NCBI GenBank assembly: GCA_026126305.1
Contig: JAHCJI010000008.1
Location: 1 to 64,000 of the forward strand
From: Phycisphaeraceae bacterium
GTDB lineage: Bacteria; Planctomycetota; Phycisphaerae; Phycisphaerales; UBA1924
Length of the DNA: 64,000 bases
Direction of reading: 5' to 3'
The notes beneath the pieces were generated by a model that was not told the DNA's origin, did not search any database, and was given only the letters and a program-made list of their open reading frames with translations. A program made the translations under genes and the position numbers. Below are positions 1-64,000 of the stretch, one piece after another (the first letter of the stretch is position 1; the number at the start of each line of letters is the position of its first letter).

Positions 1-75
1 CACAACCCCCCCCCCCCCCCCCACACACACCCCTACACCCCCACAACCCCCTATCACCATCCCAAACCCCTCCCA
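1..75. repeat. C-rich low-complexity tract
   Basis: The first ~75 bases are almost only C and A, with a run of more than a dozen C followed by CA and CCCA repeats. No coding signal is visible. The rest of the stretch to base 287 holds no recognisable gene and is presumably the upstream region of the first CDS. Such a tract can be genuine or a contig-end sequencing artefact. Confidence 0.6.
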
Positions 76-287
76 GAGCGTGCCAAGGGGGTTCGCAAGG
101 GTTTTGAAAGGTTCCCGAGGCGCAAAAAATGTCTTTGGGTGCGCGCACCCGGAGGCATTCGCAGCGCACCTCGATCCCCGCTCGCGCCCCCGAAACCTCG
201 CGCTTCGGCCGGGGCGGATCGGGTTTTGTGTGGATTTCCAGGTCAGTTTCCCTTGCAACCCCGCCCGTCTTCGGTCATACTACCGGC

Positions 288-1709
288 ATGAAGACCACGA
301 TATTGCCGATCGCCTTCACCGCCGTCGCCATGGGCGCGAGCCTGGCCCCGGCCCAGCCCGCCTGCGAGCCGCAGCGGATCGTCACGCCGCCGGATACATC
401 GCCATTTAGTTTCGGAGATGTGGTTGCAACGAATGGTCGCCAGTGGTTGATCAGCGACACCCAGGGCCGCGCCCTGTGCAGCGGGGGCTTCTTCTGCGGC
501 CTGGGCGTGGTGTATTCCTACGAGATGGTCGATGGGCAACTCGTCCATCGCCAGACGCTCACGCCGCCCAGCCCCGGCCTGGACTTCTACGGCCACAGCC
601 TGGACATCCAAGGGAACCGCCTGATCGTGGGCACGCTCAACTACACATGGCCCGACAACCCGCGCAAGGGCGGCGCGTTCGTCTACGAATACAACGGCGA
701 GGAATGGGTCGAAGTCGGACAGATCCAGAAGCCGGATTTAGAGCCCGTGCGGCTGACGGACATGGGCGTAACAACGAGAATGCGCGATGGCCTGGCCATG
801 CTGCCCGCGGGCGCGGGAACGCATGGTCGCGCCATCCTGACGTTCCGCGAGACCGCAGAGGGCTGGACCTACCACGAGATGATCGAGAGCCCCGACGGCC
901 TGCCGCGAGAGGCCCGTTTCGGCGTTGTCCTGACTATGGGCGGGCCGTGGGCCTTCATCGCGGCACCGAATGATTCCACACGCACACGGGGCGGCGGCTC
1001 GGTCTACGTGTACCGACGCGAAGCCGACGACACGCTGGCCTTCGTGCAGAAGATCGATTCGCCCGACGCCCCCCTGGAACGCGTTGGAGAGTTTGGCACG
1101 GGCCTTGCCTTCGACGGGCAGACGCTGGCCGTGGGCGCCCCCAGCGCGAGCCGGGACGTGTTAGCCCAAGGCGTCGTGTTCACGTTTCGGTATGACGGGC
1201 GGGCGTGGGTCCTGGACCAGGAGTTGGTCGTGGCGGGCGCAGCAGAACTCGAAGGCATGGGCTGGTTCATGTCGATGCGCGATGGCGTGCTGCTGGCCTA
1301 CGCCCACCGTTCGATCCCGGGCATCACCGACGGCCGCGTGTACACCTTCCGCCGCGGCGCGGACGGCCGGTGGCGTGAGGCCGCCCTGCTCGTGCCCAAC
1401 CCGCCGGTCGGGGCCATGGGCTATGGATATAGCTCGGCCACCGATGGCCGCTTTGTGTTGGTCGGGGCCGCCAATGACGTCAACCCGGTGACCGCAAGGG
1501 CCTACGGCGCGGCCTACCTCTTCGACCTGGCCTGCACCGACTGCGCGGCCGACCTCGACTATGACGGCCAACTGACCATCTTCGACTACCTCGCCTTCCA
1601 GACCGCCTTCGGCACCGGCGATATGGCCGCCGACTTTGACGGCGATGGCGAGCTGACCATCTTCGACTTCCTTGCCTTCCAGACGGCGTTCGCGTTGGGG
1701 TGCGAGTAG
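288..1709 (+). CDS. Secreted beta-propeller-like protein with C-terminal GC-type dockerin
   Basis: Exported protein of 473 aa. The ATG at 288 is chosen because it opens a signal peptide (MKTTILPIAFTAVAMGASLAPAQ); an in-frame ATG at 129 gives an implausible leader. The body has repeated blocks with 'GGSVYVYRR', 'LAFDGQTLAVGAPSA' and 'GYSSATDGRFVLVGAAN', the pattern of integrin-like FG-GAP repeats, so a beta-propeller is likely. The last ~55 residues carry two calcium-loop/helix motifs, 'DLDYDGQLTIFDYLAFQ' and 'DFDGDGELTIFDFLAFQ', ending in GCE. This is the GC-type dockerin tail seen on many Phycisphaerae exported proteins. The ligand is unknown; an adhesive or cell-surface role is inference. 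A hairpin repeat follows the stop codon. Confidence 0.85.
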   Translation: MKTTILPIAFTAVAMGASLAPAQPACEPQRIVTPPDTSPFSFGDVVATNGRQWLISDTQGRALCSGGFFCGLGVVYSYEMVDGQLVHRQTLTPPSPGLDFYGHSLDIQGNRLIVGTLNYTWPDNPRKGGAFVYEYNGEEWVEVGQIQKPDLEPVRLTDMGVTTRMRDGLAMLPAGAGTHGRAILTFRETAEGWTYHEMIESPDGLPREARFGVVLTMGGPWAFIAAPNDSTRTRGGGSVYVYRREADDTLAFVQKIDSPDAPLERVGEFGTGLAFDGQTLAVGAPSASRDVLAQGVVFTFRYDGRAWVLDQELVVAGAAELEGMGWFMSMRDGVLLAYAHRSIPGITDGRVYTFRRGADGRWREAALLVPNPPVGAMGYGYSSATDGRFVLVGAANDVNPVTARAYGAAYLFDLACTDCAADLDYDGQLTIFDYLAFQTAFGTGDMAADFDGDGELTIFDFLAFQTAFALGCE

Positions 1710-1718
1710 GGGAGATCG

Positions 1719-1787
1719 CAGATAGCAAATAGCAGATAGCAGATGAAGAGGGGAGCTTCCGCCTCTTGATCTGCTATCTGCTATCTG
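1719..1787. repeat. Imperfect palindromic 'AGATAGC' hairpin downstream of dockerin gene
   Basis: The left arm ends 'caaatagcagatagcagatg' plus AAGAGG (1726-1751). The right arm starts CCTCTTG and continues 'atctgctatctgctatctg' (1762-1787). The arms pair at 24 of 26 positions around a 10-nt loop. It begins 9 bases after the dockerin gene stop. A recognisable half copy lies at 25538-25567, also just behind a dockerin coding end. It could act as a terminator or mRNA-end stabiliser, but there is no U-run, so a dispersed repeat is equally likely. Confidence 0.7.
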
Positions 1788-1817
1788 GCCATCTGGAATC
1801 AGCCCCTACCCTTACCC

Positions 1818-2993
1818 GTGCAGCACCCCGAACACCACGTCTTCCACCACACCCCAGACACCCTCGCCCAGTGGTGCCGCGAGCGGTCCATGCCGGCCTT
1901 CCGCGCCAAGCAGGTCCTCACGTGGGTCTACGAGCGCGGCGTGGCCGACCCGGCGTTGATGACCGACCTTTCCAAGCGCGACCGCGAGACGCTCGCCGGC
2001 GAGATGGCCTTCCTCAGCGGGCCCACCGTGGCCCACCAGTTGGCCACCGACGGCACGCAGAAGCTGCTCATCGAGTGGCCCGACGACCTGGCCGCCACGC
2101 CGCCCGAGCACGCGACCATCGACACCGCCAACCGCCTGCCCATCGTGGGCCAGGCCATGCCCTACAGCAACACCGCCCGCCAGACCGAGTGCGTCATGAT
2201 CCCCTGGCCGCCCGCGGGCAGCCTCAAGCCCCGCACCGACACGCGGCAGCGACGCACGGCGTGCATCTCCAGCCAGGTGGGCTGCCCGGTGGGTTGTAAG
2301 TTCTGCGCCAGCGGGCTGGGCGGGCTGGACGGCAATCTCTCGGCCGGCCGCATCGTCGAGCAGGTCTGGCGACTCGCGCGCCTGCAAGGCGTGGGCCGCA
2401 TCAGCAACGTGGTGTTCATGGGCATGGGCGAGCCGCTGGCCAACTTCAAGAACGTGCTGCACGCCGTCCGCACCATCGCGGCGCCCTGGGGCATGGGCAT
2501 CGGCGCCCGCCGCATCACGATCTCGACGGTCGGGCTGCCCCAGGCCATCGAGCGGCTGGCCCGCGAGCTGGACCTGCCCGTCACCCTGGCCCTGAGCCTG
2601 CACGCGCCAAGCGACGACCTGCGCCGCCAACTCATCCCCTGGGCCGAGCACGCGACCATCGACCAGTTGCTCACCGCCTGCCAAGGCTGGTACGAGAAGA
2701 CCGGGCGCGAGGTCACCCTCGAGTACATCCTGCTGCGGGGCGTCAACGACCGCCCCGAGCACGCCAGGATGCTGGCCGACCTGGCCCGCCGGATGCGCGC
2801 CAACATCAACCTCATCCGCTACAACGAGGTGCGCGGCCTGCCCTATGAGCGGCCGCGCACCGAGGACGTGCGCGCCTTCCAGGACATCCTGACCGCCGCC
2901 CGCATCAACACCCACGTGCGCGCCAGCCGAGGGCGAGACATCGCCGCCGCCTGCGGCCAGTTGCGCCACGAGCACGCGGGGGCGGGCGCATGA
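1818..2993 (+). CDS. rlmN: 23S rRNA (adenine-2503-C2)/tRNA methyltransferase RlmN
   Basis: Radical SAM enzyme of 391 aa that methylates C2 of A2503 in 23S rRNA, and of A37 in some tRNAs, using SAM. The CxxxCxxC cluster motif is 'GCPVGCKFC' (Cys156, Cys160, Cys163). 'GMGEPLANF' and 'ISTVGLP' are family signatures, and the second catalytic cysteine lies in 'AACGQL' near the C terminus. Compared with typical RlmN there is an extra segment at about residues 90-122, between the N-terminal accessory domain and the radical SAM core. The start is GTG at 1818, at the head of the alignable family sequence. The stop overlaps the next ATG (ATGA), so the two genes are probably translationally coupled. Confidence 0.95.
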   Translation: MQHPEHHVFHHTPDTLAQWCRERSMPAFRAKQVLTWVYERGVADPALMTDLSKRDRETLAGEMAFLSGPTVAHQLATDGTQKLLIEWPDDLAATPPEHATIDTANRLPIVGQAMPYSNTARQTECVMIPWPPAGSLKPRTDTRQRRTACISSQVGCPVGCKFCASGLGGLDGNLSAGRIVEQVWRLARLQGVGRISNVVFMGMGEPLANFKNVLHAVRTIAAPWGMGIGARRITISTVGLPQAIERLARELDLPVTLALSLHAPSDDLRRQLIPWAEHATIDQLLTACQGWYEKTGREVTLEYILLRGVNDRPEHARMLADLARRMRANINLIRYNEVRGLPYERPRTEDVRAFQDILTAARINTHVRASRGRDIAAACGQLRHEHAGAGA

Positions 2994-3727
2994 CCCCGGC
3001 CGGCGCCGTGTCGCCGCCCGCCTTTGCGCCCTTCACCGCCACCCACCTCGTGGCCGCGGGCTTGTGCATCGTTGCGATGGCCGTCTTCGTGATGGCCGGC
3101 ATGCAGGCCACGCCCGCGCGGGAGCGAAGGATCGCAAACTGGTGGGCCCTGCTCTGGCTGGTGCACATGGGCGTGTATTCGGCCTGGTGGCTGTTGCCGG
3201 CAAACTTCACGTGGCGCAGCAGCATGCCGCTGCACCTGTGCGACATCGTCGGCTGGCTCGGGCCCTTCGCCCTGCTGCTCGGGCATCGTCCAAGGTGGCG
3301 CTGGCTGCGCACCGTACTCTACTTCTGGGGCATCGGGCTGAGCTCGCAGGCCTTCTTCACGCCCACGCTCGACGTGGGCCCCGATGGGGCGCGGTTCTGG
3401 TTCTTCTGGATCAGCCACACGCAGATCGTCGGCGGGGCCATCTACGACGTGCTCGCTCGCAAGTACCGTCCGAGCTTTGCCGATCTCAAGATCGCCGTCC
3501 TCGCCTCGCTCTGCTGGGCCGTGCCGGTCGTGCTGCTGAACTGGGCCACGGGCCTCAACTACGGCTACCTGGGCAAGGAGCTGGAAGGGCAGACCATCCT
3601 CAACGCCCTGCCGCCCTGGCCCTGGCGGGTGTTCAGCGTGATGGGCATCGTGCTGGTGCTCTTCGCCGTGCTCTGGGGCGTATGGCCGCTGTCACGGGTC
3701 ATCGCGGGGCGTCGCGCCGCGGGCTGA
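2990..3727 (+). CDS. YwaF-like (TIGR02206) integral membrane protein
   Basis: Membrane protein of 245 aa with about six to seven hydrophobic helices. It has the aromatic-rich signatures of the TIGR02206/YwaF family: 'LPLHLCDI'-like 'MPLHLCDIVGW', 'FWGIGLSSQAFFTP', 'FFWISHTQIVGG' and 'NWATGLNYGYLG'. The molecular function of the family is unknown. The ATG overlaps the rlmN stop by four bases, so it is expressed with rlmN. It ends three bases from the convergent cdaR gene. Confidence 0.8.
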   Translation: MTPAGAVSPPAFAPFTATHLVAAGLCIVAMAVFVMAGMQATPARERRIANWWALLWLVHMGVYSAWWLLPANFTWRSSMPLHLCDIVGWLGPFALLLGHRPRWRWLRTVLYFWGIGLSSQAFFTPTLDVGPDGARFWFFWISHTQIVGGAIYDVLARKYRPSFADLKIAVLASLCWAVPVVLLNWATGLNYGYLGKELEGQTILNALPPWPWRVFSVMGIVLVLFAVLWGVWPLSRVIAGRRAAG

Positions 3728-3730
3728 GCC

Positions 3731-4777
3731 CTACTCCCCGCCTTCGCTCCCGGGATCGATGGCGACGATCTCCACGGGCACGCGTGTGTCGCCCACCTCG
3801 AAACGCAGCCCCTCCAGAGGAGCGCTCAGCACCGCCGGGTACTCTGCCGAGCCCGGCGTGAGTTCTTCGCCTTCGAGTAGCAGCGTGGCCACGACGCGCT
3901 GCCGACCAGACCGGATGGCCTCGATAGCCTCGCCCGGCCCGCGCACGATCACGTCGCGCAGGTACGCCTCCTCGGGAGCGATGCGCACGCGCCACTGCCG
4001 CAACTGCGTCGGTGAGAGCCGAACCATCACCGGCACGCTCGAGAGCGTGTGGCTCTCGATGGTGTCTCGCGGTGCGATGGCGGCGCTGACGGTCATGGGC
4101 GAGACTCGCACCAGGTCGGTGCGCCATGGCGCGGGGATCGTGATGCTCAGGCCCTGCAATTGCGTCGTCGTGCCCGCGCGCAGCTGGCCAAGCCGCCCGG
4201 GCTCGATCACCGCCTCGAGCGCGTCGAACGATGCCGCGTTCAAGATCGACGCCGGGCCGATCACCGTCACCGTCGCGGGCGTCACCTCCACGGGCCGATC
4301 GAGCGCGAGCCCGGACACCGGCACGCGCACCGGGATGTTCCGCTCCACCAGCTCGTCCACCATCACCTCGATGCTCGCAGGCGACGAATCCAACAGCGTC
4401 ACCGCGAGCCGATCGAACGCCCGATGCCCACGCAAGGCTTCCCGCAGCGAGACGGTCGCCCGTCCTGTCGTTGTGGGCAGGCCCTCGCCCACGAGCAACT
4501 CGAGCGGCTCTGCCAGTCGCTGCCCAGCCCGGTCGAGCGCGGCCCGGGAGCCCTCCAGCCGGAGCGTCGCCGCCACGCGACGGGCCCGGTCGGCCTCGTT
4601 CCACACCGTCAAAGGAGAACCCGCCGGTGCCGAGAGCACCAGCGTCACCGTCCGGCTCGAGGTTGTCAGGCTGCGTGCCTCGGCAAAGGCCCAGATCGCC
4701 GCGCTCATCGCCGCGATGAAACCGTATCGCCAGACACGACGGCGAAGAGCCGCCTGCTTTTTGGAAACCTCAGCCAT
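3731..4777 (-). CDS. cdaR: CdaR/YbbR-domain protein, regulator of diadenylate cyclase
   Basis: Single-pass membrane protein of 348 aa. The start at 4777 gives 'MAEVSKKQAALRRR' followed by one helix (about residues 18-36); an upstream ATG at 4816 lies inside cdaA. After the helix come YbbR-like beta-rich repeats, recognisable by 'ERNIPVRVPVSGLALD', 'VTPATVTVIGPASIL' and 'PVMVRLSP'. In Firmicutes CdaR sits outside the membrane and tunes the activity of CdaA. Here the gene starts 8 bp before the cdaA stop, the same gene order and coupling. Which external signal it reads cannot be told from the sequence. Confidence 0.88.
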   Translation of the reverse strand: MAEVSKKQAALRRRVWRYGFIAAMSAAIWAFAEARSLTTSSRTVTLVLSAPAGSPLTVWNEADRARRVAATLRLEGSRAALDRAGQRLAEPLELLVGEGLPTTTGRATVSLREALRGHRAFDRLAVTLLDSSPASIEVMVDELVERNIPVRVPVSGLALDRPVEVTPATVTVIGPASILNAASFDALEAVIEPGRLGQLRAGTTTQLQGLSITIPAPWRTDLVRVSPMTVSAAIAPRDTIESHTLSSVPVMVRLSPTQLRQWRVRIAPEEAYLRDVIVRGPGEAIEAIRSGRQRVVATLLLEGEELTPGSAEYPAVLSAPLEGLRFEVGDTRVPVEIVAIDPGSEGGE

Positions 4778-5657
4778 CGCGGGATACCTCCCGCGGGGTG
4801 CTCGCCAGGTCGCCACGGGCCTCCTCGGCGCTGGCGGGCCTCGAAAGCGGCTCGCGCGTCAGCCCCACCTGCAACGCACGACGCAACTCCTCGGGCGTCA
4901 TCGGGTCGGTCAACTTCCCACGTTCGGCGATCCGGATGCTGCCCGATTCTTCCGACACCACCACGACCAGCGCATCGCACTCACGGCTGATGCCCACCGC
5001 CGCGCGATGCCGGGCCCCAAAGCTCGGATCCTGCATGTCCGCCGCGCTGGCCAGTGGCAACTGCACGCCAGCCGCGTGTACGATGGGTCCCTTGATGATG
5101 ACCGCCAGGTCGTGCAACGCAGTCCCGGGAAAGAACAGGCTCTGGAGCAGGCGGGGGCTCACCTCGGCACCAATCCGCGTGCCGCCCTCGGCCAGACCGC
5201 CCAAAGCTGTCTGGCGTTCCATGACGATCAACGCGCCAAATTTCGCTTTTTGAAAGTACGCGCACGCCTCGACCACCGCGTCGATCACCCGGGCGATCTC
5301 CCCCGGCGTGCTGCGGAAGATCGGCGCTTCGCCCAGGCGTGTCAACGCCCGCCGCAACTCGGGCTGGAAGACCACCACAAGGCCGATGGCAACCACCACG
5401 CCCGCACGATCCAGCAGATACCCAAGCCGTTCGAATGCTTCCTGACGGCCCACCAGCGAGAGCAACAGCCGGCCCGCCAGGCCGATGAGCAGCACGGCAA
5501 CGAGCCCCTTCATGACCCCCGCCGCCCGTGTGCCTTCGATGAAACGCAAGATGGCCCAGACCACCAGCCCGATCACCAGCAACTCGAGGCCGACCTCCCA
5601 CAGCGGGTAGTTCGCCATGCGCTTGAACGCGTCCTCGATCGCCCTGGCCAGTTCCAT
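4770..5657 (-). CDS. cdaA: Diadenylate cyclase CdaA (c-di-AMP synthase)
   Basis: Membrane-bound enzyme of 295 aa that condenses two ATP to c-di-AMP. Three N-terminal helices (about residues 22-40, 46-70, 84-97) precede the DAC domain. The nucleotide-binding RHR motif is intact ('GARHRAAVGIS', Arg216-His217-Arg218). The catalytic DGA motif reads Asp183-Leu184-Ala185 ('TALHDLAVIIKG') instead of Asp-Gly-Ala: the catalytic aspartate is present but the glycine is replaced. Pairing with cdaR makes the assignment firm. The gene is divergent from the Nfu-domain gene, with 84 bp between them. Confidence 0.92.
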   Translation of the reverse strand: MELARAIEDAFKRMANYPLWEVGLELLVIGLVVWAILRFIEGTRAAGVMKGLVAVLLIGLAGRLLLSLVGRQEAFERLGYLLDRAGVVVAIGLVVVFQPELRRALTRLGEAPIFRSTPGEIARVIDAVVEACAYFQKAKFGALIVMERQTALGGLAEGGTRIGAEVSPRLLQSLFFPGTALHDLAVIIKGPIVHAAGVQLPLASAADMQDPSFGARHRAAVGISRECDALVVVVSEESGSIRIAERGKLTDPMTPEELRRALQVGLTREPLSRPASAEEARGDLASTPREVSRDG

Positions 5658-5741
5658 CGCCCGTCACACCCCGTTCGATCCCGATGCACCCCTTGCCAGC
5701 CCACTGTACGCCCATGCCGAACCTATGCTCAGGCCAACACC

Positions 5742-6038
5742 ATGCCACGTGTCATCGGCTTCGAGTCCACGCCCAATCCACAGGCGGTCAAAGTCCTCCT
5801 GGAAGGCCACGTTGCCCACCAGCCCAGGTCCTATCGAGAGCCCCCGCCAGCCGACTGCCCCGACACGCTGGCCAAGGCCCTCTTTGCCATCGATGGTGTT
5901 CGGATCCTGCTGATCCACCACGAGTTCATAACCATCGGGAAAGCACCCCAGGCCTCCTGGCCGACCATCAAACGCAAGGCCAAGGCCGCGATCCAAGCCC
6001 ACGACCAGGCCGAGATGGCTCCCGGAAACAATGGCTGA
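5742..6038 (+). CDS. Nfu/NifU N-terminal domain protein
   Basis: 98-aa protein consisting only of the Nfu N-terminal domain: 'FESTPNPQAVKVLLEGHV', 'LAKALFAIDGVRILLIHHEF' and 'ITIGKA' follow the family pattern. In Nfu proteins this domain is coupled to a CxxC cluster-carrying domain; here there is no CxxC and no cysteine pair, so cluster scaffolding on its own is unlikely. The stop overlaps the mutY start by 8 bp (ATGGCTGA). MutY is a [4Fe-4S] enzyme, so a role in helping its cluster assembly is attractive but is inference. Confidence 0.8.
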   Translation: MPRVIGFESTPNPQAVKVLLEGHVAHQPRSYREPPPADCPDTLAKALFAIDGVRILLIHHEFITIGKAPQASWPTIKRKAKAAIQAHDQAEMAPGNNG

Positions 6039-7137
6039 GTTCCCCAGCAACTCAACCTCCCTCGATGCCCGTTTGGCCAGCGAGGTTGCTGGCTGGTTCG
6101 GACGCCACGCGCGTCCCTTGCCATGGCGGACCACGCCACGAGACCCTTGGCTGTCGTTGATGAGCGAGATCCTGCTCCAGCAGACCCAGGCCGCCCGCGT
6201 GGCCGAGCGATTCGATGCCTTCCGTCGGGCCTTTCCAACCCCCGCTGCCATGGCGGGCGCCCCCCTCGACAAGGTGCTGGCCCTCTGGAGCGGGCTTGGG
6301 TATTACCGCCGGGCAGGCATGCTCCATGCCTGCGCCAAAGCCATCGTCGCAAGGCACGGCGGACACGTGCCCGAACAGCCCAAGGCCCTGCTGGCACTCC
6401 CAGGCGTGGGCCGCTACACCGCGGGCGCGGTGGCCTCCATCGTCTTTGGTCAGCCCGAGCCCATCGTCGATGGCAACGTGGCACGGGTTTTCCTCCGGAT
6501 CCACGGCATCGAACGCTCACCCGATGAGCCAAGCGTTCAGAAGTGGTCCTGGGATCGCGCCGCCGCCCTTGCCCATGCTGCCGGCGATCAGATCCAGGGC
6601 TACAGCGAAGGCGTTATGGAACTTGGGGCCACGGTCTGCACACCTACGGCACCGAACTGTGACGCTTGCCCATGCTCGGCTTTCTGTACCGCTCGCCAAC
6701 TGGGGCTGACCGATCGCATCCCAAGGCCTAAAACCAGGCCAGAACGCAAGCCGCTGGCAATGTCAGCGATCGTTGTTTTCGATCGTCGGGGCAGAGTCTT
6801 GCTGGAACAAAGGCCCGAGAAAGGCCTCTGGGCCGGCCTCTGGCAACCGCCAACATTGGAGCGCCATGGCGTCCGGCCACCGGCAATCGGGGCCACAATG
6901 CGTGAACTCGATCTTGATGGCCTGGTCGAGGTCATCGGGAAACCCGCCCGGCTCGAAATGGCCACGACCCACCGAACCATCATCGCACGGGTTTCGAGCG
7001 CCCGAGCGGTCAACGCGGGTGCCGTCTTGAAACGGAGATCAGGGCATGCCACGAACCTTTGTTGGGTTTCCCCTGATGAAATGGAAGGTTTTGGTTTGGG
7101 GTCCGCACAAAGACGGATGCTCGAGTTGATCGTGTGA
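6031..7137 (+). CDS. mutY: Adenine DNA glycosylase MutY
   Basis: Base-excision repair enzyme of 368 aa that removes adenine opposite 8-oxoguanine. It has the helix-hairpin-helix 'LLALPGVGRYTAGAVAS', the catalytic aspartate in 'VDGNVARV', and a complete C-x6-C-x2-C-x5-C iron-sulfur motif ('CTPTAPNCDACPCSAFC'). The C-terminal third has the NUDIX-like oxoG-recognition fold ('GRVLLEQRPEKGLWAGLWQPP'). Length is normal for the family. It is translationally coupled to the Nfu-domain gene. Confidence 0.96.
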   Translation: MAEFPSNSTSLDARLASEVAGWFGRHARPLPWRTTPRDPWLSLMSEILLQQTQAARVAERFDAFRRAFPTPAAMAGAPLDKVLALWSGLGYYRRAGMLHACAKAIVARHGGHVPEQPKALLALPGVGRYTAGAVASIVFGQPEPIVDGNVARVFLRIHGIERSPDEPSVQKWSWDRAAALAHAAGDQIQGYSEGVMELGATVCTPTAPNCDACPCSAFCTARQLGLTDRIPRPKTRPERKPLAMSAIVVFDRRGRVLLEQRPEKGLWAGLWQPPTLERHGVRPPAIGATMRELDLDGLVEVIGKPARLEMATTHRTIIARVSSARAVNAGAVLKRRSGHATNLCWVSPDEMEGFGLGSAQRRMLELIV

Positions 7138-7255
7138 GCAAGCCGCGCGCCAAGAATCGGGGCAATGCGAGGGCTGTCCGAGGCTCGGTTGGTTTAAGTT
7201 GTGGATTATAAAGGGTTTACAGCGATTCGACTGGACTTGGAACGCTGTGGATAAA

Positions 7256-7326
7256 CTGGGGATCCAGGATTCGAACCTGGACTAGATGAACCAGAATCAC
7301 CGGTGCTACCGTTACACCAATCCCCA
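7256..7326 (-). tRNA. tRNA-Gln (anticodon CUG)
   Basis: Read on the minus strand, the acceptor arms TGGGGAT/ATCCCCA pair fully (U1-A72, as in other tRNA-Gln). The anticodon stem is GGTGA/TCATC with loop TTCTGGT, giving anticodon CUG. The T arm is CCAGG-TTCGAAT-CCTGG. The discriminator base is G, as expected for glutamine. No CCA is encoded. The D stem is short (GTG/CAC). Confidence 0.93.
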
Positions 7327-7450
7327 ATCTGCGGCGCATTCTACATCGGCTTGTCCAGCAGTTCAACGCTCTGCTGTGCCAAGGGTATTCTCGTATGAGC
7401 ATTTATACCTACAAGTAAACGCTGCAAAGTCGTCAAGATAGCAAAATTCT

Positions 7451-7480
7451 TTCCGATTCAGTGGATCGGTCGAGTACAAT
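7451..7480 (+). promoter_or_regulatory. Possible sigma-70-type promoter for the PEP-CTERM gene
   Basis: TTCCGA (3 of 6 to TTGACA) and TACAAT (5 of 6 to TATAAT) are separated by 18 bp, about 90 bp upstream of the ATG at 7573. The surrounding 7327-7572 stretch is clearly more AT-rich than its neighbours and holds no gene. This is a sequence match only. Confidence 0.35.
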
Positions 7481-7572
7481 TCTGGGTATCGATCTTGGGG
7501 CGAGGAGGCCCCAGACGAGGCAAGACGCCGACTCGGGCAGGGTTCCGGGCGGCATGAAAGTGAGGAGAAGCG

Positions 7573-8628
7573 ATGAGGACGCAAAGGACTCTGCTTTCGG
7601 CAGTGGCACTCTTGTCTGTTGCAGGCACGACGCTTGCGCAGACATCCGAGTTCCTGTTTACCAACCAGAACGAGCCCGGCATCGATGCGTTCGTCGGTGG
7701 CGTTCACAGCCGGATCATCGACGTGACGAATCCGGGTGCCTTCCTGGCGGGTATCGTGCAAGTCGGGTCGAGTTTCTACTTCAACGACGGCGCAGCGAAC
7801 TTCAATCCCGCGCTGGTGAGCGGCTTGTTCCGACTGGATGACGCCTTCGGCATCCCTTCGATCACGCCCGTGGCCACCGGCATGCCCTTGGAAAATCCCA
7901 TCGGTCTTCAGTGGGATGCTGGCCGCAACAACTTCATCAGCATCAACAACCCCTTCTCGCCCGGGCCGGGCAGTGTCGATGGCATCCTGGGCGTTACTCC
8001 CGGTGGCACGGTGACGGAAATCTACCGGGAAGACCTCAGCCAGCCCAGGCCTCGCGTGCAGGGCACGTCGAGGCTGGTCCGTGAAGCCTTCTCGGACTCG
8101 TACATCATCACGAGCCTGAACGGCAGCCGCGCGGTCTCCGGATCGGGCGAACTGGGCAACGCGAGCGCTCTGTTCCGCATCAACATCGACGGCTCGCTCC
8201 AGGGCACCGATGAACTGATCGTCGACCTGGGCGATACCGCCGTGACGGGCCTTGCCGAGCCGCTGCTCGACACCGCTGGCCTGACGGTGAACCCCAACAC
8301 GGGCGTGTATTACCTCACCGATCGTCACGCCGGCGCCATTTTCGAGATGACCCTCGATGGCCTGGGTGCGTTCGAGTCGATCCGCGTGCTCATTGATGGG
8401 CTCGTGGAACCCGAGGAAATCCAGTTCGACCCCTACAACAACCGCTTGGTTTTTGATGAGAACTTCGGTGCGAATCTGGGCCGGATCAGCCAGGTCGAGC
8501 TCGACGGTTCGGGTCGGACCGTGCTGATCGAAGGCGTGGACACCCGCGGTATCGTGGTCATCCCCGCGCCTGCCTCTCTGGCCCTTCTGGGTCTGGGCGG
8601 TCTCGTGGCTACGCGCCGCCGGCGTTGA
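7573..8628 (+). CDS. Secreted propeller-like protein with PEP-CTERM sorting signal
   Basis: Exported protein of 351 aa with a signal peptide ('LLSAVALLSVAGTTLAQ'). A strong ribosome binding site (GAGGAG) lies 6 bases before the ATG. The body has repeats of the kind 'NPIGLQWDAGRNNFISI', 'GVYYLTDRHAGAIFEMTLDG' and 'PEEIQFDPYNNRLVF', suggesting a six-bladed NHL/SMP-30-like propeller. The C terminus is a PEP-CTERM signal: 'IPAPASLALLGLGGLV' then a basic RRRR end, with PAP in place of PEP. Such proteins are processed by an exosortase and delivered to the surface or matrix; no exosortase gene is in this window. A rho-independent terminator follows. Confidence 0.85.
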   Translation: MRTQRTLLSAVALLSVAGTTLAQTSEFLFTNQNEPGIDAFVGGVHSRIIDVTNPGAFLAGIVQVGSSFYFNDGAANFNPALVSGLFRLDDAFGIPSITPVATGMPLENPIGLQWDAGRNNFISINNPFSPGPGSVDGILGVTPGGTVTEIYREDLSQPRPRVQGTSRLVREAFSDSYIITSLNGSRAVSGSGELGNASALFRINIDGSLQGTDELIVDLGDTAVTGLAEPLLDTAGLTVNPNTGVYYLTDRHAGAIFEMTLDGLGAFESIRVLIDGLVEPEEIQFDPYNNRLVFDENFGANLGRISQVELDGSGRTVLIEGVDTRGIVVIPAPASLALLGLGGLVATRRRR

Positions 8629-8702
8629 TCCGCTGGCCGTACAAGATAGGACTGGCCGCAAGGCCCTCGGGTCCGGATGGAATCTGAAGCAAAGTTTCTA
8701 TG

Positions 8703-8731
8703 AACCATCGGGCGTTGCCCGGTGGTTTTTT
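8703..8731 (+). terminator. Rho-independent terminator after the PEP-CTERM gene
   Basis: An 11-bp stem (aaccatcgggc / gcccggtggtt) with a 3-nt GTT loop is followed by a T run, 75 bases after the stop of the PEP-CTERM gene and before the convergent DUF155-like gene. Confidence 0.85.
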
Positions 8732-8759
8732 CTTCAGACTGAGAGCTCTTTGGGCTTGT

Positions 8760-9899
8760 TCAATACCAAGGCGTGAAGGGCAGGATGATCGAGACGGCGA
8801 TGAGGAGGATGATGATCCACTCGAGGGTTTCCAGCCGTCGCGTGCTGGCCAGGCCTTCCATCTTGTCGTAGAGGTTGTCGGTGGCCTGGAGTTTGCGCTG
8901 CACGCTGGCCTCCCAAGCGGGAAGGTCGAGGCGGCTGGCGGTGAGGCGGTACAGCCGGGCGAGGTACTGGTTGCCCATGATCTTGATGGCGTTGTTGACA
9001 CCCTCGAACATCACGGCGGCATCGGTCTGGGCGGTGGCGACACGCCCCAGGATGCGGCTGGTGGCGATGCCCGGCCATACCCTCCGGCGTGCCAGAACCG
9101 CCAGGGTCTCGTCGGCGTGGTCGAGGATCGCGTCCAATTCCTGATCCAGCACGCGCAGTTCCAGGAGTTCGACGTTGGCGTGCTGGAGCACGGCGATCAC
9201 GTCCTGCGGCTGGCGGTCAAAGAGCACCGCAGCGTTCCAGTCAATGATGGCAAGGTCCCGATCGGTGTAGGCAATCCGTGATCCAAGCGTACGGTCGGCC
9301 TGCTGAGACGACACGGGTGTCTGTTCGGCTTCGAGCGCCATGGCCAGCAGTTCGCGGTGGTCTTGCGCGATCGACTCGGGGGACTGGTCTTGCGGCCAGC
9401 CCTCGATGGACAGCACGGTGTAATCCTCGTAAGCCTGGTGCAGGGCTGGACGCTCGACCGCGGGGCGGATCAGGTCGAGGATGCTTTGCAGGTGTTCGCG
9501 GGCGTCGGCTACCAAGTCCGAGTGCTCATGCAAGGCGCACGACAGGGCGGGCAGGTGTTCGAGCGTGGCAGGGAGCGGCGTTCGATAGGTCAGCAGGGCG
9601 GCCCCAAAGTCGAAAAGGAGCAATTCGATGCTCGCATCGGTGCTCAGACCCAAATCGGCAGGGCCCACGGGCAGCGGCTTGCCGCCCAGGACCAGCAGGA
9701 GCGGCGGCGGGCTGTAGTCGAACCAGACCGGTGCCGGCCGGCGAGCTCGGACAACGCGCCGACGGGTGGCCTCACGCACCAGCGGTTCGGCCTTGTCCAG
9801 GTCGAGTTGGAAGCCGATGTCAAAGGCCAGCATGGTCCAAGCCGAGCCATGGACCTGTGGGGTCTTCGAGGGTTGTTTGGCTGGTTCAGGATCGTGCAT
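8760..9899 (-). CDS. DUF155/RMD1-like protein with C-terminal membrane helix
   Basis: Protein of 379 aa. The layout is that of the RMD1/YagE (DUF155) family: an N-terminal alpha/beta part with 'ASIELLLFDFGAALLTY', then long helices, and a C-terminal 'RRLETLEWIIILLIAVSIIL' segment that is the single membrane anchor. Yeast RMD1 and human RMND1 are mitochondrial inner-membrane proteins needed for translation there; the role of bacterial members is unknown. The gene is divergent from the peptidase/amidoligase operon, with 116 bp between the starts, so the shared intergenic region may regulate both. Confidence 0.6.
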   Translation of the reverse strand: MHDPEPAKQPSKTPQVHGSAWTMLAFDIGFQLDLDKAEPLVREATRRRVVRARRPAPVWFDYSPPPLLLVLGGKPLPVGPADLGLSTDASIELLLFDFGAALLTYRTPLPATLEHLPALSCALHEHSDLVADAREHLQSILDLIRPAVERPALHQAYEDYTVLSIEGWPQDQSPESIAQDHRELLAMALEAEQTPVSSQQADRTLGSRIAYTDRDLAIIDWNAAVLFDRQPQDVIAVLQHANVELLELRVLDQELDAILDHADETLAVLARRRVWPGIATSRILGRVATAQTDAAVMFEGVNNAIKIMGNQYLARLYRLTASRLDLPAWEASVQRKLQATDNLYDKMEGLASTRRLETLEWIIILLIAVSIILPFTPWY

Positions 9900-10015
9900 G
9901 GTGCACCGGATAGGACGTGGCGTTCCGATCGAAAGGCGTGGTACACTTACGGCCTATCGCTGGTCGGATTCGGCCCCTTGGAAGTCCGACTCATGGTTGA
10001 GGACCGAGGTTCATC

Positions 10016-10825
10016 GTGGAACCAAGCACATCTGACAATGGGTCTTCGATGGCGTCTCGCCTGCTGGATATCGATATCCTACCCCAGCCCGACGATGAGA
10101 GTTGCGGGCCGACCTGCCTGCACGCGGTGTATCGGTTTTGGGGCGATCGCCGGCCGTTAGGGACGGTGATCGAATCGGTGCGTTCGCTCAATGCCCATGG
10201 GGCCGGCCGGGGCACGCTGGCGGTGATGCTTGGCGTCCATGCGCTCTCGGCGGGGTACCGGGCGTCGCTGTTCACGTTCAACCTGCAAATGTTCGATCCG
10301 ACGTGGTTCGATGCCGATGGATCTTCGGATCCGATGATGCTTCGGAGCAAGTTGGAATCGCAGATGTCCGTCAAGAGCCCCAAGGACCCACGTTTTCCGG
10401 TGGCCACCGAGTCGTACCGCGAGTTTCTGGATCTCGGCGGTCGCATGCACTTGTGCGACCTGAGCAGTGAGTTGATCTCTGGCTTCATCAGCCAGGGGCG
10501 TCCGGTGCTGACGGGCCTGAGCGCGACGTATCTGTACCGCTGCGCCAGGGAGTTTGGACCGAACGACGACTACGACGACGTGCGCGGCGAACCATCGGGG
10601 CACTTCGTGGTCTTGCACGGCTACGACGCTCTCGCCCGGAAGGTGCGCGTGGCCGATCCATTGGCCGACAACCCGGGCTTTGAGGCCCAGAGTTACGACG
10701 TGCCACTGGCACGCCTTGTGCCCGCGATCATCCTGGGCGTTTTAACGTATGACGGTAACCTGCTGGTGATCGAGCCGGCGTCCTCGCCTGCACCCCTAAC
10801 GGAGCCGACCCCTCAACTGCCATGA
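10016..10825 (+). CDS. C39-like (papain-fold) cysteine peptidase of the amidoligase operon
   Basis: Protein of 269 aa, with no signal peptide visible. The catalytic cysteine is in 'DDESCGPTCLHAVYRFWG', the histidine in 'SGHFVVLHGYD' and an aspartate follows in 'VRVADPLAD', the order of C39-like peptidases. The GTG at 10016 is chosen because GAGG lies just upstream; an ATG at 10049 is the alternative. The gene is first in a run of four genes joined by overlaps, followed by an ATP-grasp ligase. It might cleave or transfer the peptide made by the ligases, or trim a protein substrate. There is no transporter domain of the bacteriocin-exporter type. Confidence 0.8.
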   Translation: MEPSTSDNGSSMASRLLDIDILPQPDDESCGPTCLHAVYRFWGDRRPLGTVIESVRSLNAHGAGRGTLAVMLGVHALSAGYRASLFTFNLQMFDPTWFDADGSSDPMMLRSKLESQMSVKSPKDPRFPVATESYREFLDLGGRMHLCDLSSELISGFISQGRPVLTGLSATYLYRCAREFGPNDDYDDVRGEPSGHFVVLHGYDALARKVRVADPLADNPGFEAQSYDVPLARLVPAIILGVLTYDGNLLVIEPASSPAPLTEPTPQLP

Positions 10826-12270
10826 AACCCCTGCTCATCGTGGATTCGCCAAAGCGTTTTCCCATGGACGTGCCCGGGGCGGAGACCGTCTCGGCGTACA
10901 AGTATCTGACCGATCCGCAGTTTGCCCATGGGAAGGGGCGCAAGGTCTTCAACCTGTGCCGCAGCTTGCGATACCAGGCCCAGGGGTACTACGTGTCGCT
11001 GCTGGCCGAGGCCCGGGGGCACCGTTGCCTGCCGTCGGTGTCGGCGATCCAGGACATCCGCCTGGCACCGGTGGTGCGGCTGACCAGCGAGGACCTGGAC
11101 GAGTTAATCCAGCAAAGCCTCAAGCGGATCAAGAGCGAGGAGTTCGAGCTGAGCGTGTACTTTGGCCACAACACGGCCGAGGGTCACGACAAGCTGTCGC
11201 TGGCGTTGTTCAACGCCTTTCCCGCGCCGCTGCTTCGGGCGCGCTTCGAGCACGAGGGCCGGTGGCGGCTGGCGTCGGTGCGGGTGATCGGGCTGGCCGA
11301 GGTGCCCGAGAGCCACCGGGCGTTCGTGGTGAAGCAGGCCGAGCGGTACCTTCGTCGCACGCCCCGCAAGGCCAAGGAAGCGCCCCCGGCGCGTTTCGAC
11401 CTGGCGATCCTGCACAACCCCGAGGACAAGATGGCGCCCAGCAACAAGAAGGCGCTGGCGCGTTTTGTCGAGGCGGGCGAGCAGACGGGCATCCGGTGCG
11501 AGTTGATCGAGAAGCACGACGCGGGACGCATCGCCGAGTTCGACGCGCTGTTCATCCGCGAGACGACGGCCGTCAACCACCATACGTATCGTATCGCACG
11601 GCGTGCCGCGGCCGAGGGCATGATCGTGATCGATGACCCGCAATCGATCGTGCGGTGTACGAACAAGGTGTTCCTGGCCGAGACGCTCAGCCGGGCAAAG
11701 TTGCTTGCGCCGCGGACGCTGGTGCTGGCTCGCGAGAACGCGGTGGAGGGGCTGCGTTCGCTGGGCTTCCCGTGCGTGCTCAAGCAGCCCGACAGTTCGT
11801 TTTCGGTTGGCGTTTCGCGGGTAGACAGCGAGGACGGGCTCGAGGCCGTGCTCGACACCCAGTTCGAGCACTCGGACCTGATCGTGGCCCAGGAGTACCT
11901 GCCCACGGATTTTGACTGGCGCATCGGCGTGCTGGCGGGCCGCCCGCTCTTTGCCTGCCGATACGGGATGGCGCCCGGGCACTGGCAGATCGTGAATCAC
12001 CGCGACGGGGGCGAAGATAAATACGGCAATTTTGATTCGATGCGCGTCGAGGACGCGCCCAAGGACGTGGTGAAGCTGGCCGTCAAGGCCGCCGCTTTGA
12101 TGGGTAAGGGGCTCTACGGCGTGGACCTGAAGGTCGTGCGGGGCAAGCCCATGGTGATCGAAGTGAACGACAACCCAAACATCGACGCGGGCGTGGAAGA
12201 CAGCGTCTTGGGCATGGAACTGTACCGACGCATCATGCAGCACTTCTTCTGGGAACTCGAGGCCCGATGA
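10822..12270 (+). CDS. RLAN-type RimK-family ATP-grasp ligase
   Basis: Protein of 482 aa. The first ~190 residues match the extra N-terminal domain (RLAN) found ahead of some RimK-like ligases ('KKLIVDS'-type start 'MKPLLIVDSPKRFP', 'YFGHNTAEGHDKLSLALFN'). The C-terminal ~290 residues form an ATP-grasp module: 'VLKQPDSSFSVGVSRV', 'DLIVAQEYLPTDFDWRIGV' and the metal-binding 'MVIEVNDNPNIDAGVED'. Such enzymes join a carboxylate to an amine at the cost of ATP, often glutamate to a peptide end. The substrate here is unknown. ATGA overlaps occur at both ends of the gene. Confidence 0.88.
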   Translation: MKPLLIVDSPKRFPMDVPGAETVSAYKYLTDPQFAHGKGRKVFNLCRSLRYQAQGYYVSLLAEARGHRCLPSVSAIQDIRLAPVVRLTSEDLDELIQQSLKRIKSEEFELSVYFGHNTAEGHDKLSLALFNAFPAPLLRARFEHEGRWRLASVRVIGLAEVPESHRAFVVKQAERYLRRTPRKAKEAPPARFDLAILHNPEDKMAPSNKKALARFVEAGEQTGIRCELIEKHDAGRIAEFDALFIRETTAVNHHTYRIARRAAAEGMIVIDDPQSIVRCTNKVFLAETLSRAKLLAPRTLVLARENAVEGLRSLGFPCVLKQPDSSFSVGVSRVDSEDGLEAVLDTQFEHSDLIVAQEYLPTDFDWRIGVLAGRPLFACRYGMAPGHWQIVNHRDGGEDKYGNFDSMRVEDAPKDVVKLAVKAAALMGKGLYGVDLKVVRGKPMVIEVNDNPNIDAGVEDSVLGMELYRRIMQHFFWELEAR

Positions 12271-13532
12271 GCGAACCCGCAGCCAACTGGAGCAATCCCA
12301 TCGGCCTGTTCGGTGCCTATGGCGTCGAGCTGGAGTACATGATCGTCGACGCCGACACTCTGGACGTGCGGCCCGTGGCCGATGCGTTGTTCCGTGCGAT
12401 GAAGCGCAACACCGAGGAAGTCGGCGAGGTGGAGCCCGACGGGCCCGACGGCGTGGTGAGTTGGTCCAACGAGTTGGTCCTGCACGTGCTGGAACTCAAG
12501 ACGCAGCGTCCCGCGTCAACGCTCGACGGGCTGGCAGGGCACTTCCAGCGGCATGTGCGACTGGCCAACGAGGCGTTGTCGGGCATGGGCTGCAAACTGC
12601 TGCCCACGGGCGCACACCCCTGGATGGACCCGCTGCGCGAGAGCAGGCTCTGGCCCCACGAATATACCGAGGTGTACAAGGCCTACGACGCCATCTTCAA
12701 CTGCCAGGGGCACGGGTGGAGCAACCTCCAGAGCACGCACCTGAACCTGCCCTTCGGCAACGACGAGGAGTTCGGGCGGCTGCACGCGGCCCTGCGCCTG
12801 GTGCTCCCGCTGGTGCCGGCCATCGCGGCCAGTTCCCCGGTGATCGAGGGGCGATGGAGCCCCGTAGCCGACCAGCGTCTGGAGTTTTACCGCAACAATT
12901 CTAAACGCGTACCGCTGATGGCCGCCCGGGTCATCCCCGAGGCGGTGTTCACGCGGGCGGGCTATGAGCGGGAGATCCTCGGGGCGCTCTACGACCAACT
13001 AGCGCCGCTTGATCCCGCATCGGTGCTGCGGCGTGAGTTCGCCAACGCCCGCGGCGCCATCGCACGTTTCGATCGCGGTGCTATCGAGCTGCGGCTGCTG
13101 GACATCCAGGAATGCCCCGCCGCCGACATCGCCGTCGTGCGGCTGGTCAGCGAACTGGTGCGGGCCCACGTGCAGGAGCGATGGATATCGTACGAGCAGC
13201 AACGGGCCATCGCCGTCGAGCCCCTGCACGAGGTATTGCTCGAGTGCATCCGTACCGCCGAGCAGACTCGCATCCGCGAGCGTGCGGTGCTCGACGCGTA
13301 CGGGATCAAGGCCTGGATGCTCTGGGCCGGAGACCTGTGGAAGCAACTGGCCGAGCAGGTGATGCCCGCGGGCCACGAGGACACGGCGGTGATGGCGCGA
13401 TTGCTCGATGCCGGCAGCCTTTCCTCGCGCATCACGCGCGGCATCAAGCGTTACCCGACACGATCGCAGTTGCGCGATATCTATGGCGAACTGGCGGAGT
13501 GCCTGTCGCAAGGGACGCTCTTCCGTGCGTGA
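12267..13532 (+). CDS. GCS2-type glutamate-cysteine ligase-like (carboxylate-amine ligase)
   Basis: Protein of 421 aa of the GCS2/EgtA-YbdK superfamily (COG2170-like). Family signatures are 'GAYGVELEYMIVDADTLDV', 'SNELVLHVLELKT', 'GAHPWMDP', 'YDAIFNCQGHGWSNLQSTH' and 'AIELRLLDIQECPAADIAVV'. These enzymes activate a gamma- or alpha-carboxylate with ATP and join it to an amine. Nothing shows that cysteine is the acceptor. The gene lies between the RimK-like ligase and an N-formylglutamate amidohydrolase, overlapping both (4 and 8 bp), so it almost certainly works with them rather than in glutathione synthesis. Confidence 0.88.
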   Translation: MSEPAANWSNPIGLFGAYGVELEYMIVDADTLDVRPVADALFRAMKRNTEEVGEVEPDGPDGVVSWSNELVLHVLELKTQRPASTLDGLAGHFQRHVRLANEALSGMGCKLLPTGAHPWMDPLRESRLWPHEYTEVYKAYDAIFNCQGHGWSNLQSTHLNLPFGNDEEFGRLHAALRLVLPLVPAIAASSPVIEGRWSPVADQRLEFYRNNSKRVPLMAARVIPEAVFTRAGYEREILGALYDQLAPLDPASVLRREFANARGAIARFDRGAIELRLLDIQECPAADIAVVRLVSELVRAHVQERWISYEQQRAIAVEPLHEVLLECIRTAEQTRIRERAVLDAYGIKAWMLWAGDLWKQLAEQVMPAGHEDTAVMARLLDAGSLSSRITRGIKRYPTRSQLRDIYGELAECLSQGTLFRA

Positions 13533-14241
13533 GGCCGCGTGGCGGCCCGACGTGGTGCTGCTCTCGTGCGAGCACGGTGGCAACGAGGTGCCGCCCGCGT
13601 ACGCGTCCTTGTTCGATGGTGCCGACGACATGCTGGCCAGCCATCGCGGATGGGACATCGGCGCGCTGGGCGTGGCGCGGCGTTTCGCGGAGACGACGAG
13701 CTTCCCCCTCATCGCATGCACGTTCACGAGGCTGCTGGTCGAGCCCAACCGCTCGCCGGACTCAGGAAACCTCTTCAGCGTCTACACGCGAGACCTGAGC
13801 GAGCAGGACAAGGCCGCGATCAGGCATGGCTATTACGACCGCCATCGCGGCAGCGTTGAACGGACCGTGGCCGACGCCGTGGCTGCGGGCCGCCGCGTGC
13901 TGCACGTTGGCGTCCACTCGTGTACCGATGTCCTCGACGGGCGCGTGCGCGAATTGGAGGTCTCGCTGCTGTTCGACCCAGACCGCCTGGCCGAGCGCGA
14001 GGTGTGCCAGTCCTGGACCGGCGAGCTGACCCGCCTGGAGCCCACGTGGCGGCTGCCCTTCAACGAACCGTACAAGGGCACCGACGACGGGCTGACCACC
14101 TGGCTGCGAAACCGCCTTCCCGAGGACCGCTACGCGGGGGTGGAGGTCGAGGTCCGCCAGGGGCTGATCCTCGAGCCGTCGGCCCAGTGGCACGTAGGCG
14201 GGTTGCTGGCCCGGGCCCTGACCGCTGTGCTGGAGGCGTAG
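13525..14241 (+). CDS. N-formylglutamate amidohydrolase family protein
   Basis: Protein of 238 aa. Start GTG at 13525, inside the previous gene's last codons (GTGCGTGA). Family motifs are 'LLSCEHGGNEVPP', 'SHRGWDIGALGVARRFA', 'RLLVEPNRSPD' and 'VLHVGVHSCTDV', including the histidines expected to hold zinc. Characterised members split N-formylglutamate in histidine degradation, but no hut gene is nearby. In this context it more likely hydrolyses an N-acyl or isopeptide bond in whatever the two ligases make. Confidence 0.85.
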   Translation: MREAAWRPDVVLLSCEHGGNEVPPAYASLFDGADDMLASHRGWDIGALGVARRFAETTSFPLIACTFTRLLVEPNRSPDSGNLFSVYTRDLSEQDKAAIRHGYYDRHRGSVERTVADAVAAGRRVLHVGVHSCTDVLDGRVRELEVSLLFDPDRLAEREVCQSWTGELTRLEPTWRLPFNEPYKGTDDGLTTWLRNRLPEDRYAGVEVEVRQGLILEPSAQWHVGGLLARALTAVLEA

Positions 14242-14249
14242 ACTGCGCC

Positions 14250-14705
14250 ATGATCCACCCCGCCCCAACCACCCCGCTCGCCCCAGGTCTGGCCCGGGGC
14301 GTGCTCGTCGAGTCCGTGCCCGCCACGGCCACGCGTCTCGCGTATGTCAAACTGAGTTTTGCCAACACCAGTTACGTCATGCACCTGCTGCCAACCTTGC
14401 CCATCAAGGCCGAGCCGGGCGACAAGGTCTTTGGCACGATCCACGCCCGGGCCCGGCGGGTGGACGTGGTACCCAGCGGAGGCAAGTACGTCGAGCCGGT
14501 GATAGGCCGGCCGCGGCGTGTGCAGGGGCGTGTGATCGGGCATGTGGAAGTTCCCGGTGGAGACCAACTCGTGATCGACGCGGGGGTGCCCATGCACTTC
14601 ACGCTGGTTGACGCCCGCCAGCACGCGCGGGACTTTGCCGTGGGAGACCTGGTAAGTTTTGACGTGCTCGACGGCGCGTGCTTCTCGCCCAAGGCCGACG
14701 GGTGA
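14250..14705 (+). CDS. Uncharacterised 151-aa protein, OB-like
   Basis: I do not recognise a named family. The start is ATG at 14250, 8 bases after the amidohydrolase stop, so it is probably co-transcribed. It has no membrane segment. It is beta-rich, with 'GDKVFGTIHARARRVDVV', 'VQGRVIGHVEVPGGDQLV' and 'FAVGDLVSFDVLDGACF', which looks like two small barrel modules of OB type. The gene ends 3 bases before the permease gene. Whether it belongs functionally to the amidoligase system or to the transporter cannot be decided here. Confidence 0.65.
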   Translation: MIHPAPTTPLAPGLARGVLVESVPATATRLAYVKLSFANTSYVMHLLPTLPIKAEPGDKVFGTIHARARRVDVVPSGGKYVEPVIGRPRRVQGRVIGHVEVPGGDQLVIDAGVPMHFTLVDARQHARDFAVGDLVSFDVLDGACFSPKADG

Positions 14706-14708
14706 ACG

Positions 14709-16139
14709 ATGGCCAGGAAGCCCAAACCCAACGTGCCGCAGACGGCCGTCCCGGCGATGGCCGCCCCGGCGGTCGAGCGTGACAACCCGCTGACGCGTTC
14801 GTGGGCGGGCATGATCGGCATGGGCTTCCTCTCGTGCATGATGCTCGCCTGCCTGGTGAGCCTGTTCTGGACGCTGCGCCCCGCGCCGGCGACGTACCCG
14901 GGCGTCAGCGAGGGCTCGGGCGTGCCGCGCTACAACGCCGGCAGCGCCGAGTTTGGCCGCCTGCCGCCCTGGTGGGCCGTGGGCGAGCAGAGCGCCCTGC
15001 GGCTGAACGCCCTGGTGCCCGAGGAGGCCGCCCAGGCCGTCGCCCAGCGATTCGCGATGACCGAGGAAGCGGCCCGCCTGGCCAGCGACGGCGAGGTCGC
15101 CCGCGCGATGCGCGAGCAATGGGTCTATCGCGGCAACCGGTTGGCACTGCTGCTGGGCACCGACGTGCTGGGGCGCAGCCTGCTCTACCGCGTGCTCACC
15201 GGCGGGGGCATCTCTTTGGGCATCGGCCTCTCGGCCGCGTTCATCAGCGTGCTCATCGGCACGCTCTACGGGGCCGTCGCCGGGTACGCCGGCGGGAAGA
15301 CCGACGCGGCGATGATGCGCGTGGTTGACGTGCTGTTCGGCCTTCCTTACATCCTGCTGGTCGTGCTGCTGGCGGTGGCCAGCGACGCGGCGCTCGAAGA
15401 GTACGTCAACCGGCAGAATGCACGCGAGTCGTGGGAACGCGGCGTGATCTCGGCCATCCTGCAAGAGAGCGGCATCGAGGTCGACGACACCGCCCGCCGG
15501 CTGTGGCGTGCCCAGGAGTTTGACCCAAGCGGCACGCTGATAGCGTTCCCGGTCCGAGAGGATATCGCCAGGGCCCGAGAGCGTGCGATCGTGGCGGGCG
15601 CGACGAGTGATGCGGCCTTGCTCAACGGCCGCGTCTTGAACGCCATGGCCTTGGCCGCTCGCCCGCCGCGGAGCCTCCAGGAATCCACGCGCCTGGTGCT
15701 CGACCTGGTCGTGCTGCTGGTGGCCATCGGCGGGGTGAGCTGGCTGACTATGTCGCGCGTGATCCGCGGTCAGGTGCTCAGCCTCAAGAACCTGCCGTTC
15801 ATCGAGGCCGCCCGCAGCGCCGGAGCCCCCACGCGGCGCATCTTCGCGATACACCTGCTGCCAAATCTGATGGGCCCGATCATCGTCTACGCCACGCTCA
15901 CCGTGCCGCTGGCGATCTTGCAGGAGTCCTTCCTGAGCTTCCTTGGCATCGGCGTGAAGCCCCCGCTGCCCAGTTGGGGCAACCTGGCCGCCGACGGGCT
16001 CAACGAATTGAATCCCTATCAGAGCCAGTGGTGGCTGATCCTCTTCCCCTGCCTGTTGCTGGGCGCGACGCTGCTGGCGCTCAACTTTGTGGGCGAGGGC
16101 CTGCGTGAGGCGTTCGACCCCAAGCGCGGCCGCCGCTAG
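14709..16139 (+). CDS. OppC/DppC-like ABC transporter permease with large insertion
   Basis: Membrane permease of 476 aa for a peptide/nickel-type ABC importer. Recognisable parts: N-terminal helix (about 30-55), 'LLGTDVLGRSLLYRVL' before the transmembrane core, the EAA loop 'FIEAARSAGAPTRRIFAIHLLPN' region, and 'ESFLSFLGIGVKPPLPSWGN' typical of OppC. About 125 residues (roughly 225-345), charged and non-membrane, are inserted between the second and third core helices, and another ~75 lie in the first periplasmic loop, so the protein is well over the usual ~300 aa. No partner permease or binding protein lies next to it; an oppF ATPase is at 27769-28683. Confidence 0.85.
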   Translation: MARKPKPNVPQTAVPAMAAPAVERDNPLTRSWAGMIGMGFLSCMMLACLVSLFWTLRPAPATYPGVSEGSGVPRYNAGSAEFGRLPPWWAVGEQSALRLNALVPEEAAQAVAQRFAMTEEAARLASDGEVARAMREQWVYRGNRLALLLGTDVLGRSLLYRVLTGGGISLGIGLSAAFISVLIGTLYGAVAGYAGGKTDAAMMRVVDVLFGLPYILLVVLLAVASDAALEEYVNRQNARESWERGVISAILQESGIEVDDTARRLWRAQEFDPSGTLIAFPVREDIARARERAIVAGATSDAALLNGRVLNAMALAARPPRSLQESTRLVLDLVVLLVAIGGVSWLTMSRVIRGQVLSLKNLPFIEAARSAGAPTRRIFAIHLLPNLMGPIIVYATLTVPLAILQESFLSFLGIGVKPPLPSWGNLAADGLNELNPYQSQWWLILFPCLLLGATLLALNFVGEGLREAFDPKRGRR

Positions 16140-16181
16140 CAAAACGAATGCGGGTTTCATTCCGTGTCGCTGATGCGATGG

Positions 16182-16204
16182 AAAAACCCGGGGTACTCCC
16201 GGGT
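16182..16204 (-). terminator. Terminator hairpin of the helical exported protein gene
   Basis: A 7-bp GC stem (acccggg / cccgggt) with a 5-nt loop has a run of five A on its left, which reads as a U run on the minus strand. It lies about 50 bases beyond the stop of the minus-strand gene ending at 16253. It can also halt transcription from the permease gene. Confidence 0.75.
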
Positions 16205-16252
16205 CTTCCATAAAACCGTGATGGACCACCTCTGGCCGAACGTCCAGCGGGA

Positions 16253-17539
16253 TCAGCCACCATCGAAACGGCGGAGCACCTCGTCTACGTCGATGCCGCC
16301 CGTGGTCTTGGGCATGGCATCGCGCTGGGCAGGGGTCAGGGTCTGGAGCACGCGGTCGATGAATCGCTTATCGAGTGCCTCACGCGCTGCCCGTGCGTCC
16401 TCGATGGCCTGGGTCTTGGCCTGATACTCCTCCCACTTCGCCTCGTTCCAATCGAAGCCCATGGAGCGTTGGAATGCCAGAAACTCGGCACGGGCGGTGG
16501 CCCACTTCTGGTTGGCCGGCTCGGCCTCTCGGGTGTACTGGACCAGTGCGGCGTCGATGGCATCACGCTGCTGGGCCGTAAGGCCCTCGGACTTCAGGGC
16601 CGATTCTTGCGTGCGGTGGAAGTCGTTGGGCTCGTAGATCTCGGGCCAGCGGGCGCGCTTGTAGGCCAGGTCCCACTCGGCCCGGCGGTGTTCGGGCAAT
16701 GCCTGATGCACGCGTCGCACGGCGCGTTCGTTGGCGGCGTTGAACCGCTCAGTCAGCTGCGCCATGTCCTTTTCGAGTTGCTCCTGGATGGCCTCGCTCA
16801 TGTCGCCCTCGCTCATGGCCTTGGCCATGGCGCGGAATGCCTCGATGGCCTTCTGGACCATCGGCCCACACAGGGCGTCGACCTCGCGCTCGTACTCGTA
16901 GAGCGCCTGTGCGGCGGCGTCATCGCCCTCAGCGGGAAGCAGCGGCGGGTCGAGGTCGCGGCCGATGCGGATGAGGTCGATCACACCCTCGCCGCCCCCG
17001 TTCATGTCCGACATCGCGACGGCCATCTCGCGCTGGTGGGCACCGATCACACGTTGGTGGGCGGCTTTCTGGTTGTTGTCGGTGGCCAACGCGGCCAAGT
17101 CATGGATGAACTCATCACCAAGTGCGATCACGCGGTCGAGAAAGCCCAGGGCGGCACGCATGGTCTCGGCCATGACCTTCTCGAAGTTCTCATAGTTCTC
17201 GCCCATGGCCTCTTCGGACTTCTCCATGAGGTCGCGCATGACCACGGCTGCGTCGCGGTACTTGCCGTGATACTCGCGATGGATGTCCATGGCCAGCTCG
17301 CGCTGGAGTTCGTCAAAGCCCATGAGCGTGGCGAAGTAGGCCGCCGACTCGCGGGGGATCGCCAGGATCATCATCTCCTGGAGCATCTCGTCGTCTTCGT
17401 CGGCCTGGTCGGCTTGCTCCTGCGGTGCCGACTGTCCCATGGCAGACGCCGGCATCCAAAGTCCCGCGAGCCCCATGTTCGGCCCTTGGGCCGCCAAGGC
17501 CGAGCCCGCCACCGCCGCGATGATCCAACTCGTGTGCAT
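16253..17539 (-). CDS. Exported alpha-helical protein of unknown function
   Basis: 428-aa protein with a signal peptide ('MHTSWIIAAVAGSALAAQ'); the ATG at 17539 opens it directly. The mature part is almost entirely helical and acidic. It contains 'LTAQQRDAIDAAL' and 'LTPAQRDAMPK', which resemble the LTxxQ motif of Spy/CpxP-type periplasmic proteins, but the protein is several times longer than those. No enzymatic motif was seen. A periplasmic chaperone-like or structural role is only a guess. It is followed by a terminator. Confidence 0.7.
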   Translation of the reverse strand: MHTSWIIAAVAGSALAAQGPNMGLAGLWMPASAMGQSAPQEQADQADEDDEMLQEMMILAIPRESAAYFATLMGFDELQRELAMDIHREYHGKYRDAAVVMRDLMEKSEEAMGENYENFEKVMAETMRAALGFLDRVIALGDEFIHDLAALATDNNQKAAHQRVIGAHQREMAVAMSDMNGGGEGVIDLIRIGRDLDPPLLPAEGDDAAAQALYEYEREVDALCGPMVQKAIEAFRAMAKAMSEGDMSEAIQEQLEKDMAQLTERFNAANERAVRRVHQALPEHRRAEWDLAYKRARWPEIYEPNDFHRTQESALKSEGLTAQQRDAIDAALVQYTREAEPANQKWATARAEFLAFQRSMGFDWNEAKWEEYQAKTQAIEDARAAREALDKRFIDRVLQTLTPAQRDAMPKTTGGIDVDEVLRRFDGG

Positions 17540-17654
17540 GGAATATCCCCTTCCGCCGGGGCCTGCCCGACGCCACAGTCTACCACCTGCTTGTTGGGCG
17601 GGTTGCGGGCGGCCTTTCGCACGGCGAAGGCCGCCTCTAGGCGGATGATACAGG

Positions 17655-18590
17655 TTAGCGGTAACTCCAAGGCTCGCCGGGCGAGTAGCCCAGGAGGTCG
17701 TACAGCTCGGCCCGGGTCTGCATGTCGCCCAGCGAGGCCCCGACGCCGCCGTCGCGTTTGAGCGTCGCCAACAGGCGTTCGACGGCCTTCATCGCCACGC
17801 GCAGGGTCGAGACGGGGTAAATCACCAGGTGGTAGCCCATCTGGGCGAAACGCTCACGCGAGATCATCGGGGTCTTTCCGAACTCGGTCATGTTGGCAAG
17901 CACGTATGGGCTTTGGCCTGTATCGCCAACACGAGCGTGTTTCATGGCGTTGGCGAAGGCCTCGAATTCCGCCTCGTTCTGGAGCCCCTCGGGGAAGATC
18001 ATGCTCGCGCCGGCCTTGGCGTAGAGCGTGGCCCGGGCGATGGCCTCGTCCATCCCGCTCACGCCACGGGCGTCGGTGCGGGCGCAGATTATGAACGCCG
18101 GGTCGGCGGTGTCGAGCGCGGCCCGGGCGGCCCAAGCGATCTTGCTGGCGGCCTGCTCGGCTGATATAAGCGTCTTGCCGTCGAGGTGGCCGCAGCGCTT
18201 GGGAAAGACCTGGTCCTCGAGGTGCAGCCCCGCAGCACCGGCACGCTGGTACTCGATCACCGTGCGGCGGGTCATCTCTTCCTCGCCGAAGCCCGTGTCG
18301 GCGTCGGCGATGACGGGCAACGCCGGGGCCCCGGGCTCCAGACGAGAGCCATCGACCACTTCGCGGACGGTGGACACGAATCGGTCGAGGGTGAGCAAGC
18401 CCACGTCGGGCACGCCCGCGGCCGCGCTGGTGGCGGCCCCCGAGACATAGGCGGCCTCAAAGCCCGCCCGCGCCACGGCCCGGGCTGTCAGGCCATTGAA
18501 AGCGCCCGGGGCCATGACCGTGCCCCTGTCCATGGCGGCCCGGAGGCGTTGTGCCGGCTTCTGATCGGTATTTGATAAGGTCCTTTGCAT
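17655..18590 (-). CDS. prpB: 2-Methylisocitrate lyase (isocitrate lyase/PEP mutase family)
   Basis: Enzyme of 311 aa that splits 2-methylisocitrate into pyruvate and succinate. It has 'PVIADADTGFG' (metal-binding aspartates) and the catalytic cysteine in 'FPKRCGHLDGK' (Cys133), the KRCGH signature of the lyases. The start at 18590 gives a sequence colinear with PrpB; longer upstream starts add an unrelated leader. No prpC or prpD lies nearby, so the substrate is inferred from sequence only. A related oxaloacetate hydrolase or other family member is possible. Confidence 0.8.
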   Translation of the reverse strand: MQRTLSNTDQKPAQRLRAAMDRGTVMAPGAFNGLTARAVARAGFEAAYVSGAATSAAAGVPDVGLLTLDRFVSTVREVVDGSRLEPGAPALPVIADADTGFGEEEMTRRTVIEYQRAGAAGLHLEDQVFPKRCGHLDGKTLISAEQAASKIAWAARAALDTADPAFIICARTDARGVSGMDEAIARATLYAKAGASMIFPEGLQNEAEFEAFANAMKHARVGDTGQSPYVLANMTEFGKTPMISRERFAQMGYHLVIYPVSTLRVAMKAVERLLATLKRDGGVGASLGDMQTRAELYDLLGYSPGEPWSYR

Positions 18591-18716
18591 CTGGGAATGG
18601 TAGGGAACGGGCAGGGCGTCCGGAAAATTTTTCAGCCTTTGTGTTCTTGGACTGAATTGGGGTCCGGGAACGGTCGATGGGCAATGGCAGAGGTCCGAGA
18701 TCCACCGGAGTAAGCC

Positions 18717-19781
18717 ATGAACAGAATGGATGACGAGCGATTTGGGTTGCATGTTGTTGAGCAAGAGCCTGACGCGGCTTGTGCCCGGGACTGCGGGGGA
18801 GACTGCAGTCGATGCCGCTGCGAAGTCGAGCCCGGCCCCGACGAGGCCGACCTGCTGACGCGTGGGCTGCTCGACAGCTTCTCCTCATTCATCGCCACGG
18901 GCGAGCCCCAGCGGCACGACGGGGACGACGAGCCTCAAGGCCAAGACTCCTTCGACAATCCCCAAGCCTCGGCCATGGACATGGCATTGGGCCGCATGGA
19001 AGCGGCTTTGGACGCGCTGGCGTCGGCCATGCCCGAACTGGCATCGCGCCTGTCCAGCGTCGAGGCCCGCGTGGATGAGGTCGAGTCGATCGAGTGGGTC
19101 GAGCCCGAGGTGTCTCTAGACGCCGCCGGAGCGGTCGACCGCGTCGCAGTGGCCGATTCGCTGAAGGACCGGCTGAGCGCGGTCCGTCGCGAGTGCGATC
19201 GGCTGTCGAACGTGCCCATCGAGCGGATCGAGACTCGCGTGGCCGCCGCCGAGGAATCCCTGGGGTCGCTGGTCGAGCGAGCCGAGGCCGCCGCACGGGT
19301 GTGCCAGGCCGAGAGACGCGCCGCCGAGAGCGTGTGCGAACGGCTGGAGACCCTGGCCTCCACGTTGACGCCTTGGGTGGAATTACTCGAGTTTCGAGAG
19401 ACCGAGGACGGGCTGCCCAGGCCGATGGCGGCGCTGCTGCGATTGGCCGGCGAGGCCCTGGTGCGCGAGGTGTCGTGCGTGCGTGCGAACATGGATCGCG
19501 TCGCGGGCGTGCTGGGCTTGCCCCAGGCTGCTTGCCCGCCCGCGTCGGACATGGGCACCGAGGTCTTGTCGCCGGATGTCGTGCAGGTGGAGGGGCCGAT
19601 GGAGTTCCATGAATCAGATGCGGACCAGCCCGAGCGAAAGCGGGGCCGCCCCGCACGTGCGGTTCGCTCGAAGGGTGCCGACGCGGAAACCCCAAGGCGC
19701 GCGTCGTCGCAGAAGCGTTTGGCCGCCGAAGCCAGGCTTCGCGCCCGCACGCGGGTCGAGGGTCGCCCGCCCCGCCGCTGA
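18717..19781 (+). CDS. Uncharacterised coiled-coil protein with AT-hook-like tail
   Basis: 354-aa protein, not recognised. The ATG at 18717 has GGAG 4 bases upstream. Near the N terminus lies a cysteine cluster ('CARDCGGDCSRCRC'), which could bind metal. The middle (about 85-260) is acidic and coiled-coil forming. The C-terminal ~45 residues are strongly basic and include 'ERKRGRPARAVR', which resembles an AT-hook DNA-binding motif. A DNA- or chromosome-associated structural role is possible but unproven. Confidence 0.65.
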   Translation: MNRMDDERFGLHVVEQEPDAACARDCGGDCSRCRCEVEPGPDEADLLTRGLLDSFSSFIATGEPQRHDGDDEPQGQDSFDNPQASAMDMALGRMEAALDALASAMPELASRLSSVEARVDEVESIEWVEPEVSLDAAGAVDRVAVADSLKDRLSAVRRECDRLSNVPIERIETRVAAAEESLGSLVERAEAAARVCQAERRAAESVCERLETLASTLTPWVELLEFRETEDGLPRPMAALLRLAGEALVREVSCVRANMDRVAGVLGLPQAACPPASDMGTEVLSPDVVQVEGPMEFHESDADQPERKRGRPARAVRSKGADAETPRRASSQKRLAAEARLRARTRVEGRPPRR

Positions 19782-19853
19782 CGCGAGCGAGAGGTGGGTG
19801 CTAGCGTCTATGCGTGCATGAACGATCGGGGCGTGGCCCCGGGGGAGAGCGCG

Positions 19854-20324
19854 ATGGACCCGCACGGCCCGAACCTGGCAAGCGAGATCGACATCGGGCC
19901 CCAAGGCTCGGACACGACCACGCCACTGCCAACGCCAGCAGGCCACGCGGGCCTGCGCGTCCGCGTGCGTCCCGAATACCTGCCCGCCCGCAGCGATCCG
20001 CACCAGCCGATGCACGTGTTCGCCTATCACGTGACGCTCGATTACGAAGCGTCCGTGGATGCACCTCGCGTGCAGGTGGTCGATCGCCACTGGCGCATCA
20101 TCGACGCCTCAGGAGGCGAAGACACCGTCGACGGCGAGGGCGTCGTGGGCCTGCAACCGATCCTCGTGCCCGGCGAACGCTTCGAGTACGCCAGCTACTG
20201 CCCGCTCCGCTCGCGATGGGGCACGATGGAAGGCCACTACGGCGTCGTCACCCTCGACGAGCACGACCGCCCCACCGCACGACACGAGGCGGCCATCGGG
20301 CGGTTCTACCTGGTTTCGAGCTGA
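19854..20324 (+). CDS. apaG: ApaG domain protein
   Basis: 156-aa protein. The ATG at 19854 is chosen because GGGGGAG lies 6 bases upstream; an in-frame ATG at 19818 has no such site. ApaG features: 'FAYHVTLDYEASVDAPRVQV', 'RHWRIIDASGGEDTVDGEGV', 'GLQPILVPGERFEYASYCPL' and 'GTMEGHYGVVT'. ApaG is a small fibronectin-III-like domain linked in enterobacteria to Co/Mg efflux and Ap4A metabolism; its biochemical role is not settled. The ~40-residue N-terminal extension is unusual. The gene converges on kynU. Confidence 0.9.
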   Translation: MDPHGPNLASEIDIGPQGSDTTTPLPTPAGHAGLRVRVRPEYLPARSDPHQPMHVFAYHVTLDYEASVDAPRVQVVDRHWRIIDASGGEDTVDGEGVVGLQPILVPGERFEYASYCPLRSRWGTMEGHYGVVTLDEHDRPTARHEAAIGRFYLVSS

Positions 20325-20370
20325 ATGGTTTCGGGCTGAGTGGTTTCGAGCTGGACGGCCACGAACTGAT

Positions 20371-21642
20371 TCAGGCAAGTGCCTTGCCGGTCACCTCCGC
20401 GATCGCCGCCGCTGCTCTCGCGCAGTCGGCGAAGGTGTTGTAGAGCGGCACGGGCGCCAGGCGCACGATGTCGGGCTCGCGGAAGTCGGCCACCACGCCC
20501 TGGGCCTGGAGCGCATCGCGCACCGCGCGGGCGCGCTCGCCGAAGGCAATCGAGAGCTGGCACCCGCGTTGGGCCGGGTCGCTCGGCGTGATGATGCGTG
20601 CCCCCGGCGCGACGCCCAGCACCGCCCGCTCGAGGAAGCCGGTCAGTTTCAGGCTCTTCTCGCGCAGGGCCGCCATGCCCACGCGGTCGAAGATTTCCAG
20701 CGACGCCGCCAGCGGGGCCATCGCCAGGATGGGCGGGTTGGAAAGCTGCCAGCCGTCGGCACCCGGCCTGGGCACGAAGCCGCTCTCCATCTTGAAACGC
20801 GTGGCCGGGTCGTTGCCCCACCAGCCGGCCAGGCGGGGGATGTCGGGATTGTCGCCGTGGCGTTCGTGGACGAAGCAGCCGGCGATCGCCCCCGGGCCGG
20901 CGTTGCAGTACTTGTACCCGCACCACACGGCAAAGTCGGCGTCGCAGTCGTGCAGTTGCAGCGGCACGTTGCCCGCGGCGTGGGCGCAATCCCAGCCCAC
21001 CATCGCCCCCACGCCGTGCCCCGCGGCGGTGATGGCGGGCATGTCGAACCACTGCCCGGTGCGATACTGCACAGCCGCGAGCATCACCAGCGCCAGCGTG
21101 TCGCCCACGCGCTCGATGGACCCGACAATGTCCTCGGTGCGCAGCGTGTCCTCGCCCGCGCGCGGTGCCAGGCGGATCGTGTGCTCGCGCGGGTCCAGCC
21201 CGCGATGGGCCAGGTGGCTCTCCACCGCGTAGTCATCGCTGGGAAAGAGCGCGTCCTCGACCAGGATCTTCGTGCGGATGCCACGCGGCTGGTAAAAGCT
21301 GGCCAGCATCAGGTGCAGGTTGGCCGTCAGGCCGTTCATCATGACCACCTCGCCCGGCCTTGCCCCCACCAATCGCGCGCCCGTCTCGCGGAAGCGCTCG
21401 TGGTAGGCGAACCATGGGTTTGCGCCGTGCAGGTGGGCGTCGACGGCCAGCGTGGCCCAGTCGTCCAGTTCCTGCTTCACCGCGTCGCGGGCCGCGTGAG
21501 GCATGAGCCCCAGCGAGTTGCCCGTGAAGTAGGCCACTTCCTTGCCGTTCGTGTCGCGGGGGATCGCAAACAGCGAACGCTCGCCGGCCAGCGGGTCGGC
21601 GGCGTCGAGAGCCAGTGCCTCGTCAAGCAGTGGCGTCTTCAC
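20371..21642 (-). CDS. kynU: Kynureninase
   Basis: PLP enzyme of 423 aa that hydrolyses kynurenine or 3-hydroxykynurenine to (3-hydroxy)anthranilate and alanine. Signatures are 'YFTGNSLGLMP', 'GWDCAHAAGNVPLQLHD' and the PLP lysine in 'WCGYKYCNAGPGA' (Lys244). Start GTG at 21642 overlaps the TGA of the upstream decarboxylase gene (GTGA), so the two are translationally coupled. The enzyme feeds 3-hydroxyanthranilate toward the ACMS decarboxylase, through a 3,4-dioxygenase that is not in this window. Confidence 0.95.
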   Translation of the reverse strand: MKTPLLDEALALDAADPLAGERSLFAIPRDTNGKEVAYFTGNSLGLMPHAARDAVKQELDDWATLAVDAHLHGANPWFAYHERFRETGARLVGARPGEVVMMNGLTANLHLMLASFYQPRGIRTKILVEDALFPSDDYAVESHLAHRGLDPREHTIRLAPRAGEDTLRTEDIVGSIERVGDTLALVMLAAVQYRTGQWFDMPAITAAGHGVGAMVGWDCAHAAGNVPLQLHDCDADFAVWCGYKYCNAGPGAIAGCFVHERHGDNPDIPRLAGWWGNDPATRFKMESGFVPRPGADGWQLSNPPILAMAPLAASLEIFDRVGMAALREKSLKLTGFLERAVLGVAPGARIITPSDPAQRGCQLSIAFGERARAVRDALQAQGVVADFREPDIVRLAPVPLYNTFADCARAAAAIAEVTGKALA

Positions 21643-22781
21643 TTGGACGCCTCCGAGGGTTCCTTGGGGAAGCTGGCCGAACGCTCTCGGGCGGCCTTCT
21701 GCTCCTCGACCAGGCCCGGGAAGGCGTTGGCTTCCAGGCCCAGGAACTCGAGCGCCGAGCCGCTGAGCAACTGCCGCTTGGTCTTGTCGGTCAGGTCGTA
21801 CATCGAGTCGATCATCGCCCCGGGCATGGCCTCGCCCAGCGGGAACGGATAATCGCTGCCCAGGGCCACGCGCCGCTCGTCCATCATGGCGATGAGATAC
21901 CGCAGCGCGTTGCGGCTGTAGACCGCCGAATCGACCCAGAACCTGGCGGGCCTTCCATAGTCGGCCAGGTAACTCCAGGGGTTACTCGCGCAATCCACCG
22001 CCACGATGTCCGGCCGGCTGTTGTACCCGTGCTCGATGCGGCCGATGGTGTAGGGGAACGAGCCCCCCCCGTGCGCGAAGCACACCCGCAGGTTGGGGAA
22101 GCGGTCGAACACGCCGCCGAAGATCATCGCGCACACCGCCCGGGCCGTCTCGGCGGGCATGCCCACCAGCCAGGGCAGCCAGTACTTGCCCATCTGGTCG
22201 CGGCCCATCATGTCCCACGGATGCACCAGGATGCTCGCCCCCAGTTGCTCGCACGCGGCGAACACGTCCAGCAGCGCCGGCTCCCACAGGTTCCAGTCGG
22301 GCGCGCCGGGCCTTTCGATGTGGCTGCCGATCTGGATGCCGCGCATGCCCAGGTCGCCCATGCAGCGCTCCAGTTCCTTGATGGCCAGCGCGGGGTCCTG
22401 CATCGGCAGCGTGCCCAGGGCGATGAACCGCTCGGGGTGCTGGCGGCAGCGCTCGGCCAGGTCGTCGTTGAGCAGCCGCGCCACTTCGAGCGTGTGCTCG
22501 GGTTTCGCCCAATAGCCGAACATCACCGGCACGGTCGAGACCACCTGCACCTGCACGTTGTTCAGTTCCATGTCGCGCAGGCGGGCATCGGCGTGCAGGC
22601 AGTTGGGCTTCACGTCGCGGAAGTGCTTCCCGTCGATGGTCAGGCGCGAGCCGCCCGCGAATGGGCCCGGATCGCTGCCGGAGATGGGCGCCATGTGAAC
22701 CCACCCGCCATACCCAAACTTGGCCGCAAAGTCTGGAAGTGTTGGGGGCAACATGTGCGTATGCAGGTCGATCTTGAACAT
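21639..22781 (-). CDS. 2-Amino-3-carboxymuconate-6-semialdehyde decarboxylase (ACMSD)
   Basis: Amidohydrolase-superfamily enzyme of 380 aa. The start at 22781 places 'MFKIDLHTHMLPP' first, with the metal-binding HxH. Other family stretches are 'AVYSRNALRYLIAMMD', 'CFAHGGGSFPYTIGRIEHG' and 'ALGSDYPFPLGE' (metal-binding aspartate). ACMSD removes CO2 from ACMS, diverting the kynurenine pathway from quinolinate/NAD synthesis to degradation. The coupling with kynU supports this over other members of the family, such as gamma-resorcylate decarboxylases. Confidence 0.85.
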   Translation of the reverse strand: MFKIDLHTHMLPPTLPDFAAKFGYGGWVHMAPISGSDPGPFAGGSRLTIDGKHFRDVKPNCLHADARLRDMELNNVQVQVVSTVPVMFGYWAKPEHTLEVARLLNDDLAERCRQHPERFIALGTLPMQDPALAIKELERCMGDLGMRGIQIGSHIERPGAPDWNLWEPALLDVFAACEQLGASILVHPWDMMGRDQMGKYWLPWLVGMPAETARAVCAMIFGGVFDRFPNLRVCFAHGGGSFPYTIGRIEHGYNSRPDIVAVDCASNPWSYLADYGRPARFWVDSAVYSRNALRYLIAMMDERRVALGSDYPFPLGEAMPGAMIDSMYDLTDKTKRQLLSGSALEFLGLEANAFPGLVEEQKAARERSASFPKEPSEASK

Positions 22782-22975
22782 GGGGCGGGAGTGTAGGGGC
22801 GGGCATCGGGCATCGGGCTGCGCAGGACGTCCGTGCCACCGAACTCGGTCCTCCGAAATCGGTGTCTTCGGATCGCACCCAAGGCGGCAGACACCAACCT
22901 CCAAAGACGCAGGCCCATGGCCTTTCACCACGACTCACCACCACCCCCACCCCCACGCCCCCCGATCGATCCACG

Positions 22976-23207
22976 CCAAGCCCGGAATGGAGCGCACCAA
23001 GCCTGGGATGGAGCAAACCAAGCCCGGGACAGAGCAAACCAAACCTGGGACAGAGCATCCCGGGCCCCGGGAAGGAGCATCCCAGGCCTGGGATGGAGCA
23101 AACCAAGCCCGGGATGGAGCAAACCAAGCCCGGGAAGGAGCAAACCAGGCCCGGGACAGAGCATCCCGAGCCCCGGGAAGGAGCAAACCAGGTCTGGGAT
23201 GGAGCAT
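22976..23207. repeat. 21-bp tandem minisatellite, about 11 units
   Basis: Consecutive units of 21 bp (one may be 22) built on 'ccaagcccgggatggagc' plus AAA or ATC, with 1-5 changes per unit. Because the period is a multiple of three, both strands stay open in several frames, encoding 7-residue repeats such as MEQTKPG. The intergenic stretch 22782-23290 contains nothing else recognisable. The array lies directly upstream of the truncated RHS gene. It has no spacers, so it is not CRISPR. Confidence 0.9.
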
Positions 23208-23290
23208 CCCGAGGCCAAGGATATGGTCTCTGGACGGGGTGGAACGGCTCTGGCGCGGCGTGGGAGGGGTTTGCGCTCTGTGCTCGGATT

Positions 23291-24535
23291 ATGGGCGGGG
23301 CTAAGAAGAGCGAGGCCGTCCTGTTCGACATGAAGTGGACCGTCGACGACCTGAACCGCGTGGTGCAGGCCGAGCGGGGGGAGTTGGGTTCGGGTTCGAT
23401 CGCGACCCTGGCCGAGGACGAGAACTGGACGCTGACGACGGTGGGCGGCTGGGCGCTGCACACGCTCGACGGAGACGTGGACGGCGACGACCGCTGGCTG
23501 CATCTCGTCTACGACGACCGGTGGCGCGCCGTCGCCGAGCACTGGGACGACGAGGCCAAGCCGCACGCGATCTACGTGCACCATGCTGGCGGCGTGGCGG
23601 GCAGCGGCTCGTACATCGACGAACTCGCCTTCCGCGAGCGGGACGCCGACAACGACACGAACCAGGTGCTCGAGGAGCGCCGCTACTACGCGCAGAACTG
23701 GCGCAAGGACGTCGTGGCGATGCTGACCCACGACGGGGCGATGGTCGAGCAGGTGCGATATTCGAGTTACGGCGTGCCGTTCGGCTTGCCCGCGGGCGAC
23801 ACCGATTCGGATGGCGACTTCGACCTCGACGACGTGAACGCGATCACGGGTTCGTACGATGTCAGGAAGGACGCGAACCTCGACGGCGTCGTGGACGTCT
23901 TCGACATCATCCACGCGGGCAACATGGCCGGCGGCGGCGGCTTCGTGACCACGGGTCGGGACGTGTTAGGAAGCGTTGCCAACGCGAACCACTTCGGCTA
24001 CGGTGTGTATCTGCGTGATCCGGCGGTGCCGCAGTGGCACGTGCGGCATCGGGTGCTCAGAAGTAATATCGGGAGGTGGTTGACCAGGGATCCGGCGGGG
24101 TATGTGGATGGATTGAGTTTGTATGAGTATGTGGGCTCATCTGCCTTCAGCTACTACGACCCGTATGGGCTTGGCCGCGTCCGAAACTGGTTGGAAAATT
24201 GGTGGAATAATACCAAAGAAGGTTGGGAAGGTGTCAAGGAGTACTGGCTGGACCCCTCTCCTAGTCAGCCATTGCCGACATATGCTAAGGGATGCTTTGT
24301 CTTAAGCGGGGCTTGTTTTGGTGCGGCTACAAAGGGGAAAGGGGCTCGTATTCTAGAGGTTTGTAGTATTGGGATGGGTGCAAATCAGGTGTTTGGGGGT
24401 GGCACCGGCTACCCGTTGATTGATGAAGCGTTGAATTCGTTCTTGCTTGGCGTCGGTGGTGGCCGAGTTGGTCGGGAAGGAGTGGACTACCTTGTTAGAC
24501 CTCGACCTCGGGAGGTGCCCTTCAACGTACGGTGA
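23291..24535 (+). CDS. RHS-repeat-associated core (tip) protein, 5'-truncated, with unknown C-terminal domain
   Basis: Reading frame of 414 aa from ATG at 23291; the frame stays open upstream through the minisatellite, so the true start is unclear. The core is the RHS tip: '[19 protein letters not shown]', '[19 protein letters not shown]' and 'RSNIGRWLTRDPAGYVDGLSLYEYV', ending in 'YYDPYGL'. A dockerin-like calcium module ('DTDSDGDFDLDD', 'DANLDGVVDVFDI') is inserted before the core end. The many upstream YD/RHS repeats of a full protein are missing. After the core come ~120 residues in less GC-rich DNA ending 'RPREVPFNVR', of unknown function: the position of a polymorphic toxin. Could be a relic or a displaced cassette. 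Confidence 0.75.
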   Translation: MGGAKKSEAVLFDMKWTVDDLNRVVQAERGELGSGSIATLAEDENWTLTTVGGWALHTLDGDVDGDDRWLHLVYDDRWRAVAEHWDDEAKPHAIYVHHAGGVAGSGSYIDELAFRERDADNDTNQVLEERRYYAQNWRKDVVAMLTHDGAMVEQVRYSSYGVPFGLPAGDTDSDGDFDLDDVNAITGSYDVRKDANLDGVVDVFDIIHAGNMAGGGGFVTTGRDVLGSVANANHFGYGVYLRDPAVPQWHVRHRVLRSNIGRWLTRDPAGYVDGLSLYEYVGSSAFSYYDPYGLGRVRNWLENWWNNTKEGWEGVKEYWLDPSPSQPLPTYAKGCFVLSGACFGAATKGKGARILEVCSIGMGANQVFGGGTGYPLIDEALNSFLLGVGGGRVGREGVDYLVRPRPREVPFNVR

Positions 24536-24556
24536 ATCTATGCGGGGAGATGTTTT

Positions 24557-25114
24557 ATGACTGTCAAGTTCAGTCGCGCAGTCGTGAGCTTTAATGTGTA
24601 TCGTTTGGTTTGGATTCTTGTTGTGCTCCCGATCCCGGTGATTCATCAGTTATTGAATGGTTTTCATCGTTATTTGGTTGTATCGACAGCAGTTATTGTC
24701 GGAATCTGCATTGCTGTTGTCTGCTGCGTGTTTGCAATCGCTATACGCAGGGTTATGAATCGACGGGCAACGTTGGTGGCTGCCGAAGTGATTCCAACTT
24801 GGCTGAGCATCTGGACTTATTTACAGTTTGTTGCATTCTTGTGTGCTCCCGTGGTGGAGTGGTCATACTACCTCCTAGCTCTTTCGATGTGCAGCACTGC
24901 CGCGTTCCTAGGATGGGTGATGTGGTTATTAGTATGCAGTAGACGCTTGAGTTGGCAAGATTCTGAGACGAACGCACCTCCTCACGTAGCCCCCGAGTCA
25001 CATCTGCCAGAGGGGACCAAGCCAGCACATCTGTGGGATACGGGCGTGTTGCTCGTTCACGATCGAAATTTCGACATCAACAATCTACGATCAGATTCTT
25101 GTTCTTCAGCGTGA
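24557..25114 (+). CDS. Low-GC four-helix membrane protein, candidate immunity protein
   Basis: 185-aa protein beginning 21 bases after the RHS frame, with GGGGAG before the ATG. Four hydrophobic segments are visible (about residues 14-30, 41-64, 83-103 and 107-127) followed by a ~55-residue hydrophilic tail. No family recognised. Base composition is far lower in GC than the rest of the window and codon use differs, a sign of recent transfer. A small membrane protein directly behind an RHS C-terminal domain is the usual place for the cognate immunity protein; that role is inference only. Confidence 0.55.
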   Translation: MTVKFSRAVVSFNVYRLVWILVVLPIPVIHQLLNGFHRYLVVSTAVIVGICIAVVCCVFAIAIRRVMNRRATLVAAEVIPTWLSIWTYLQFVAFLCAPVVEWSYYLLALSMCSTAAFLGWVMWLLVCSRRLSWQDSETNAPPHVAPESHLPEGTKPAHLWDTGVLLVHDRNFDINNLRSDSCSSA

Positions 25115-25182
25115 AGGATAACGAATCCCTCGGGAGTTGGCAGTCGAAAGTCCCACGTCGTGGCGCTCACCCACGACCGCCT

Positions 25183-25302
25183 TCAATATCTTACCTTAAA
25201 CGTCGGCGAATCCTCCGGCCTTGACCGTCTCCGATCGTACAGCCTGGCCGTGGCGATGGACGCATGCCCGAGCCACATCTGGACGTCCTCGATGTCGGCA
25301 AG
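25183..25302 (-). pseudogene. 3' remnant of a tyrosine recombinase (phage-type integrase) gene
   Basis: On the minus strand this encodes '[19 protein letters not shown]', then [20 protein letters not shown] and a stop. This is the C terminus of a tyrosine recombinase: LGH carries the conserved histidine and the tyrosine of RLYDRR is the nucleophile. Everything upstream is lost: homology stops where the second RHS-tip copy begins at 25301. It is therefore inactive, but it documents a mobile element at this site. Confidence 0.8.
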
Positions 25303-25530
25303 GTGCTCGAGGAACGCCGCTACTACGCGCAGAACTGGCGCAAGGACGTGGTGACGATGCTGACCCACGACGGCGCGCTGGTCGAGCAGGTGCGATATTC
25401 GAGTTACGGCGTGCCGTTTGGTCTACCCGCGGGCGACACTGACTCGGACGGCGACTTCGACCTCGACGGCCAGCTGACCATCTTCGACTTCCTGGCCTTC
25501 CAGACGGCGTTCGCGGCGGGGTGCGATTGA
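25301..25530 (+). pseudogene. Second RHS-tip copy fused to a GC-type dockerin end
   Basis: Bases 25301-25468 repeat 23664-23831 without gaps and with about 12 differences in 168 bp (mostly third positions). At the calcium-loop codons 'DSDGDFDLDG' the sequence switches in frame to a dockerin end, 'QLTIFDFLAFQTAFAAGC', and stops. The fragment has no RHS repeats, no convincing start and abuts an integrase remnant, so it is best seen as a displaced 3' end produced by recombination in the Asp/Gly-rich calcium-loop coding sequence. An in-frame ATG at 25264 would make an 88-aa product, but nothing supports its translation. Confidence 0.75.
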
Positions 25531-25537
25531 TAAGTTT

Positions 25538-25567
25538 GCAGATGGCAGATAGCAGTTGAAGAGGCGG
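25538..25567. repeat. Partial copy of the 'AGATAGC' repeat behind a dockerin end
   Basis: The sequence 'gcagatggcagatagcag' followed by TTGAAGAGGCGG matches one arm of the palindrome at 1719-1787, again just after a dockerin stop codon (7 bases here). Only one arm is present, so no long hairpin can form. Confidence 0.65.
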
Positions 25568-26176
25568 AACATCCCCTTTGGCAGCCAGGACAACGGCCCG
25601 GTGGGCAACATCGAGCCGGCGAACCCCGAAGACCAGAAGGCCGCGGGCTGAAGCCGGGGCTTCGAGTACCGGGTACCGCGAATCGACACGGGCCGCCTCT
25701 GCGGCCCTGTTTCGTGCGCTGGCTACTGGTCACACGGCTCGCGTCCCGCGGCCCGCGCGAACCCGTTCTGGAAGGTCAGGAAGTCGAACAGGGCCAGGAC
25801 GCCGCCGCGGCGTGCAAGATTTGGACGGGGCTTGTTCGAGGCAACGCGAGATCCCGCTGGATCGAATCGATCACGTTATCATCCGATCAACACCATCGAT
25901 GCGAAACCGAACAGGGGTGCGCCGCGTTTGTTTGTTGGGTGCCATCGAGCCAAGGCCCAGGAGCACGGCGAGCACGGTAATCACGGCGAGCATGGGAGGT
26001 ATCAGATGCGGTTCGGTCGCACGCTCGAAGCCCTCGCGGGGCTCGCCCTCGTGCCCATGGGCGGGGCGGAAGAAGGCCGCAACTGACCGGCTTGGATGGG
26101 GCGGCCCGCCGGTGGGCTCGCCCCCGCATCGCCGCCCCGCCAGAACCAACCCCGGGCCCGCCCAGACGGAGGGACC
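25568..26176. other. Gene-poor stretch with gene remnants
   Basis: No intact gene recognised over about 600 bp. From 25567 a plus-strand frame reads 'NIPFGSQDNGPVGNIEPAN', then PEDQKAAG and a stop, and looks like the C-terminal end of a lost gene. A minus-strand dockerin remnant lies at 25757-25812. At 26006 a 26-codon frame beginning MRFGRTLEALAGLALV has a good GGGAGG site 6 bases upstream and resembles the start of a signal peptide; it stops at 26086 and may be the beginning of a deleted exported protein. Confidence 0.5.
25757..25812 (-). pseudogene. Degenerate dockerin fragment
   Basis: The minus strand reads 'GVLALFDFLTFQNGFA', an altered copy of the dockerin motif xLTIFDFLAFQNAFA. The calcium-loop residues and the terminal GC are lost, and no open frame extends upstream. 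It is probably the decayed 3' end of another dockerin gene. Confidence 0.6.
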
Positions 26177-27700
26177 ATGCCAGCGAACACCGCCAAACGC
26201 CGACTGATCGTCCTTGTGGCCTTGTGCTGTCTGGCCATGCTCGCCCCATGGGCTCGGGCCCAAGAGGCCTTCCAAGGCCTCGACAACCAGCGGCTGGAGG
26301 CCGACGCGGTGGCCCTGGCCATTTCGGGCGACTATGCCGACGCGTTGGAGCGTTTCGAGGAACTGGCCCGCCGCCAGCCCGATTCGTTCGTGCCGCATTA
26401 TAACATCGCCAGCATGTTGTCGCGCCTGGGCCGCGTCGACGCCGCGCTCAACGCGCTGGACGAGGCCCTGGACCGTGGCCTGGACGATATCGCCCACCTG
26501 CGCAACGACCCGGATCTGGAGGCCATCCGCCAGACCGACCGTTTCATGGCAATCCTCGAAACCTGGCCAGCACGCATGGAGCGCCTGGCTACCCGACGCT
26601 TTGCGGAGTTGAGGCAGCGTTTCGGTGATCGCTACCACGTCGAAGAAGATCCAGTTTTAAGGCTGCGGTTTGCGGTAGGCCTGCCGCGAACCAGCTTCGC
26701 CATGGCCCGGGCCGAGCTGGACATCGTTTCTCGCTGGGCGATGGCCGAGTTGTTCGGCAACCTGCTCGAAGCCGACGAGGACGCCGTCCCATGGGTCGGC
26801 GTGGCCATCCCCACCGACGAAGACTTTGCCCGCTGGGCCCATGGTCGCCACGGCGAGGCGGCGCGGGATTCGTCGCGCCAGATCGCCGGCACCTACGACC
26901 ACGACCGCAAGGAACTGGTGTGCAAGGACCTGGGCGCCACGCTGCGCCACGAGGTCTTCCATGCCTTACACTACCGCAGCCAAAGCCTGGAAGGCCAGCG
27001 GCACGCCATGTGGATCATGGAGGGGCTGGCATCGCTCGTGGAAGACTTCGACCCAACCGAGAACGGCGAGCCCGCGTTCGCGCCATCGTGGCGCACGAAC
27101 ATCACGCGCAAGGCCCTGCGCGCCAACCAGCTCAAGTCCATCGCCGACCTGGCCGCCACGCCCGACCATATCTTCACGGGCACGGCCCCGCTCATGCATT
27201 ACGGCCATGCGCGCACCATCATGCTCTACCTCTTCGCCGCGGGGAAACTGCCCGAGTTCTATCGCCAGTACGTCGACACATGGGCCCATGATCGCACGGG
27301 CGTGCTGGCCCTGGAGCGCACCTTCGACGCGGGCATCACGCAGGTCGAGGCCAGTTTCCGCCGGTGGGTCGAGCGCCTGCCCGTGGCCCCCGAGCAGAAC
27401 CACCCGCCATCGGCCACGCTGGGCATCGACGTGGACGGCGAACGCGGCGAGGGCCTGGCCGTCCTGCGTACCGTGCGCGGCTCACCGGGACGCCTGGCTG
27501 GTTTGCGTCCGCGCGACGTGCTCGTGGCCGTCAATGGGCAGGGCACGCGCGATATCAACGAGCTCTATCGCGTGCTGGGCCGCTACATGCCCGGCGACGT
27601 GGTCATCCTGAGCGTGCGGCGACAGAATGAGATGCTCGAACTGCCCGCCCGCCTGGCCAGCGCACGGGACTTCCAGGTGCTGCCCGCCGATGGTCGGTAA
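26177..27700 (+). CDS. Exported TPR - HExxH metallopeptidase-like - PDZ protein
   Basis: 507-aa protein. The ATG at 26177 has GGAGGG just upstream and opens a signal peptide ('LIVLVALCCLAMLAPWARAQ'). Residues ~38-110 are TPR-like ('ALERFEELARRQPDSFVPHYNIA'). A zinc-binding HEVFH (His258-His262) lies in 'TLRHEVFHALHYRSQ', with 'WIMEGLASLVEDF' behind it, the glutamate position of gluzincin peptidases. Residues ~410-500 are a PDZ domain ('SPGRLAGLRPRDVLVAVNGQ'). A periplasmic or surface protease or scaffold is likely. The substrate is unknown. Confidence 0.75.
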   Translation: MPANTAKRRLIVLVALCCLAMLAPWARAQEAFQGLDNQRLEADAVALAISGDYADALERFEELARRQPDSFVPHYNIASMLSRLGRVDAALNALDEALDRGLDDIAHLRNDPDLEAIRQTDRFMAILETWPARMERLATRRFAELRQRFGDRYHVEEDPVLRLRFAVGLPRTSFAMARAELDIVSRWAMAELFGNLLEADEDAVPWVGVAIPTDEDFARWAHGRHGEAARDSSRQIAGTYDHDRKELVCKDLGATLRHEVFHALHYRSQSLEGQRHAMWIMEGLASLVEDFDPTENGEPAFAPSWRTNITRKALRANQLKSIADLAATPDHIFTGTAPLMHYGHARTIMLYLFAAGKLPEFYRQYVDTWAHDRTGVLALERTFDAGITQVEASFRRWVERLPVAPEQNHPPSATLGIDVDGERGEGLAVLRTVRGSPGRLAGLRPRDVLVAVNGQGTRDINELYRVLGRYMPGDVVILSVRRQNEMLELPARLASARDFQVLPADGR

Positions 27701-27768
27701 GGCGCTGTTGAAACCCGGCAATGTTGGCTCGATCGTTGCCCGCTTGATGGTGCAATATTGTGAATCGG

Positions 27769-28683
27769 TTACATCGCGCCGCCATCGAACACCACGCGCT
27801 GCTTGACACGCCGCGGGTCGGGCTCGGGCACGGCGCTGAGCAGGCTCTTGGTGTACATGTGCTGGGGATTGGTCAGGATCTCGTCGCGTGAGCCTGTTTC
27901 GACAATCTTGCCCTTGTACATCACCGCGATCCGCTTGCACACGTGCTGGATCACCGCCATGTCGTGGCTGATGAAGAGGTAGCTGAGCCCGAACTCGGCC
28001 TGCAAGTCCGTCAGCAGGTTGATGATCTGGGCCTGGATGCTCACGTCCAGCGCGCTCGTCGGCTCGTCGCAGACGATGAACTTGGGCTCGAGCGCCAGGG
28101 CCCGGGCGATGCCGATGCGCTGCCGCTGCCCGCCGCTGAACTCGTGCGGGTAGCGATCCGCCGCCGCCGCGGGCATGCCGCAGCGGACCAGCAACTCTTC
28201 GACCTGCTTTCGCAGTTGCCGGCGATCCTTCACCAGGCCGTGCACGATCAGCGGCTCGCCCACGATGCTGGCGATGCGCATGCGCGGGTTGAGGCTGCCC
28301 GCGGGGTCTTGGAAGATGATCTGCATGTCGCGCCGCAGGGCCTTCATCTCGGCGCCCTGGGCCCGCATCACGTCCTTGCCCTCGAAGGTCACGCTGCCGC
28401 CGGTGGCGGGGATGAGCTTCAGCAGCGTGCGGCCCACCGTCGTCTTGCCACAGCCGCTCTCGCCCACCAGGCCCAGGGTCTCGCCCTTGCCAAGGTCGAA
28501 GCTGACCCCGTCGACGGCCTTCACCCAGCCGGTCACCCGCTGGAGCAAGCCGCTGCGGACGGGGAAGTGGGTCTTGAGGTCCTTGACCGACAGCAACGGC
28601 GGCTCGCGCCGGGCCTGGTCGGCGGTCGAGGGGGCGGGATCGGTCGGGGCGGCTGGTGCGGCTGGTGCGGTCATCGCGGCCAT
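27769..28683 (-). CDS. oppF: Oligopeptide/dipeptide ABC transporter ATP-binding protein, OppF-like
   Basis: ATPase of 304 aa. Walker A '[17 protein letters not shown]', Q-loop '[14 protein letters not shown]', signature '[15 protein letters not shown]', Walker B '[13 protein letters not shown]' and H-loop 'FISHDMAV' are all intact. The C-terminal '[19 protein letters not shown]' is the OppD/OppF-type extension. The start is ATG at 28683, or 28674 two codons further in. It drives peptide uptake with OppBC-type permeases; an OppC-like permease is at 14709-16139, but no other subunit is adjacent. Confidence 0.92.
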
Positions 28684-28807
28684 CCTATGGGCCAGATGCG
28701 GCCTGCGTGAACAACAACCGCGAACAGCAACCACCCTTGGGTTCTGTCCTAGATTAGTGTTGACTATCCTTGCTGCCTGTTCCACGCCCCGCCCAGGAGC
28801 CCTTGCC

Positions 28808-29767
28808 ATGCCGCCCATCCACGCCGCCGCGAGCCTGCTCCTTCTGGCAGGAGTGGCGTTCGCCCAGCCGGCCGACCAAGCCCAGGCCCAGCCGCAAGAC
28901 CCCGAACCGGCCACTTCCGCACCCTCCCCCACGCCCGCCGGCCCGCCGCGTTTCGTATACACACTCGCCCAGACCATGGACGCCCACAGCGTGCCGCACA
29001 TCGACGGCGGGGGCAGCGCCACGACCTCGCGTACACGCACGGAATTCACCATCACCTGGCTGGCCTCTCCGCGGACACGCGCCAGCCTGCAACTGAGCAA
29101 CGAGTTCGCCTTCTACGACTACAAACGCGCCGATGGCGTGGACCCGATCAGTGGAGACCCCTTCCGGGGCTTCAACCGCCAGAACGCCGACCTGCTGGTC
29201 ACCCACGCCATCGATGGACAATGGGCCGTCTTGGCATTGGGCGGGTTTGGCATCGCCCGCGAGGGCAACGCCGACGTGGGCGATTCGATCATCGGCCGCG
29301 GCGGCGTTGGGTTCTCATACCGTGTTACGCCGGGCGTCTCGCTGGGCGTCAGCGTGCTGGCCAGCACCCAGTTGGAAGGCCGCCCCCGGATCGTTCCGCT
29401 GCCGCAGGTCGACGCCACCTTCGCTCTGGACGAGCGGTGGACGCTTCGCCTGGCCACCATCGGCGGATCGACCCTGAGCTATCGCCTCAACGAGGAGGTT
29501 ACTTTCCAGCTCAAGGCCGGCTACGAGGAACGCCAGTTCCGCCTCGACGACGATGGGTTCGCGCCCGAAGGCGTCTTCCAAGACAAGCACATCGACCTGG
29601 GGCTGGGCGTGCTGTGGACGCCCGCGCCAGGGCTCGAACTGAACGCCGGCATCGCCATCCAACCCTGGCGGCGGTTCAAGGTCAAGGACCAGAACGGCGA
29701 CCGCCTCACCCGACGAGAGACCGATCCGACCTACGGCCTGTTTGCGGGCATCTCATACCGGTTTTGA
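28808..29767 (+). CDS. Outer-membrane beta-barrel protein, DUF6268-like
   Basis: 319-aa protein with a signal peptide ('[14 protein letters not shown]') and a Pro/Ala-rich linker. The rest consists of alternating amphipathic strands and ends in aromatic-containing '[11 protein letters not shown]', the C-terminal phenylalanine used for barrel insertion. The pattern (strand pairs such as '[18 protein letters not shown]' and '[12 protein letters not shown]') fits the DUF6268 barrel family. Function unknown. AGGAG precedes the ATG at 28808. Confidence 0.7.
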
Positions 29768-29778
29768 TTATCGACCGC

Positions 29779-30792
29779 TCAACGCTCGCCCGAGGGCGCG
29801 GGCCGTTCCAGGGGCTTGGGCCCCGTGCCGAAGGGCGGCGCGTCGATCAGCTCGGCTCGGCGGATGCGCGGCGCCTCGACCGGCTGGCCGCTGCGGGCGT
29901 CGGCCAGGGGCGTGCGTTCGACGGCCAGGATCGCCTGGGCCCCTTCGATCGCCTCGCCAAAGGCGGTGTACGCCCCATTGAGGTGGACCGTCGCCTCTCG
30001 GCTGAGTGCCACGAAGAACTGAGAGCCGTTTGTGTCGGGGTTCTGCGTGCGAGCCATCGAGAGCACGCCGAAAGCGTGCTCGAGATTGCTTGGTTCCAGG
30101 TCGATGAACACGCCCGGCCCGCCGCTGCCGCTGCCGATGGGGTCTCCCGCCTGGATGACGAATGGCATCCCGCTGGGGTGCGTGGGCACCACACGATGGA
30201 ACGCGATGTCGGTGTAGAAGCCGCCCTCGACCAGGCCCCGGATGTGCCAGACCGTGTTGGGGGCCTCATCGGGACGCAGACGGAACACCATCACGCCCTC
30301 GGTGGTGTCCAGCTTCATGAGTTTGTCGGTGTAGATACGCAGCCCGGAGTACTGCTGCGGCCCCGATTGCCATTCGACGCTGTTGCCGCGGGCCACCGCG
30401 CGCTGGGGCGTCAGCATGGGCTGGAGAACCAACGGCGGGCCGATGGGTCGATCGGCCTGTTCGTCCGTGCCACTATTTGCGTACAGCTGGGCGAAGAGCA
30501 CGATGGGGTTGGCCTGGTCCCACAAGATGGGAAAGAACGCGGCCAGATCGATCGGCCCGGCAAGGACGGAGGCCCTGGCCATTCGATCGCCCTTGGCGTT
30601 GTAGAGGACAATGCTCGCCTCGCCACCCGTGCCGCCCGGCAGGCTCACGGCGATGGGGATGGCGCGATCAACGCCGTAATACGTCCGCTCGGGCGTCAAC
30701 TGCGCAATGGCGAGCCATGGGCAACTCAGCATACCCCAGAACGCCAATGCCAGCGGAATCAGGAACGATCCAGAGCCCGAGTTGTTGCGCAT
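29779..30792 (-). CDS. Exported cyclophilin-type peptidyl-prolyl cis-trans isomerase
   Basis: 337-aa protein with a signal peptide/anchor ('LIPLALAFWGMLSCPWLAIA'). Residues 30-140 form an N-terminal domain of unknown kind. Residues ~160-310 form a cyclophilin domain: 'YTDIAFHRVVP' (catalytic Arg), 'FVIQAGDPIGSGSGGPG', 'AFGVLSMARTQNPDTNGSQ' and 'QFFVAL'. It probably folds exported proteins in the periplasm. It converges on the barrel protein gene, 11 bp away. Confidence 0.88.
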   Translation of the reverse strand: MRNNSGSGSFLIPLALAFWGMLSCPWLAIAQLTPERTYYGVDRAIPIAVSLPGGTGGEASIVLYNAKGDRMARASVLAGPIDLAAFFPILWDQANPIVLFAQLYANSGTDEQADRPIGPPLVLQPMLTPQRAVARGNSVEWQSGPQQYSGLRIYTDKLMKLDTTEGVMVFRLRPDEAPNTVWHIRGLVEGGFYTDIAFHRVVPTHPSGMPFVIQAGDPIGSGSGGPGVFIDLEPSNLEHAFGVLSMARTQNPDTNGSQFFVALSREATVHLNGAYTAFGEAIEGAQAILAVERTPLADARSGQPVEAPRIRRAELIDAPPFGTGPKPLERPAPSGER

Positions 30793-30936
30793 CTGTCTGC
30801 CTCCATGTCACGGATTGGCCCGATCCCGGCTCACCGGGCGGTGTGGACGATCCCAAACCCTACGTCACGAGGCATGGAAAATCCGACCTGACCATCATCG
30901 GGTGCAGGGGCCAAGTGGTGAGGTCGTTGTCGGGTA

Positions 30937-31725
30937 TCAACGCGGGGCGTCGCCGTAATCCGATTCCAGTTGCCGGTCGATCAACTCCCAGGCGGTCACA
31001 ACCGGCGAAGATCGCGCTCCGGCATCGGTGAGGGGGAGATTGGAAACCAGCTCGCCACCCGTATCGCGGTACCACGTGATCGACAAGTCGGCCCGCATGA
31101 CGTTGGAGCCCACCTTGTGGTTGTAGTCGCTCTGGATCCGCATCCCGTCGGCGATGAGCGCGGTGCGGCGGGGCTCGATGCGGAAGAGGTGTCGCTGCCC
31201 GTTGGGGCCCGCCCCGCGATACTGGTAGTTACTCACGACGAAATTCGGCACCGAGCCGAAGTTCATCGAATAGTTCTCGAAGGGGTGATCACCCGTGTGC
31301 GAAGGGCAGAAGAAGCAGCGAGCGCTATCGAGGTATTCACCGTGATACAAAAGGCCCAGACCGTCCCAGCCGCCAGTCTCCGGGCTGAAATCGCGCGGGG
31401 CCGAAGTCACGCCCGACAGCCGGATGATCAGCATCTGTTCCGGACGATTCCGGGTGGGATCGTAGAACGTGGTCGGCAGGATCAGATCCTTGTTCGCGTC
31501 GGCGTACATCAGCAGGCCCAGGCCCATCTGACGAACATTCGACGCGCACACCACCCGGTGGGCGGTTTCAGTAGCCTTGCGGATGGCCGGGAGCATCAGC
31601 CCAATCAGGACGATGATCACGCTCACCGACACCATGACATCGACCATCGTGAAGCCACGAGAACGCGTGTCTTCGCCAACAGATGCAGGCTTGGTCGGTC
31701 GGTATTTCAATGACGCCCCACTCAT
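30937..31725 (-). CDS. Prepilin-like protein with type IV/II N-terminal methylation signal
   Basis: 262-aa protein. After a 23-residue basic leader comes 'RGFTMVDVMVSVSVIIVLIG', the prepilin peptidase site and hydrophobic helix of type II pseudopilins. The conserved Glu at +5 is Asp here. The C-terminal part contains 'SNVRQMGLGLLMYADANKD' and 'PRRTALIADGM', typical of the large planctomycete family of pilin-like proteins (related to DUF1559). Cysteines in 'SARCFFCPSHTGDHPF' could bind metal. Surface or secretion function is not known. Confidence 0.8.
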   Translation of the reverse strand: MSGASLKYRPTKPASVGEDTRSRGFTMVDVMVSVSVIIVLIGLMLPAIRKATETAHRVVCASNVRQMGLGLLMYADANKDLILPTTFYDPTRNRPEQMLIIRLSGVTSAPRDFSPETGGWDGLGLLYHGEYLDSARCFFCPSHTGDHPFENYSMNFGSVPNFVVSNYQYRGAGPNGQRHLFRIEPRRTALIADGMRIQSDYNHKVGSNVMRADLSITWYRDTGGELVSNLPLTDAGARSSPVVTAWELIDRQLESDYGDAPR

Positions 31726-31984
31726 CCGCGACTCCCCTGCGGCTGATCGTGTTACGGTCAGTATACCCAGAAGCGATCACAAAAAACAAGAGAAATATTT
31801 GATCGCGCCCTCATAGACCAGTCAAACTACTAACAAGTGTCGCATACTCCCCATTATCGGAATACGAGTGCTGGATCCTCCGTCATTCCGGAAGGATCTT
31901 GATCGGTTTGCTTCCGTAAAGAAACAGTGAGGCTGGCGCAGGCGTATCTCCAACGCGAGCCGGACCGGCCCGGGCAGGTGGGGT
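31726..31984. other. AT-rich divergent intergenic region
   Basis: 259 bp between the pilin-like gene and the sigma-factor gene, clearly richer in A/T than the surroundings, and presumably holding promoters in both directions. A short inverted repeat (gatcct / aggatc, 31874-31898) is visible. No confident promoter was identified. Confidence 0.45.
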
Positions 31985-32560
31985 ATGACGAAGCACCCGC
32001 GAGATTCCAAGGCAGACCTTGAACTCATGCGACGTGTCGCTGCCGGCGATCAGTCCGCCATCGGCGACCTGTATGACCGTTTCGGCTCACTCGTCTACCG
32101 CATGGCTTATCAGACCATGCCCACCCGTGCCGACGCCGAGGACGCCGTTCAAGAGATCTTTGTCCGTCTCTGGAAGACGGCGGATCGGTACGACCCCAAG
32201 CGTGCTGCCCTGGTGACCTGGGTGATGCTTCTCAGTCGCCGCCACCTGGTCGATCGGCTTCGCCGGAGCCAGGCCCGCCTTCGGCCTTCATCCCTGGGAG
32301 AGTCCTCGGGCCAGGCTCCATCCAATGCCGCCGAAGACCTTGCAAGACTGGAGCATGTCGAGCGTTATCGAGACGTTCTCGAGTTGATAAAGACTTTGCC
32401 CGAACTGCAACAGCGCGTGGTGATCCGTGCGTATCTAGGGGGGCAGACGCTCCGGCAGATCGGTGAGGAACTCAACACCCCCATCGGCACGGTCAAGTCC
32501 GCACTCAGCCGTGCATTAGTCCGCCTCCGAGAGAGAGCCGTCGAGGAAGCCCCGATATGA
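31985..32560 (+). CDS. ECF-type RNA polymerase sigma factor
   Basis: 191-aa sigma factor with region 2 (about 22-90: 'LYDRFGSLVYRMAYQ', 'ADAEDAVQEIFVRLW') and region 4 (about 130-185: 'LPELQQRVVIRAYLGGQTLR', 'IGTVKSALSRALVRLRE') and no region 3. The gene overlaps the following membrane protein by four bases (ATGA), the usual sigma/anti-sigma layout. Sequence around region 2 resembles the SigK-like ECF group. Target promoters unknown. Confidence 0.93.
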   Translation: MTKHPRDSKADLELMRRVAAGDQSAIGDLYDRFGSLVYRMAYQTMPTRADAEDAVQEIFVRLWKTADRYDPKRAALVTWVMLLSRRHLVDRLRRSQARLRPSSLGESSGQAPSNAAEDLARLEHVERYRDVLELIKTLPELQQRVVIRAYLGGQTLRQIGEELNTPIGTVKSALSRALVRLRERAVEEAPI

Positions 32561-33363
32561 ACACAATGGACCTGATCGAACTGGCTGTCCTCGACGCCTT
32601 GGGCATGCTCGAACCCGGCGAGGCCGAGCAATTCGAGGCCGCTTTCCGGGCCGCCCCGCCGGCGACCCAGGAGCGTGTTCGGGCCGAACAATCCCGATTG
32701 GCCGACCTCGAACGACTCCTGCCCAACGTGGCCCCTTCGGCCCATTTGCGTGAACGGGTGCTGCTTGCCGTCCGAGAGGCCGTTCTGGCCGCCGCCGTGG
32801 CCCGGGCCTCCGAGATCGATGATGACAGCGATTTGCTGCGATTGCGTCCGACCCGGGGCGTCACCAGCATCTGGCGTGTCGCTGCCATCGCCTCCGCCGC
32901 AGCGTGTGTGGCCTTCGGCGTGGCCTTTGGCACCATGGTCAATCGGTATAACGAACTCGACAACCAAATCAAGAGCAACATCGACTCGCAGGTCCAACTC
33001 CAGGCCTTTGGGGCCGATGCGATGGACATCTTCTTCAACCCCGATGCCGTCAAGGCCGTGCGTTTCGTGCCCAAGGACCCGGGCAATGAGATGCTCGTGA
33101 CCCTCCACTACCTCGACGAGAAGCGGCTCGGCCTGCTCCAGTGCGGGTACTTCCCAATCGGAGCCTCCACACGATACGAACTGGTGGTCATGAAGAATGG
33201 GCAGATCGATTCGGTCATCCAGCAATTCAAGGCCGAAGGCATGCTGACCGCCCAGCGACTGACAGACTTCATCATCCACGACGGGATGCAGCTGGCGCTG
33301 GTCAGCATCGACGCGGTGACCAACAAGAAGTCCATCCTCTTCGAGGCCACCATCACGCTGTAG
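32557..33363 (+). CDS. Membrane anti-sigma factor (RskA-like)
   Basis: 268-aa protein. The N-terminal ~90 residues form a helical cytoplasmic part ('LIELAVLDALGMLEPGEAEQ') as in RskA-type anti-sigma factors, without a HxxxCxxC zinc motif. One membrane helix (about 108-128) follows, then an extracytoplasmic beta-rich part. It is translationally coupled to the sigma gene. It is expected to hold the sigma factor until an external signal triggers release; the signal is unknown. Confidence 0.82.
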   Translation: MNTMDLIELAVLDALGMLEPGEAEQFEAAFRAAPPATQERVRAEQSRLADLERLLPNVAPSAHLRERVLLAVREAVLAAAVARASEIDDDSDLLRLRPTRGVTSIWRVAAIASAAACVAFGVAFGTMVNRYNELDNQIKSNIDSQVQLQAFGADAMDIFFNPDAVKAVRFVPKDPGNEMLVTLHYLDEKRLGLLQCGYFPIGASTRYELVVMKNGQIDSVIQQFKAEGMLTAQRLTDFIIHDGMQLALVSIDAVTNKKSILFEATITL

Positions 33364-33398
33364 ATCCACTCCGGGTGCGGGCCCGAAGTCTTGAACGC

Positions 33399-35207
33399 TT
33401 AGCCGATACGGATGCGGCCCTCTCGCACCTCACCCATGTCGTCGATGGCGGTCCGCCCCTCCGAGGCCACCCGCTCGCGCAGGCGGGCCACTCGGCTGGA
33501 GACCAGGCCGCTGAACGCCAGACTCAGGATCGAGAGCCCCACCATCAGGCCGCCAGCATAGACCGGCCGTTCGTTGGTCAGCGCGCGATCGCCCGCTGCG
33601 GCCTCTTTGGACACGATGCTCGGCAGCCCATCGGGCCGACGGTCACGGGCCGAGTTTGCCTGCCCCGCCAAGGCGACGGCCAAGGTATCGGCCACGCGTC
33701 GAGCCCGGTCGGCACCACGCTCTCGCACCTCCAGCGTGAGTTCGCCATCACGGCCCGATTGCCAACTGACGGACGTGCTGACAAAGTTCCGCATCGAGAC
33801 GGCGTCTCCGAAAGCCAGCAGCCCACGCTGCCTCATGCGCTCGGCGGCAAACTCGTAGAAGCGAGGGTCCGTCAGCAGTGACTCATGGAAAGATTGCCAG
33901 CCCGCCAGGTCTTCGGGCAGCACCTCGCGACCCCGCGCATCATGAGACACCGTCACGCCCGCGGCGTACATCGGGGTCGTCAATTCGCCCGCCGCGATCC
34001 AACTCACGCCGGCAAGGACGGCCAGGCCGCCCGCGGCAGCGGCCATCCCAAGCCCGAGTCGGCCATACGAAGCGGATCGATCCGAAGCCTTCGCGGCGAC
34101 TTGCCTGGTGGGCACATTGGCTTGGCTTTGGGAAGGATGCGCCGCGAGTGCAGCCGTCCGCTGCCGGAGCAGCTCACTCGCCTTGGCGATCTTACCGGAT
34201 TCTTCGCGTACGAGCGACCTCGCGTACGCCAGGCGGCGCCTGCGCCGGTCCAAATGCTCGATCATGGCGGCATCCGGTGCCGTGCGCCCGACGACTCGCC
34301 GGGACTGGTCGAGTTGCTCGCGCAGTTGCGCGATCATGCCAGCCGCATCGCGGAGTTTGCCTTGCGTCAAGGCCAGTTCGCCTGCCATCGCCTCGTTGTT
34401 CGAGGCTTCGGGTTCCCGATGCTGGGCTTGCTCGAGTTCGGCTTCGAGGTGGGCCACCCGGGCACGCAGCACGTCCGCCAGCCGGGTTTGCTCGGCCAGC
34501 CATTGCTTCTGCTGTTCGAGGTCGGAGGTATCGCCTTGGAGGCGTTCCTGCTCTTCGGCGGTCTGTCGCGCCCGTTCGGCCAGCTTCTGGTCCTGGACAC
34601 GCAATTGCTCGGATTTAGCTTCGAGTGTGGCCCGCTGACGCTCGAACTCGGCCAGCCGCTGGGCCAGTTCGCCGGCCTGCTGGTCGAGGTCCTTCTGCCG
34701 CTCGTCCAGTTCCCGCGCTGTGGCTTCGATTGCGGCGCGATCTTCTTGGAGATCCTTCAGCTGTTCCGCGGCTTGTTCGGCCAGTGCGCGTGCCTGCGTA
34801 CGCTCTTCCTCGAACTCGAGTCGTTCGAAATCCAGCTGCTCGCGCAAGGCCTTCAGCTCGTCCCGCGACTGGTCTTGGCGAGCCTTCGCGTTCAGGAATG
34901 CCTCGCGGGCAAGGGCCTCTCGCCGGTCGAGTTCCTCGAAGCGGGCCCGCGCGGCGGCTACCGCACTCTCGTGCTCGGCTTGTAGCTGCTCGAGTGTTTG
35001 CATCCTGGCCTGGAGTTCGGCGTGCTGATCCTCGACCAGTCGGGCGCGCGATTCGAGTTCGGCCCGCTCGCGCTCGCGATCGGTGTGGGCCACGCGCAGG
35101 CGATCGAGCCGGCGTTCGATCTCGGACAGCACCCCGCGGATGTCCTCGCTCAGACCGGTGGAAGTTGCCCGATCGGTATGTTCTTGCGTGCCGTGATCCA
35201 TATCCAT
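33399..35207 (-). CDS. Long coiled-coil protein with C-terminal Wzz-like membrane hairpin
   Basis: 602-aa protein. Start at 35207 (MDMDHG) because it follows the stop of the upstream gene closely; an ATG at 35273 would overlap it. Residues ~20-370 are one heptad-rich coiled coil with no enzymatic motif. Then come one helix (~386-406), about 145 non-membrane residues and a second helix (~551-572). The loop stretch 'VSTSVSWQSGRDGELTLEVR' followed by a run ending 'RRVADTLAVAL' resembles polysaccharide co-polymerases (Wzz). This may be a scaffold linking cytoplasm and envelope. Confidence 0.6.
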   Translation of the reverse strand: MDMDHGTQEHTDRATSTGLSEDIRGVLSEIERRLDRLRVAHTDRERERAELESRARLVEDQHAELQARMQTLEQLQAEHESAVAAARARFEELDRREALAREAFLNAKARQDQSRDELKALREQLDFERLEFEEERTQARALAEQAAEQLKDLQEDRAAIEATARELDERQKDLDQQAGELAQRLAEFERQRATLEAKSEQLRVQDQKLAERARQTAEEQERLQGDTSDLEQQKQWLAEQTRLADVLRARVAHLEAELEQAQHREPEASNNEAMAGELALTQGKLRDAAGMIAQLREQLDQSRRVVGRTAPDAAMIEHLDRRRRRLAYARSLVREESGKIAKASELLRQRTAALAAHPSQSQANVPTRQVAAKASDRSASYGRLGLGMAAAAGGLAVLAGVSWIAAGELTTPMYAAGVTVSHDARGREVLPEDLAGWQSFHESLLTDPRFYEFAAERMRQRGLLAFGDAVSMRNFVSTSVSWQSGRDGELTLEVRERGADRARRVADTLAVALAGQANSARDRRPDGLPSIVSKEAAAGDRALTNERPVYAGGLMVGLSILSLAFSGLVSSRVARLRERVASEGRTAIDDMGEVREGRIRIG

Positions 35208-35233
35208 AGCCCTTTTGTCCACGCCCTTGCGTA

Positions 35234-36286
35234 TTACTTCACCAGCCTCAGTTCGGGCCGGCGGCGCGCGCACACCGGGATCGGCCAGGAACAGGCCGGC
35301 AGCGGTGTCCTCGGATCGAGACGACGCGCCCGTTCGAGGCGGTCGCTTTGTGCCAGTCGCTGCCCCAACTCCCGCAGTTTCTGGTCGCAGGCGGCCTGGT
35401 CCTCGGCTAGGCGAAGCGTCTCCTGTCGCAGTCGCTGTTCACGCTGCGACAACCGGCTCTCGCGATTCTGGAGTTCCTCACGCTCACGCACCAGCCGCTG
35501 TTCGAGCAGCAGTTTGTCGCGATGGAGCGATTCGATCCGGGCTTCGTGCTGCGCGATGCGGGCCCGGGCGGCCTCGAGCGCCGAACGCACGCCAAACTGC
35601 TCGCGCTCGGCTGCCTCGGCACGTTCCAAGGACTCTCGACCTTCTAGGCGGGCTTCACGCAATTGCTCGCTCAACTCGCGAACTCGGCCAGCAAGCTCGC
35701 ACGCATCGCTCAGACGCTCGAGCAACTCCATCGAGGCCTGGTCGCGCTGGCGGAACACGGATTCCATGTTCTTGCATTGCCCGGCCATCAACGCGGCCTG
35801 ATCCTCGACGAGCTGCCGAACGTCCATCAGCCCGGACAGCTCCGCTTCCCTTCGGGCCAGTTCCGCCGCACGCGCTTCCAGTTCCTGGGCCGCCCGGCGG
35901 GCATGGCGATCGACCGCAACCGTCATGCGTTGAGACATCTGTTCACGTCGGGACCGCAGCCTGCGGGCCAAATCGCGACGCTTGCCGGCCAATACCGACT
36001 CGGCCTGGACAACTTCCTGAGCAAGACCACGCAATTCTGCCGTTCGCCGGTCGATTTCGGTCTGCCGCTTCAAAGCGATCTGGAGCGTGCGGTCGAGCTC
36101 GGCCTGCCTCTGGTCCAGTTCTCGGGCGTGTTGGGCGGTTGTCTCTTCACACCGTGCCACCAGAGCACTCAATTCCTGCTCGATGGAACTGAGCAGACCC
36201 TCCATGTCGCCATCGATCGGGACCGAGGGGTCGCTCTCCAAGTCCGGATTGTCCTCGACATGGTGCTGATCTTCGTGCGTCGCCAT
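35234..36286 (-). CDS. Coiled-coil protein, partner of the preceding gene
   Basis: 350-aa protein made almost entirely of charged heptads (about residues 25-320, e.g. 'LLEQRLVREREELQNRESR'), with an acidic N terminus and a short Pro/Arg-rich end. No membrane segment and no known domain. It is transcribed first in the pair, 26 bp upstream of the long coiled-coil/membrane gene. The similar composition suggests the two proteins form a joint filament or scaffold; this is inference. Confidence 0.6.
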   Translation of the reverse strand: MATHEDQHHVEDNPDLESDPSVPIDGDMEGLLSSIEQELSALVARCEETTAQHARELDQRQAELDRTLQIALKRQTEIDRRTAELRGLAQEVVQAESVLAGKRRDLARRLRSRREQMSQRMTVAVDRHARRAAQELEARAAELARREAELSGLMDVRQLVEDQAALMAGQCKNMESVFRQRDQASMELLERLSDACELAGRVRELSEQLREARLEGRESLERAEAAEREQFGVRSALEAARARIAQHEARIESLHRDKLLLEQRLVREREELQNRESRLSQREQRLRQETLRLAEDQAACDQKLRELGQRLAQSDRLERARRLDPRTPLPACSWPIPVCARRRPELRLVK

Positions 36287-36590
36287 GGACCACCCCGCCG
36301 CGTGCGTGTTCTGAGCCTGCCTAGGGCAGACATCGGCGGGTTGGGGCCGCGACTGAACGCGGGATCTGCGGCCATGCCGAGTTCTATAGTTATAGGACGT
36401 TTATGTGCTCGATCGGGATCTCCCGATCCAGAATATTTCGCTTCCAGTATGGAACAAAACAGGACGATTGGCGATATGCTTCTTATCGAAGAGGTGCCAC
36501 CGTCCGGCTGTCATGCCGCCGTCGGGGTTCGAGACACATGTACTGATGCCCATGTTCGAAGGACATTTGGGCATACTGGAGGCTTAGGCT
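36287..36590. other. Divergent intergenic region, AT-rich
   Basis: 304 bp without a gene between the divergent coiled-coil and cysteine-rich protein genes. It contains 'atagttataggac' (around 36385-36397), also present at 44709-44720 upstream of another secreted-protein gene, and a palindromic 'gatcgggatctcccgatc' (36410-36427). Probably promoters and operators; no precise site can be assigned. Confidence 0.45.
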
Positions 36591-37013
36591 ATGAAGCGCA
36601 AAGGATCTACCACCAGCATCATCATCGCCACGGTTGCTGGTCTGGCCGTTCTCGGCGTGGCCGGGTATCGGATGATGTCGGGCGATTGCTCGTCTTGCGA
36701 TGTGAAGGCAGCGCCCCAGGCCGCCGTCGTGTCCACCAGTGGCGATGATTGCTGCCCGCTCAAGGGCGGCTGTGATGCCGAGGCGACCCTGGTCTCCGCC
36801 GGCTCGTGCGACAAGACCTCGGAGTGCGCCACCGCGTGCGCCACGGCCTGTGAGACCGCCTGCTCGGGCGAGGCCAAGACCGTTGCCACCGAGGCCAAGG
36901 ATTGCGAGACCGCGTGTGGCACGGCCTGCGCCGGCGATGCCTGCGGCGTCGATGCCGAGGCCTGCTGCGGCAAGTGCGACAAGGGCAAGGAACTGGCCAA
37001 GGCTCCTCAGTAA
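36591..37013 (+). CDS. Cysteine-rich exported or membrane-anchored small protein
   Basis: 140-aa protein: basic start, one hydrophobic helix (about 9-27, 'IIIATVAGLAVLGVAGY'), then a Ala/Thr/Cys-rich region with 17 cysteines in about 110 residues, many spaced four apart ('CATACATACETAC', 'CETACGTACAGDAC') plus CC and CxxC pairs ('DCSSC', 'CCGKC'). This looks like a metal-binding or disulfide-rich protein. No family recognised. A terminator hairpin follows, so it is a monocistronic unit. Confidence 0.7.
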   Translation: MKRKGSTTSIIIATVAGLAVLGVAGYRMMSGDCSSCDVKAAPQAAVVSTSGDDCCPLKGGCDAEATLVSAGSCDKTSECATACATACETACSGEAKTVATEAKDCETACGTACAGDACGVDAEACCGKCDKGKELAKAPQ

Positions 37014-37079
37014 GCCGTCCGTTTCGAGCCAACGAATTGCTGACCCACTCGTGGGTCGGTGCAAAGGGAACCACCCTGC

Positions 37080-37106
37080 AAGCCGCGTGCAACACACGCG
37101 GCTTTT
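37080..37106 (+). terminator. Terminator after the cysteine-rich protein gene
   Basis: A 10-bp stem (aagccgcgtg / cacgcggctt) with a 5-nt loop is followed by a short T run. It lies 66 bases after the stop codon and just upstream of the EVE-domain gene. Confidence 0.75.
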
Positions 37107-37132
37107 GCGTTGTCCCATCCATATGCTCGGCC

Positions 37133-37558
37133 ATGGCAACATGGCTGATCAAGACCGAGCCGGGCGACTACTCGTGGGACAGCATGGTGAAGGACAAGCG
37201 CACCGCCTGGACGGGCGTGGCCAACAACGCCGCCCGCGTCCACATGCGAGCCGTCCGCAAGGGCGACGAGGCATTCTTCTACCACACCGGCGACGACAAG
37301 GCCATCGTCGGCATCGTCAAGATTGTCTCCAACCCATACGAGGACCCCGACGAGCCGGGCCTCAACGGCAACGGTGAGATGAAGGCCCCTTTGTTCGACG
37401 TATCCGTTGGCAAGAAGGCCAAGGCCCCGCTGACCCTCAAGGACATCAAGTCCGACGTGCGGTTCAAGGACTTTGACCTGGTGCGCCTGTCTCGCCTGAG
37501 CGTGATGCCCGTACCGGCCGACCTTGAGAAGATCATCCGCCAGAAGACTGGGCTGTAG
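37133..37558 (+). CDS. EVE-domain protein
   Basis: 141-aa protein consisting of one EVE (PUA-like) domain: 'MATWLIKTEPGDYSWDSMVK', 'WTGVANNAARVHMRAVRKGD', 'FFYHTGDDKAIVGIV' and 'LVRLSRLSVMPV'. EVE domains bind modified bases in DNA or RNA. Stand-alone members are common in bacteria and their ligand is usually unknown. The last 26 bp overlap the end of the convergent ExbB gene. Confidence 0.92.
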   Translation: MATWLIKTEPGDYSWDSMVKDKRTAWTGVANNAARVHMRAVRKGDEAFFYHTGDDKAIVGIVKIVSNPYEDPDEPGLNGNGEMKAPLFDVSVGKKAKAPLTLKDIKSDVRFKDFDLVRLSRLSVMPVPADLEKIIRQKTGL

Positions 37559-38189
37559 GGCCCGCCGCGGGAGGGGTGGCCGACCCTTCCATGGCCGAGG
37601 CGGCCAGCAGTTCCAAGCCCGTTAGCGCCCGGTCGGCCAGGCCCTTGAAGATGGCGTAGGGAAAGAGGGCAGCGACCGCAATGGCCAGCCCGAAGGCCGT
37701 GGTGTACAAGGCCTGAGCGATGCCGCCGGCCACGAGCCTTGGGTCTGAGCCCTCGGCTTGCCCGATGGCGGCGAAACTGGTGATGATGCCCGTGACCGTG
37801 CCCAGGATGCCCAGCATGGGGGCGGCGGTGATGATGATGCTCAGCGTGCCCTGGAAGCGCTCGACGGCGTAGCGCTGGGCCTCGATGGCCTCACGGGCCT
37901 GAGCCTCGCCGATGGCACTTGCGCGGTCCTGCGAAAGTTCGCGGGCCAGTCTCGAATACGGGTCCCGCCGTTCGGCGGTCGCCTTGAGGACGCCGGCAAA
38001 GTCGCCGCGCCGCAGTTTCGACACCAGGGCCGACCGGCGGCCGCGCACCTTGGCACCGGTCAGCCGCATCCAGAACATCGTTCGCTCGAAGACCACCGAA
38101 AGCCCCAGCACGCTGACGAGGGCCAGGGGCAGCATGACCCAGCCACCGACCTCAAACCAGTGCCTGATGGAACCGAATAGGGCTTCCAC
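37533..38189 (-). CDS. MotA/TolQ/ExbB proton channel family protein
   Basis: 218-aa protein with three membrane helices (about 14-34, 110-135, 155-178). The family pattern 'MLGILGTVTGIITSFAAIGQ' and 'AQALYTTAFGLAIAVAALFP' is clear. Start GTG at 38189, with GGAGG 5 bases upstream. It forms a proton channel with an ExbD/TolR partner to power an outer-membrane or envelope machine. No exbD gene is next to it. Confidence 0.9.
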   Translation of the reverse strand: MEALFGSIRHWFEVGGWVMLPLALVSVLGLSVVFERTMFWMRLTGAKVRGRRSALVSKLRRGDFAGVLKATAERRDPYSRLARELSQDRASAIGEAQAREAIEAQRYAVERFQGTLSIIITAAPMLGILGTVTGIITSFAAIGQAEGSDPRLVAGGIAQALYTTAFGLAIAVAALFPYAIFKGLADRALTGLELLAASAMEGSATPPAAGPTAQSSGG

Positions 38190-38233
38190 TGCTACCTCCG
38201 ACGCCTAAAGGGCCGTGATCGTACCGTTACGGC

Positions 38234-39160
38234 ATGGCCGGCGAGTATCGGACCGCGATCACGACCGAAGGAACGCTCGAACGGCGCGTGCAGGATCGCG
38301 TGTCGGTCCTGGCCTTGCAAGTCGAGGAAGAAATCGACCGTGTCATCGACCAGGCATGCCAATCCGCCGCCATGCGAGACGCGGCACGGTACGCCGCGCT
38401 GAATGGCGGGAAGCGGCTCAGGCCCGCCTTGACACTGCTTTGTGCCAAGGCCTGCGGCGGCACCGAAGCCGACGCCTTGCCCGCTGCGGCGGCGGTCGAA
38501 CTGGTCCACGCCTTCAGCCTGGTCCACGACGACCTGCCCTGCATGGACGACGACGACCTTCGCCGGGGCCGGCCCACGCTGCACGTCCACGCGGGCGAGG
38601 CCACGGCCCTGCTGGCGGGCGACGCCATGCTCAACGCGGCCTACTGGGCCCTGGCCACGCGCGTGCCCGATGCCACGATCGCCTCGAACCAGATCCGCGA
38701 ATTGGCCGGGGCCTGCGCCCGCATGATCGACGGGCAGGCGTTGGACACGCTGGGCGGCTTCGACAAAGTCCTCTCCACCGACGAGGCCCGCCTGCGTCGG
38801 ATCCACCAATGGAAGACCGGGGCCCTATTGAGCGCAGCTTGTCGGATGGGTGCCATCTCGGCCCGTGCGTCCGATACCCACCTCGCGGCCATCTCCGACT
38901 ACGCCCTGTCGTTGGGCCTGATGTTCCAGGTGGTCGACGATCTGATCGATGTCGAGCAACCCACCGAACAAGCGGGCAAGCGGACGGGTAAGGATGCCGA
39001 CGCCGGCAAACTCACCTTCCCGGGCGTGCTGGGGGTGGAAGCGTCTCGGGCCGAGGTCGGGCGCTTGCTCGACAAGAGCCTTTGTTCTCTCGAGCCACTG
39101 GAACAGTCCGGGGGCGACTTGGCAGACCTGGCCCGTGTTCTGGCCAGCCGGACGAGGTAG
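38234..39160 (+). CDS. ispA: Polyprenyl (farnesyl/geranylgeranyl) diphosphate synthase
   Basis: 308-aa trans-prenyltransferase. The first aspartate-rich motif is 'LVHDDLPCMDDDDLRRGRPT' and the second 'QVVDDLIDVEQ', with 'GKDADAGKLTF' behind it. 'GGKRLRPAL' is the IPP-binding site. It condenses DMAPP/GPP with IPP. Product length cannot be fixed from sequence alone, but the insertion of two residues in the first motif fits IspA-type short-chain synthases. It is followed by dxs, the first enzyme of the MEP pathway. Confidence 0.93.
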   Translation: MAGEYRTAITTEGTLERRVQDRVSVLALQVEEEIDRVIDQACQSAAMRDAARYAALNGGKRLRPALTLLCAKACGGTEADALPAAAAVELVHAFSLVHDDLPCMDDDDLRRGRPTLHVHAGEATALLAGDAMLNAAYWALATRVPDATIASNQIRELAGACARMIDGQALDTLGGFDKVLSTDEARLRRIHQWKTGALLSAACRMGAISARASDTHLAAISDYALSLGLMFQVVDDLIDVEQPTEQAGKRTGKDADAGKLTFPGVLGVEASRAEVGRLLDKSLCSLEPLEQSGGDLADLARVLASRTR

Positions 39161-39294
39161 GCCCGATGAATCGCCTTGTGGGTGGCAGGGGAGAGCCCGG
39201 TCATTTTCAATAATCATTGAAAACGAGACCTGTCCTGCCTATTGATTTCTGTGGTCCGCATGACCGCTGGCTTCGTGCTCTTGGAGGCTTCGCC

Positions 39295-41262
39295 ATGTCG
39301 TTGCTCGAATCACTCAACGGGCCGCAAGACCTGCGGGACCTGTCCATCGCCGAACTGGAGCAATTGGCCGGCGAGATCCGTGAGGCCATCTGCGCACAGG
39401 TCTCTCGCACGGGCGGGCACCTTGCCCCCAACTTGGGCGTGGTCGAGCTGACCATCGCGATGCACCGCGTCTTTGACTTTGGGTGGGACCGACTGCTGTT
39501 CGACGTGGGCCACCAGTGCTACCCGCACAAGTTGCTCACCGGGCGGCTGCCGCTCTTGGGCAACCTGCGCACTCGGGCGGGCATGGCGGGCTTCCCCGAG
39601 CCCGACGAGTCGCCTTACGACCTCTTCCGCGTGGGGCACGCGGGCACTGGCATCTCGACGGCGGTGGGCATGGCCCGGGGCGACACGCTCAACGGCGAGG
39701 CCTACCACCACAAGCGGCGTCCCGATGGCCGGCGCGTGGTGACGCTCATCGGCGATGCGTCGATCGTCAATGGCGTTGCGATGGAAGGGCTCAACAACGC
39801 CGGCACGCTGGGACGCCAGTTCCTGGTGGTTCTCAACGACAACGGGATGTCCATCGCCGGCCCGCAGGGCGCGCTGGCCCAGCACTTCGACCGCGTGCGC
39901 GTAAGCCACACCTACACGGGGCTCAAGAAGGGCGCCAAGGAGTTTCTCAAGGGCATCCCCGGCGGCGAGGCGCTGCGCGACGCCTACCACCGCATGGGCG
40001 AGGCCGCCAAGGCCATGGTGGGCGACGGCGCGCCCGAGAGTACCTGGTTCGAGCACTTCGGGCTGCTCACCGTGGGCCCCATCGACGGGCACCACCTGCC
40101 CACGCTCATCGAGTTCCTCGAGGCCGTCAAGGACCTCGACCGTCCGTGCCTGCTGCACGTCAAGACGGTCAAGGGCAAGGGCTTCTCGTTTGCCGAGGGA
40201 GACGCGCGGACGTTCCACTCACCCTCGCCCTTCACCGCCGCCGAGGGGCAAGAGTTGCAATCCGAGGGCTGCCGAGTGGTGGTCAAGAGCGGTGGGCGGA
40301 GTTTCACCAGCGCTTTCGGCGACGCACTGCTCGACCTGATGGACCGCGACGAATCCGTCGTCGCTTGCACGGCGGCAATGCCCGACGGCACGGGCGTGAC
40401 GGATGCGATGGAGAAGTACCCCGACCGCGTATGGGATACGGGCATCTGCGAGAGCCACGCGCTGGACATGATGGCGGGCCTTGCCAAGACGGGTTCCAAG
40501 CCCTTCTTCGCGGTGTACAGCACGTTCCTCCAGCGGGCCTACGACCAAGCCTTCCAGGAGGCGGCGCTCCAAGGACTGCCCGTGCGCCTCTGTCTCGACC
40601 GTGCGGGGCTGGTGGGCGGCGACGGCGCGGTCCACCACGGCTTTGCCGATGTCTCGCTGCTGCGCACGCTGCCCGACGCGGCGATCCTGGCCGCCATCGA
40701 CGAGCCCAGTTTGCGGGCCGCACTCGAGTTCATGCGTGAGTACGACCGCGGGCTCTCGAGCGTGCGATATCCGCGCGACGACGTGTCGAGCCGCTTCGCG
40801 CACGAGTGCCCGCCCTTTGAGTTGGGCAAGGCGCGGCTGCTGACCGACCGGGTCGAGAAGCCCGACGCGGCGATCCTGGCCTTCGGCGTGCCCGCGCTCG
40901 CAGCCGTGCAAGCGGCAGAAGCATTTGCGGGCGAAGCGAACATCGCCGTCTACGACGCACGCTTCGCCAAGCCGGTGGATCGCTCGCTTATCGCCGAACT
41001 GGTCGAGGCGGGCGTGCCCATCTTGACCTTGGAAGAGCACACCCTGCCGGGCGGCTTCGGCAGCGCGGTGCTCGAAGCCGTCGAGGAGATGGGCCTGAAC
41101 AACGCGCTGGTCCGCCGCCACGGCATGCCCGATCGCTGGATCAAGCAAGACGGCCGCAAGCAGCAACTGGCCGAGGTGGGTCTTGATGCCGACGGCATCG
41201 AGAAGCAGGTGCGGGGCTTGCTGGCGCTGGCCGCTGGGGTGCGTGAGGGCGTGCGGGTCTGA
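39295..41262 (+). CDS. dxs: 1-Deoxy-D-xylulose-5-phosphate synthase
   Basis: Thiamine-diphosphate enzyme of 655 aa that joins pyruvate and glyceraldehyde 3-phosphate in the MEP pathway. The ATG at 39295 has GGAGG upstream; an earlier ATG at 39217 adds a non-homologous leader. The protein has 'LGVVELTIAMHRVF', 'DVGHQCYPHKLLTGR', 'VKTVKGKGFSFAE', the TPP-activating glutamate in 'DTGICESHALDMMAGLA' and the transketolase C domain. The TPP motif begins Gly153-Asp154-Ala155 ('LIGDASIVNGVAMEGLNNAG') where most Dxs have GDG. Start of a probable ispA-dxs unit, with 134 bp between the genes. Confidence 0.93.
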   Translation: MSLLESLNGPQDLRDLSIAELEQLAGEIREAICAQVSRTGGHLAPNLGVVELTIAMHRVFDFGWDRLLFDVGHQCYPHKLLTGRLPLLGNLRTRAGMAGFPEPDESPYDLFRVGHAGTGISTAVGMARGDTLNGEAYHHKRRPDGRRVVTLIGDASIVNGVAMEGLNNAGTLGRQFLVVLNDNGMSIAGPQGALAQHFDRVRVSHTYTGLKKGAKEFLKGIPGGEALRDAYHRMGEAAKAMVGDGAPESTWFEHFGLLTVGPIDGHHLPTLIEFLEAVKDLDRPCLLHVKTVKGKGFSFAEGDARTFHSPSPFTAAEGQELQSEGCRVVVKSGGRSFTSAFGDALLDLMDRDESVVACTAAMPDGTGVTDAMEKYPDRVWDTGICESHALDMMAGLAKTGSKPFFAVYSTFLQRAYDQAFQEAALQGLPVRLCLDRAGLVGGDGAVHHGFADVSLLRTLPDAAILAAIDEPSLRAALEFMREYDRGLSSVRYPRDDVSSRFAHECPPFELGKARLLTDRVEKPDAAILAFGVPALAAVQAAEAFAGEANIAVYDARFAKPVDRSLIAELVEAGVPILTLEEHTLPGGFGSAVLEAVEEMGLNNALVRRHGMPDRWIKQDGRKQQLAEVGLDADGIEKQVRGLLALAAGVREGVRV

Positions 41263-41374
41263 ATCGGGTGAGCCCTTGCCTGATGCGGGACTCCGCCCAC
41301 GTATCCGAACATGGTTGGCCCGGCGGTCGTGTGAGTGCACAATTCAGCCCGACCGCATCCATCGGAGAGCCGCC

Positions 41375-42193
41375 ATGCGCCTTGCCCTTTCGATCTCGCT
41401 CCTGCTGACCGGTCTAGTCCTCGCACAGGAGCAGTCGCCCCCGGCTGAGAATCCCCAGCCCCAACCTAAGGCTCCGGCCCCCTTTGCCGTCGGTGGACAA
41501 GCCGAGCACGAAGTCGAAACGCGCGTGGGCGTGCTCGAGGATGGACAACAGGGTGAGTTCTTTGTTGCCGGCCCGATGCGCACCACCGCCGCGCTGCCCG
41601 AGGGCTATCCAAGGCCCACGGCGGCGGGGTTGATCGAGATCAAGCACTACCCCAGCGTTCGGCGTGCGGAGATCGAAGTGGAGGCCTCGCCGCGGTGGGG
41701 CATGAACATGGCCTTTGGGCCGCTGTTCCGGCACATCAAGAACCGCGACATCGCCATGACCGCGCCCGTCGAGGCCGACGTTCCGGCGCTCTCCAAGGAG
41801 CGGCGCGAGGCCGCCGAGGGGCAGGGGCCGGGCAACCGAACGGCCATGATGACCGTCTCGTTCCTGTATCGCACGATGGAGCAAGGCCAGACGGGCCCTG
41901 CCGAGGAACGTGTCCGCGTGGTGGATCTCGAACCCGTCACCGTGGTCTCGATGGGCGTGCGAGGCGTGGTCGATAACAATCGACTCGAGCGCGAGATCAT
42001 CAAGTTGGACGAGTGGCTCGAAGCCCAAGGCCCGACCAACCCCGGTCCCGATGGCAAGCCCGCGCCCGGCCGTTGGCACACCGATGGCCCCCCAAGGGTC
42101 ATGGGGTACAGCGGCCCGGATGTGCCCCGTCGCAACCAGTGGTGGGAAGTACAGATCCCCATCCGCTGGCAAGAGGGCACCGAAGAGGGCTGA
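41375..42193 (+). CDS. Exported SOUL-family haem-binding protein
   Basis: 272-aa protein with a signal peptide ('LALSISLLLTGLVLAQ') and Pro-rich linker; GGAG precedes the ATG at 41375. The SOUL fold is visible in 'GLIEIKHYPSVRRAEIEVEA', 'FGPLFRHIKNRDIAMTAPVE', 'TVSFLYRTMEQG' and 'VVSMGVRGVVDNNRLEREI'. The family binds haem or other tetrapyrroles; bacterial exported members are uncharacterised. A perfect terminator follows. Confidence 0.85.
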   Translation: MRLALSISLLLTGLVLAQEQSPPAENPQPQPKAPAPFAVGGQAEHEVETRVGVLEDGQQGEFFVAGPMRTTAALPEGYPRPTAAGLIEIKHYPSVRRAEIEVEASPRWGMNMAFGPLFRHIKNRDIAMTAPVEADVPALSKERREAAEGQGPGNRTAMMTVSFLYRTMEQGQTGPAEERVRVVDLEPVTVVSMGVRGVVDNNRLEREIIKLDEWLEAQGPTNPGPDGKPAPGRWHTDGPPRVMGYSGPDVPRRNQWWEVQIPIRWQEGTEEG

Positions 42194-42234
42194 AGCCCTC
42201 AAAACCGGGTGCAAGCGTCGAAGACATAGGACTA

Positions 42235-42267
42235 GGGTCGGTGCCGGGAGCACCGACCCATTTTTTT
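42235..42267 (+). terminator. Rho-independent terminator after the SOUL-protein gene
   Basis: A perfect 10-bp stem (gggtcggtgc / gcaccgaccc) with a 5-nt loop is followed by A and seven T. This is a canonical intrinsic terminator, 42 bases downstream of the stop codon. Confidence 0.95.
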
Positions 42268-42411
42268 GCACACTACAGAATCTGAAACGAGCCCAACGCG
42301 TTCGGTGTAACCCCGCATGACACCTGAGATGGCTCGGGGAGTCAAGGGGTTGCATAAGGGTTTTTGCTTATTTCTGGGACATCCAAGGCCCAGTTTCTCA
42401 GGGAGTGGACT

Positions 42412-44601
<2,190 letters not shown>

Positions 44602-44639
44602 AGCCACGGGCGAGGCGGAGTTCGTCCCCTCCTTGGAGC

Positions 44640-44680
44640 AAACCGGGGCCGGCCCTCAAGGTCGGCCCCGGTTTGTGTTT
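44640..44680 (+). terminator. Terminator after the dockerin protease gene
   Basis: A 12-bp GC-rich stem (aaaccggggccg / cggccccggttt) is followed by GTGTTT. It lies 39 bases after the protease stop codon. Confidence 0.8.
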
Positions 44681-44704
44681 CATGGGGTTGAGAACTGTTG
44701 CGAA

Positions 44705-44726
44705 GAAATAGTTATAGGACTATTTC
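44705..44726. promoter_or_regulatory. Small palindrome in the leader of the FG-GAP dockerin gene
   Basis: A perfect inverted repeat, gaaatagt - tatagg - actatttc, lies in an AT-rich leader about 160 bases upstream of the ATG at 44888. Part of it ('atagttataggac') recurs upstream of the cysteine-rich protein gene at 36591. This is consistent with an operator or a promoter element, but nothing here shows its function. Confidence 0.4.
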
Positions 44727-44887
44727 CATGCCGCTTTCCCATGCTGCGATATTCGCTTTGCTCGTTCCATGAAGAATCCATCAAATCAGTATCGATTACT
44801 TCATCCTCGGGTTATATTCATCGTTCAGGACGAGAGTCGTGGTGGTTGTCGGTTGGCACCCGGCTCCCAGTAACATGGAGACTGACC

Positions 44888-46435
44888 ATGAATATTGGAT
44901 TGTTCAAAGTTTGTTTGAAGCATCGCACCCTTTCGAGCCGGTGGGGCAACCTTGCCTTGGCGGTTTGTTCCGTGGCCTTCGGCTTGGGCGCCATCGCCCA
45001 GGCCCAGCCTTGCGACCCTGACACCATGTTCGGCCCGGGCATCCTCTACCCCGCCCAGATCAATGGTGCGGTCAATATCCGGACGGCCGACTTCAACAAC
45101 GACGGCGTCCCGGACATCGTCACCGAATTCCACCCCAGCAGCACTTCCGGGCCGGGCGAACTGAACATCATGCTCGGCGACGGGCAGGGCGGCTTCGGCC
45201 CGTCGTCGGTGATCCGCGTGTTCCCATCGGGCAGCCGCACGTTCACGCTGGAGGTCGCCGACCTGACCGGCAACGGCCAAGTGGACATCCTGGTTGGTTC
45301 CTTCGAGGGCGCCGCGATGGCGCTCATGGAAGGCCGCGGCGACGGCACCTTCGAGGCCCCCGTGGTGTTCCCGGTGCCGATCACCCGTCTGGGCGATCTT
45401 GTCTTGGCCGACATGGACAACGACGGCCACCTCGACGCCGTGCTGGTAGACTCGACCAACGCCATCGTGTGGATCTACAGGGGCGATGGCGCGGGCAACT
45501 TCACCCAGGCCGCATCGGTGAACACAGAGGGCCCCGCCCTGCGTCTGGCCGTTGGCGACCTGGACGGCGATGGAAACATGGACCTGGTATTGACGAACCT
45601 GATGGATGACAAGCTGCGGATCATCCGCAGCGACGGCCGCCTGAACTTCTTCGCGCCGCGAGCCATTCCTTTGGATCCCCCGTTCGCGAACCGGCCGACC
45701 CTGGCCGACCTGAACGGCGACGGCATCTTGGACATCGTCATGGGCCATTTCTTCTCAGGAGATGTCGTCAGCGTGTTCTTGGGCATCGATGGGCTGAACT
45801 ACGGGCCGCAAACCACCTACCCATCGGGCAACACCGCCCAAACCGTGCGAGTTGCGGACATGAACGGCGACGGAGTGCCCGATCTGATCGTGGTGAATCA
45901 GGGAAGTGAAGATGTCACGCTACTCATCGGTCGCGGCGACGGCACCTTCGAGACCGAGCGCCGCTTCCCCGTGCGAACGAACCCCATCGATGGCGAGGTG
46001 ATGGACCTCAACGGCGACGGCGCGCCCGACTTCGTAACCGTGTGCCGGGGCACTTTGGAAATCGTGCCGCTGCTGAACACCTGCGTGCCGGGTCTGGCCT
46101 TCGCCGCGCCGCCGCAGGACATCATCGCCGACCCCGGCGGGCGGGCCGTATTCACCGCCAGCGTCCGTGGGCCGCTGCCCATCGCCTTCCAGTGGCTCTT
46201 CAACGGCCGACCCATCGATGGGGCCAACGGGCCCGAGTTGGTGATCGAATCGGTGCGGCCAAGCGACGAGGGCCTGTACGCGCTTGAGATCAGCGCGAAC
46301 GGCGACACGCTGCGAAGCCCGCCCGCCCGCCTGGCGGTCTTCAACGCCTGCCCGGGCGACTTCGACGGCGACGGCGCCCTGACCATCTTCGACTTCCTGG
46401 CGTTCCAGAACGCCTTCGCTGCGGGATGTCCCTGA
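44888..46435 (+). CDS. Secreted FG-GAP/VCBS and Ig-like protein with GC-type dockerin
   Basis: 515-aa exported protein; GGAG 8 bases before the ATG and a signal peptide ('LALAVCSVAFGLGAIAQA'). Seven or so FG-GAP/VCBS repeats follow, each with a calcium loop such as 'DFNNDGVPDIV', 'DMDNDGHLDAVLV', 'DLDGDGNMDLVLTN' and 'DMNGDGVPDLIVVNQG', forming a beta-propeller. An Ig-like domain ('PIAFQWLFNGRPIDGANG') and one dockerin motif ('DFDGDGALTIFDFLAFQ', ending GCP) complete it. Probable adhesin or binding protein, paired in position with the dockerin protease upstream. Confidence 0.9.
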   Translation: MNIGLFKVCLKHRTLSSRWGNLALAVCSVAFGLGAIAQAQPCDPDTMFGPGILYPAQINGAVNIRTADFNNDGVPDIVTEFHPSSTSGPGELNIMLGDGQGGFGPSSVIRVFPSGSRTFTLEVADLTGNGQVDILVGSFEGAAMALMEGRGDGTFEAPVVFPVPITRLGDLVLADMDNDGHLDAVLVDSTNAIVWIYRGDGAGNFTQAASVNTEGPALRLAVGDLDGDGNMDLVLTNLMDDKLRIIRSDGRLNFFAPRAIPLDPPFANRPTLADLNGDGILDIVMGHFFSGDVVSVFLGIDGLNYGPQTTYPSGNTAQTVRVADMNGDGVPDLIVVNQGSEDVTLLIGRGDGTFETERRFPVRTNPIDGEVMDLNGDGAPDFVTVCRGTLEIVPLLNTCVPGLAFAAPPQDIIADPGGRAVFTASVRGPLPIAFQWLFNGRPIDGANGPELVIESVRPSDEGLYALEISANGDTLRSPPARLAVFNACPGDFDGDGALTIFDFLAFQNAFAAGCP

Positions 46436-46513
46436 AACCGCGTGGTGATCCTTTTTTTTATCACCGGAGTCATGACCACTGGCCACGCCAACGACAATGG
46501 GGTAATCTCTGTC

Positions 46514-47287
46514 ATGGGGGTATTCGAGCACACGGCTTTCGTTCTCGCACTGATTGCTCAATTGGGCGTGGTGGATCCGCCCGCCGAGCCCGCGAACGAG
46601 GAGGCCCCACCCGCGCCCGTGAGGTCGCTGGTGCCTTTTCCTCATCCGCTGATTACGGAGGTGCTCTTTGCCGTCCCGGGCAGTGCGGGCGATGCCAACG
46701 GCGACGGCCGTCGCCACGCCACGGGTGACGAGTTTATTGAACTGACCAACCCCCACCCCGAGCCTATCAGCCTCACGGGGTATCGCCTGACCGACCGCCA
46801 CGGCGGGGGTGAGGGCGGCTTTTCGTTCACCTTCCCAGAACTGATGCTCCGCCCCGGCGAGACGGTGGTGGTGTTTAATGGTTTCGAGCAGCAGTGGAGC
46901 GGCCCGGTCGGCGATAGCAACCGGGCCCCACCAGCGGGCAACGACCGATTCCACGGTGCCCGCGTCTTCACCGCCCGCGCGTCCAGCAAGTACATCGCGT
47001 TGACCAACACCGCCGACTTTGTGCTGCTCTCCAGCCCACACCGCGTGCCGATCCAGGTCGTGGTCTGGGGCCAGCCCGACCCGGCCCCACCCGCCGACGT
47101 GCCCCTGATCGAACGGGTGACCAATCGTCCCGAAGGCAGTGTCCAGCGTGGTGCCGCGAATGCTCCACTGGAGCCGCACCCAACCATCGATGGCAAGCCC
47201 TTCAGCCCCGGCGTGCCCTTTGTCCAGCCGCCCCGGCACGCCGACGATTCGCCCACGGAGCAGCCCGCCCCCAAGCCCGGAAGCTGA
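46514..47287 (+). CDS. Lamin-tail-domain (LTD) exported protein
   Basis: 257-aa protein from ATG at 46514, which opens a hydrophobic leader ('HTAFVLALIAQLGVV'); GTG 46442 and ATG 46472 are in frame and possible. The LTD fold is seen in 'PLITEVLFAVPGSAGDANGD', 'DEFIELTNPHPEPISLTGYR', 'LRPGETVVVFNG' and 'YIALTNTADFVLLSS'. LTDs occur in bacterial surface proteins and nucleases, but no nuclease domain is present here. Just upstream is an inverted repeat (ggtgat / atcacc) whose loop contains eight T. Confidence 0.75.
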   Translation: MGVFEHTAFVLALIAQLGVVDPPAEPANEEAPPAPVRSLVPFPHPLITEVLFAVPGSAGDANGDGRRHATGDEFIELTNPHPEPISLTGYRLTDRHGGGEGGFSFTFPELMLRPGETVVVFNGFEQQWSGPVGDSNRAPPAGNDRFHGARVFTARASSKYIALTNTADFVLLSSPHRVPIQVVVWGQPDPAPPADVPLIERVTNRPEGSVQRGAANAPLEPHPTIDGKPFSPGVPFVQPPRHADDSPTEQPAPKPGS

Positions 47288-47343
47288 GCCCACGTATCAC
47301 GATGCCCACAAGACCGGGCCAACATTCTGGTATACTTTCCCAC

Positions 47344-47847
47344 ATGGCTTCCAACGGCCAACACCAACGGGCGAACCCAACGTGCGTGCTCTGGCTGCCA
47401 GCGGGGACGCAACCCCCGCCGGAATTGCTTGCCTCACTTGACCGCCGGGATCTTGGCTGGGCCTCTGCCGATGATGGGTACGGTGCGATGGCCGAGGTCT
47501 TGCTGCGCCATCATCCCGAATTGGGCCAATCCGCCGTACTGGTCTTGGTCAGACCGACGCAACTCGACTTATCGGGCCTTGTAGTCGACGCGATCGATCG
47601 CTATTGCGCCCGTGTGCCTGTCTGGCGCTACGACCCGTCGGCCAGCCCCGTCTTGGCCGCTGCCCAGAGACGCGAACTGGCCACGGTGTTTGTGCGAACA
47701 GAACCAAGAGAGCCAATCGCCCCCGCGGCAAGGACAAAGCCCGAGCCACAGCCCGAGCCCCGGGGCATCGACCTCTCGCCCGGCGCGGCTTCCATCCTCA
47801 CCGAGGAGGAACTGGGCATGTTGCTGGCCGATCGGCCCGGGCGTTGA
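47344..47847 (+). CDS. Uncharacterised 167-aa protein preceding a diguanylate cyclase
   Basis: Not recognised. The ATG at 47344 starts 'MASNGQHQRANPTCVLWLP'. The first ~100 residues are an alpha/beta unit ('WASADDGYGAMAEVLLRHH', 'SAVLVLVRPTQLDLSGLVVD'); the tail is Pro/Glu-rich and ends with an acidic helix. No signal peptide. It is 11 bp upstream of the diguanylate cyclase, so likely in one operon with it and perhaps a partner. Confidence 0.6.
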   Translation: MASNGQHQRANPTCVLWLPAGTQPPPELLASLDRRDLGWASADDGYGAMAEVLLRHHPELGQSAVLVLVRPTQLDLSGLVVDAIDRYCARVPVWRYDPSASPVLAAAQRRELATVFVRTEPREPIAPAARTKPEPQPEPRGIDLSPGAASILTEEELGMLLADRPGR

Positions 47848-47858
47848 CGGGAGTCAGT

Positions 47859-49202
47859 GTGGACAACAGCGCAGAGCGTCATTTCAAGACCGAGCCCACC
47901 AGCGACACAGGGGTGCCGTCGCGCATCGTCCTTGTCGGTCGGACTGGCCTCGATGGCGTCCTGGCCACCCCAGACTGCACCGAGTTGGTCCGCGTTCGCA
48001 ACGGCATGGACGCCTTGGGCGAGGTATCGGCGTGGCGTCGCCAGCACGATGGGGATCTACGTGGCCAGGTTGTGGTCTTGGGAGAAGCCGCCGACGCCGA
48101 CCCCTCCATGCCGCGCACCGGACGATGGGTCCAGGCCCTTCGCCGGCTCGACCCGCAGGTGCGCGTGCTGGCCGTGGGCAGGCCCTTGCACGCCGAAGGA
48201 CACGTCGAGGGGCATGGCCCCGAGGCCTTCGACGGCTGGCTGGATATCGACGATCCAGCGTACTCATCGCGTGTTCTGCTGCACGGTGCGGGCCGGGTCC
48301 AGACCTCCCTGCCCCTGCACCCCATCGCGCCGGAGCGACCAGTCGAGGTGATTGCTCCTCCTCGTGAGACACTGGCTCGCATGGAAGAACCCGCACCGGG
48401 CGACGACGGCCAACTGGTGCGCCTGGTGTTCGAGGGCCAGCCCATCACCGACGCGGCCCTTTCACTCGCATCGCAGCGCCTTGGCACCCCCTTGCACCTG
48501 GCCAGCGCCAAGGACGCGCAGCCCGGCCCGGGCCGAGCTCCCCTGCCCAACGAAGAGCAGGTCGTGCTGGTGGGCCCGCGAGCCACGGGCGAGGCCTTGA
48601 TGCACGCCGCGGCCTGGCTGGCTAGCTGGCGCGCCCTCGAGGCCCGGCACCAATCGCTTCGGCTCCAGGCCAACACCGATCCACTGACGGGCGCGTGGAA
48701 CCGTCGCGCTTTTGACGACGCGCTGCGAGGCGGCATCGAGCACGCCCGGCACGCACGGCGTGACCTCTCCGTCCTGGTCTTCGATATCGACGACTTCAAG
48801 CAGTACAACGATCGGCACGGGCACGAGGCTGGCGACGAGATCCTCGTCGAGGTCGTCCGCCTGCTCAACAGCGTGATCCGGCCCAGCGACAAGGTCTGCC
48901 GCATCGGCGGCGACGAGTTCGCCGTCATCTTCGACGACCCCGCCGGCCCGCGCGAGCCTACCAGCCGGCATCCGCTGTCGGTGGTGGCGGTGGCCCAGAG
49001 ATTCCAGGCCCAGGTGGCCACCAAGCGCTTCCCAAAACTTGGCGACAACGCGCCCGGGCGACTGACCATCTCGGGTGGCTTGGCCACGTTCCCGTGGGAC
49101 GGGCTCGATGGCCAGTCGCTGCTTCGCGTGGCCGACCAACGCGCCCTCGAATGCAAACACCAGGGCAAGAACGCCATCGCCCTCGGCCCACGCGCCGATT
49201 GA
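47859..49202 (+). CDS. GGDEF diguanylate cyclase with receiver-like N-terminal part
   Basis: 447-aa cytoplasmic protein. GTG at 47859 has GGGAG 5 bases upstream. The C-terminal ~170 residues form a GGDEF domain with 'TDPLTGAWNRRAFDDAL', 'DIDDFKQYNDRHGHEAGDEI' and an intact active site 'RIGGDEFAVIF'. The RPSD five residues ahead of it is an inhibitory I-site. The N-terminal ~250 residues contain receiver-like strands ('SRIVLVGRTGLDGVL', 'GQVVVLGEAADADPSM') but no clear phospho-acceptor pattern. It makes c-di-GMP from two GTP, in the same genome region as a c-di-AMP cyclase. Confidence 0.9.
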   Translation: MDNSAERHFKTEPTSDTGVPSRIVLVGRTGLDGVLATPDCTELVRVRNGMDALGEVSAWRRQHDGDLRGQVVVLGEAADADPSMPRTGRWVQALRRLDPQVRVLAVGRPLHAEGHVEGHGPEAFDGWLDIDDPAYSSRVLLHGAGRVQTSLPLHPIAPERPVEVIAPPRETLARMEEPAPGDDGQLVRLVFEGQPITDAALSLASQRLGTPLHLASAKDAQPGPGRAPLPNEEQVVLVGPRATGEALMHAAAWLASWRALEARHQSLRLQANTDPLTGAWNRRAFDDALRGGIEHARHARRDLSVLVFDIDDFKQYNDRHGHEAGDEILVEVVRLLNSVIRPSDKVCRIGGDEFAVIFDDPAGPREPTSRHPLSVVAVAQRFQAQVATKRFPKLGDNAPGRLTISGGLATFPWDGLDGQSLLRVADQRALECKHQGKNAIALGPRAD

Positions 49203-49254
49203 ACGCTCCGAAGGCTTCCTGTAGACACGCACCAAAGAGTGCACGCACGGATTC

Positions 49255-50304
49255 TTATCGTGCGGGCCCAACGCCGATGCGCAGCAGCACCGTGCCGCCC
49301 ATAGGCACGCCCGGATCGCAGACAAACGCCGCGTCGTCGGCACACGCTGCGGGCACGACCACCGTGTGGCCCGCGTGGATGGGCAGCGTCGCATCTTCAT
49401 CGCCTTCCAGGACCACCTCTCCGACGCCCGACACCAGCATGAGCACCTGGCACCTTCCGTCGAAGGCCAGCGGCAGCACGTCGCCGCCCTGCGGCCGCGA
49501 TGCATCGATCGTGAACGCATCGAGCGCGCAGAGCCTGCCGGCTTCCATGCCCGGCTCGAGCCGGCGTGTGGCCGGCGGGGGGCCTTGCAGGATGCACTCG
49601 ACCGCCTGATCGAGGTGCAGTTCTCGTCCCGAGCGGCCGTACTCTCTGGCCCAGTCGTAGACGCGGTAGGTCGTGTCGCTGGGGGTCTGCACCTCGGCCA
49701 CCAGCACACCAGCGCCAAGGGCGTGGATGGTGCCCGTGGGCAGGACGTGAAGGTCGCCCACCTGCGCGGCCGCGCTATGGAGCATCGAGGGCACGTCTCC
49801 CCCCGCGCGGGCGGCTTGGCCCACCTCGCCGGGCGTCACACCCGGGGCCAGTCCCTTGAGGATCCGCGAGCCCGGCTCGGCCTGCACGACGTACCAGCAC
49901 TCGGTCTTGGCGTGGGCGTGGGCGTGGCGTACCGCATAGGCCGGGCTGGGGTGGACCTGCACCGAGAGGTCCTCGCGCGCGTCGAGATACTTCACGAGCA
50001 ACGGGAAGCGGCCTTCGGGTGCGGGAGTGCTGCCCAGCAGGTCGGCGCTCCAGAATGAGAGCGCTTCGCGAATGGTCTGGCCGGCGAGCGGGCCGCGGGC
50101 GATGACCGACGACACGCCGCCCCCGCCCGCGCCCGAGGCGCTGGTAGCGTCCAGGTCGGCCAGTTCCCAGCTCTCGCCGATGTTGGCCATCGGGGGCAGG
50201 TCCTTGCCCAGTGTGGCCAGGCTGCGGCCGCCCCAGACTTTCTCAAAGAGCCTGGGCTCGAGGACGAACGGTTTGGGTTGTTGGGCCACCGGGGCGGTCC
50301 TCAC
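49255..50304 (-). CDS. manA: Mannose-6-phosphate isomerase, class I
   Basis: 349-aa cupin enzyme that interconverts fructose 6-phosphate and mannose 6-phosphate. Signatures: 'LEPRLFEKVWGGRSLATLG', 'ESWELAD', the metal site 'LSVQVHPSPAYA' and 'KTECWYVVQAEPGSRILKG', then 'LHVLPTGTIHALGAGVLVAE' and 'SDTTYRVYDW'. Start GTG at 50304 overlaps the upstream dehydratase stop (GTGA). The enzyme supplies mannose for glycan and polysaccharide synthesis. Confidence 0.9.
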   Translation of the reverse strand: MRTAPVAQQPKPFVLEPRLFEKVWGGRSLATLGKDLPPMANIGESWELADLDATSASGAGGGGVSSVIARGPLAGQTIREALSFWSADLLGSTPAPEGRFPLLVKYLDAREDLSVQVHPSPAYAVRHAHAHAKTECWYVVQAEPGSRILKGLAPGVTPGEVGQAARAGGDVPSMLHSAAAQVGDLHVLPTGTIHALGAGVLVAEVQTPSDTTYRVYDWAREYGRSGRELHLDQAVECILQGPPPATRRLEPGMEAGRLCALDAFTIDASRPQGGDVLPLAFDGRCQVLMLVSGVGEVVLEGDEDATLPIHAGHTVVVPAACADDAAFVCDPGVPMGGTVLLRIGVGPAR

Positions 50305-50876
50305 GAGCCCTGGTCGTGTTCGACGGCGTCGATGGCCATGCCCGAGATGGTCGCCTCGAAGGCAATCCGATCCAAGACCATGCCCTGGATGTTGGCGGTG
50401 AATCGCCGGCGGCCGAACTTCACTTCTTGCCCGAGCACGATCAGTTCGTCGCCGGGCGAGACCATGGAGCGGAAGGCCGCGTTCTCGATCCTCAGGAACG
50501 CCGCCAGGTGGGGCTTGCGCTGCCTGGCCAGGAACATGAAGCAGGCCAGTTGTGCCCCGGCCTCGATCTGCAACACGCCCGGGAATATGGGCTTGCCCGG
50601 GAAGTGTCCGGCGACCCAGAATTCGTCGCCTTCGATCCGCTTGGAAGCGACGGCGTGCGTGTAGTCTTCGTTGTGCCACACGATCCGGTCGAGCAGGCGC
50701 ATGTGCCCACGGTGGGGCAGCACCCGCTCGACTCCCGCCGAGTCGTGGACCTGAGTCGAAAAATCGATGCCATCCAATGGAAAGAGCAACCCCTTGGCCT
50801 CGACCGAGGTTGGCGATACCGACCCGCCCATCACGCCGGTGTCGGACTTCGAGCTGTTACTGGAGATCGTCGACAT
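50301..50876 (-). CDS. FabZ-like 3-hydroxyacyl-ACP dehydratase
   Basis: 191-aa hot-dog-fold protein. It has the FabZ pattern 'VLPHRGHMRLLDRIVWHNED' and 'GHFPGKPIFPGVLQIEAGAQ', with the catalytic His and Glu. It is longer at the N terminus (~45 residues) than FabZ (~150 aa) and lies in an operon with an Hc1-like protein and manA instead of lpx or fab genes. A dedicated role in a special acyl chain, or a housekeeping FabZ, are both possible. Confidence 0.85.
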   Translation of the reverse strand: MSTISSNSSKSDTGVMGGSVSPTSVEAKGLLFPLDGIDFSTQVHDSAGVERVLPHRGHMRLLDRIVWHNEDYTHAVASKRIEGDEFWVAGHFPGKPIFPGVLQIEAGAQLACFMFLARQRKPHLAAFLRIENAAFRSMVSPGDELIVLGQEVKFGRRRFTANIQGMVLDRIAFEATISGMAIDAVEHDQGS

Positions 50877-50886
50877 GCGACGGCTC

Positions 50887-51060
50887 TTACTCCTGCTTGC
50901 GCATTTCGAGGACCTCCTTGCGAAGGTCCTGGGCCAGATTCTTGATTTCCTGCATCGCCGTCCGCACCCGGGTGCCCGCGGCCTTGTTCCCCGCCGACAC
51001 CTTGTCCATGTCGTCGGCGATGGAGTCCAGGATCTGCTTCATCTGTTGGTATTTTTCCAT
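50887..51060 (-). CDS. Hc1-like histone H1 family protein, 57 aa
   Basis: Small protein starting 'MEKYQQMKQILDSI' and containing 'SAGNKAAGTRVRTAMQEIKN' and 'LRKEVLEMRKQE'. This pattern (short helix, GNKAA.TR.R, second helix) matches the N-terminal half of chlamydial Hc1 and the short H1-like proteins of planctomycetes. The basic Lys/Ala tail of Hc1 is absent. ATG 51060 is chosen because GGAG lies 8 bases upstream. It is first in an operon with the FabZ-like and manA genes (10-bp gap). It might influence nucleoid structure. Confidence 0.75.
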   Translation of the reverse strand: MEKYQQMKQILDSIADDMDKVSAGNKAAGTRVRTAMQEIKNLAQDLRKEVLEMRKQE

Positions 51061-51215
51061 GAGCATCGCTCCAACCTCAGGCCCCATCGGCCCCGGACGC
51101 TCGCCCGGCAGGCGGTGATACTTCACACCCCCGGCCTTCGCGGCAAGCACTGACCGCCCCGCAACGTGCCCAGGGCCACGAAAGACCACCCCAAGAGCGC
51201 CAGGACAGGGCCAGT

Positions 51216-52244
51216 CTAGCCCCCCAGAGCTCGCAGCGATCGCTCCAGGACTTCAAGAGACCCCTTGAGATACCGTACATCACCCTCATGATCGAGGTTT
51301 GCCGGAGCCGCCGCCGACGCGATCAGGCGCTTGCTGTCGAGCAAGCGAACGTAATCATCCTCGACGGGCAGGCCCGCCTGGCGACGAGCCCGGGCCACTT
51401 CGGAGACTGGTTTAATGCCGCAAAGGCGGTCCATACGCCCCCAGAACTGACGCTCGAGGTACAACGCGTCCTCGGACCAGTGACCGGCCCGGACCATGCC
51501 CAGGTCGATCAGGGCGCACTTCTGGCCCGCGTGTCCGTGGCCATTGTCGGGCTGGTGTCGCCACATCGCATTGGCCGGGTGCAGGTCGCCGTGCAGCCAG
51601 GCGTTGACGGGCCTTGCCTTCCATGTCGTCAGTGCTTCGGGCAAGAGCCTCTTGGCGTGCTTCAGAGCATTGTTCCAATGTTGGGAATCAGGGATACCCC
51701 CATCATGGGCTAACTGCCGGGCGTGCTCATGCGCCTTGGCCCAATCGGGGTCGAACGCCGAGCCGTAGGGATGGTGAGAACGCTCGGCCCGAATCTGGAA
51801 GTCTGCCGCGGCATGGATCAGGGCGCGCAGGGCGTGCTCGTCGAAGTGTTGGGCGACCGTCCCGCCCTCGAAACGTTCAACGATGAGCCAGCACAGGTCG
51901 TAAGGCCCCAGCGCGTCGGCCGAGGCCAACACACGGGGCGTGGAGATCGTGGCGCACCTTGGGTCGTCCCATTCGTTCTCGCAGCAATATCCCAGCGCCG
52001 CCGCCCAGCGACGCTCCACGGGCCCCACGGGCACCTTGACCATGCATGGGACGGTGTTCCCGTTGTCGAAGGTCCAGGTTGCGAATCCCGTGGCCGCACC
52101 GCCACGTTGCCAACTGGTGCGGAACCACTCGACCTCGCCGAGACCGGCTCCGGCCGCCTCATGCACAAGAGGGGTGAGCATCGCCCCGAGCACCAGCGAG
52201 TCACTGGTGTCCAGGGCGGCCGCGTTGGGCTGCGGATCGGCCAT
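51216..52244 (-). CDS. Aminoglycoside phosphotransferase (APH)-family kinase
   Basis: 342-aa protein with a kinase-like fold. The catalytic Brenner motif is 'WLHGDLHPANAMW' and the metal aspartate is in 'CALIDLGMVRAGHWSEDALY'; N-terminal lobe 'PCMVKVPVGPVERRWAAALG' may hold the ATP lysine. Sequence features fit fructosamine-kinase/choline-kinase-like members as well as APH. There is no evidence for antibiotic resistance. The start at 52244 gives a soluble protein; an ATG at 52322 would add 26 residues. Confidence 0.75.
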   Translation of the reverse strand: MADPQPNAAALDTSDSLVLGAMLTPLVHEAAGAGLGEVEWFRTSWQRGGAATGFATWTFDNGNTVPCMVKVPVGPVERRWAAALGYCCENEWDDPRCATISTPRVLASADALGPYDLCWLIVERFEGGTVAQHFDEHALRALIHAAADFQIRAERSHHPYGSAFDPDWAKAHEHARQLAHDGGIPDSQHWNNALKHAKRLLPEALTTWKARPVNAWLHGDLHPANAMWRHQPDNGHGHAGQKCALIDLGMVRAGHWSEDALYLERQFWGRMDRLCGIKPVSEVARARRQAGLPVEDDYVRLLDSKRLIASAAAPANLDHEGDVRYLKGSLEVLERSLRALGG

Positions 52245-52293
52245 CGCCGGGTGGCGCCTCCCTTGCCCGATGCCCAAGGCCTCCTGGGTCGTC

Positions 52294-53007
52294 CTAACCC
52301 CGGCAAGCCCGAACGAACACACTGTACACGCCCAAACCCAGCGGACCGTTTCCGCTTCGCTCGGGATGCCACTGTACTCCTACGTAAAACCGCCGACGCG
52401 GATCGGAAATCGCCTCGGCAATTGCATCTTCTGAACTTCCGATAACGCAAAGTGTGCCCGCCGTTGCGACCGCCTGGCGGTGTCGGCTGAGAGGCTGGTG
52501 CGGCGCTGCTTCCAGGAGCCATCCGGGCGAGCCCGGATGCGGGAAGATTGCGTGGGTGCGATCCCAGTGGTGCGTCCAAGTCTCACCCAGAACATCGGGC
52601 AGGTGCTGGTGCAAGGCCCCGCCCGCGACCAAGGCCATCATCTGCATGCCGTAACAGACGCCCAGCGTGGGCATGTCTGGCCGGCTGCTAAGGGCCGCGA
52701 GCAGGGCCGTGTCATACGACTGGCGCAGGGGTGCCACGGGGGTTGTCCTCGGGTCGGTTGGCAGGCCGAAGGGTTCCGTGCGTGGGTCGTCCCCGCCGAT
52801 GAGCAGGACGCCGTCGACCCGGTCCAACTGGTCCTCGATCTGCCCGGGAACCGGCGGCAGAACGAGTGGCAGGCCGCCGGCCTTGACAACGGCTTCGATG
52901 TAGGTCATCCGGCAGCACGAACGCGGGGTGGGCGGGGCCGACGCGTCGCCTCCGGGGGCGAAGTCGACATCGCCGGCGATTCCGATGACGGGCGGTTGCT
53001 GGCCCAA
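52294..53007 (-). CDS. Class I glutamine amidotransferase, PuuD/peptidase C26 type
   Basis: 237-aa enzyme. The nucleophile cysteine is in 'LGVCYGMQMMAL', the His-Glu dyad in 'GVQWHPERS', and 'VDGVLLIGGDDPR' is the family's N-terminal loop. PuuD hydrolyses gamma-glutamyl-GABA; other members act on gamma-glutamyl compounds. The start is TTG at 53007, supported by GGAGG six bases upstream. In a genome with glutamyl ligases it could hydrolyse a gamma-glutamyl product, but that link is speculative. Confidence 0.85.
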   Translation of the reverse strand: MGQQPPVIGIAGDVDFAPGGDASAPPTPRSCCRMTYIEAVVKAGGLPLVLPPVPGQIEDQLDRVDGVLLIGGDDPRTEPFGLPTDPRTTPVAPLRQSYDTALLAALSSRPDMPTLGVCYGMQMMALVAGGALHQHLPDVLGETWTHHWDRTHAIFPHPGSPGWLLEAAPHQPLSRHRQAVATAGTLCVIGSSEDAIAEAISDPRRRFYVGVQWHPERSGNGPLGLGVYSVFVRACRG

Positions 53008-53074
53008 GTTCCGCCTCCGTGCCGATGCTGCCTCTGCCCGCCCGGTACCCTTGGTTCAGGGAGTTGCCCCGCTG

Positions 53075-54487
53075 ATGCCAAAGACGCCCGTGATCCTTGC
53101 GCTGCTGGTGGCCATCGCCTTGGTCGTGGCCTCGATGTGGCTCTTGCGTCCTCCATCGGACAGCGGGGCTTTTGGCCCGCAGTCGGTCCTCGAGATCGAC
53201 GCGGCGGCAATCGTGGTGATGGAGACCACGCTCCGGGGCGGCCCTCGCAAACGCATCGAGCGGACGCCCATCGGCTGGTCGTTCCTGGCAGGCGATGGCC
53301 CGCCCTGGGCCGTGCAAGAAGGCCGGGCGCGTGCCGCCGCCCGGATCCTGGCTGATCTCCAGGGCCGTCCGGTGCGCAATGACGAGGCCCTGCCCGCCGT
53401 CACCGCGACGCTGGTGATCGAGGACAGCCGTGGCCGGAAGGTGTCGCTGGGCCTTCGTGAGCCGATCGTCGGCGGCCGTCGTGTGGTCGATCGTGTGGAC
53501 TCCCAGGGCCAGTTGCAGCGGTTTGCCATCGATCAGCCGTTGTACGAGGCCTTCGCCCAGACGGGGTTCGAGGCCTGGCGTGATCCGGGGCTGCTGGGAG
53601 CGTTGCCCGGGCGTGCGGCCCGGATCGAGATCGATACCGGCGTTGCCCGGCTCGAACTGGGCCGGGTCGAAGGTACCTGGGCGGTGCGTGCGCCCGTGGC
53701 GACGCGCGCCCACGAGCCCTCGGTCGATGCCTTGCTCCAAGCCATTGCGCGGGTACGCGTCGAACGCTTCGACCAGCCCCCCCCGCCCCTGCTGACTGCG
53801 GCACGCCAGACAACCATCACCCTCGAGGCCGACACGACCACCCCCGGCGCAGACCCCGATCGCCCTGATCGTGTGACCGAGCGTCTGGTCCTGACGCTCC
53901 ATGGTCCGGCCGACACCAGCGGGCGGCTGACGCTCCTGGGCGTAGGGCGGTTTCGCGAGCCGCGCCATGCGGGCGCGGCGGTGCAGGACCTGGGCACTGC
54001 CTATGTCGCGGCCGACCTTGCTCCGCTCCAGTCCATGCCCCTGCACGCCAGCGGCTTCGTGGCGCGTACGACGCTCGAGGGCGACGCCTCGCTCGTGGGG
54101 GCGTTGGGCCTGGATGGGCTGCACTGCGCACGCGTGCCCGGCGGGTGGGCTATCGGTCCGGACACGGCCCCCGCCGAGGTGGCCGCCGCGTTGGACGCCC
54201 TGGCCGCGTTGCTGACGGTGACGCCCATGAGCGGTGTGGTGCTGACGGATCGTCCCGAGCCGCTGGGCCGTCCGTTGCCGCCGATCGTGGTGCACGCCTC
54301 GACGATCACGGGGCAGTCGCTGACGCCGCCCGATGGTTTCACGCTGATGGTAGTCGAAGCGCCGGGCGGCGCGGCCAGCGCGCTGTTGATCGGCCAGGGC
54401 GTGACGCGTGAGTATCTGGGTGCCGAGAGTCTGGCCGCCGCGCGGGCGGCGCTCGAGATCGTCCGCCGGCACGCTGGCGATCAGTAG
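53075..54487 (+). CDS. Membrane-anchored protein, DUF4340-like (tentative)
   Basis: 470-aa protein; ATG at 53075 preceded by GGGAG. One N-terminal helix ('PVILALLVAIALVVASMWLL') is followed by a large beta-rich extracytoplasmic part with repeated modules ('RARAAARILADLQGRPVRND', 'TATLVIEDSRGRKVSLGL'). The layout, with similar ~150-residue repeats, resembles DUF4340 proteins associated with gliding-type ABC systems, but the match is weak. No gldG-like gene is adjacent. It overlaps the end of the convergent TPR-like gene by 7 bp. Confidence 0.55.
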   Translation: MPKTPVILALLVAIALVVASMWLLRPPSDSGAFGPQSVLEIDAAAIVVMETTLRGGPRKRIERTPIGWSFLAGDGPPWAVQEGRARAAARILADLQGRPVRNDEALPAVTATLVIEDSRGRKVSLGLREPIVGGRRVVDRVDSQGQLQRFAIDQPLYEAFAQTGFEAWRDPGLLGALPGRAARIEIDTGVARLELGRVEGTWAVRAPVATRAHEPSVDALLQAIARVRVERFDQPPPPLLTAARQTTITLEADTTTPGADPDRPDRVTERLVLTLHGPADTSGRLTLLGVGRFREPRHAGAAVQDLGTAYVAADLAPLQSMPLHASGFVARTTLEGDASLVGALGLDGLHCARVPGGWAIGPDTAPAEVAAALDALAALLTVTPMSGVVLTDRPEPLGRPLPPIVVHASTITGQSLTPPDGFTLMVVEAPGGAASALLIGQGVTREYLGAESLAAARAALEIVRRHAGDQ

Positions 54488-55596
54488 CCGCTGGTGGTAG
54501 CCATCCGTGCGGCCCGGTCGCGGATGCCGTCGAGCAGTTCTCGTACCTCGGCGGCCATCTTGCTGTTGGGAAACTCCGCGATGATGCGCTCCCCGTGCGC
54601 CGCGGCCTCGACCCATCGCTTGTCGCGGACGGCCAGCTTGAACTTGGCACCCAAGTTCTCGCGGGCCTTGCCGATGACGCCGCGGGCCACCTCTCGCAGG
54701 GGCGCGGCCTCGTCCTCGCGCAGGTGCTGGTCGAGGCGTTTGAGCAGTTCCATGGCCTCCTCGACGCGCTCGTCCTCGGCTGCTTCGAGGAACTGCCGCT
54801 CGAGGTCGGCCTTGGTGCGGTCCAGCTCGCGGCGCACGCGATCGGGGGCGGCGATGGCCCGCGGGGCGTCGGGAAAGATCCGCGCCACGCGGTCGGCCTC
54901 GCGAAGGGCCTCGTCCCACTGGCGGTGCAGCACCAGGTCTTCCACGCGGGCTATTGCTGCGTTCAGTTGCTGGTCGACCACCGCGCGACGCGAGCGGTCG
55001 ATGCGACGGCGGAAGTCCTCGGCGTCCTGGCGATACCCAAAGCGGTCGGCCAGTTCGCCCGCCAGCACCAGAGCGGCGTCCCAGTCCTCGTGGGCGATGT
55101 CCTCCTCGATGGCCCGTCGCAGCAGCGTGCGCTCGCGAGACCTGTGCAGCACACGGCGGGCGTCGTCGCTCAGGGCCGCCTGCTCGCCCAGGGAGCGCAG
55201 TGCCAGCACCGCCGCTCGCACCTCTTCTCGGGCCCCACGTACACCCCGTACTACGTGCAAGAGCCCCACCGACGCGGGCGCGAGCACCACGGCCAGCACC
55301 ATCGCCAGCAGGCCAGCAAAGCCAAGGAACTCGGGCACCAGGGCCCCGGCCGCCGGCGCCGCGCCAATCAGCCCCGTGGCGTCGCCGCTGAGCAGGGTCT
55401 CCAGGTCCAAGGCCGTAGCGCCCCCACCGGCATCCAGCGCCGCAACCGGCCGCAAGGCCCAGACGACCACCGCCCCCGCCCCCAGCACGAATACCGAGCC
55501 ATGGGCCATCAGCACCAGCAGCATGGGCCACACGCTGGGCCTCTTTGCGGCGATATGGACCGGGGCGTCTTGCAGTAACGGCTCGGGATGGGTCAT
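54481..55596 (-). CDS. Membrane protein with TPR-like helical cytoplasmic domain
   Basis: 371-aa protein. AGGAGGTC six bases before the ATG at 55596 makes the start firm. Two membrane segments (about 22-48 and 88-118) are followed by ~240 residues of helices with TPR-type rhythm ('QWDEALREADRVARIFPDAP', 'RVEEAMELLKRLDQHLREDE', 'RWVEAAAHGERIIAEFPNSK'). No catalytic motif. It is probably a scaffold at the inner membrane; function unknown. Confidence 0.7.
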   Translation of the reverse strand: MTHPEPLLQDAPVHIAAKRPSVWPMLLVLMAHGSVFVLGAGAVVVWALRPVAALDAGGGATALDLETLLSGDATGLIGAAPAAGALVPEFLGFAGLLAMVLAVVLAPASVGLLHVVRGVRGAREEVRAAVLALRSLGEQAALSDDARRVLHRSRERTLLRRAIEEDIAHEDWDAALVLAGELADRFGYRQDAEDFRRRIDRSRRAVVDQQLNAAIARVEDLVLHRQWDEALREADRVARIFPDAPRAIAAPDRVRRELDRTKADLERQFLEAAEDERVEEAMELLKRLDQHLREDEAAPLREVARGVIGKARENLGAKFKLAVRDKRWVEAAAHGERIIAEFPNSKMAAEVRELLDGIRDRAARMATTSGY

Positions 55597-55740
55597 GGCT
55601 GGGACCTCCTTGCCCTTTCTCCACTATAACGCCCATCGGGCCCATCCCGATGCACCCGATCGTTGATTTCTGCCGTTCTGGGGTACCTGCTCGGGTCGCG
55701 TTCGCATCTTTGGGGGGTCTCTGGCGGGGTACACTGGGCC

Positions 55741-56418
55741 ATGCACACTATCGACCTGGCGGGCCGCCTGCCCGACGCGACCGAGCACGCCCGGCTGTGG
55801 TCGGCGGCCCTGGGGCCCTTCGAGACCAACACGTACCTCTACACCCCCGACGGGCGGCACGCCTGGATCTTCGACCCTGGCATGGGCCCGGCCCCCCTTG
55901 TCGAGCTGGCCCGCCGCGAGCAATTGGAACCGACCGCCATCGTGCTCACCCACGCCCACGCCGACCACGTGCTGGGGCTGGCCGAGGTGCTCGAAGCCTT
56001 CCCCGGCACGCCTGTGCTCATCCACGAGGCCGAACGCCACTGGCCGGCCGACCCGGCCCTAAACCTGAGCGCGGGGATGGGCGTGCCCGTGAGCGCTCCC
56101 TCCCCCACCGGCACCTTTGTCCATGGGGACACGCTGACCATCGGCGACCAGGCTTGGACCGTGCGGCACACGCCGGGCCACAGCCCGGGCGGCTGCGTGT
56201 TTGTCGCTCCCGGCGGCCTGCTGGCCATCGTCGGCGACACGCTCTTTAGCGGCAGCATCGGCCGCACCGACCTGCCCGGGGGCGACTTCGACACACTGGC
56301 CGACAGCATCCGCCGTGAGTTATACACCCTCGACGCCCGCTGCCTGTGCCTGCCCGGCCACGGCCCGGCCACGACCGTGGGCCGGGAGCGCCAGCACAAC
56401 CCGTTCGTGCGCCGCTGA
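55741..56418 (+). CDS. MBL-fold metallo-hydrolase (glyoxalase II/YcbL-like)
   Basis: 225-aa enzyme with the metallo-beta-lactamase motif 'LTHAHADHVLGL', 'HTPGHSPGGCVFV', and 'IVGDTLFSGSIGRTDLPGGD', which is the signature of YcbL/GloB-like type II glyoxalases, and 'LPGHGPATTVGRERQHNPF' at the end. It likely hydrolyses a thioester (S-lactoyl-type) with two metal ions. The ATG at 55741 starts 'MHTIDLAGRLPD'. Confidence 0.88.
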   Translation: MHTIDLAGRLPDATEHARLWSAALGPFETNTYLYTPDGRHAWIFDPGMGPAPLVELARREQLEPTAIVLTHAHADHVLGLAEVLEAFPGTPVLIHEAERHWPADPALNLSAGMGVPVSAPSPTGTFVHGDTLTIGDQAWTVRHTPGHSPGGCVFVAPGGLLAIVGDTLFSGSIGRTDLPGGDFDTLADSIRRELYTLDARCLCLPGHGPATTVGRERQHNPFVRR

Positions 56419-56882
56419 GCCCGGCCAATCTCAGGAAGTTCTATCCGCGAGGTGCGACGTGCCCTGTCACTACTCGCACCCCGCCGCGAAGGCCGTTTGG
56501 ATGGCCTGGAAGTTGAAGATGGTCAGCTCGCCGTCGCGGTCCAGGCTGGGCTTGTAGGCGATCAGGAAGCACTCGAAGTCGAACAACTTGGCCGCGCCGG
56601 ACGTGCCCACGCCGCATCGCTCGCGCGTGACCGGGCTTTGCAAAGCGTGCCGCCGATGTGGCCGGGCGGTTGGGGCATGTCGCAGGGTACGGGCGTGGTA
56701 GCCTCCAGCGGACACGTGGGTGCCGGGTATTGCCTGATACTCACGACGGAAATCCCAATGACAAACAGGTATTCGCGCATCGAGATGCATCCGCAATACC
56801 CTATGATTTACCGGCAACTACTGCGCTATGGGGGCTCAATTGGTCGACATGGGCCTGTGGCCCAGAGGGAGCGGGTCCATCC
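56419..56882. other. Intergenic region before the RND efflux operon
   Basis: 464 bp. Besides the minus-strand dockerin remnant (56470-56616), nothing coding is recognised. The last ~150 bases are AT-richer and include TATGAT (56802-56807), a possible -10 element about 75 bases before the adaptor start, without a clear -35. No repressor gene is next to the operon. Confidence 0.45.
56470..56616 (-). pseudogene. Degenerate GC-type dockerin end
   Basis: The minus strand encodes 'KLFDFECFLIAYKPSLDRDG' then 'ELTIFNFQAIQTAFAAGCE' and a stop. The second motif is nearly intact (consensus ELTIFDFLAFQTAFAAGCE), the first is decayed. The frame upstream has no homology to an exported protein. Hence a leftover 3' end of a lost dockerin gene. 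Confidence 0.7.
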
Positions 56883-58171
56883 ATGGCGGACGAAGCACGG
56901 GTGAGCGGCACGGACCGGGGCGGGCGGCGCGGAAGAATCGCGGCGACCGTTGCCGTGGTGGGCGTGTGCTTGTTCCTGCTGGCGGGCATGGGCGTGCTGG
57001 CGTGGCTGCAATCCGGTTCGGCCGCGGGCGGGCCGCGGGGCGGGTCGCAGCCGGCGGCGATCGAGGTGGCCGCTGTCGAGGTCGGACGACTGGAAGGCCA
57101 ACGGGCGTACAGCGCGACGCTCGAGGCCCGGGCCCAGGTGACCATCGCCCCAAAGGTGGCGGCCACGATCGTCAGCCTGCCGGTAGACCTGGGCGACGTG
57201 GTCGAGCGCGGGCAGGTGATCGCCCGCCTGGACGGCGACGAGTTCGCCCAGGCGGCCGCCCAGAGCGAGGCCGAACTGGAAGTGGCCCGGGCCCAGCACG
57301 CCGAGGCGCTCAGCGCGGCAGAGATCGCCGCTCGCGAACTGGAGCGAACAGTCAACCTGCACGCCCGGGGCATCGCCAGCGAAGCGCAGCTCGACCAAGC
57401 CCGGGCCAGCGAACTGACCGCCCGCAGCGCGGTGGCGGTCGCCCAAGCGCAGGTGTCGCGTTCGCGGGCGGCGCTCGAGGCGGCGCGGATCCGCCTGGGG
57501 TACACGACCATCCGCGCCGAGTGGGAGGGCGGCAGCGACACGCGTGTGATCGCCCGGCGTTGGGCCGAGGAGGGCGACACCGTGAGCGCCAACACGCCCC
57601 TGCTGAGCGTGGTCGAGCTGGATCCGATCCGCGCGGTCTTCTTCGCCACCCAGCGTGACTATGGGAGGCTGGCGGTCGGGCAGGCGGTGAGCATCGGCGT
57701 CGAAGCCTTCCCCGGGCAGTCGTGGAAGGGGGCGATCTCGCGCATCGCCCCGGTGTTCGACCAGGGCTCTCGGCAGGCGCGCGTCGAGGTCGTCGTGCCC
57801 AACGAGCGGCGTTTGCTCAAGCCGGGTATGTTCGTGCGGGCCACGGTGGTGCTCGACGTGGCCGAGGACGCGGCGATCGTGCCGCTGGCGGCTTTGACAC
57901 GGCGCGACGGGCAGGAACTGGTCTTCGTGCTCGATGACGATGGCCAGCGCGTGCGGGCCATGCCGGTGCGGGTGCTGGTTGCCAGCGGCGACCGCGTGGC
58001 CGTCGAGCCCCAGGGAGCGGCGTTGCTCAAGGACGCGCTGGTCGTCACGCTGGGGCACCAACTCATCGGCGACGGCTCGCCCGTGGTCGTGCCCGGCGCT
58101 CCCACCGCGCGGACGGAAACGGCGTCGACGCTCGAACCCAACGGCGACAGGGAACCGGCCGGGGGCGGCGC

Positions 58172-58175
<4 letters not shown>
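56883..58175 (+). CDS. RND efflux periplasmic adaptor (membrane fusion protein)
   Basis: 430-aa protein. N-terminal membrane anchor (about 20-42), lipoyl/barrel halves ('[20 protein letters not shown]', '[20 protein letters not shown]', '[13 protein letters not shown]'), an alpha-helical hairpin (about 115-200) and '[13 protein letters not shown]'. The second half has '[20 protein letters not shown]' and '[20 protein letters not shown]'. First gene of the operon. The pump gene starts inside its stop (GTGA). Confidence 0.93.
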
Positions 58176-61275
<3,100 letters not shown>

Positions 61276-61279
<4 letters not shown>

Positions 61280-62892
61280 ATCGCGCCGCCGCGGCCGCCG
61301 CCGCGATCGTGCTGGCCACCCTTGCCGGATGTGCCCGCACGGCCATCGACGCCTTCGAGCCCAACTGGGCGCGAGCGCTCGAACGCGAGCGCGAACGCTT
61401 CCGCCCCATTCCCACGCCCGTGTTCGCCCTGGAAGGCCAGGCGGTGGCCGAGCCCATGCCCCAAGCCGACGCGAGCGGGCCCCTCGAACTGAGCCTCGAA
61501 CGCGCGGTCGTGCTGGCCCTGGCCCGCAATCCGGACTTGCGCGTGGCCGAGTTACGCCCGGCCATCGCCGGGGCGTTCGAGTCGATCGAGCGGGGCGTGT
61601 TCGACCCCGAGTTCTTCGCCCGGGCCAGCGTGGGCACCGAGGAATCCGTCGAGACCGCCCGCGCCACCGGCGAGCAGTTCCCCGTCCGCGGCGACACGCG
61701 AGAGCTCCAGGCCGGCGTGCGTCAGACGCTGCCCAGCGGCACCGAGGTGGAATTGGGCCTCAGCCAGGGCCGCAGCGCCTCGAACCGGGCCCCCACCCAG
61801 GAGTCCGCGCGCGTGGGGCTCACCGTCACCCAGTCGCTGCTTCGGGGCTTTGGGCCCGCGGCCAACCTCGCGCGCGTGCGACAGGCCGAGCTGGACACTC
61901 TGGCCAGCCGATACGAGCTGCGCGGCTTCGTCGAGGCGATGATCGCCGACGCCGAGGGCGCGTACTGGCGCTACGTGCTGGCCGGCCGGCGGATCGCCAT
62001 CTTCGAGCGGTCGCTCGAGCTGGCCCGGTCGCAGGCCGACGAGGCCAGGCAACGCGTCGAGGTGGGCGTCCTGCCCGCCAGCGATCGGGCGGCCTTCGAG
62101 GTCGAGGTCGCCCGCCGCCAGCAGGCCCTGATCGACGCCCGCGCCCAGGAGGCCGCCGCACGGATCGAGATCCTGCGATTGGTCGGCGGCCTGGGCGATC
62201 ACCAGCCGCACGCGCACGACCGCCCGGTCATCGCCACCACCACGCCCGAGGCCGATCCGACGCCCATCGACGACGGAGCCGAACGCATCGAGCTGGCCCG
62301 CCGCGTGCGGCCCGACCTGGCCGAGTCCAGGCTCCGGCTCGAGCAGAACCGCCTGGAGGTGATCGCCACCCGTCGGGGCCTGCTACCCCGGCTGGACGCC
62401 TTCGTGGCCTTGGGCAAGACCGGCTTTGCCGACAGCTTCGGGCAATCCATCGAGAACCTGGGCCAGGACACCTTCGACGCCACCGTGGGCATCCGGTTCT
62501 CGCAATCGCTCGGCCGCCTGGTGGCAAAGGGCCAGCAGCAGGCGGCCATCGCCAGCCGCCAGCAAGCCGCCGCCGCGGTGGCCAACCTCGAGCAGATCGT
62601 GGCCTCCGACGTGCGGCTGGCCATCATCGAGGTCGAGCGGGCCGGTCGGCAGATCGCCGCCAGCGCCACCACGCGAGACCTCCAGCAGCAGTTGGCCCAG
62701 GCCGAACTCGAACGCTTCGAGGCGGGCGTTGGCACCGCCCTCCTGGTGGCGCAGGCCCAGCGAGACCTGCTCGAGGCCGAGATCGCCCAGGTCGCCGCGG
62801 TGGTCCAGTACCGCCTGGCGTTGATCGCCCTCTACCTGGCCGAGGGCAGCCTGCTCGAGCGCCGGGGCATCACGATCTCGACCGATCCGTGA
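61276..62892 (+). CDS. TolC-like outer-membrane efflux lipoprotein
   Basis: 538-aa protein. The TTG at 61276 overlaps the pump stop (TTGA), with GGGAG 7 bases upstream. A lipobox ('IVLATLAGC') indicates a lipoprotein. Two outer-membrane-factor repeats follow: '[20 protein letters not shown]', '[20 protein letters not shown]' and '[16 protein letters not shown]'-like '[15 protein letters not shown]', with long helices that form the channel. It completes the tripartite efflux system. Confidence 0.92.
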
Positions 62893-63002
62893 AGCGAAGC
62901 CGGCCCGCAGCGCCGACCGAGGCGATGCGGATCTCAGAATCCAAGTCTTGCTGGCTAGAAGGCCTCTGGTGACGGCCTCCGCAGTGGGGGCGGGTCCTGC
63001 GT

Positions 63003-63776
63003 TCAGATCGCCAGCGGCGGGTTCTCTTCGCAGGCCACGATCTGGCCATCGGGCGAGAAGTTCACCGCGACGAAGCCGGGGTATCCAAAGCGACCGAATC
63101 GGTGGGCCGCCACCCGGTACAGCACACGCTTGGTGCCCGGTGGCAGGCTCGCGTCGCGGATGAATGGCATCCCCATGTCGCACAGAAACTCCCAGCGGCC
63201 CTTGCCCAGCCGTCGGTGGACGACGTAGTGGATCGGCAGCTTGCCCGATCGGTGCAGGGCCTGCTGGTCGCCCGAGTCCTCTTCGTGGAAGCACACGAAG
63301 CCCACCTGGAGTTGGTTGTTCTGCCAGGCCTGCACGCCGAAGCGGCGCGGCGTGGGCACGGGCCGCCCGTCGTCCTGGACCACCGGCTCGGGCCGTTCCC
63401 ACTGGTCCAAGGGGCACTCCAGCAACGTTTCGAGGTGGGGGCGCATCGCCCGGAAGCCCTCGATCGTCAGGCGGTACAGCGTGGCGGGGTCCTGGGTCGT
63501 GGGGTCGGCCTGCTTGGCCCCTTCGGGCAGGGGTTGGCTCTCGTCCAGTCCGCTGTCGGTCGTCCGAACCAGGTCTTCGAGATCACGAATGATCTCCGCA
63601 GCGTCGTAGAGCGCTTCGGGGTCCTCTTCCAGGTGTTCCAGGGCCTCCTCGAAGTCGTCGACGCGGGACACGAGCCAGTCCATCACGTGGATGTACCCGG
63701 GGGTGGCCTCGGGCAGCGAGTCCGGCGCGAGCCGGATGGGCCCGGGCGCATCGCTCTTGATCGCGATCTTTTCCAT
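63003..63776 (-). CDS. Uncharacterised 257-aa acidic protein
   Basis: Not recognised. The start at 63776 ('MEKIAIKSDAPGPIRLAPDS') is preferred over 63851. It has an acidic helical N-terminal half ('VDDFEEALEHLEEDPEALYD') and a C-terminal half with 'RWEFLCDMGMPFIRDASLPP', 'VLYRVAAHRFGRFGYPGFVA' and 'VNFSPDGQIVACEENPPLAI'. No signal peptide or membrane helix. Probably cytoplasmic; function unknown. Confidence 0.6.
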   Translation of the reverse strand: MEKIAIKSDAPGPIRLAPDSLPEATPGYIHVMDWLVSRVDDFEEALEHLEEDPEALYDAAEIIRDLEDLVRTTDSGLDESQPLPEGAKQADPTTQDPATLYRLTIEGFRAMRPHLETLLECPLDQWERPEPVVQDDGRPVPTPRRFGVQAWQNNQLQVGFVCFHEEDSGDQQALHRSGKLPIHYVVHRRLGKGRWEFLCDMGMPFIRDASLPPGTKRVLYRVAAHRFGRFGYPGFVAVNFSPDGQIVACEENPPLAI

Positions 63777-64000
63777 GTCTGGCGTGTCCCTGCTGGTCGA
63801 TCCTAAAGAACCTATCGCGGCCGGTGCCGCCCTTAGGCTCTCTATCGGCAAGCCGGAAGCGAAAATCCCGTCCGCGCGGATGGTTTCGTGGAATCAGCCG
63901 AACAAAGCAAGACACCCGCCTTCGGGGGATTGCTCTTCGGGTCACGCATCCCTTGGGCAAGCCCAATCCCGCTCTACCGGCCAAGTCCCGATCACAGGCA
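63777..64000. other. Window end, no gene resolved
   Basis: About 220 bases upstream of the last gene. Plus-strand frames from ATG 63879 or GTG 63888 remain open to the window edge and could be the start of a further gene, but too little is present to judge. Confidence 0.4.

Follow-up and report, generated by a model that had tools for sequence, protein, structure and literature searches.

The RLAN domain was reportedly defined in the amidoligase survey of Iyer et al. from 2009, and neighbourhoods in which it stands with a GNAT/papain-like peptidase and a GCS2 ligase are said to have been predicted there to make peptides. We take the cassette at 10016-14241 of our window, the whole stretch of 64,000 nucleotides of Phycisphaeraceae DNA that was analysed, to be such a neighbourhood, with an RLAN-RimK ligase, a papain-like peptidase and a GCS2 ligase in one operon. 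Our literature searches for this combination of families returned no describing paper, no characterised example and no reported substrate or product. The earlier note had read four overlapping genes here and named their families, and both the frames and the Pfam matches, all of which lie above the curated cut-offs that we used as the threshold, agree with that reading. The features are as follows:

8760..9899, minus strand: 379-aa protein with a hydrophobic C-terminal segment, a lineage-specific neighbour of the cassette
10016..10825, plus strand: C39-like cysteine peptidase of predicted papain fold, 269 aa from a GTG start, stop codon TGA at 10823-10825 (PF13529)
10822..12270, plus strand: RLAN-RimK ATP-grasp ligase, ATG start, 482 aa (PF14401 and PF08443)
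12267..13532, plus strand: GCS2-type carboxylate-amine ligase, ATG start, 421 aa (PF04107)
13525..14241, plus strand: FGase-family amidohydrolase, N-formylglutamate-amidohydrolase-like, GTG start, 238 aa (PF05013)
14250-14702: 151-aa ORF, not part of the cassette unit

Within the cassette the C39 and RLAN-RimK genes overlap by 4 bp, the RLAN-RimK and GCS2 genes by 4 bp and the GCS2 and FGase genes by 8 bp.

The RLAN-RimK protein carries an N-terminal RLAN domain (about residues 27-171; 160 bits against PF14401, cut-off 25) fused to a RimK-type ATP-grasp part (about 192-482; 31.7 bits against PF08443, cut-off 21), which is the layout of RLAN-RimK ligases, and the ATP-grasp fold was confirmed by a structural model whose ATP-grasp half fitted LysX, ArgX and RimK best (Z 25-27). 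It is the sole PF14401 gene in the genome. Its ATP-grasp lysines and metal-type residues (K282, K321, D435, E447 and N449) were invariant in about 116 sequences. The RLAN domain has a near-invariant motif of its own, made up of N44, Y51-Q52, Y56-Y57 and S59. The cassette resembles the RimK/RimB system, in which S6 poly-glutamylation is reversed by a retropepsin-like protease (PMC12239564), in having a RimK-type ATP-grasp fold (Z about 25) and a ligase paired with a hydrolase. However, it has the extra RLAN domain, an unrelated type of peptidase and a second ligase, GCS2, and it scores far below the cut-offs for S6:glutamate ligases (NF007764, 31.5 of 331 bits; TIGR00768, 70 of 143.4 bits). LysX and ArgX, which work with the carrier LysW, are the closest solved structures to the ATP-grasp part, but the cassette has no linked LysW-like carrier and the NCBIfam cut-off for LysX was missed (70 of 275.6 bits).

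The second ligase matched PF04107 with 99.2 bits (cut-off 21) and is the only gene of that family in the genome. Its G19-V-E21-L-E23 stretch is the GhExE signature, the Mg/ATP motif of GCS-type ligases (PMC2588565), with E21 and E23 present in 101 of 101 sequences, and it places the protein in the GCS2 superfamily. The acidic, His and Arg residues were likewise kept in about 102 sequences, except for E225 (95/102) and E257 (90/102). The signature and the GCS2 Pfam domain are common to YbdK (COG2170), the pup ligase PafA and the cassette enzyme. The cassette enzyme, however, reached none of the NCBIfam subfamily cut-offs (its best score with the YbdK and glutamate-cysteine ligase models TIGR02050 and NF0100xx was 47.7 of 176.4 bits), and it is accompanied by no Pup-like gene. 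GCS2 ligases of the cassette kind occurred in 28 of the 149 genomes of our phylum sample.

A GCS2 enzyme followed by an ATP-grasp ligase resembles GshA followed by GshB, and the genome has no other GCS2, so that ordinary synthesis of glutathione, gamma-glutamylcysteine or poly-glutamate has to be considered. We regard it as quite unlikely, since the NCBIfam cut-offs were widely missed not only for YbdK and for the RimK family, as given above, but also for glutathione synthase (NF003573, 29.9 of 272 bits). A recognised identity as S6 ligase, LysX, YbdK or glutathione synthase was rejected, because every one of these curated cut-offs was missed by a wide margin.

The C39-like protein scored 37.4 bits against Peptidase_C39_2 (PF13529, cut-off 24). 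The GTG at 10016 is a plausible start for it, because the V-E-Q-P sequence found there is kept in two same-genus relatives (start region V-E-Q/P-P); an ATG at 10049 is the other possible start. The presumed triad of C30, H196 and D214 was invariant in 97 of 97 sequences, and an AF2 model (pLDDT 81.5) matched 2bu3 (Alr0975) and 3erv (C39-like) with Z of 15.0 each. On the Pfam match, the Cys-His-Asp triad and the papain-like fold of the model (Z about 15), the protein is predicted to be a papain-fold hydrolase. Alr0975 is a primitive phytochelatin synthase that cleaves glutathione, and it superposes on the model with an rmsd of 3.0 over 164 residues; however, the two proteins are only 13% identical, and the fold does not imply a substrate, because Alr0975 and the C39 peptidases tie.

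A C39-type protease beside an ATP-grasp ligase would, from general knowledge, suit a ribosomal-peptide pathway of the graspetide kind, in which the protease removes the leader and RLAN-RimK cyclises the precursor. This seems to us very improbable. The match to the bacteriocin-exporter C39 peptidases (PF03412) reached 13.7 bits, below the cut-off of 22, and there is no ABC-transporter fusion. Moreover, no conserved precursor ORF was found within 1 kb at 67 loci, and the overlapping ORFs leave no gap for a small gene.

The FGase-family protein scored 76.8 bits against PF05013 (cut-off 28.9), of which it is the sole member in the genome, and its solved relative is 2odf (Atu2144, E 6e-27). E16, H17, H127, H131 and E207 were invariant in about 68 sequences, which is in keeping with the PF05013 family. 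FGase families span several acyl-amino-acid hydrolases. With their catalytic-type residues near-invariant, all four cassette enzymes look active, judging from the alignments.

The cassette is inherited and lost as a unit. We surveyed 101 genomes representing the genus, family and order of the window, of which 36 had a full RLAN-RimK gene. The GCS2 subfamily was found in 32 of these 36 and in none of the 65 others, C39 in 31 of the 36 and one other genome, and FGase in 27 of the 36 and one other (Fisher 3e-22, 1e-19 and 9e-16, respectively, all uncorrected for shared ancestry). The two exceptions are relics that lie by the usual upstream neighbour: one genome (G012) keeps C39 alone, and in the other (G017) all that is left of the cassette is some 80 codons at the end of FGase. 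In two same-genus genomes (G003 and G005) the site is empty: MutY, a PEP-CTERM protein, the 151-aa ORF and a transporter permease follow in the same order, and neither the 8760 neighbour nor any of the four cassette genes lies between the flanks. Although the counts are uncorrected for shared ancestry, it is informative in itself that the set was lost as a whole more than once. All four genes, in the same order, on one strand and with near-zero spacing, were present in 24 of 35 RLAN loci of the relatives, which is more than chance would give.

The same linkage extends across phyla. In a scan with one genome per species, in which locus membership was called by profiles for C39, RLAN-RimK, GCS2 and FGase built in this analysis, the order C39, RLAN-RimK, GCS2 on one strand was kept in 63 of 80 loci, with FGase also next in 39 of 80; this count is biased toward the cassette subfamily, because the 80 named loci were the nearest among at least 584 RLAN-RimK relatives. 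The typical intergenic distances were a few bases, and the RLAN-RimK ligases are about 50% identical across bacterial phyla. By the names that submitters gave, the loci span 18 phyla, and 10 phyla are represented among the 35 complete loci from which trees were built; for these 35, the four protein trees are correlated (Mantel r 0.51-0.75, compared with a permuted maximum of 0.35). FGase was missing in 24 of the 63 three-gene loci and may thus be optional. The genes therefore prove to be linked in other genomes, where the earlier note would have given up its reading had they been unlinked, and the four-gene set is a real functional unit. With its stand-alone C39, its GCS2 and FGase and no GNAT, the cassette is a deeply conserved variant of the predicted peptide-synthesis kind.

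Names given to metagenome bins can mislead, as in a locus labelled Rhizobium (L088) that is nearly identical to Thiobacillus. Culturable bacteria among the carriers of the cassette include Thiobacillus thioparus DSM 505 (L084) and Blastopirellula marina DSM 3645 (L075). Groups mix in the RLAN tree, and bins can be mixed.

We looked around the cassette for a carrier, a precursor or a fifth gene. The 379-aa neighbour at 8760 is divergent here and, in another family, lies immediately upstream of C39 on the same strand; we found it in 27 of the 36 genomes that have the cassette and in 18 of the 65 that lack it, and it is not an obligate partner. DUF155/RMND1 (PF02582) gave no match in 14 homologues of this neighbour or in the genome, and a phylum search for it was empty, controls included. 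The 151-aa protein at 14250, which had been put forward as the carrier or target, was rejected: it is genus-restricted, and it belongs with the permease, as follows from the empty sites, where it stays by that gene in sister genomes that have no cassette. Outside the genus a single weak match to it adjoined a cassette, on the opposite strand (L062). Small carrier or precursor ORFs were sought within 1 kb at the 67 loci, and none recurs except pieces of cassette genes and neighbours shared by close relatives. Neighbour clustering around the 80 loci showed no universal family, so the fifth gene that had been expected to travel with the set did not appear. A PADLOC search gave no meaningful match, and a defence system was rejected as a reading. 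So was a phage-borne origin, as no relative of the cassette GCS2 was found in viral contigs and PHROGs returned a generic ATP-grasp match only.

These results bear on reversible protein tagging, in which RLAN-RimK, GCS2 or both would attach amino acids to some host protein and C39 and FGase would take them off again, as with RimK on S6 or PafA with Pup. The structures closest to the ATP-grasp part, LysX, ArgX and RimK, act on protein C termini, PafA derives from GCS2-like enzymes (PMC2588565), RimB is known to reverse the action of RimK in Pseudomonas (PMC12239564), and the target could be a host protein encoded elsewhere in the genome. However, neither the cassette nor its surroundings at the 67 loci had a gene for a carrier or tag, the 151-aa candidate is out, the cassette is present in many phyla with differing proteomes, and the score against the 331-bit S6-ligase cut-off is low. 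The missing Pup-like or LysW-like gene is also the argument that the 2008 pupylation analysis made for other GCS2-like families (PMC2588565). Because no carrier- or precursor-like small ORF recurs, nothing here speaks positively for tagging, and we consider it unlikely; peptide synthesis and turnover is probably to be preferred. Of what the earlier note inferred, the linked unit of two bond-forming and two bond-breaking families holds, on gene order, co-gain and co-loss and catalytic-type residues, and so does, as a class, a peptide ligase system that serves either biosynthesis/maturation or a reversible modification; the part given to the 151-aa protein had to be dropped.

The neighbourhoods also bear on salvage of amines or acyl-amides, in which an amine or amino acid would be gamma-glutamylated to give it a handle by which it can be taken up or catabolised, with hydrolysis to follow, as in the logic of PuuA/PuuD. 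A GCS2 with an FGase fits a ligase and a hydrolase acting on one small metabolite, and a plasmid of Pseudomonas aeruginosa has an RLAN-RimK gene near a gamma-glutamyltransferase and a Glu/Asp transporter. At the 80 loci, however, no transporter, oxidase or dehydrogenase recurs by the cassette, and the second bond-forming enzyme would be superfluous, which makes salvage an improbable function.

Instead, we suggest with moderate confidence that the cassette is a cytoplasmic system that makes and dismantles a small peptide, probably one containing gamma-glutamyl or acidic amino acids, with C39 and FGase trimming or recycling it. Judging from the families, GCS2 would activate a side-chain (gamma-type) carboxylate by phosphorylation and couple it to an amine, and RLAN-RimK would make a second amide bond by the acyl-phosphate route of ATP-grasp enzymes, in a step that would resemble GshB after GshA, or LysX/RimK acting on glutamate. 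Each of the two hydrolases, the C39-like enzyme of papain fold and the FGase of metal-dependent type, might cut one specific amide bond, and these cuts would trim, uncap or recycle the product.

It is new here that the genes are strictly co-inherited, that there are empty sites and relics of the set, that the 151-aa protein can be dismissed as a candidate, that the C39 fold ties with a glutathione-cleaving enzyme and that GNAT and GCS2 alternate. A set with conserved order, near-invariant residues of active-site type and about half of the ligase residues identical across phyla must be useful to its hosts. It is compact and has no carrier gene, and sister species that either have or lack it at one and the same site are natural controls. 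Knowing the product would make sense of hundreds of genes whose annotations as 'ribosomal protein S6 ligase', 'glutamate-cysteine ligase' or 'N-formylglutamate amidohydrolase' are misleading, and would test the 2009 prediction on peptide-synthesis systems.

In a wider and more tentative version of the make-and-dismantle reading, which we find somewhat doubtful, the product would be a widespread bacterial peptide metabolite or cofactor that GCS2 and RLAN-RimK build and that C39 and FGase recycle, and the GNAT route (acetyl cap) and the GCS2/FGase route (gamma-glutamyl cap) would be interchangeable. The capping itself belongs to the main reading, in which GCS2 would add a gamma-glutamyl cap and FGase remove an N-acyl-type group; the two may stand in for acetyl capping, with the core reaction unchanged, because GNAT partners RLAN-RimK only at loci without GCS2. 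Among 115 loci, GNAT relatives were found at 3 of the 13 RLAN loci without GCS2, compared with 0 of the 102 with it, which are small numbers. We infer that the RLAN-RimK core reaction, often together with a C39 hydrolase, is combined either with GNAT acetylation or with GCS2 and FGase, and a natural way to read this is that an amino group is capped by acetyl in one version and by gamma-glutamyl in the other. At two loci of the same order (L064 and L065) RLAN-RimK is fused to a GNAT acetyltransferase, with no adjoining C39, GCS2 or FGase. In Azospirillum brasilense (L149) the same RLAN-RimK core overlaps a gene for a GNAT-C39 (DUF3335) fusion; the cassette peptidase, in contrast, has no GNAT, and GCS2 and FGase genes are added. 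The C39 half of the Azospirillum fusion is homologous to the C39-type papain-like peptidase of the cassette (hhalign E 5e-6).

The protein encoded at 8760-9899, next to the four-gene cassette, was found in 45 of the 101 relatives, and 27 of the 36 cassette carriers had it. Its gene is divergent from the cassette in the window; in five loci from another family (L048, L050, L051, L053 and L054) it is co-directional and lies immediately 5' of the C39 peptidase gene. The 151-aa ORF adjoins an ABC-transporter permease gene in every examined genome of the window's genus. Neither the 379-aa protein nor the 151-aa ORF matched Pfam, and the likeness of the former to DUF155/RMND1 was judged by eye only.

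Window 8760-9899 (-): 379-aa protein, conserved hydrophobic C terminus
Window 14250-16139: 151-aa ORF and ABC-transporter permease

Cassette relics also lie beside this 379-aa type of neighbour in two relatives, and the C39 gene is broken in two other contigs, by either a frameshift or an assembly error.

L150:6163-6921: relic, lone C39 gene (G012)
L151:6659-6916: relic, lone FGase tail (G017)
L092:5634-5882 and L099:1533-2184: C39 gene in two frames

RLAN-RimK was also found in other settings. The GNAT-RLAN-RimK fusion genes below have no adjoining C39, GCS2 or FGase gene, and the Azospirillum record carried no gene annotation. The plasmid gene, annotated as a RimK family alpha-L-glutamate ligase, has a gamma-glutamyltransferase and a glutamate/aspartate transporter close by.

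L064:5536-7563 and L065:6154-8208: GNAT-RLAN-RimK fusions, window's taxonomic order
L149:4733-7467: GNAT-C39 (DUF3335) gene overlapping RLAN-RimK, Azospirillum brasilense
L147:5902-7491: solitary RLAN-RimK, Pseudomonas aeruginosa plasmid

The cassette in a bin labelled Rhizobium sp. (L088) was almost identical to that of Thiobacillus thioparus (L084), and this bin was probably mis-binned or mislabelled.

Follow-up and report, generated by a model that had tools for sequence, protein, structure and literature searches.

Scars of microhomology-mediated end joining and of template switching consist of fragments that are joined at short matches. Displaced ends of RHS genes are known from other bacteria: orphan tips of Salmonella are able to recombine with the main RHS gene (Koskiniemi et al. 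2014, PMC3967940), and cassettes of the orphan-module kind have been described for polymorphic toxins in general (PMC3482391), both according to the accessible parts of these papers. The word dockerin does not occur in the accessible text of the latter. Our literature searches returned no paper with the term "GC-type dockerin", and among the papers listed, dockerin, Planctomycetes and Rhs co-occurred in one, on a termite-gut metagenome.

The window, i.e. the whole stretch of 64,000 nucleotides that was analyzed, lies within a 180-kb contig of a genome of 3.04 Mb in 22 contigs. It holds a 168-bp RHS fragment that runs into the end of a dockerin gene (Table 1). With a probability of roughly 0.7, we regard this feature as a relic of microhomology-mediated joining, by which a piece of an RHS allele would have ended up in a mosaic of gene-end fragments.

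Table 1. Positions in the window of the RHS module, the mosaic and their junctions, with the basis of, or a remark on, each.
Feature	Position	Strand	Basis or remark
21-nt tandem repeats	22955-23208	.	just before RHS module
3' part of RHS core, orphan-type tip	23330-24181	+	NCBIfam TIGR03696, 41.7 bits (cut-off 32.5)
Internal junction, in-frame loss of ~99 codons	23465-23491	+	landmark distance compared with relatives
Reference copy of the 168-bp block	23664-23831	+	repeat finding and base-by-base comparison
Dockerin-like two-loop insert of RHS core	23795-23940	+	profile comparison with GC dockerins
Variable C-terminal tip of RHS module	24182-24532	+	without a match in Pfam or PHROG
AT-rich hydrophobic ORF, putative immunity partner	24557-25114	+	GC ~47-51%, against ~65% around it
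Tyrosine recombinase tail, last 40 codons and stop	25183-25305	-	homology; truncated at junction 1
Hybrid open frame, 88 aa	25264-25530	+	starts inside antisense recombinase sequence
RHS fragment (block under study)	25301-25468	+	repeat finding and base-by-base comparison
Junction 1, 11-nt overlap RHS/recombinase	25302-25312	.	exact-run comparison
Junction 2, calcium loop 1 of RHS / loop 2 of GC dockerin	25449-25468	+	similarity to dockerin donors
GC-type dockerin 3' end with stop	25469-25530	+	profile match, genome DNA matches
GCAGAT-type repeat arm	25533-25577	.	also present past other dockerin stops
Last codons of a ~300-aa gene	25561-25656	+	complete elsewhere in the genome
Junction 3, 7-nt overlap ATCCCCT, repeat/next gene end	25571-25577	.	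exact-run comparison
Decayed dockerin fragment, reverse orientation	25747-25810	-	repeat finding, genome DNA matches

Genomic setting and the neighboring RHS module

The genes flanking the locus, one at 21642-22781 to the left of the RHS module and one at 26096-27697 to the right of the mosaic, were both found in six out of six congeners, where they were never adjacent, lying far apart or on different contigs. With respect to these two genes, the locus is consequently a synteny break. In the congeners G003-G006, the right-hand gene keeps upstream neighbors that are absent from this place in the window. A candidate that we considered and rejected as the source of the dockerin end was a native dockerin gene beside the metal-hydrolase-like gene at 21642-22781; a dockerin gene was present in three of five congener stretches, with bodies that differ, so that the dockerin end in the window is not an obvious local remnant. 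Elsewhere in the genome, RHS tips that are closely similar but differ in their C-termini are interrupted by contig ends, namely the starts of C22, C12 and C7 and the end of C2, and the RHS loci of this genome are thus incompletely assembled.

The module at 23330-25114 holds the 3' end of an RHS core without a gene body, which is the mark of an orphan tip. Its core part maps to residues ~1681-2049 of a relative's 2285-aa RHS frame, i.e. to the last ~370 core residues. The variable tip, for which structure prediction gave a mean pLDDT of 38, is a putative toxin, and the ORF that follows, which had no confident match in Pfam, NCBIfam or PHROG, would from its position be the immunity partner. A comparison of the module with viral contigs found no relative. 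The tandem repeats in front of it comprise about twelve 21-nt units of the GAGCAAACCAAGCCCGGGA type. Many orphan RHS fragments with different tips were found in this genome.

The module has itself lost a piece. Two landmarks in the RHS sequence are spaced 22 aa apart here and 120-123 aa apart in 10 of 10 relatives measured, i.e. those in which both landmarks could be located. The ~99 lost codons lay between two Asp/Gly-rich stretches, and the join itself is Asp/Gly code. As exact repeats shared by these stretches do not exceed 6-10 nt in those relatives, this internal deletion fits short-match joining as well.

The mosaic of gene ends and its outer junctions

From left to right, the mosaic consists of a recombinase tail on the minus strand, the RHS fragment, a dockerin end with the repeat that follows its stop, and the end of another gene. 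The pieces identified in 25183-25656 are all 3' portions of genes or parts of such portions.

The RHS fragment and its reference copy in the module align without gaps, with 156 of 168 bases in agreement and 12 differing (93%), in line with the match of about 93% described in an earlier note on this DNA, and in a base-by-base comparison the identity drops off sharply on both flanks. In a whole-genome DNA search the reference copy was the best match by far (E 4.5e-67); since it stands far above every other genomic match, the likeness over 168 bp is not due to chance. Ten of the 12 differences are synonymous and two nonsynonymous, whereas about 75% would be expected to be nonsynonymous under unconstrained change (P 3.8e-5). 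With differences that are mostly silent, the fragment probably derives from another working RHS allele and not from a local duplicate. The word duplicate, used in the earlier note, thus holds for the existence of two similar copies, and probably not for copying on the spot. It is more likely that the two copies descend from two RHS alleles, both under selection, and they would have diverged mainly as coding sequence, in the simplest case as RHS alleles, before one of them turned into a fragment. The fragment has neither an RHS core end nor a toxin tip; it stops in the loop insert, and the dockerin sequence follows.

To the left, the recombinase breaks off precisely where it is joined to the RHS fragment. 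The remaining tail has an identity of 82.5% to the plasmid XerD of Planctomycetes bacterium Pla133 and of 88% to intact recombinase genes of two congeners (349 and 348 aa), and 148 out of the 274 matching plasmid records cover at least 80% of the query. It is homologous to annotated recombinase C-termini and, with 40 codons left, does not include a complete catalytic domain. At junction 1, the run CCTCGAGCACC (11 nt) is common to the window, the RHS sequence and the recombinase genes of both congeners, and is the longest run that the RHS module shares anywhere with either of these genes; 11-nt runs occur at 2.7e-5 and 5.5e-5 of boundaries for the two genes. In congener G005 (L243 9431-10480), the 349-aa recombinase is encoded on the opposite strand to a full-length RHS gene and ~640 bp past it, and a recombinase tail beside an RHS module is therefore an expected neighbor. 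Another truncated copy of the recombinase was seen in congener G004 (C19:502682).

To the right, several other dockerin genes of this genome have an end and a repeat similar to those found here. Past the stops of several of its GC-dockerin genes, e.g. in the window and at L163 4363-4462, come heptamer repeats of the GCAGAT type, which have hairpin arms (AAGAGG...CCTCTT), and congeners carry other simple repeats in this place. At junction 3, 7-nt runs occur at 9.8e-4 and 7.0e-4 of boundaries. The gene end beyond it is 97% identical to C22:53268-53354, where the gene is complete, and 90% identical to a related form at C17:157361-157447.

The hybrid frame has no RHS gene body upstream. Its last 32 residues match the NCBIfam profile of the GC-type dockerin (NF041540) with an E-value of 2.5e-4 and 21.4 bits, below the cut-off of 29 bits, over profile positions 36-67 of 67, so the hybrid contains the second half only of the domain. 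As in GC-type dockerins, Gly-Cys is found close to the terminus, after a calcium-loop segment. Over ~25449-25530, DNA identity to those dockerin ends of this genome that match better is 79-92%; among the matches listed, 72 places in the genome match the stretch, nearly all of them its dockerin part. With the hybrid protein as query, there were 129 matches in this genome, 111-120 in each of six congeners and at most 10 in each of 54 other relatives. The in-frame switch to a GC-type dockerin end within Asp/Gly-rich calcium-loop code, likewise reported in the earlier note, is borne out. The frame is open because the paired codons share the same frame, and probably not because a protein is made. 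We consider it extremely improbable that the 88-aa hybrid is a small expressed, anchored and functional protein, as the frame running open across the join might suggest, given that it starts inside antisense recombinase sequence, has half a dockerin domain that scores under the family cut-off, and is without a counterpart among the relatives and the fetched loci. We infer from the sequence that the frame is not expressed and is a dead relic.

An assembly or library chimera, with joins that are absent from the cell, would be another source of such a mosaic. RHS repeats do trouble this assembly, in which several contigs break off within RHS sequence. Such an artifact is nevertheless quite improbable at this place. 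With 12 differences over 168 bases, the two copies are not one collapsed repeat, the region lies well within the 180-kb contig, and overlaps of 5-11 nt are shorter than the k-mers usually employed by assemblers.

Junction 2 and the calcium-loop code

At junction 2, the similarity to the dockerin donors averages 15.4 of 19 bases. Out of 834 RHS positions, this junction was the best-matching one for 25 of the 28 dockerin genes compared, namely those whose ends were returned as loci by the genome-wide DNA search; for the remaining three, 2, 3 and 9 RHS positions match equally well or better. For most dockerin genes the near-match is among the best 1e-5 to 1e-4 of the 19-mer pairs. The exact run left of the junction is 5 nt (CGACG) in 18 donors, 4 nt in two and 1 nt in eight, and an exact overlap of 5 nt is reached by about 1% (~1e-2) of random boundaries. 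The strength of the evidence at junction 2 comes from the longer near-match, not from the 5-nt exact run. By these comparisons, the junction falls exactly where the calcium-loop DNA of RHS and dockerin genes is most alike. It is out of structural register, as RHS loop 1 gives half a loop that is followed by the full loop 2 of the dockerin.

The likeness of RHS and dockerin DNA would have its source in the dockerin-like two-loop insert of the RHS cores. When RHS inserts were compared with GC dockerins, profile to profile (a single run, with 34 distinct RHS inserts against 82 dockerin ends), both loops aligned with a probability of 93.7% and an E-value of 1.9e-7, a result that points to a dockerin-like insert as a feature of the RHS cores of this group. 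In the RHS cores of related Phycisphaerales, the insert follows the last YG hairpin and precedes the GYAGY strand. Literature searches found no paper on a dockerin-like insert of RHS cores.

The position of junction 2 at the best RHS/dockerin match and the alignment of the two profiles across both loops could be taken to mean that RHS and dockerin genes repeatedly recombine at a seam of dockerin-like calcium-loop DNA, where they would exchange their 3' ends. The second Asp/Gly-coded join, at 23465-23491, and three other RHS fragment ends that map within the loop insert point the same way. We find this unlikely on the basis of the breakpoints, the relatives and the dockerin ends. The RHS fragments of this genome were mapped on the 2285-aa RHS frame of a congener, taking breakpoints from tblastn ends (with a precision of perhaps 10 residues) and leaving out contig ends, natural C-termini and three short matches on contig C9. 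Four of 25 breakpoints, this one included, fall in the loop insert, which makes up 10% of the length (P 0.26). In a set of 27, which includes the two ends of the internal deletion, six lie within 6 residues of DxDG code (P 0.25). Breakpoints are thus not enriched at the calcium loops, and junctions 1 and 3 of the mosaic (11 nt and 7 nt) lie outside calcium-loop code.

A cluster of seven of the 25 breakpoints at a single module border (P 0.01) was spotted post hoc. This cluster, together with the many RHS tips with different C-termini in the genome, would be compatible with a store of orphan tips, in which the fragment is a reserve RHS cassette that recombines with a full RHS gene and restores an alternative tip, as orphan RHS tips do in Salmonella according to the accessible part of PMC3967940. 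Such a role is very unlikely for a fragment that lacks both core end and tip and could deliver a dockerin end alone.

No other fusion of RHS and GC-dockerin sequence was found in 60 related genomes, nor, among the matches listed, in 149 genomes of the family, where the window alone reaches the last query residue; five of the widest other family loci, read directly, continue as RHS inserts. The 295 fetched loci that were searched, many of them overlapping, likewise contained none. Concerted evolution of dockerin ends, which would back the swapping of ends, was considered and rejected: where dockerin ends sit on unrelated bodies, their shared residues had a codon identity of 0.720 within this genome (1059 pairs) and of 0.687 between genomes (1792 pairs), a difference that is too small to speak for exchange. 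This comparison covered 82 ends from six genomes, i.e. those fitting a C-terminal pattern in the fetched stretches, not all dockerins.

The seam at junction 2 is real, yet not special to calcium-loop code. The earlier note had proposed that calcium-loop DNA acts as a recombination seam, which is right for the placement of junction 2 and goes too far as a property of such code; the further claim that the locus swaps 3' ends gained no support from the search for other fusions or from the comparison of dockerin ends, which showed little homogenization within the genome. Its suggestion to look for more junctions at DxDxDG code turned up one, the internal join of the module, without any enrichment overall. 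This join is the best support for the wider seam idea.

Origin of the mosaic and comparison with known systems

Each of the three mapped joins falls on an exact match, which is 11 nt long at junction 1, 5 nt at junction 2 (within the near-match) and 7 nt at junction 3; these lengths are estimates, with parent sequences inferred from relatives. Overlaps of this length are reached by 3-6e-5, ~1e-2 and 7-10e-4 of boundaries, respectively. If the mosaic is a relic of microhomology-mediated joining, broken or stalled DNA would have been rejoined at short matches, by microhomology-mediated end joining or by template switching, and in one or several events. The setting would have been a locus already rich in displaced RHS pieces. 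Calcium-loop DNA would have been used at junction 2 because the dockerin-like RHS insert shares Asp/Gly codons with many dockerin genes. Divergence differs by fragment (93% identity for the RHS fragment, 97% for the gene end and 96 of 115 positions to congeners for the recombinase), as would fit one event or several.

Read in this way, the locus is an instance of RHS loci collecting broken gene ends, in which each of three successive joins is explained by a short match. The dockerin-like insert would provide repeated Asp/Gly code that is open to mis-joining with many dockerin genes, and the idea of a dedicated end-swapping seam is tempered by these results. A further-reaching reading, limited to the only genus among those examined whose genomes also have about a hundred GC-dockerin matches each, is that 3' ends are exchanged between RHS and surface-anchored proteins by way of the insert, which would now and then yield anchored RHS proteins, with the fragment as a failed product. 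We hold this to be distinctly improbable.

Among the described systems, orphan rhs-CT/immunity modules, as presented in the accessible parts of PMC3967940 and PMC3482391, resemble the module at 23330-25114, which is a displaced RHS 3' end without a body, followed by a putative toxin tip and a candidate immunity gene. The 168-bp fragment differs from them in that it has no tip or immunity gene, ends in a dockerin, and is joined at a place other than the RHS core end. With GC-type dockerin-anchored proteins (NF041540), the hybrid shares its last 32 residues and the Gly-Cys near the terminus, whereas it has half a domain, a score below the cut-off and no secreted body. The scars of microhomology-mediated joining or template switching differ from this case in that the parents of the mosaic were inferred from relatives, and are matched by it in the mosaic of fragments in both orientations, joined at matches of 5-11 nt.
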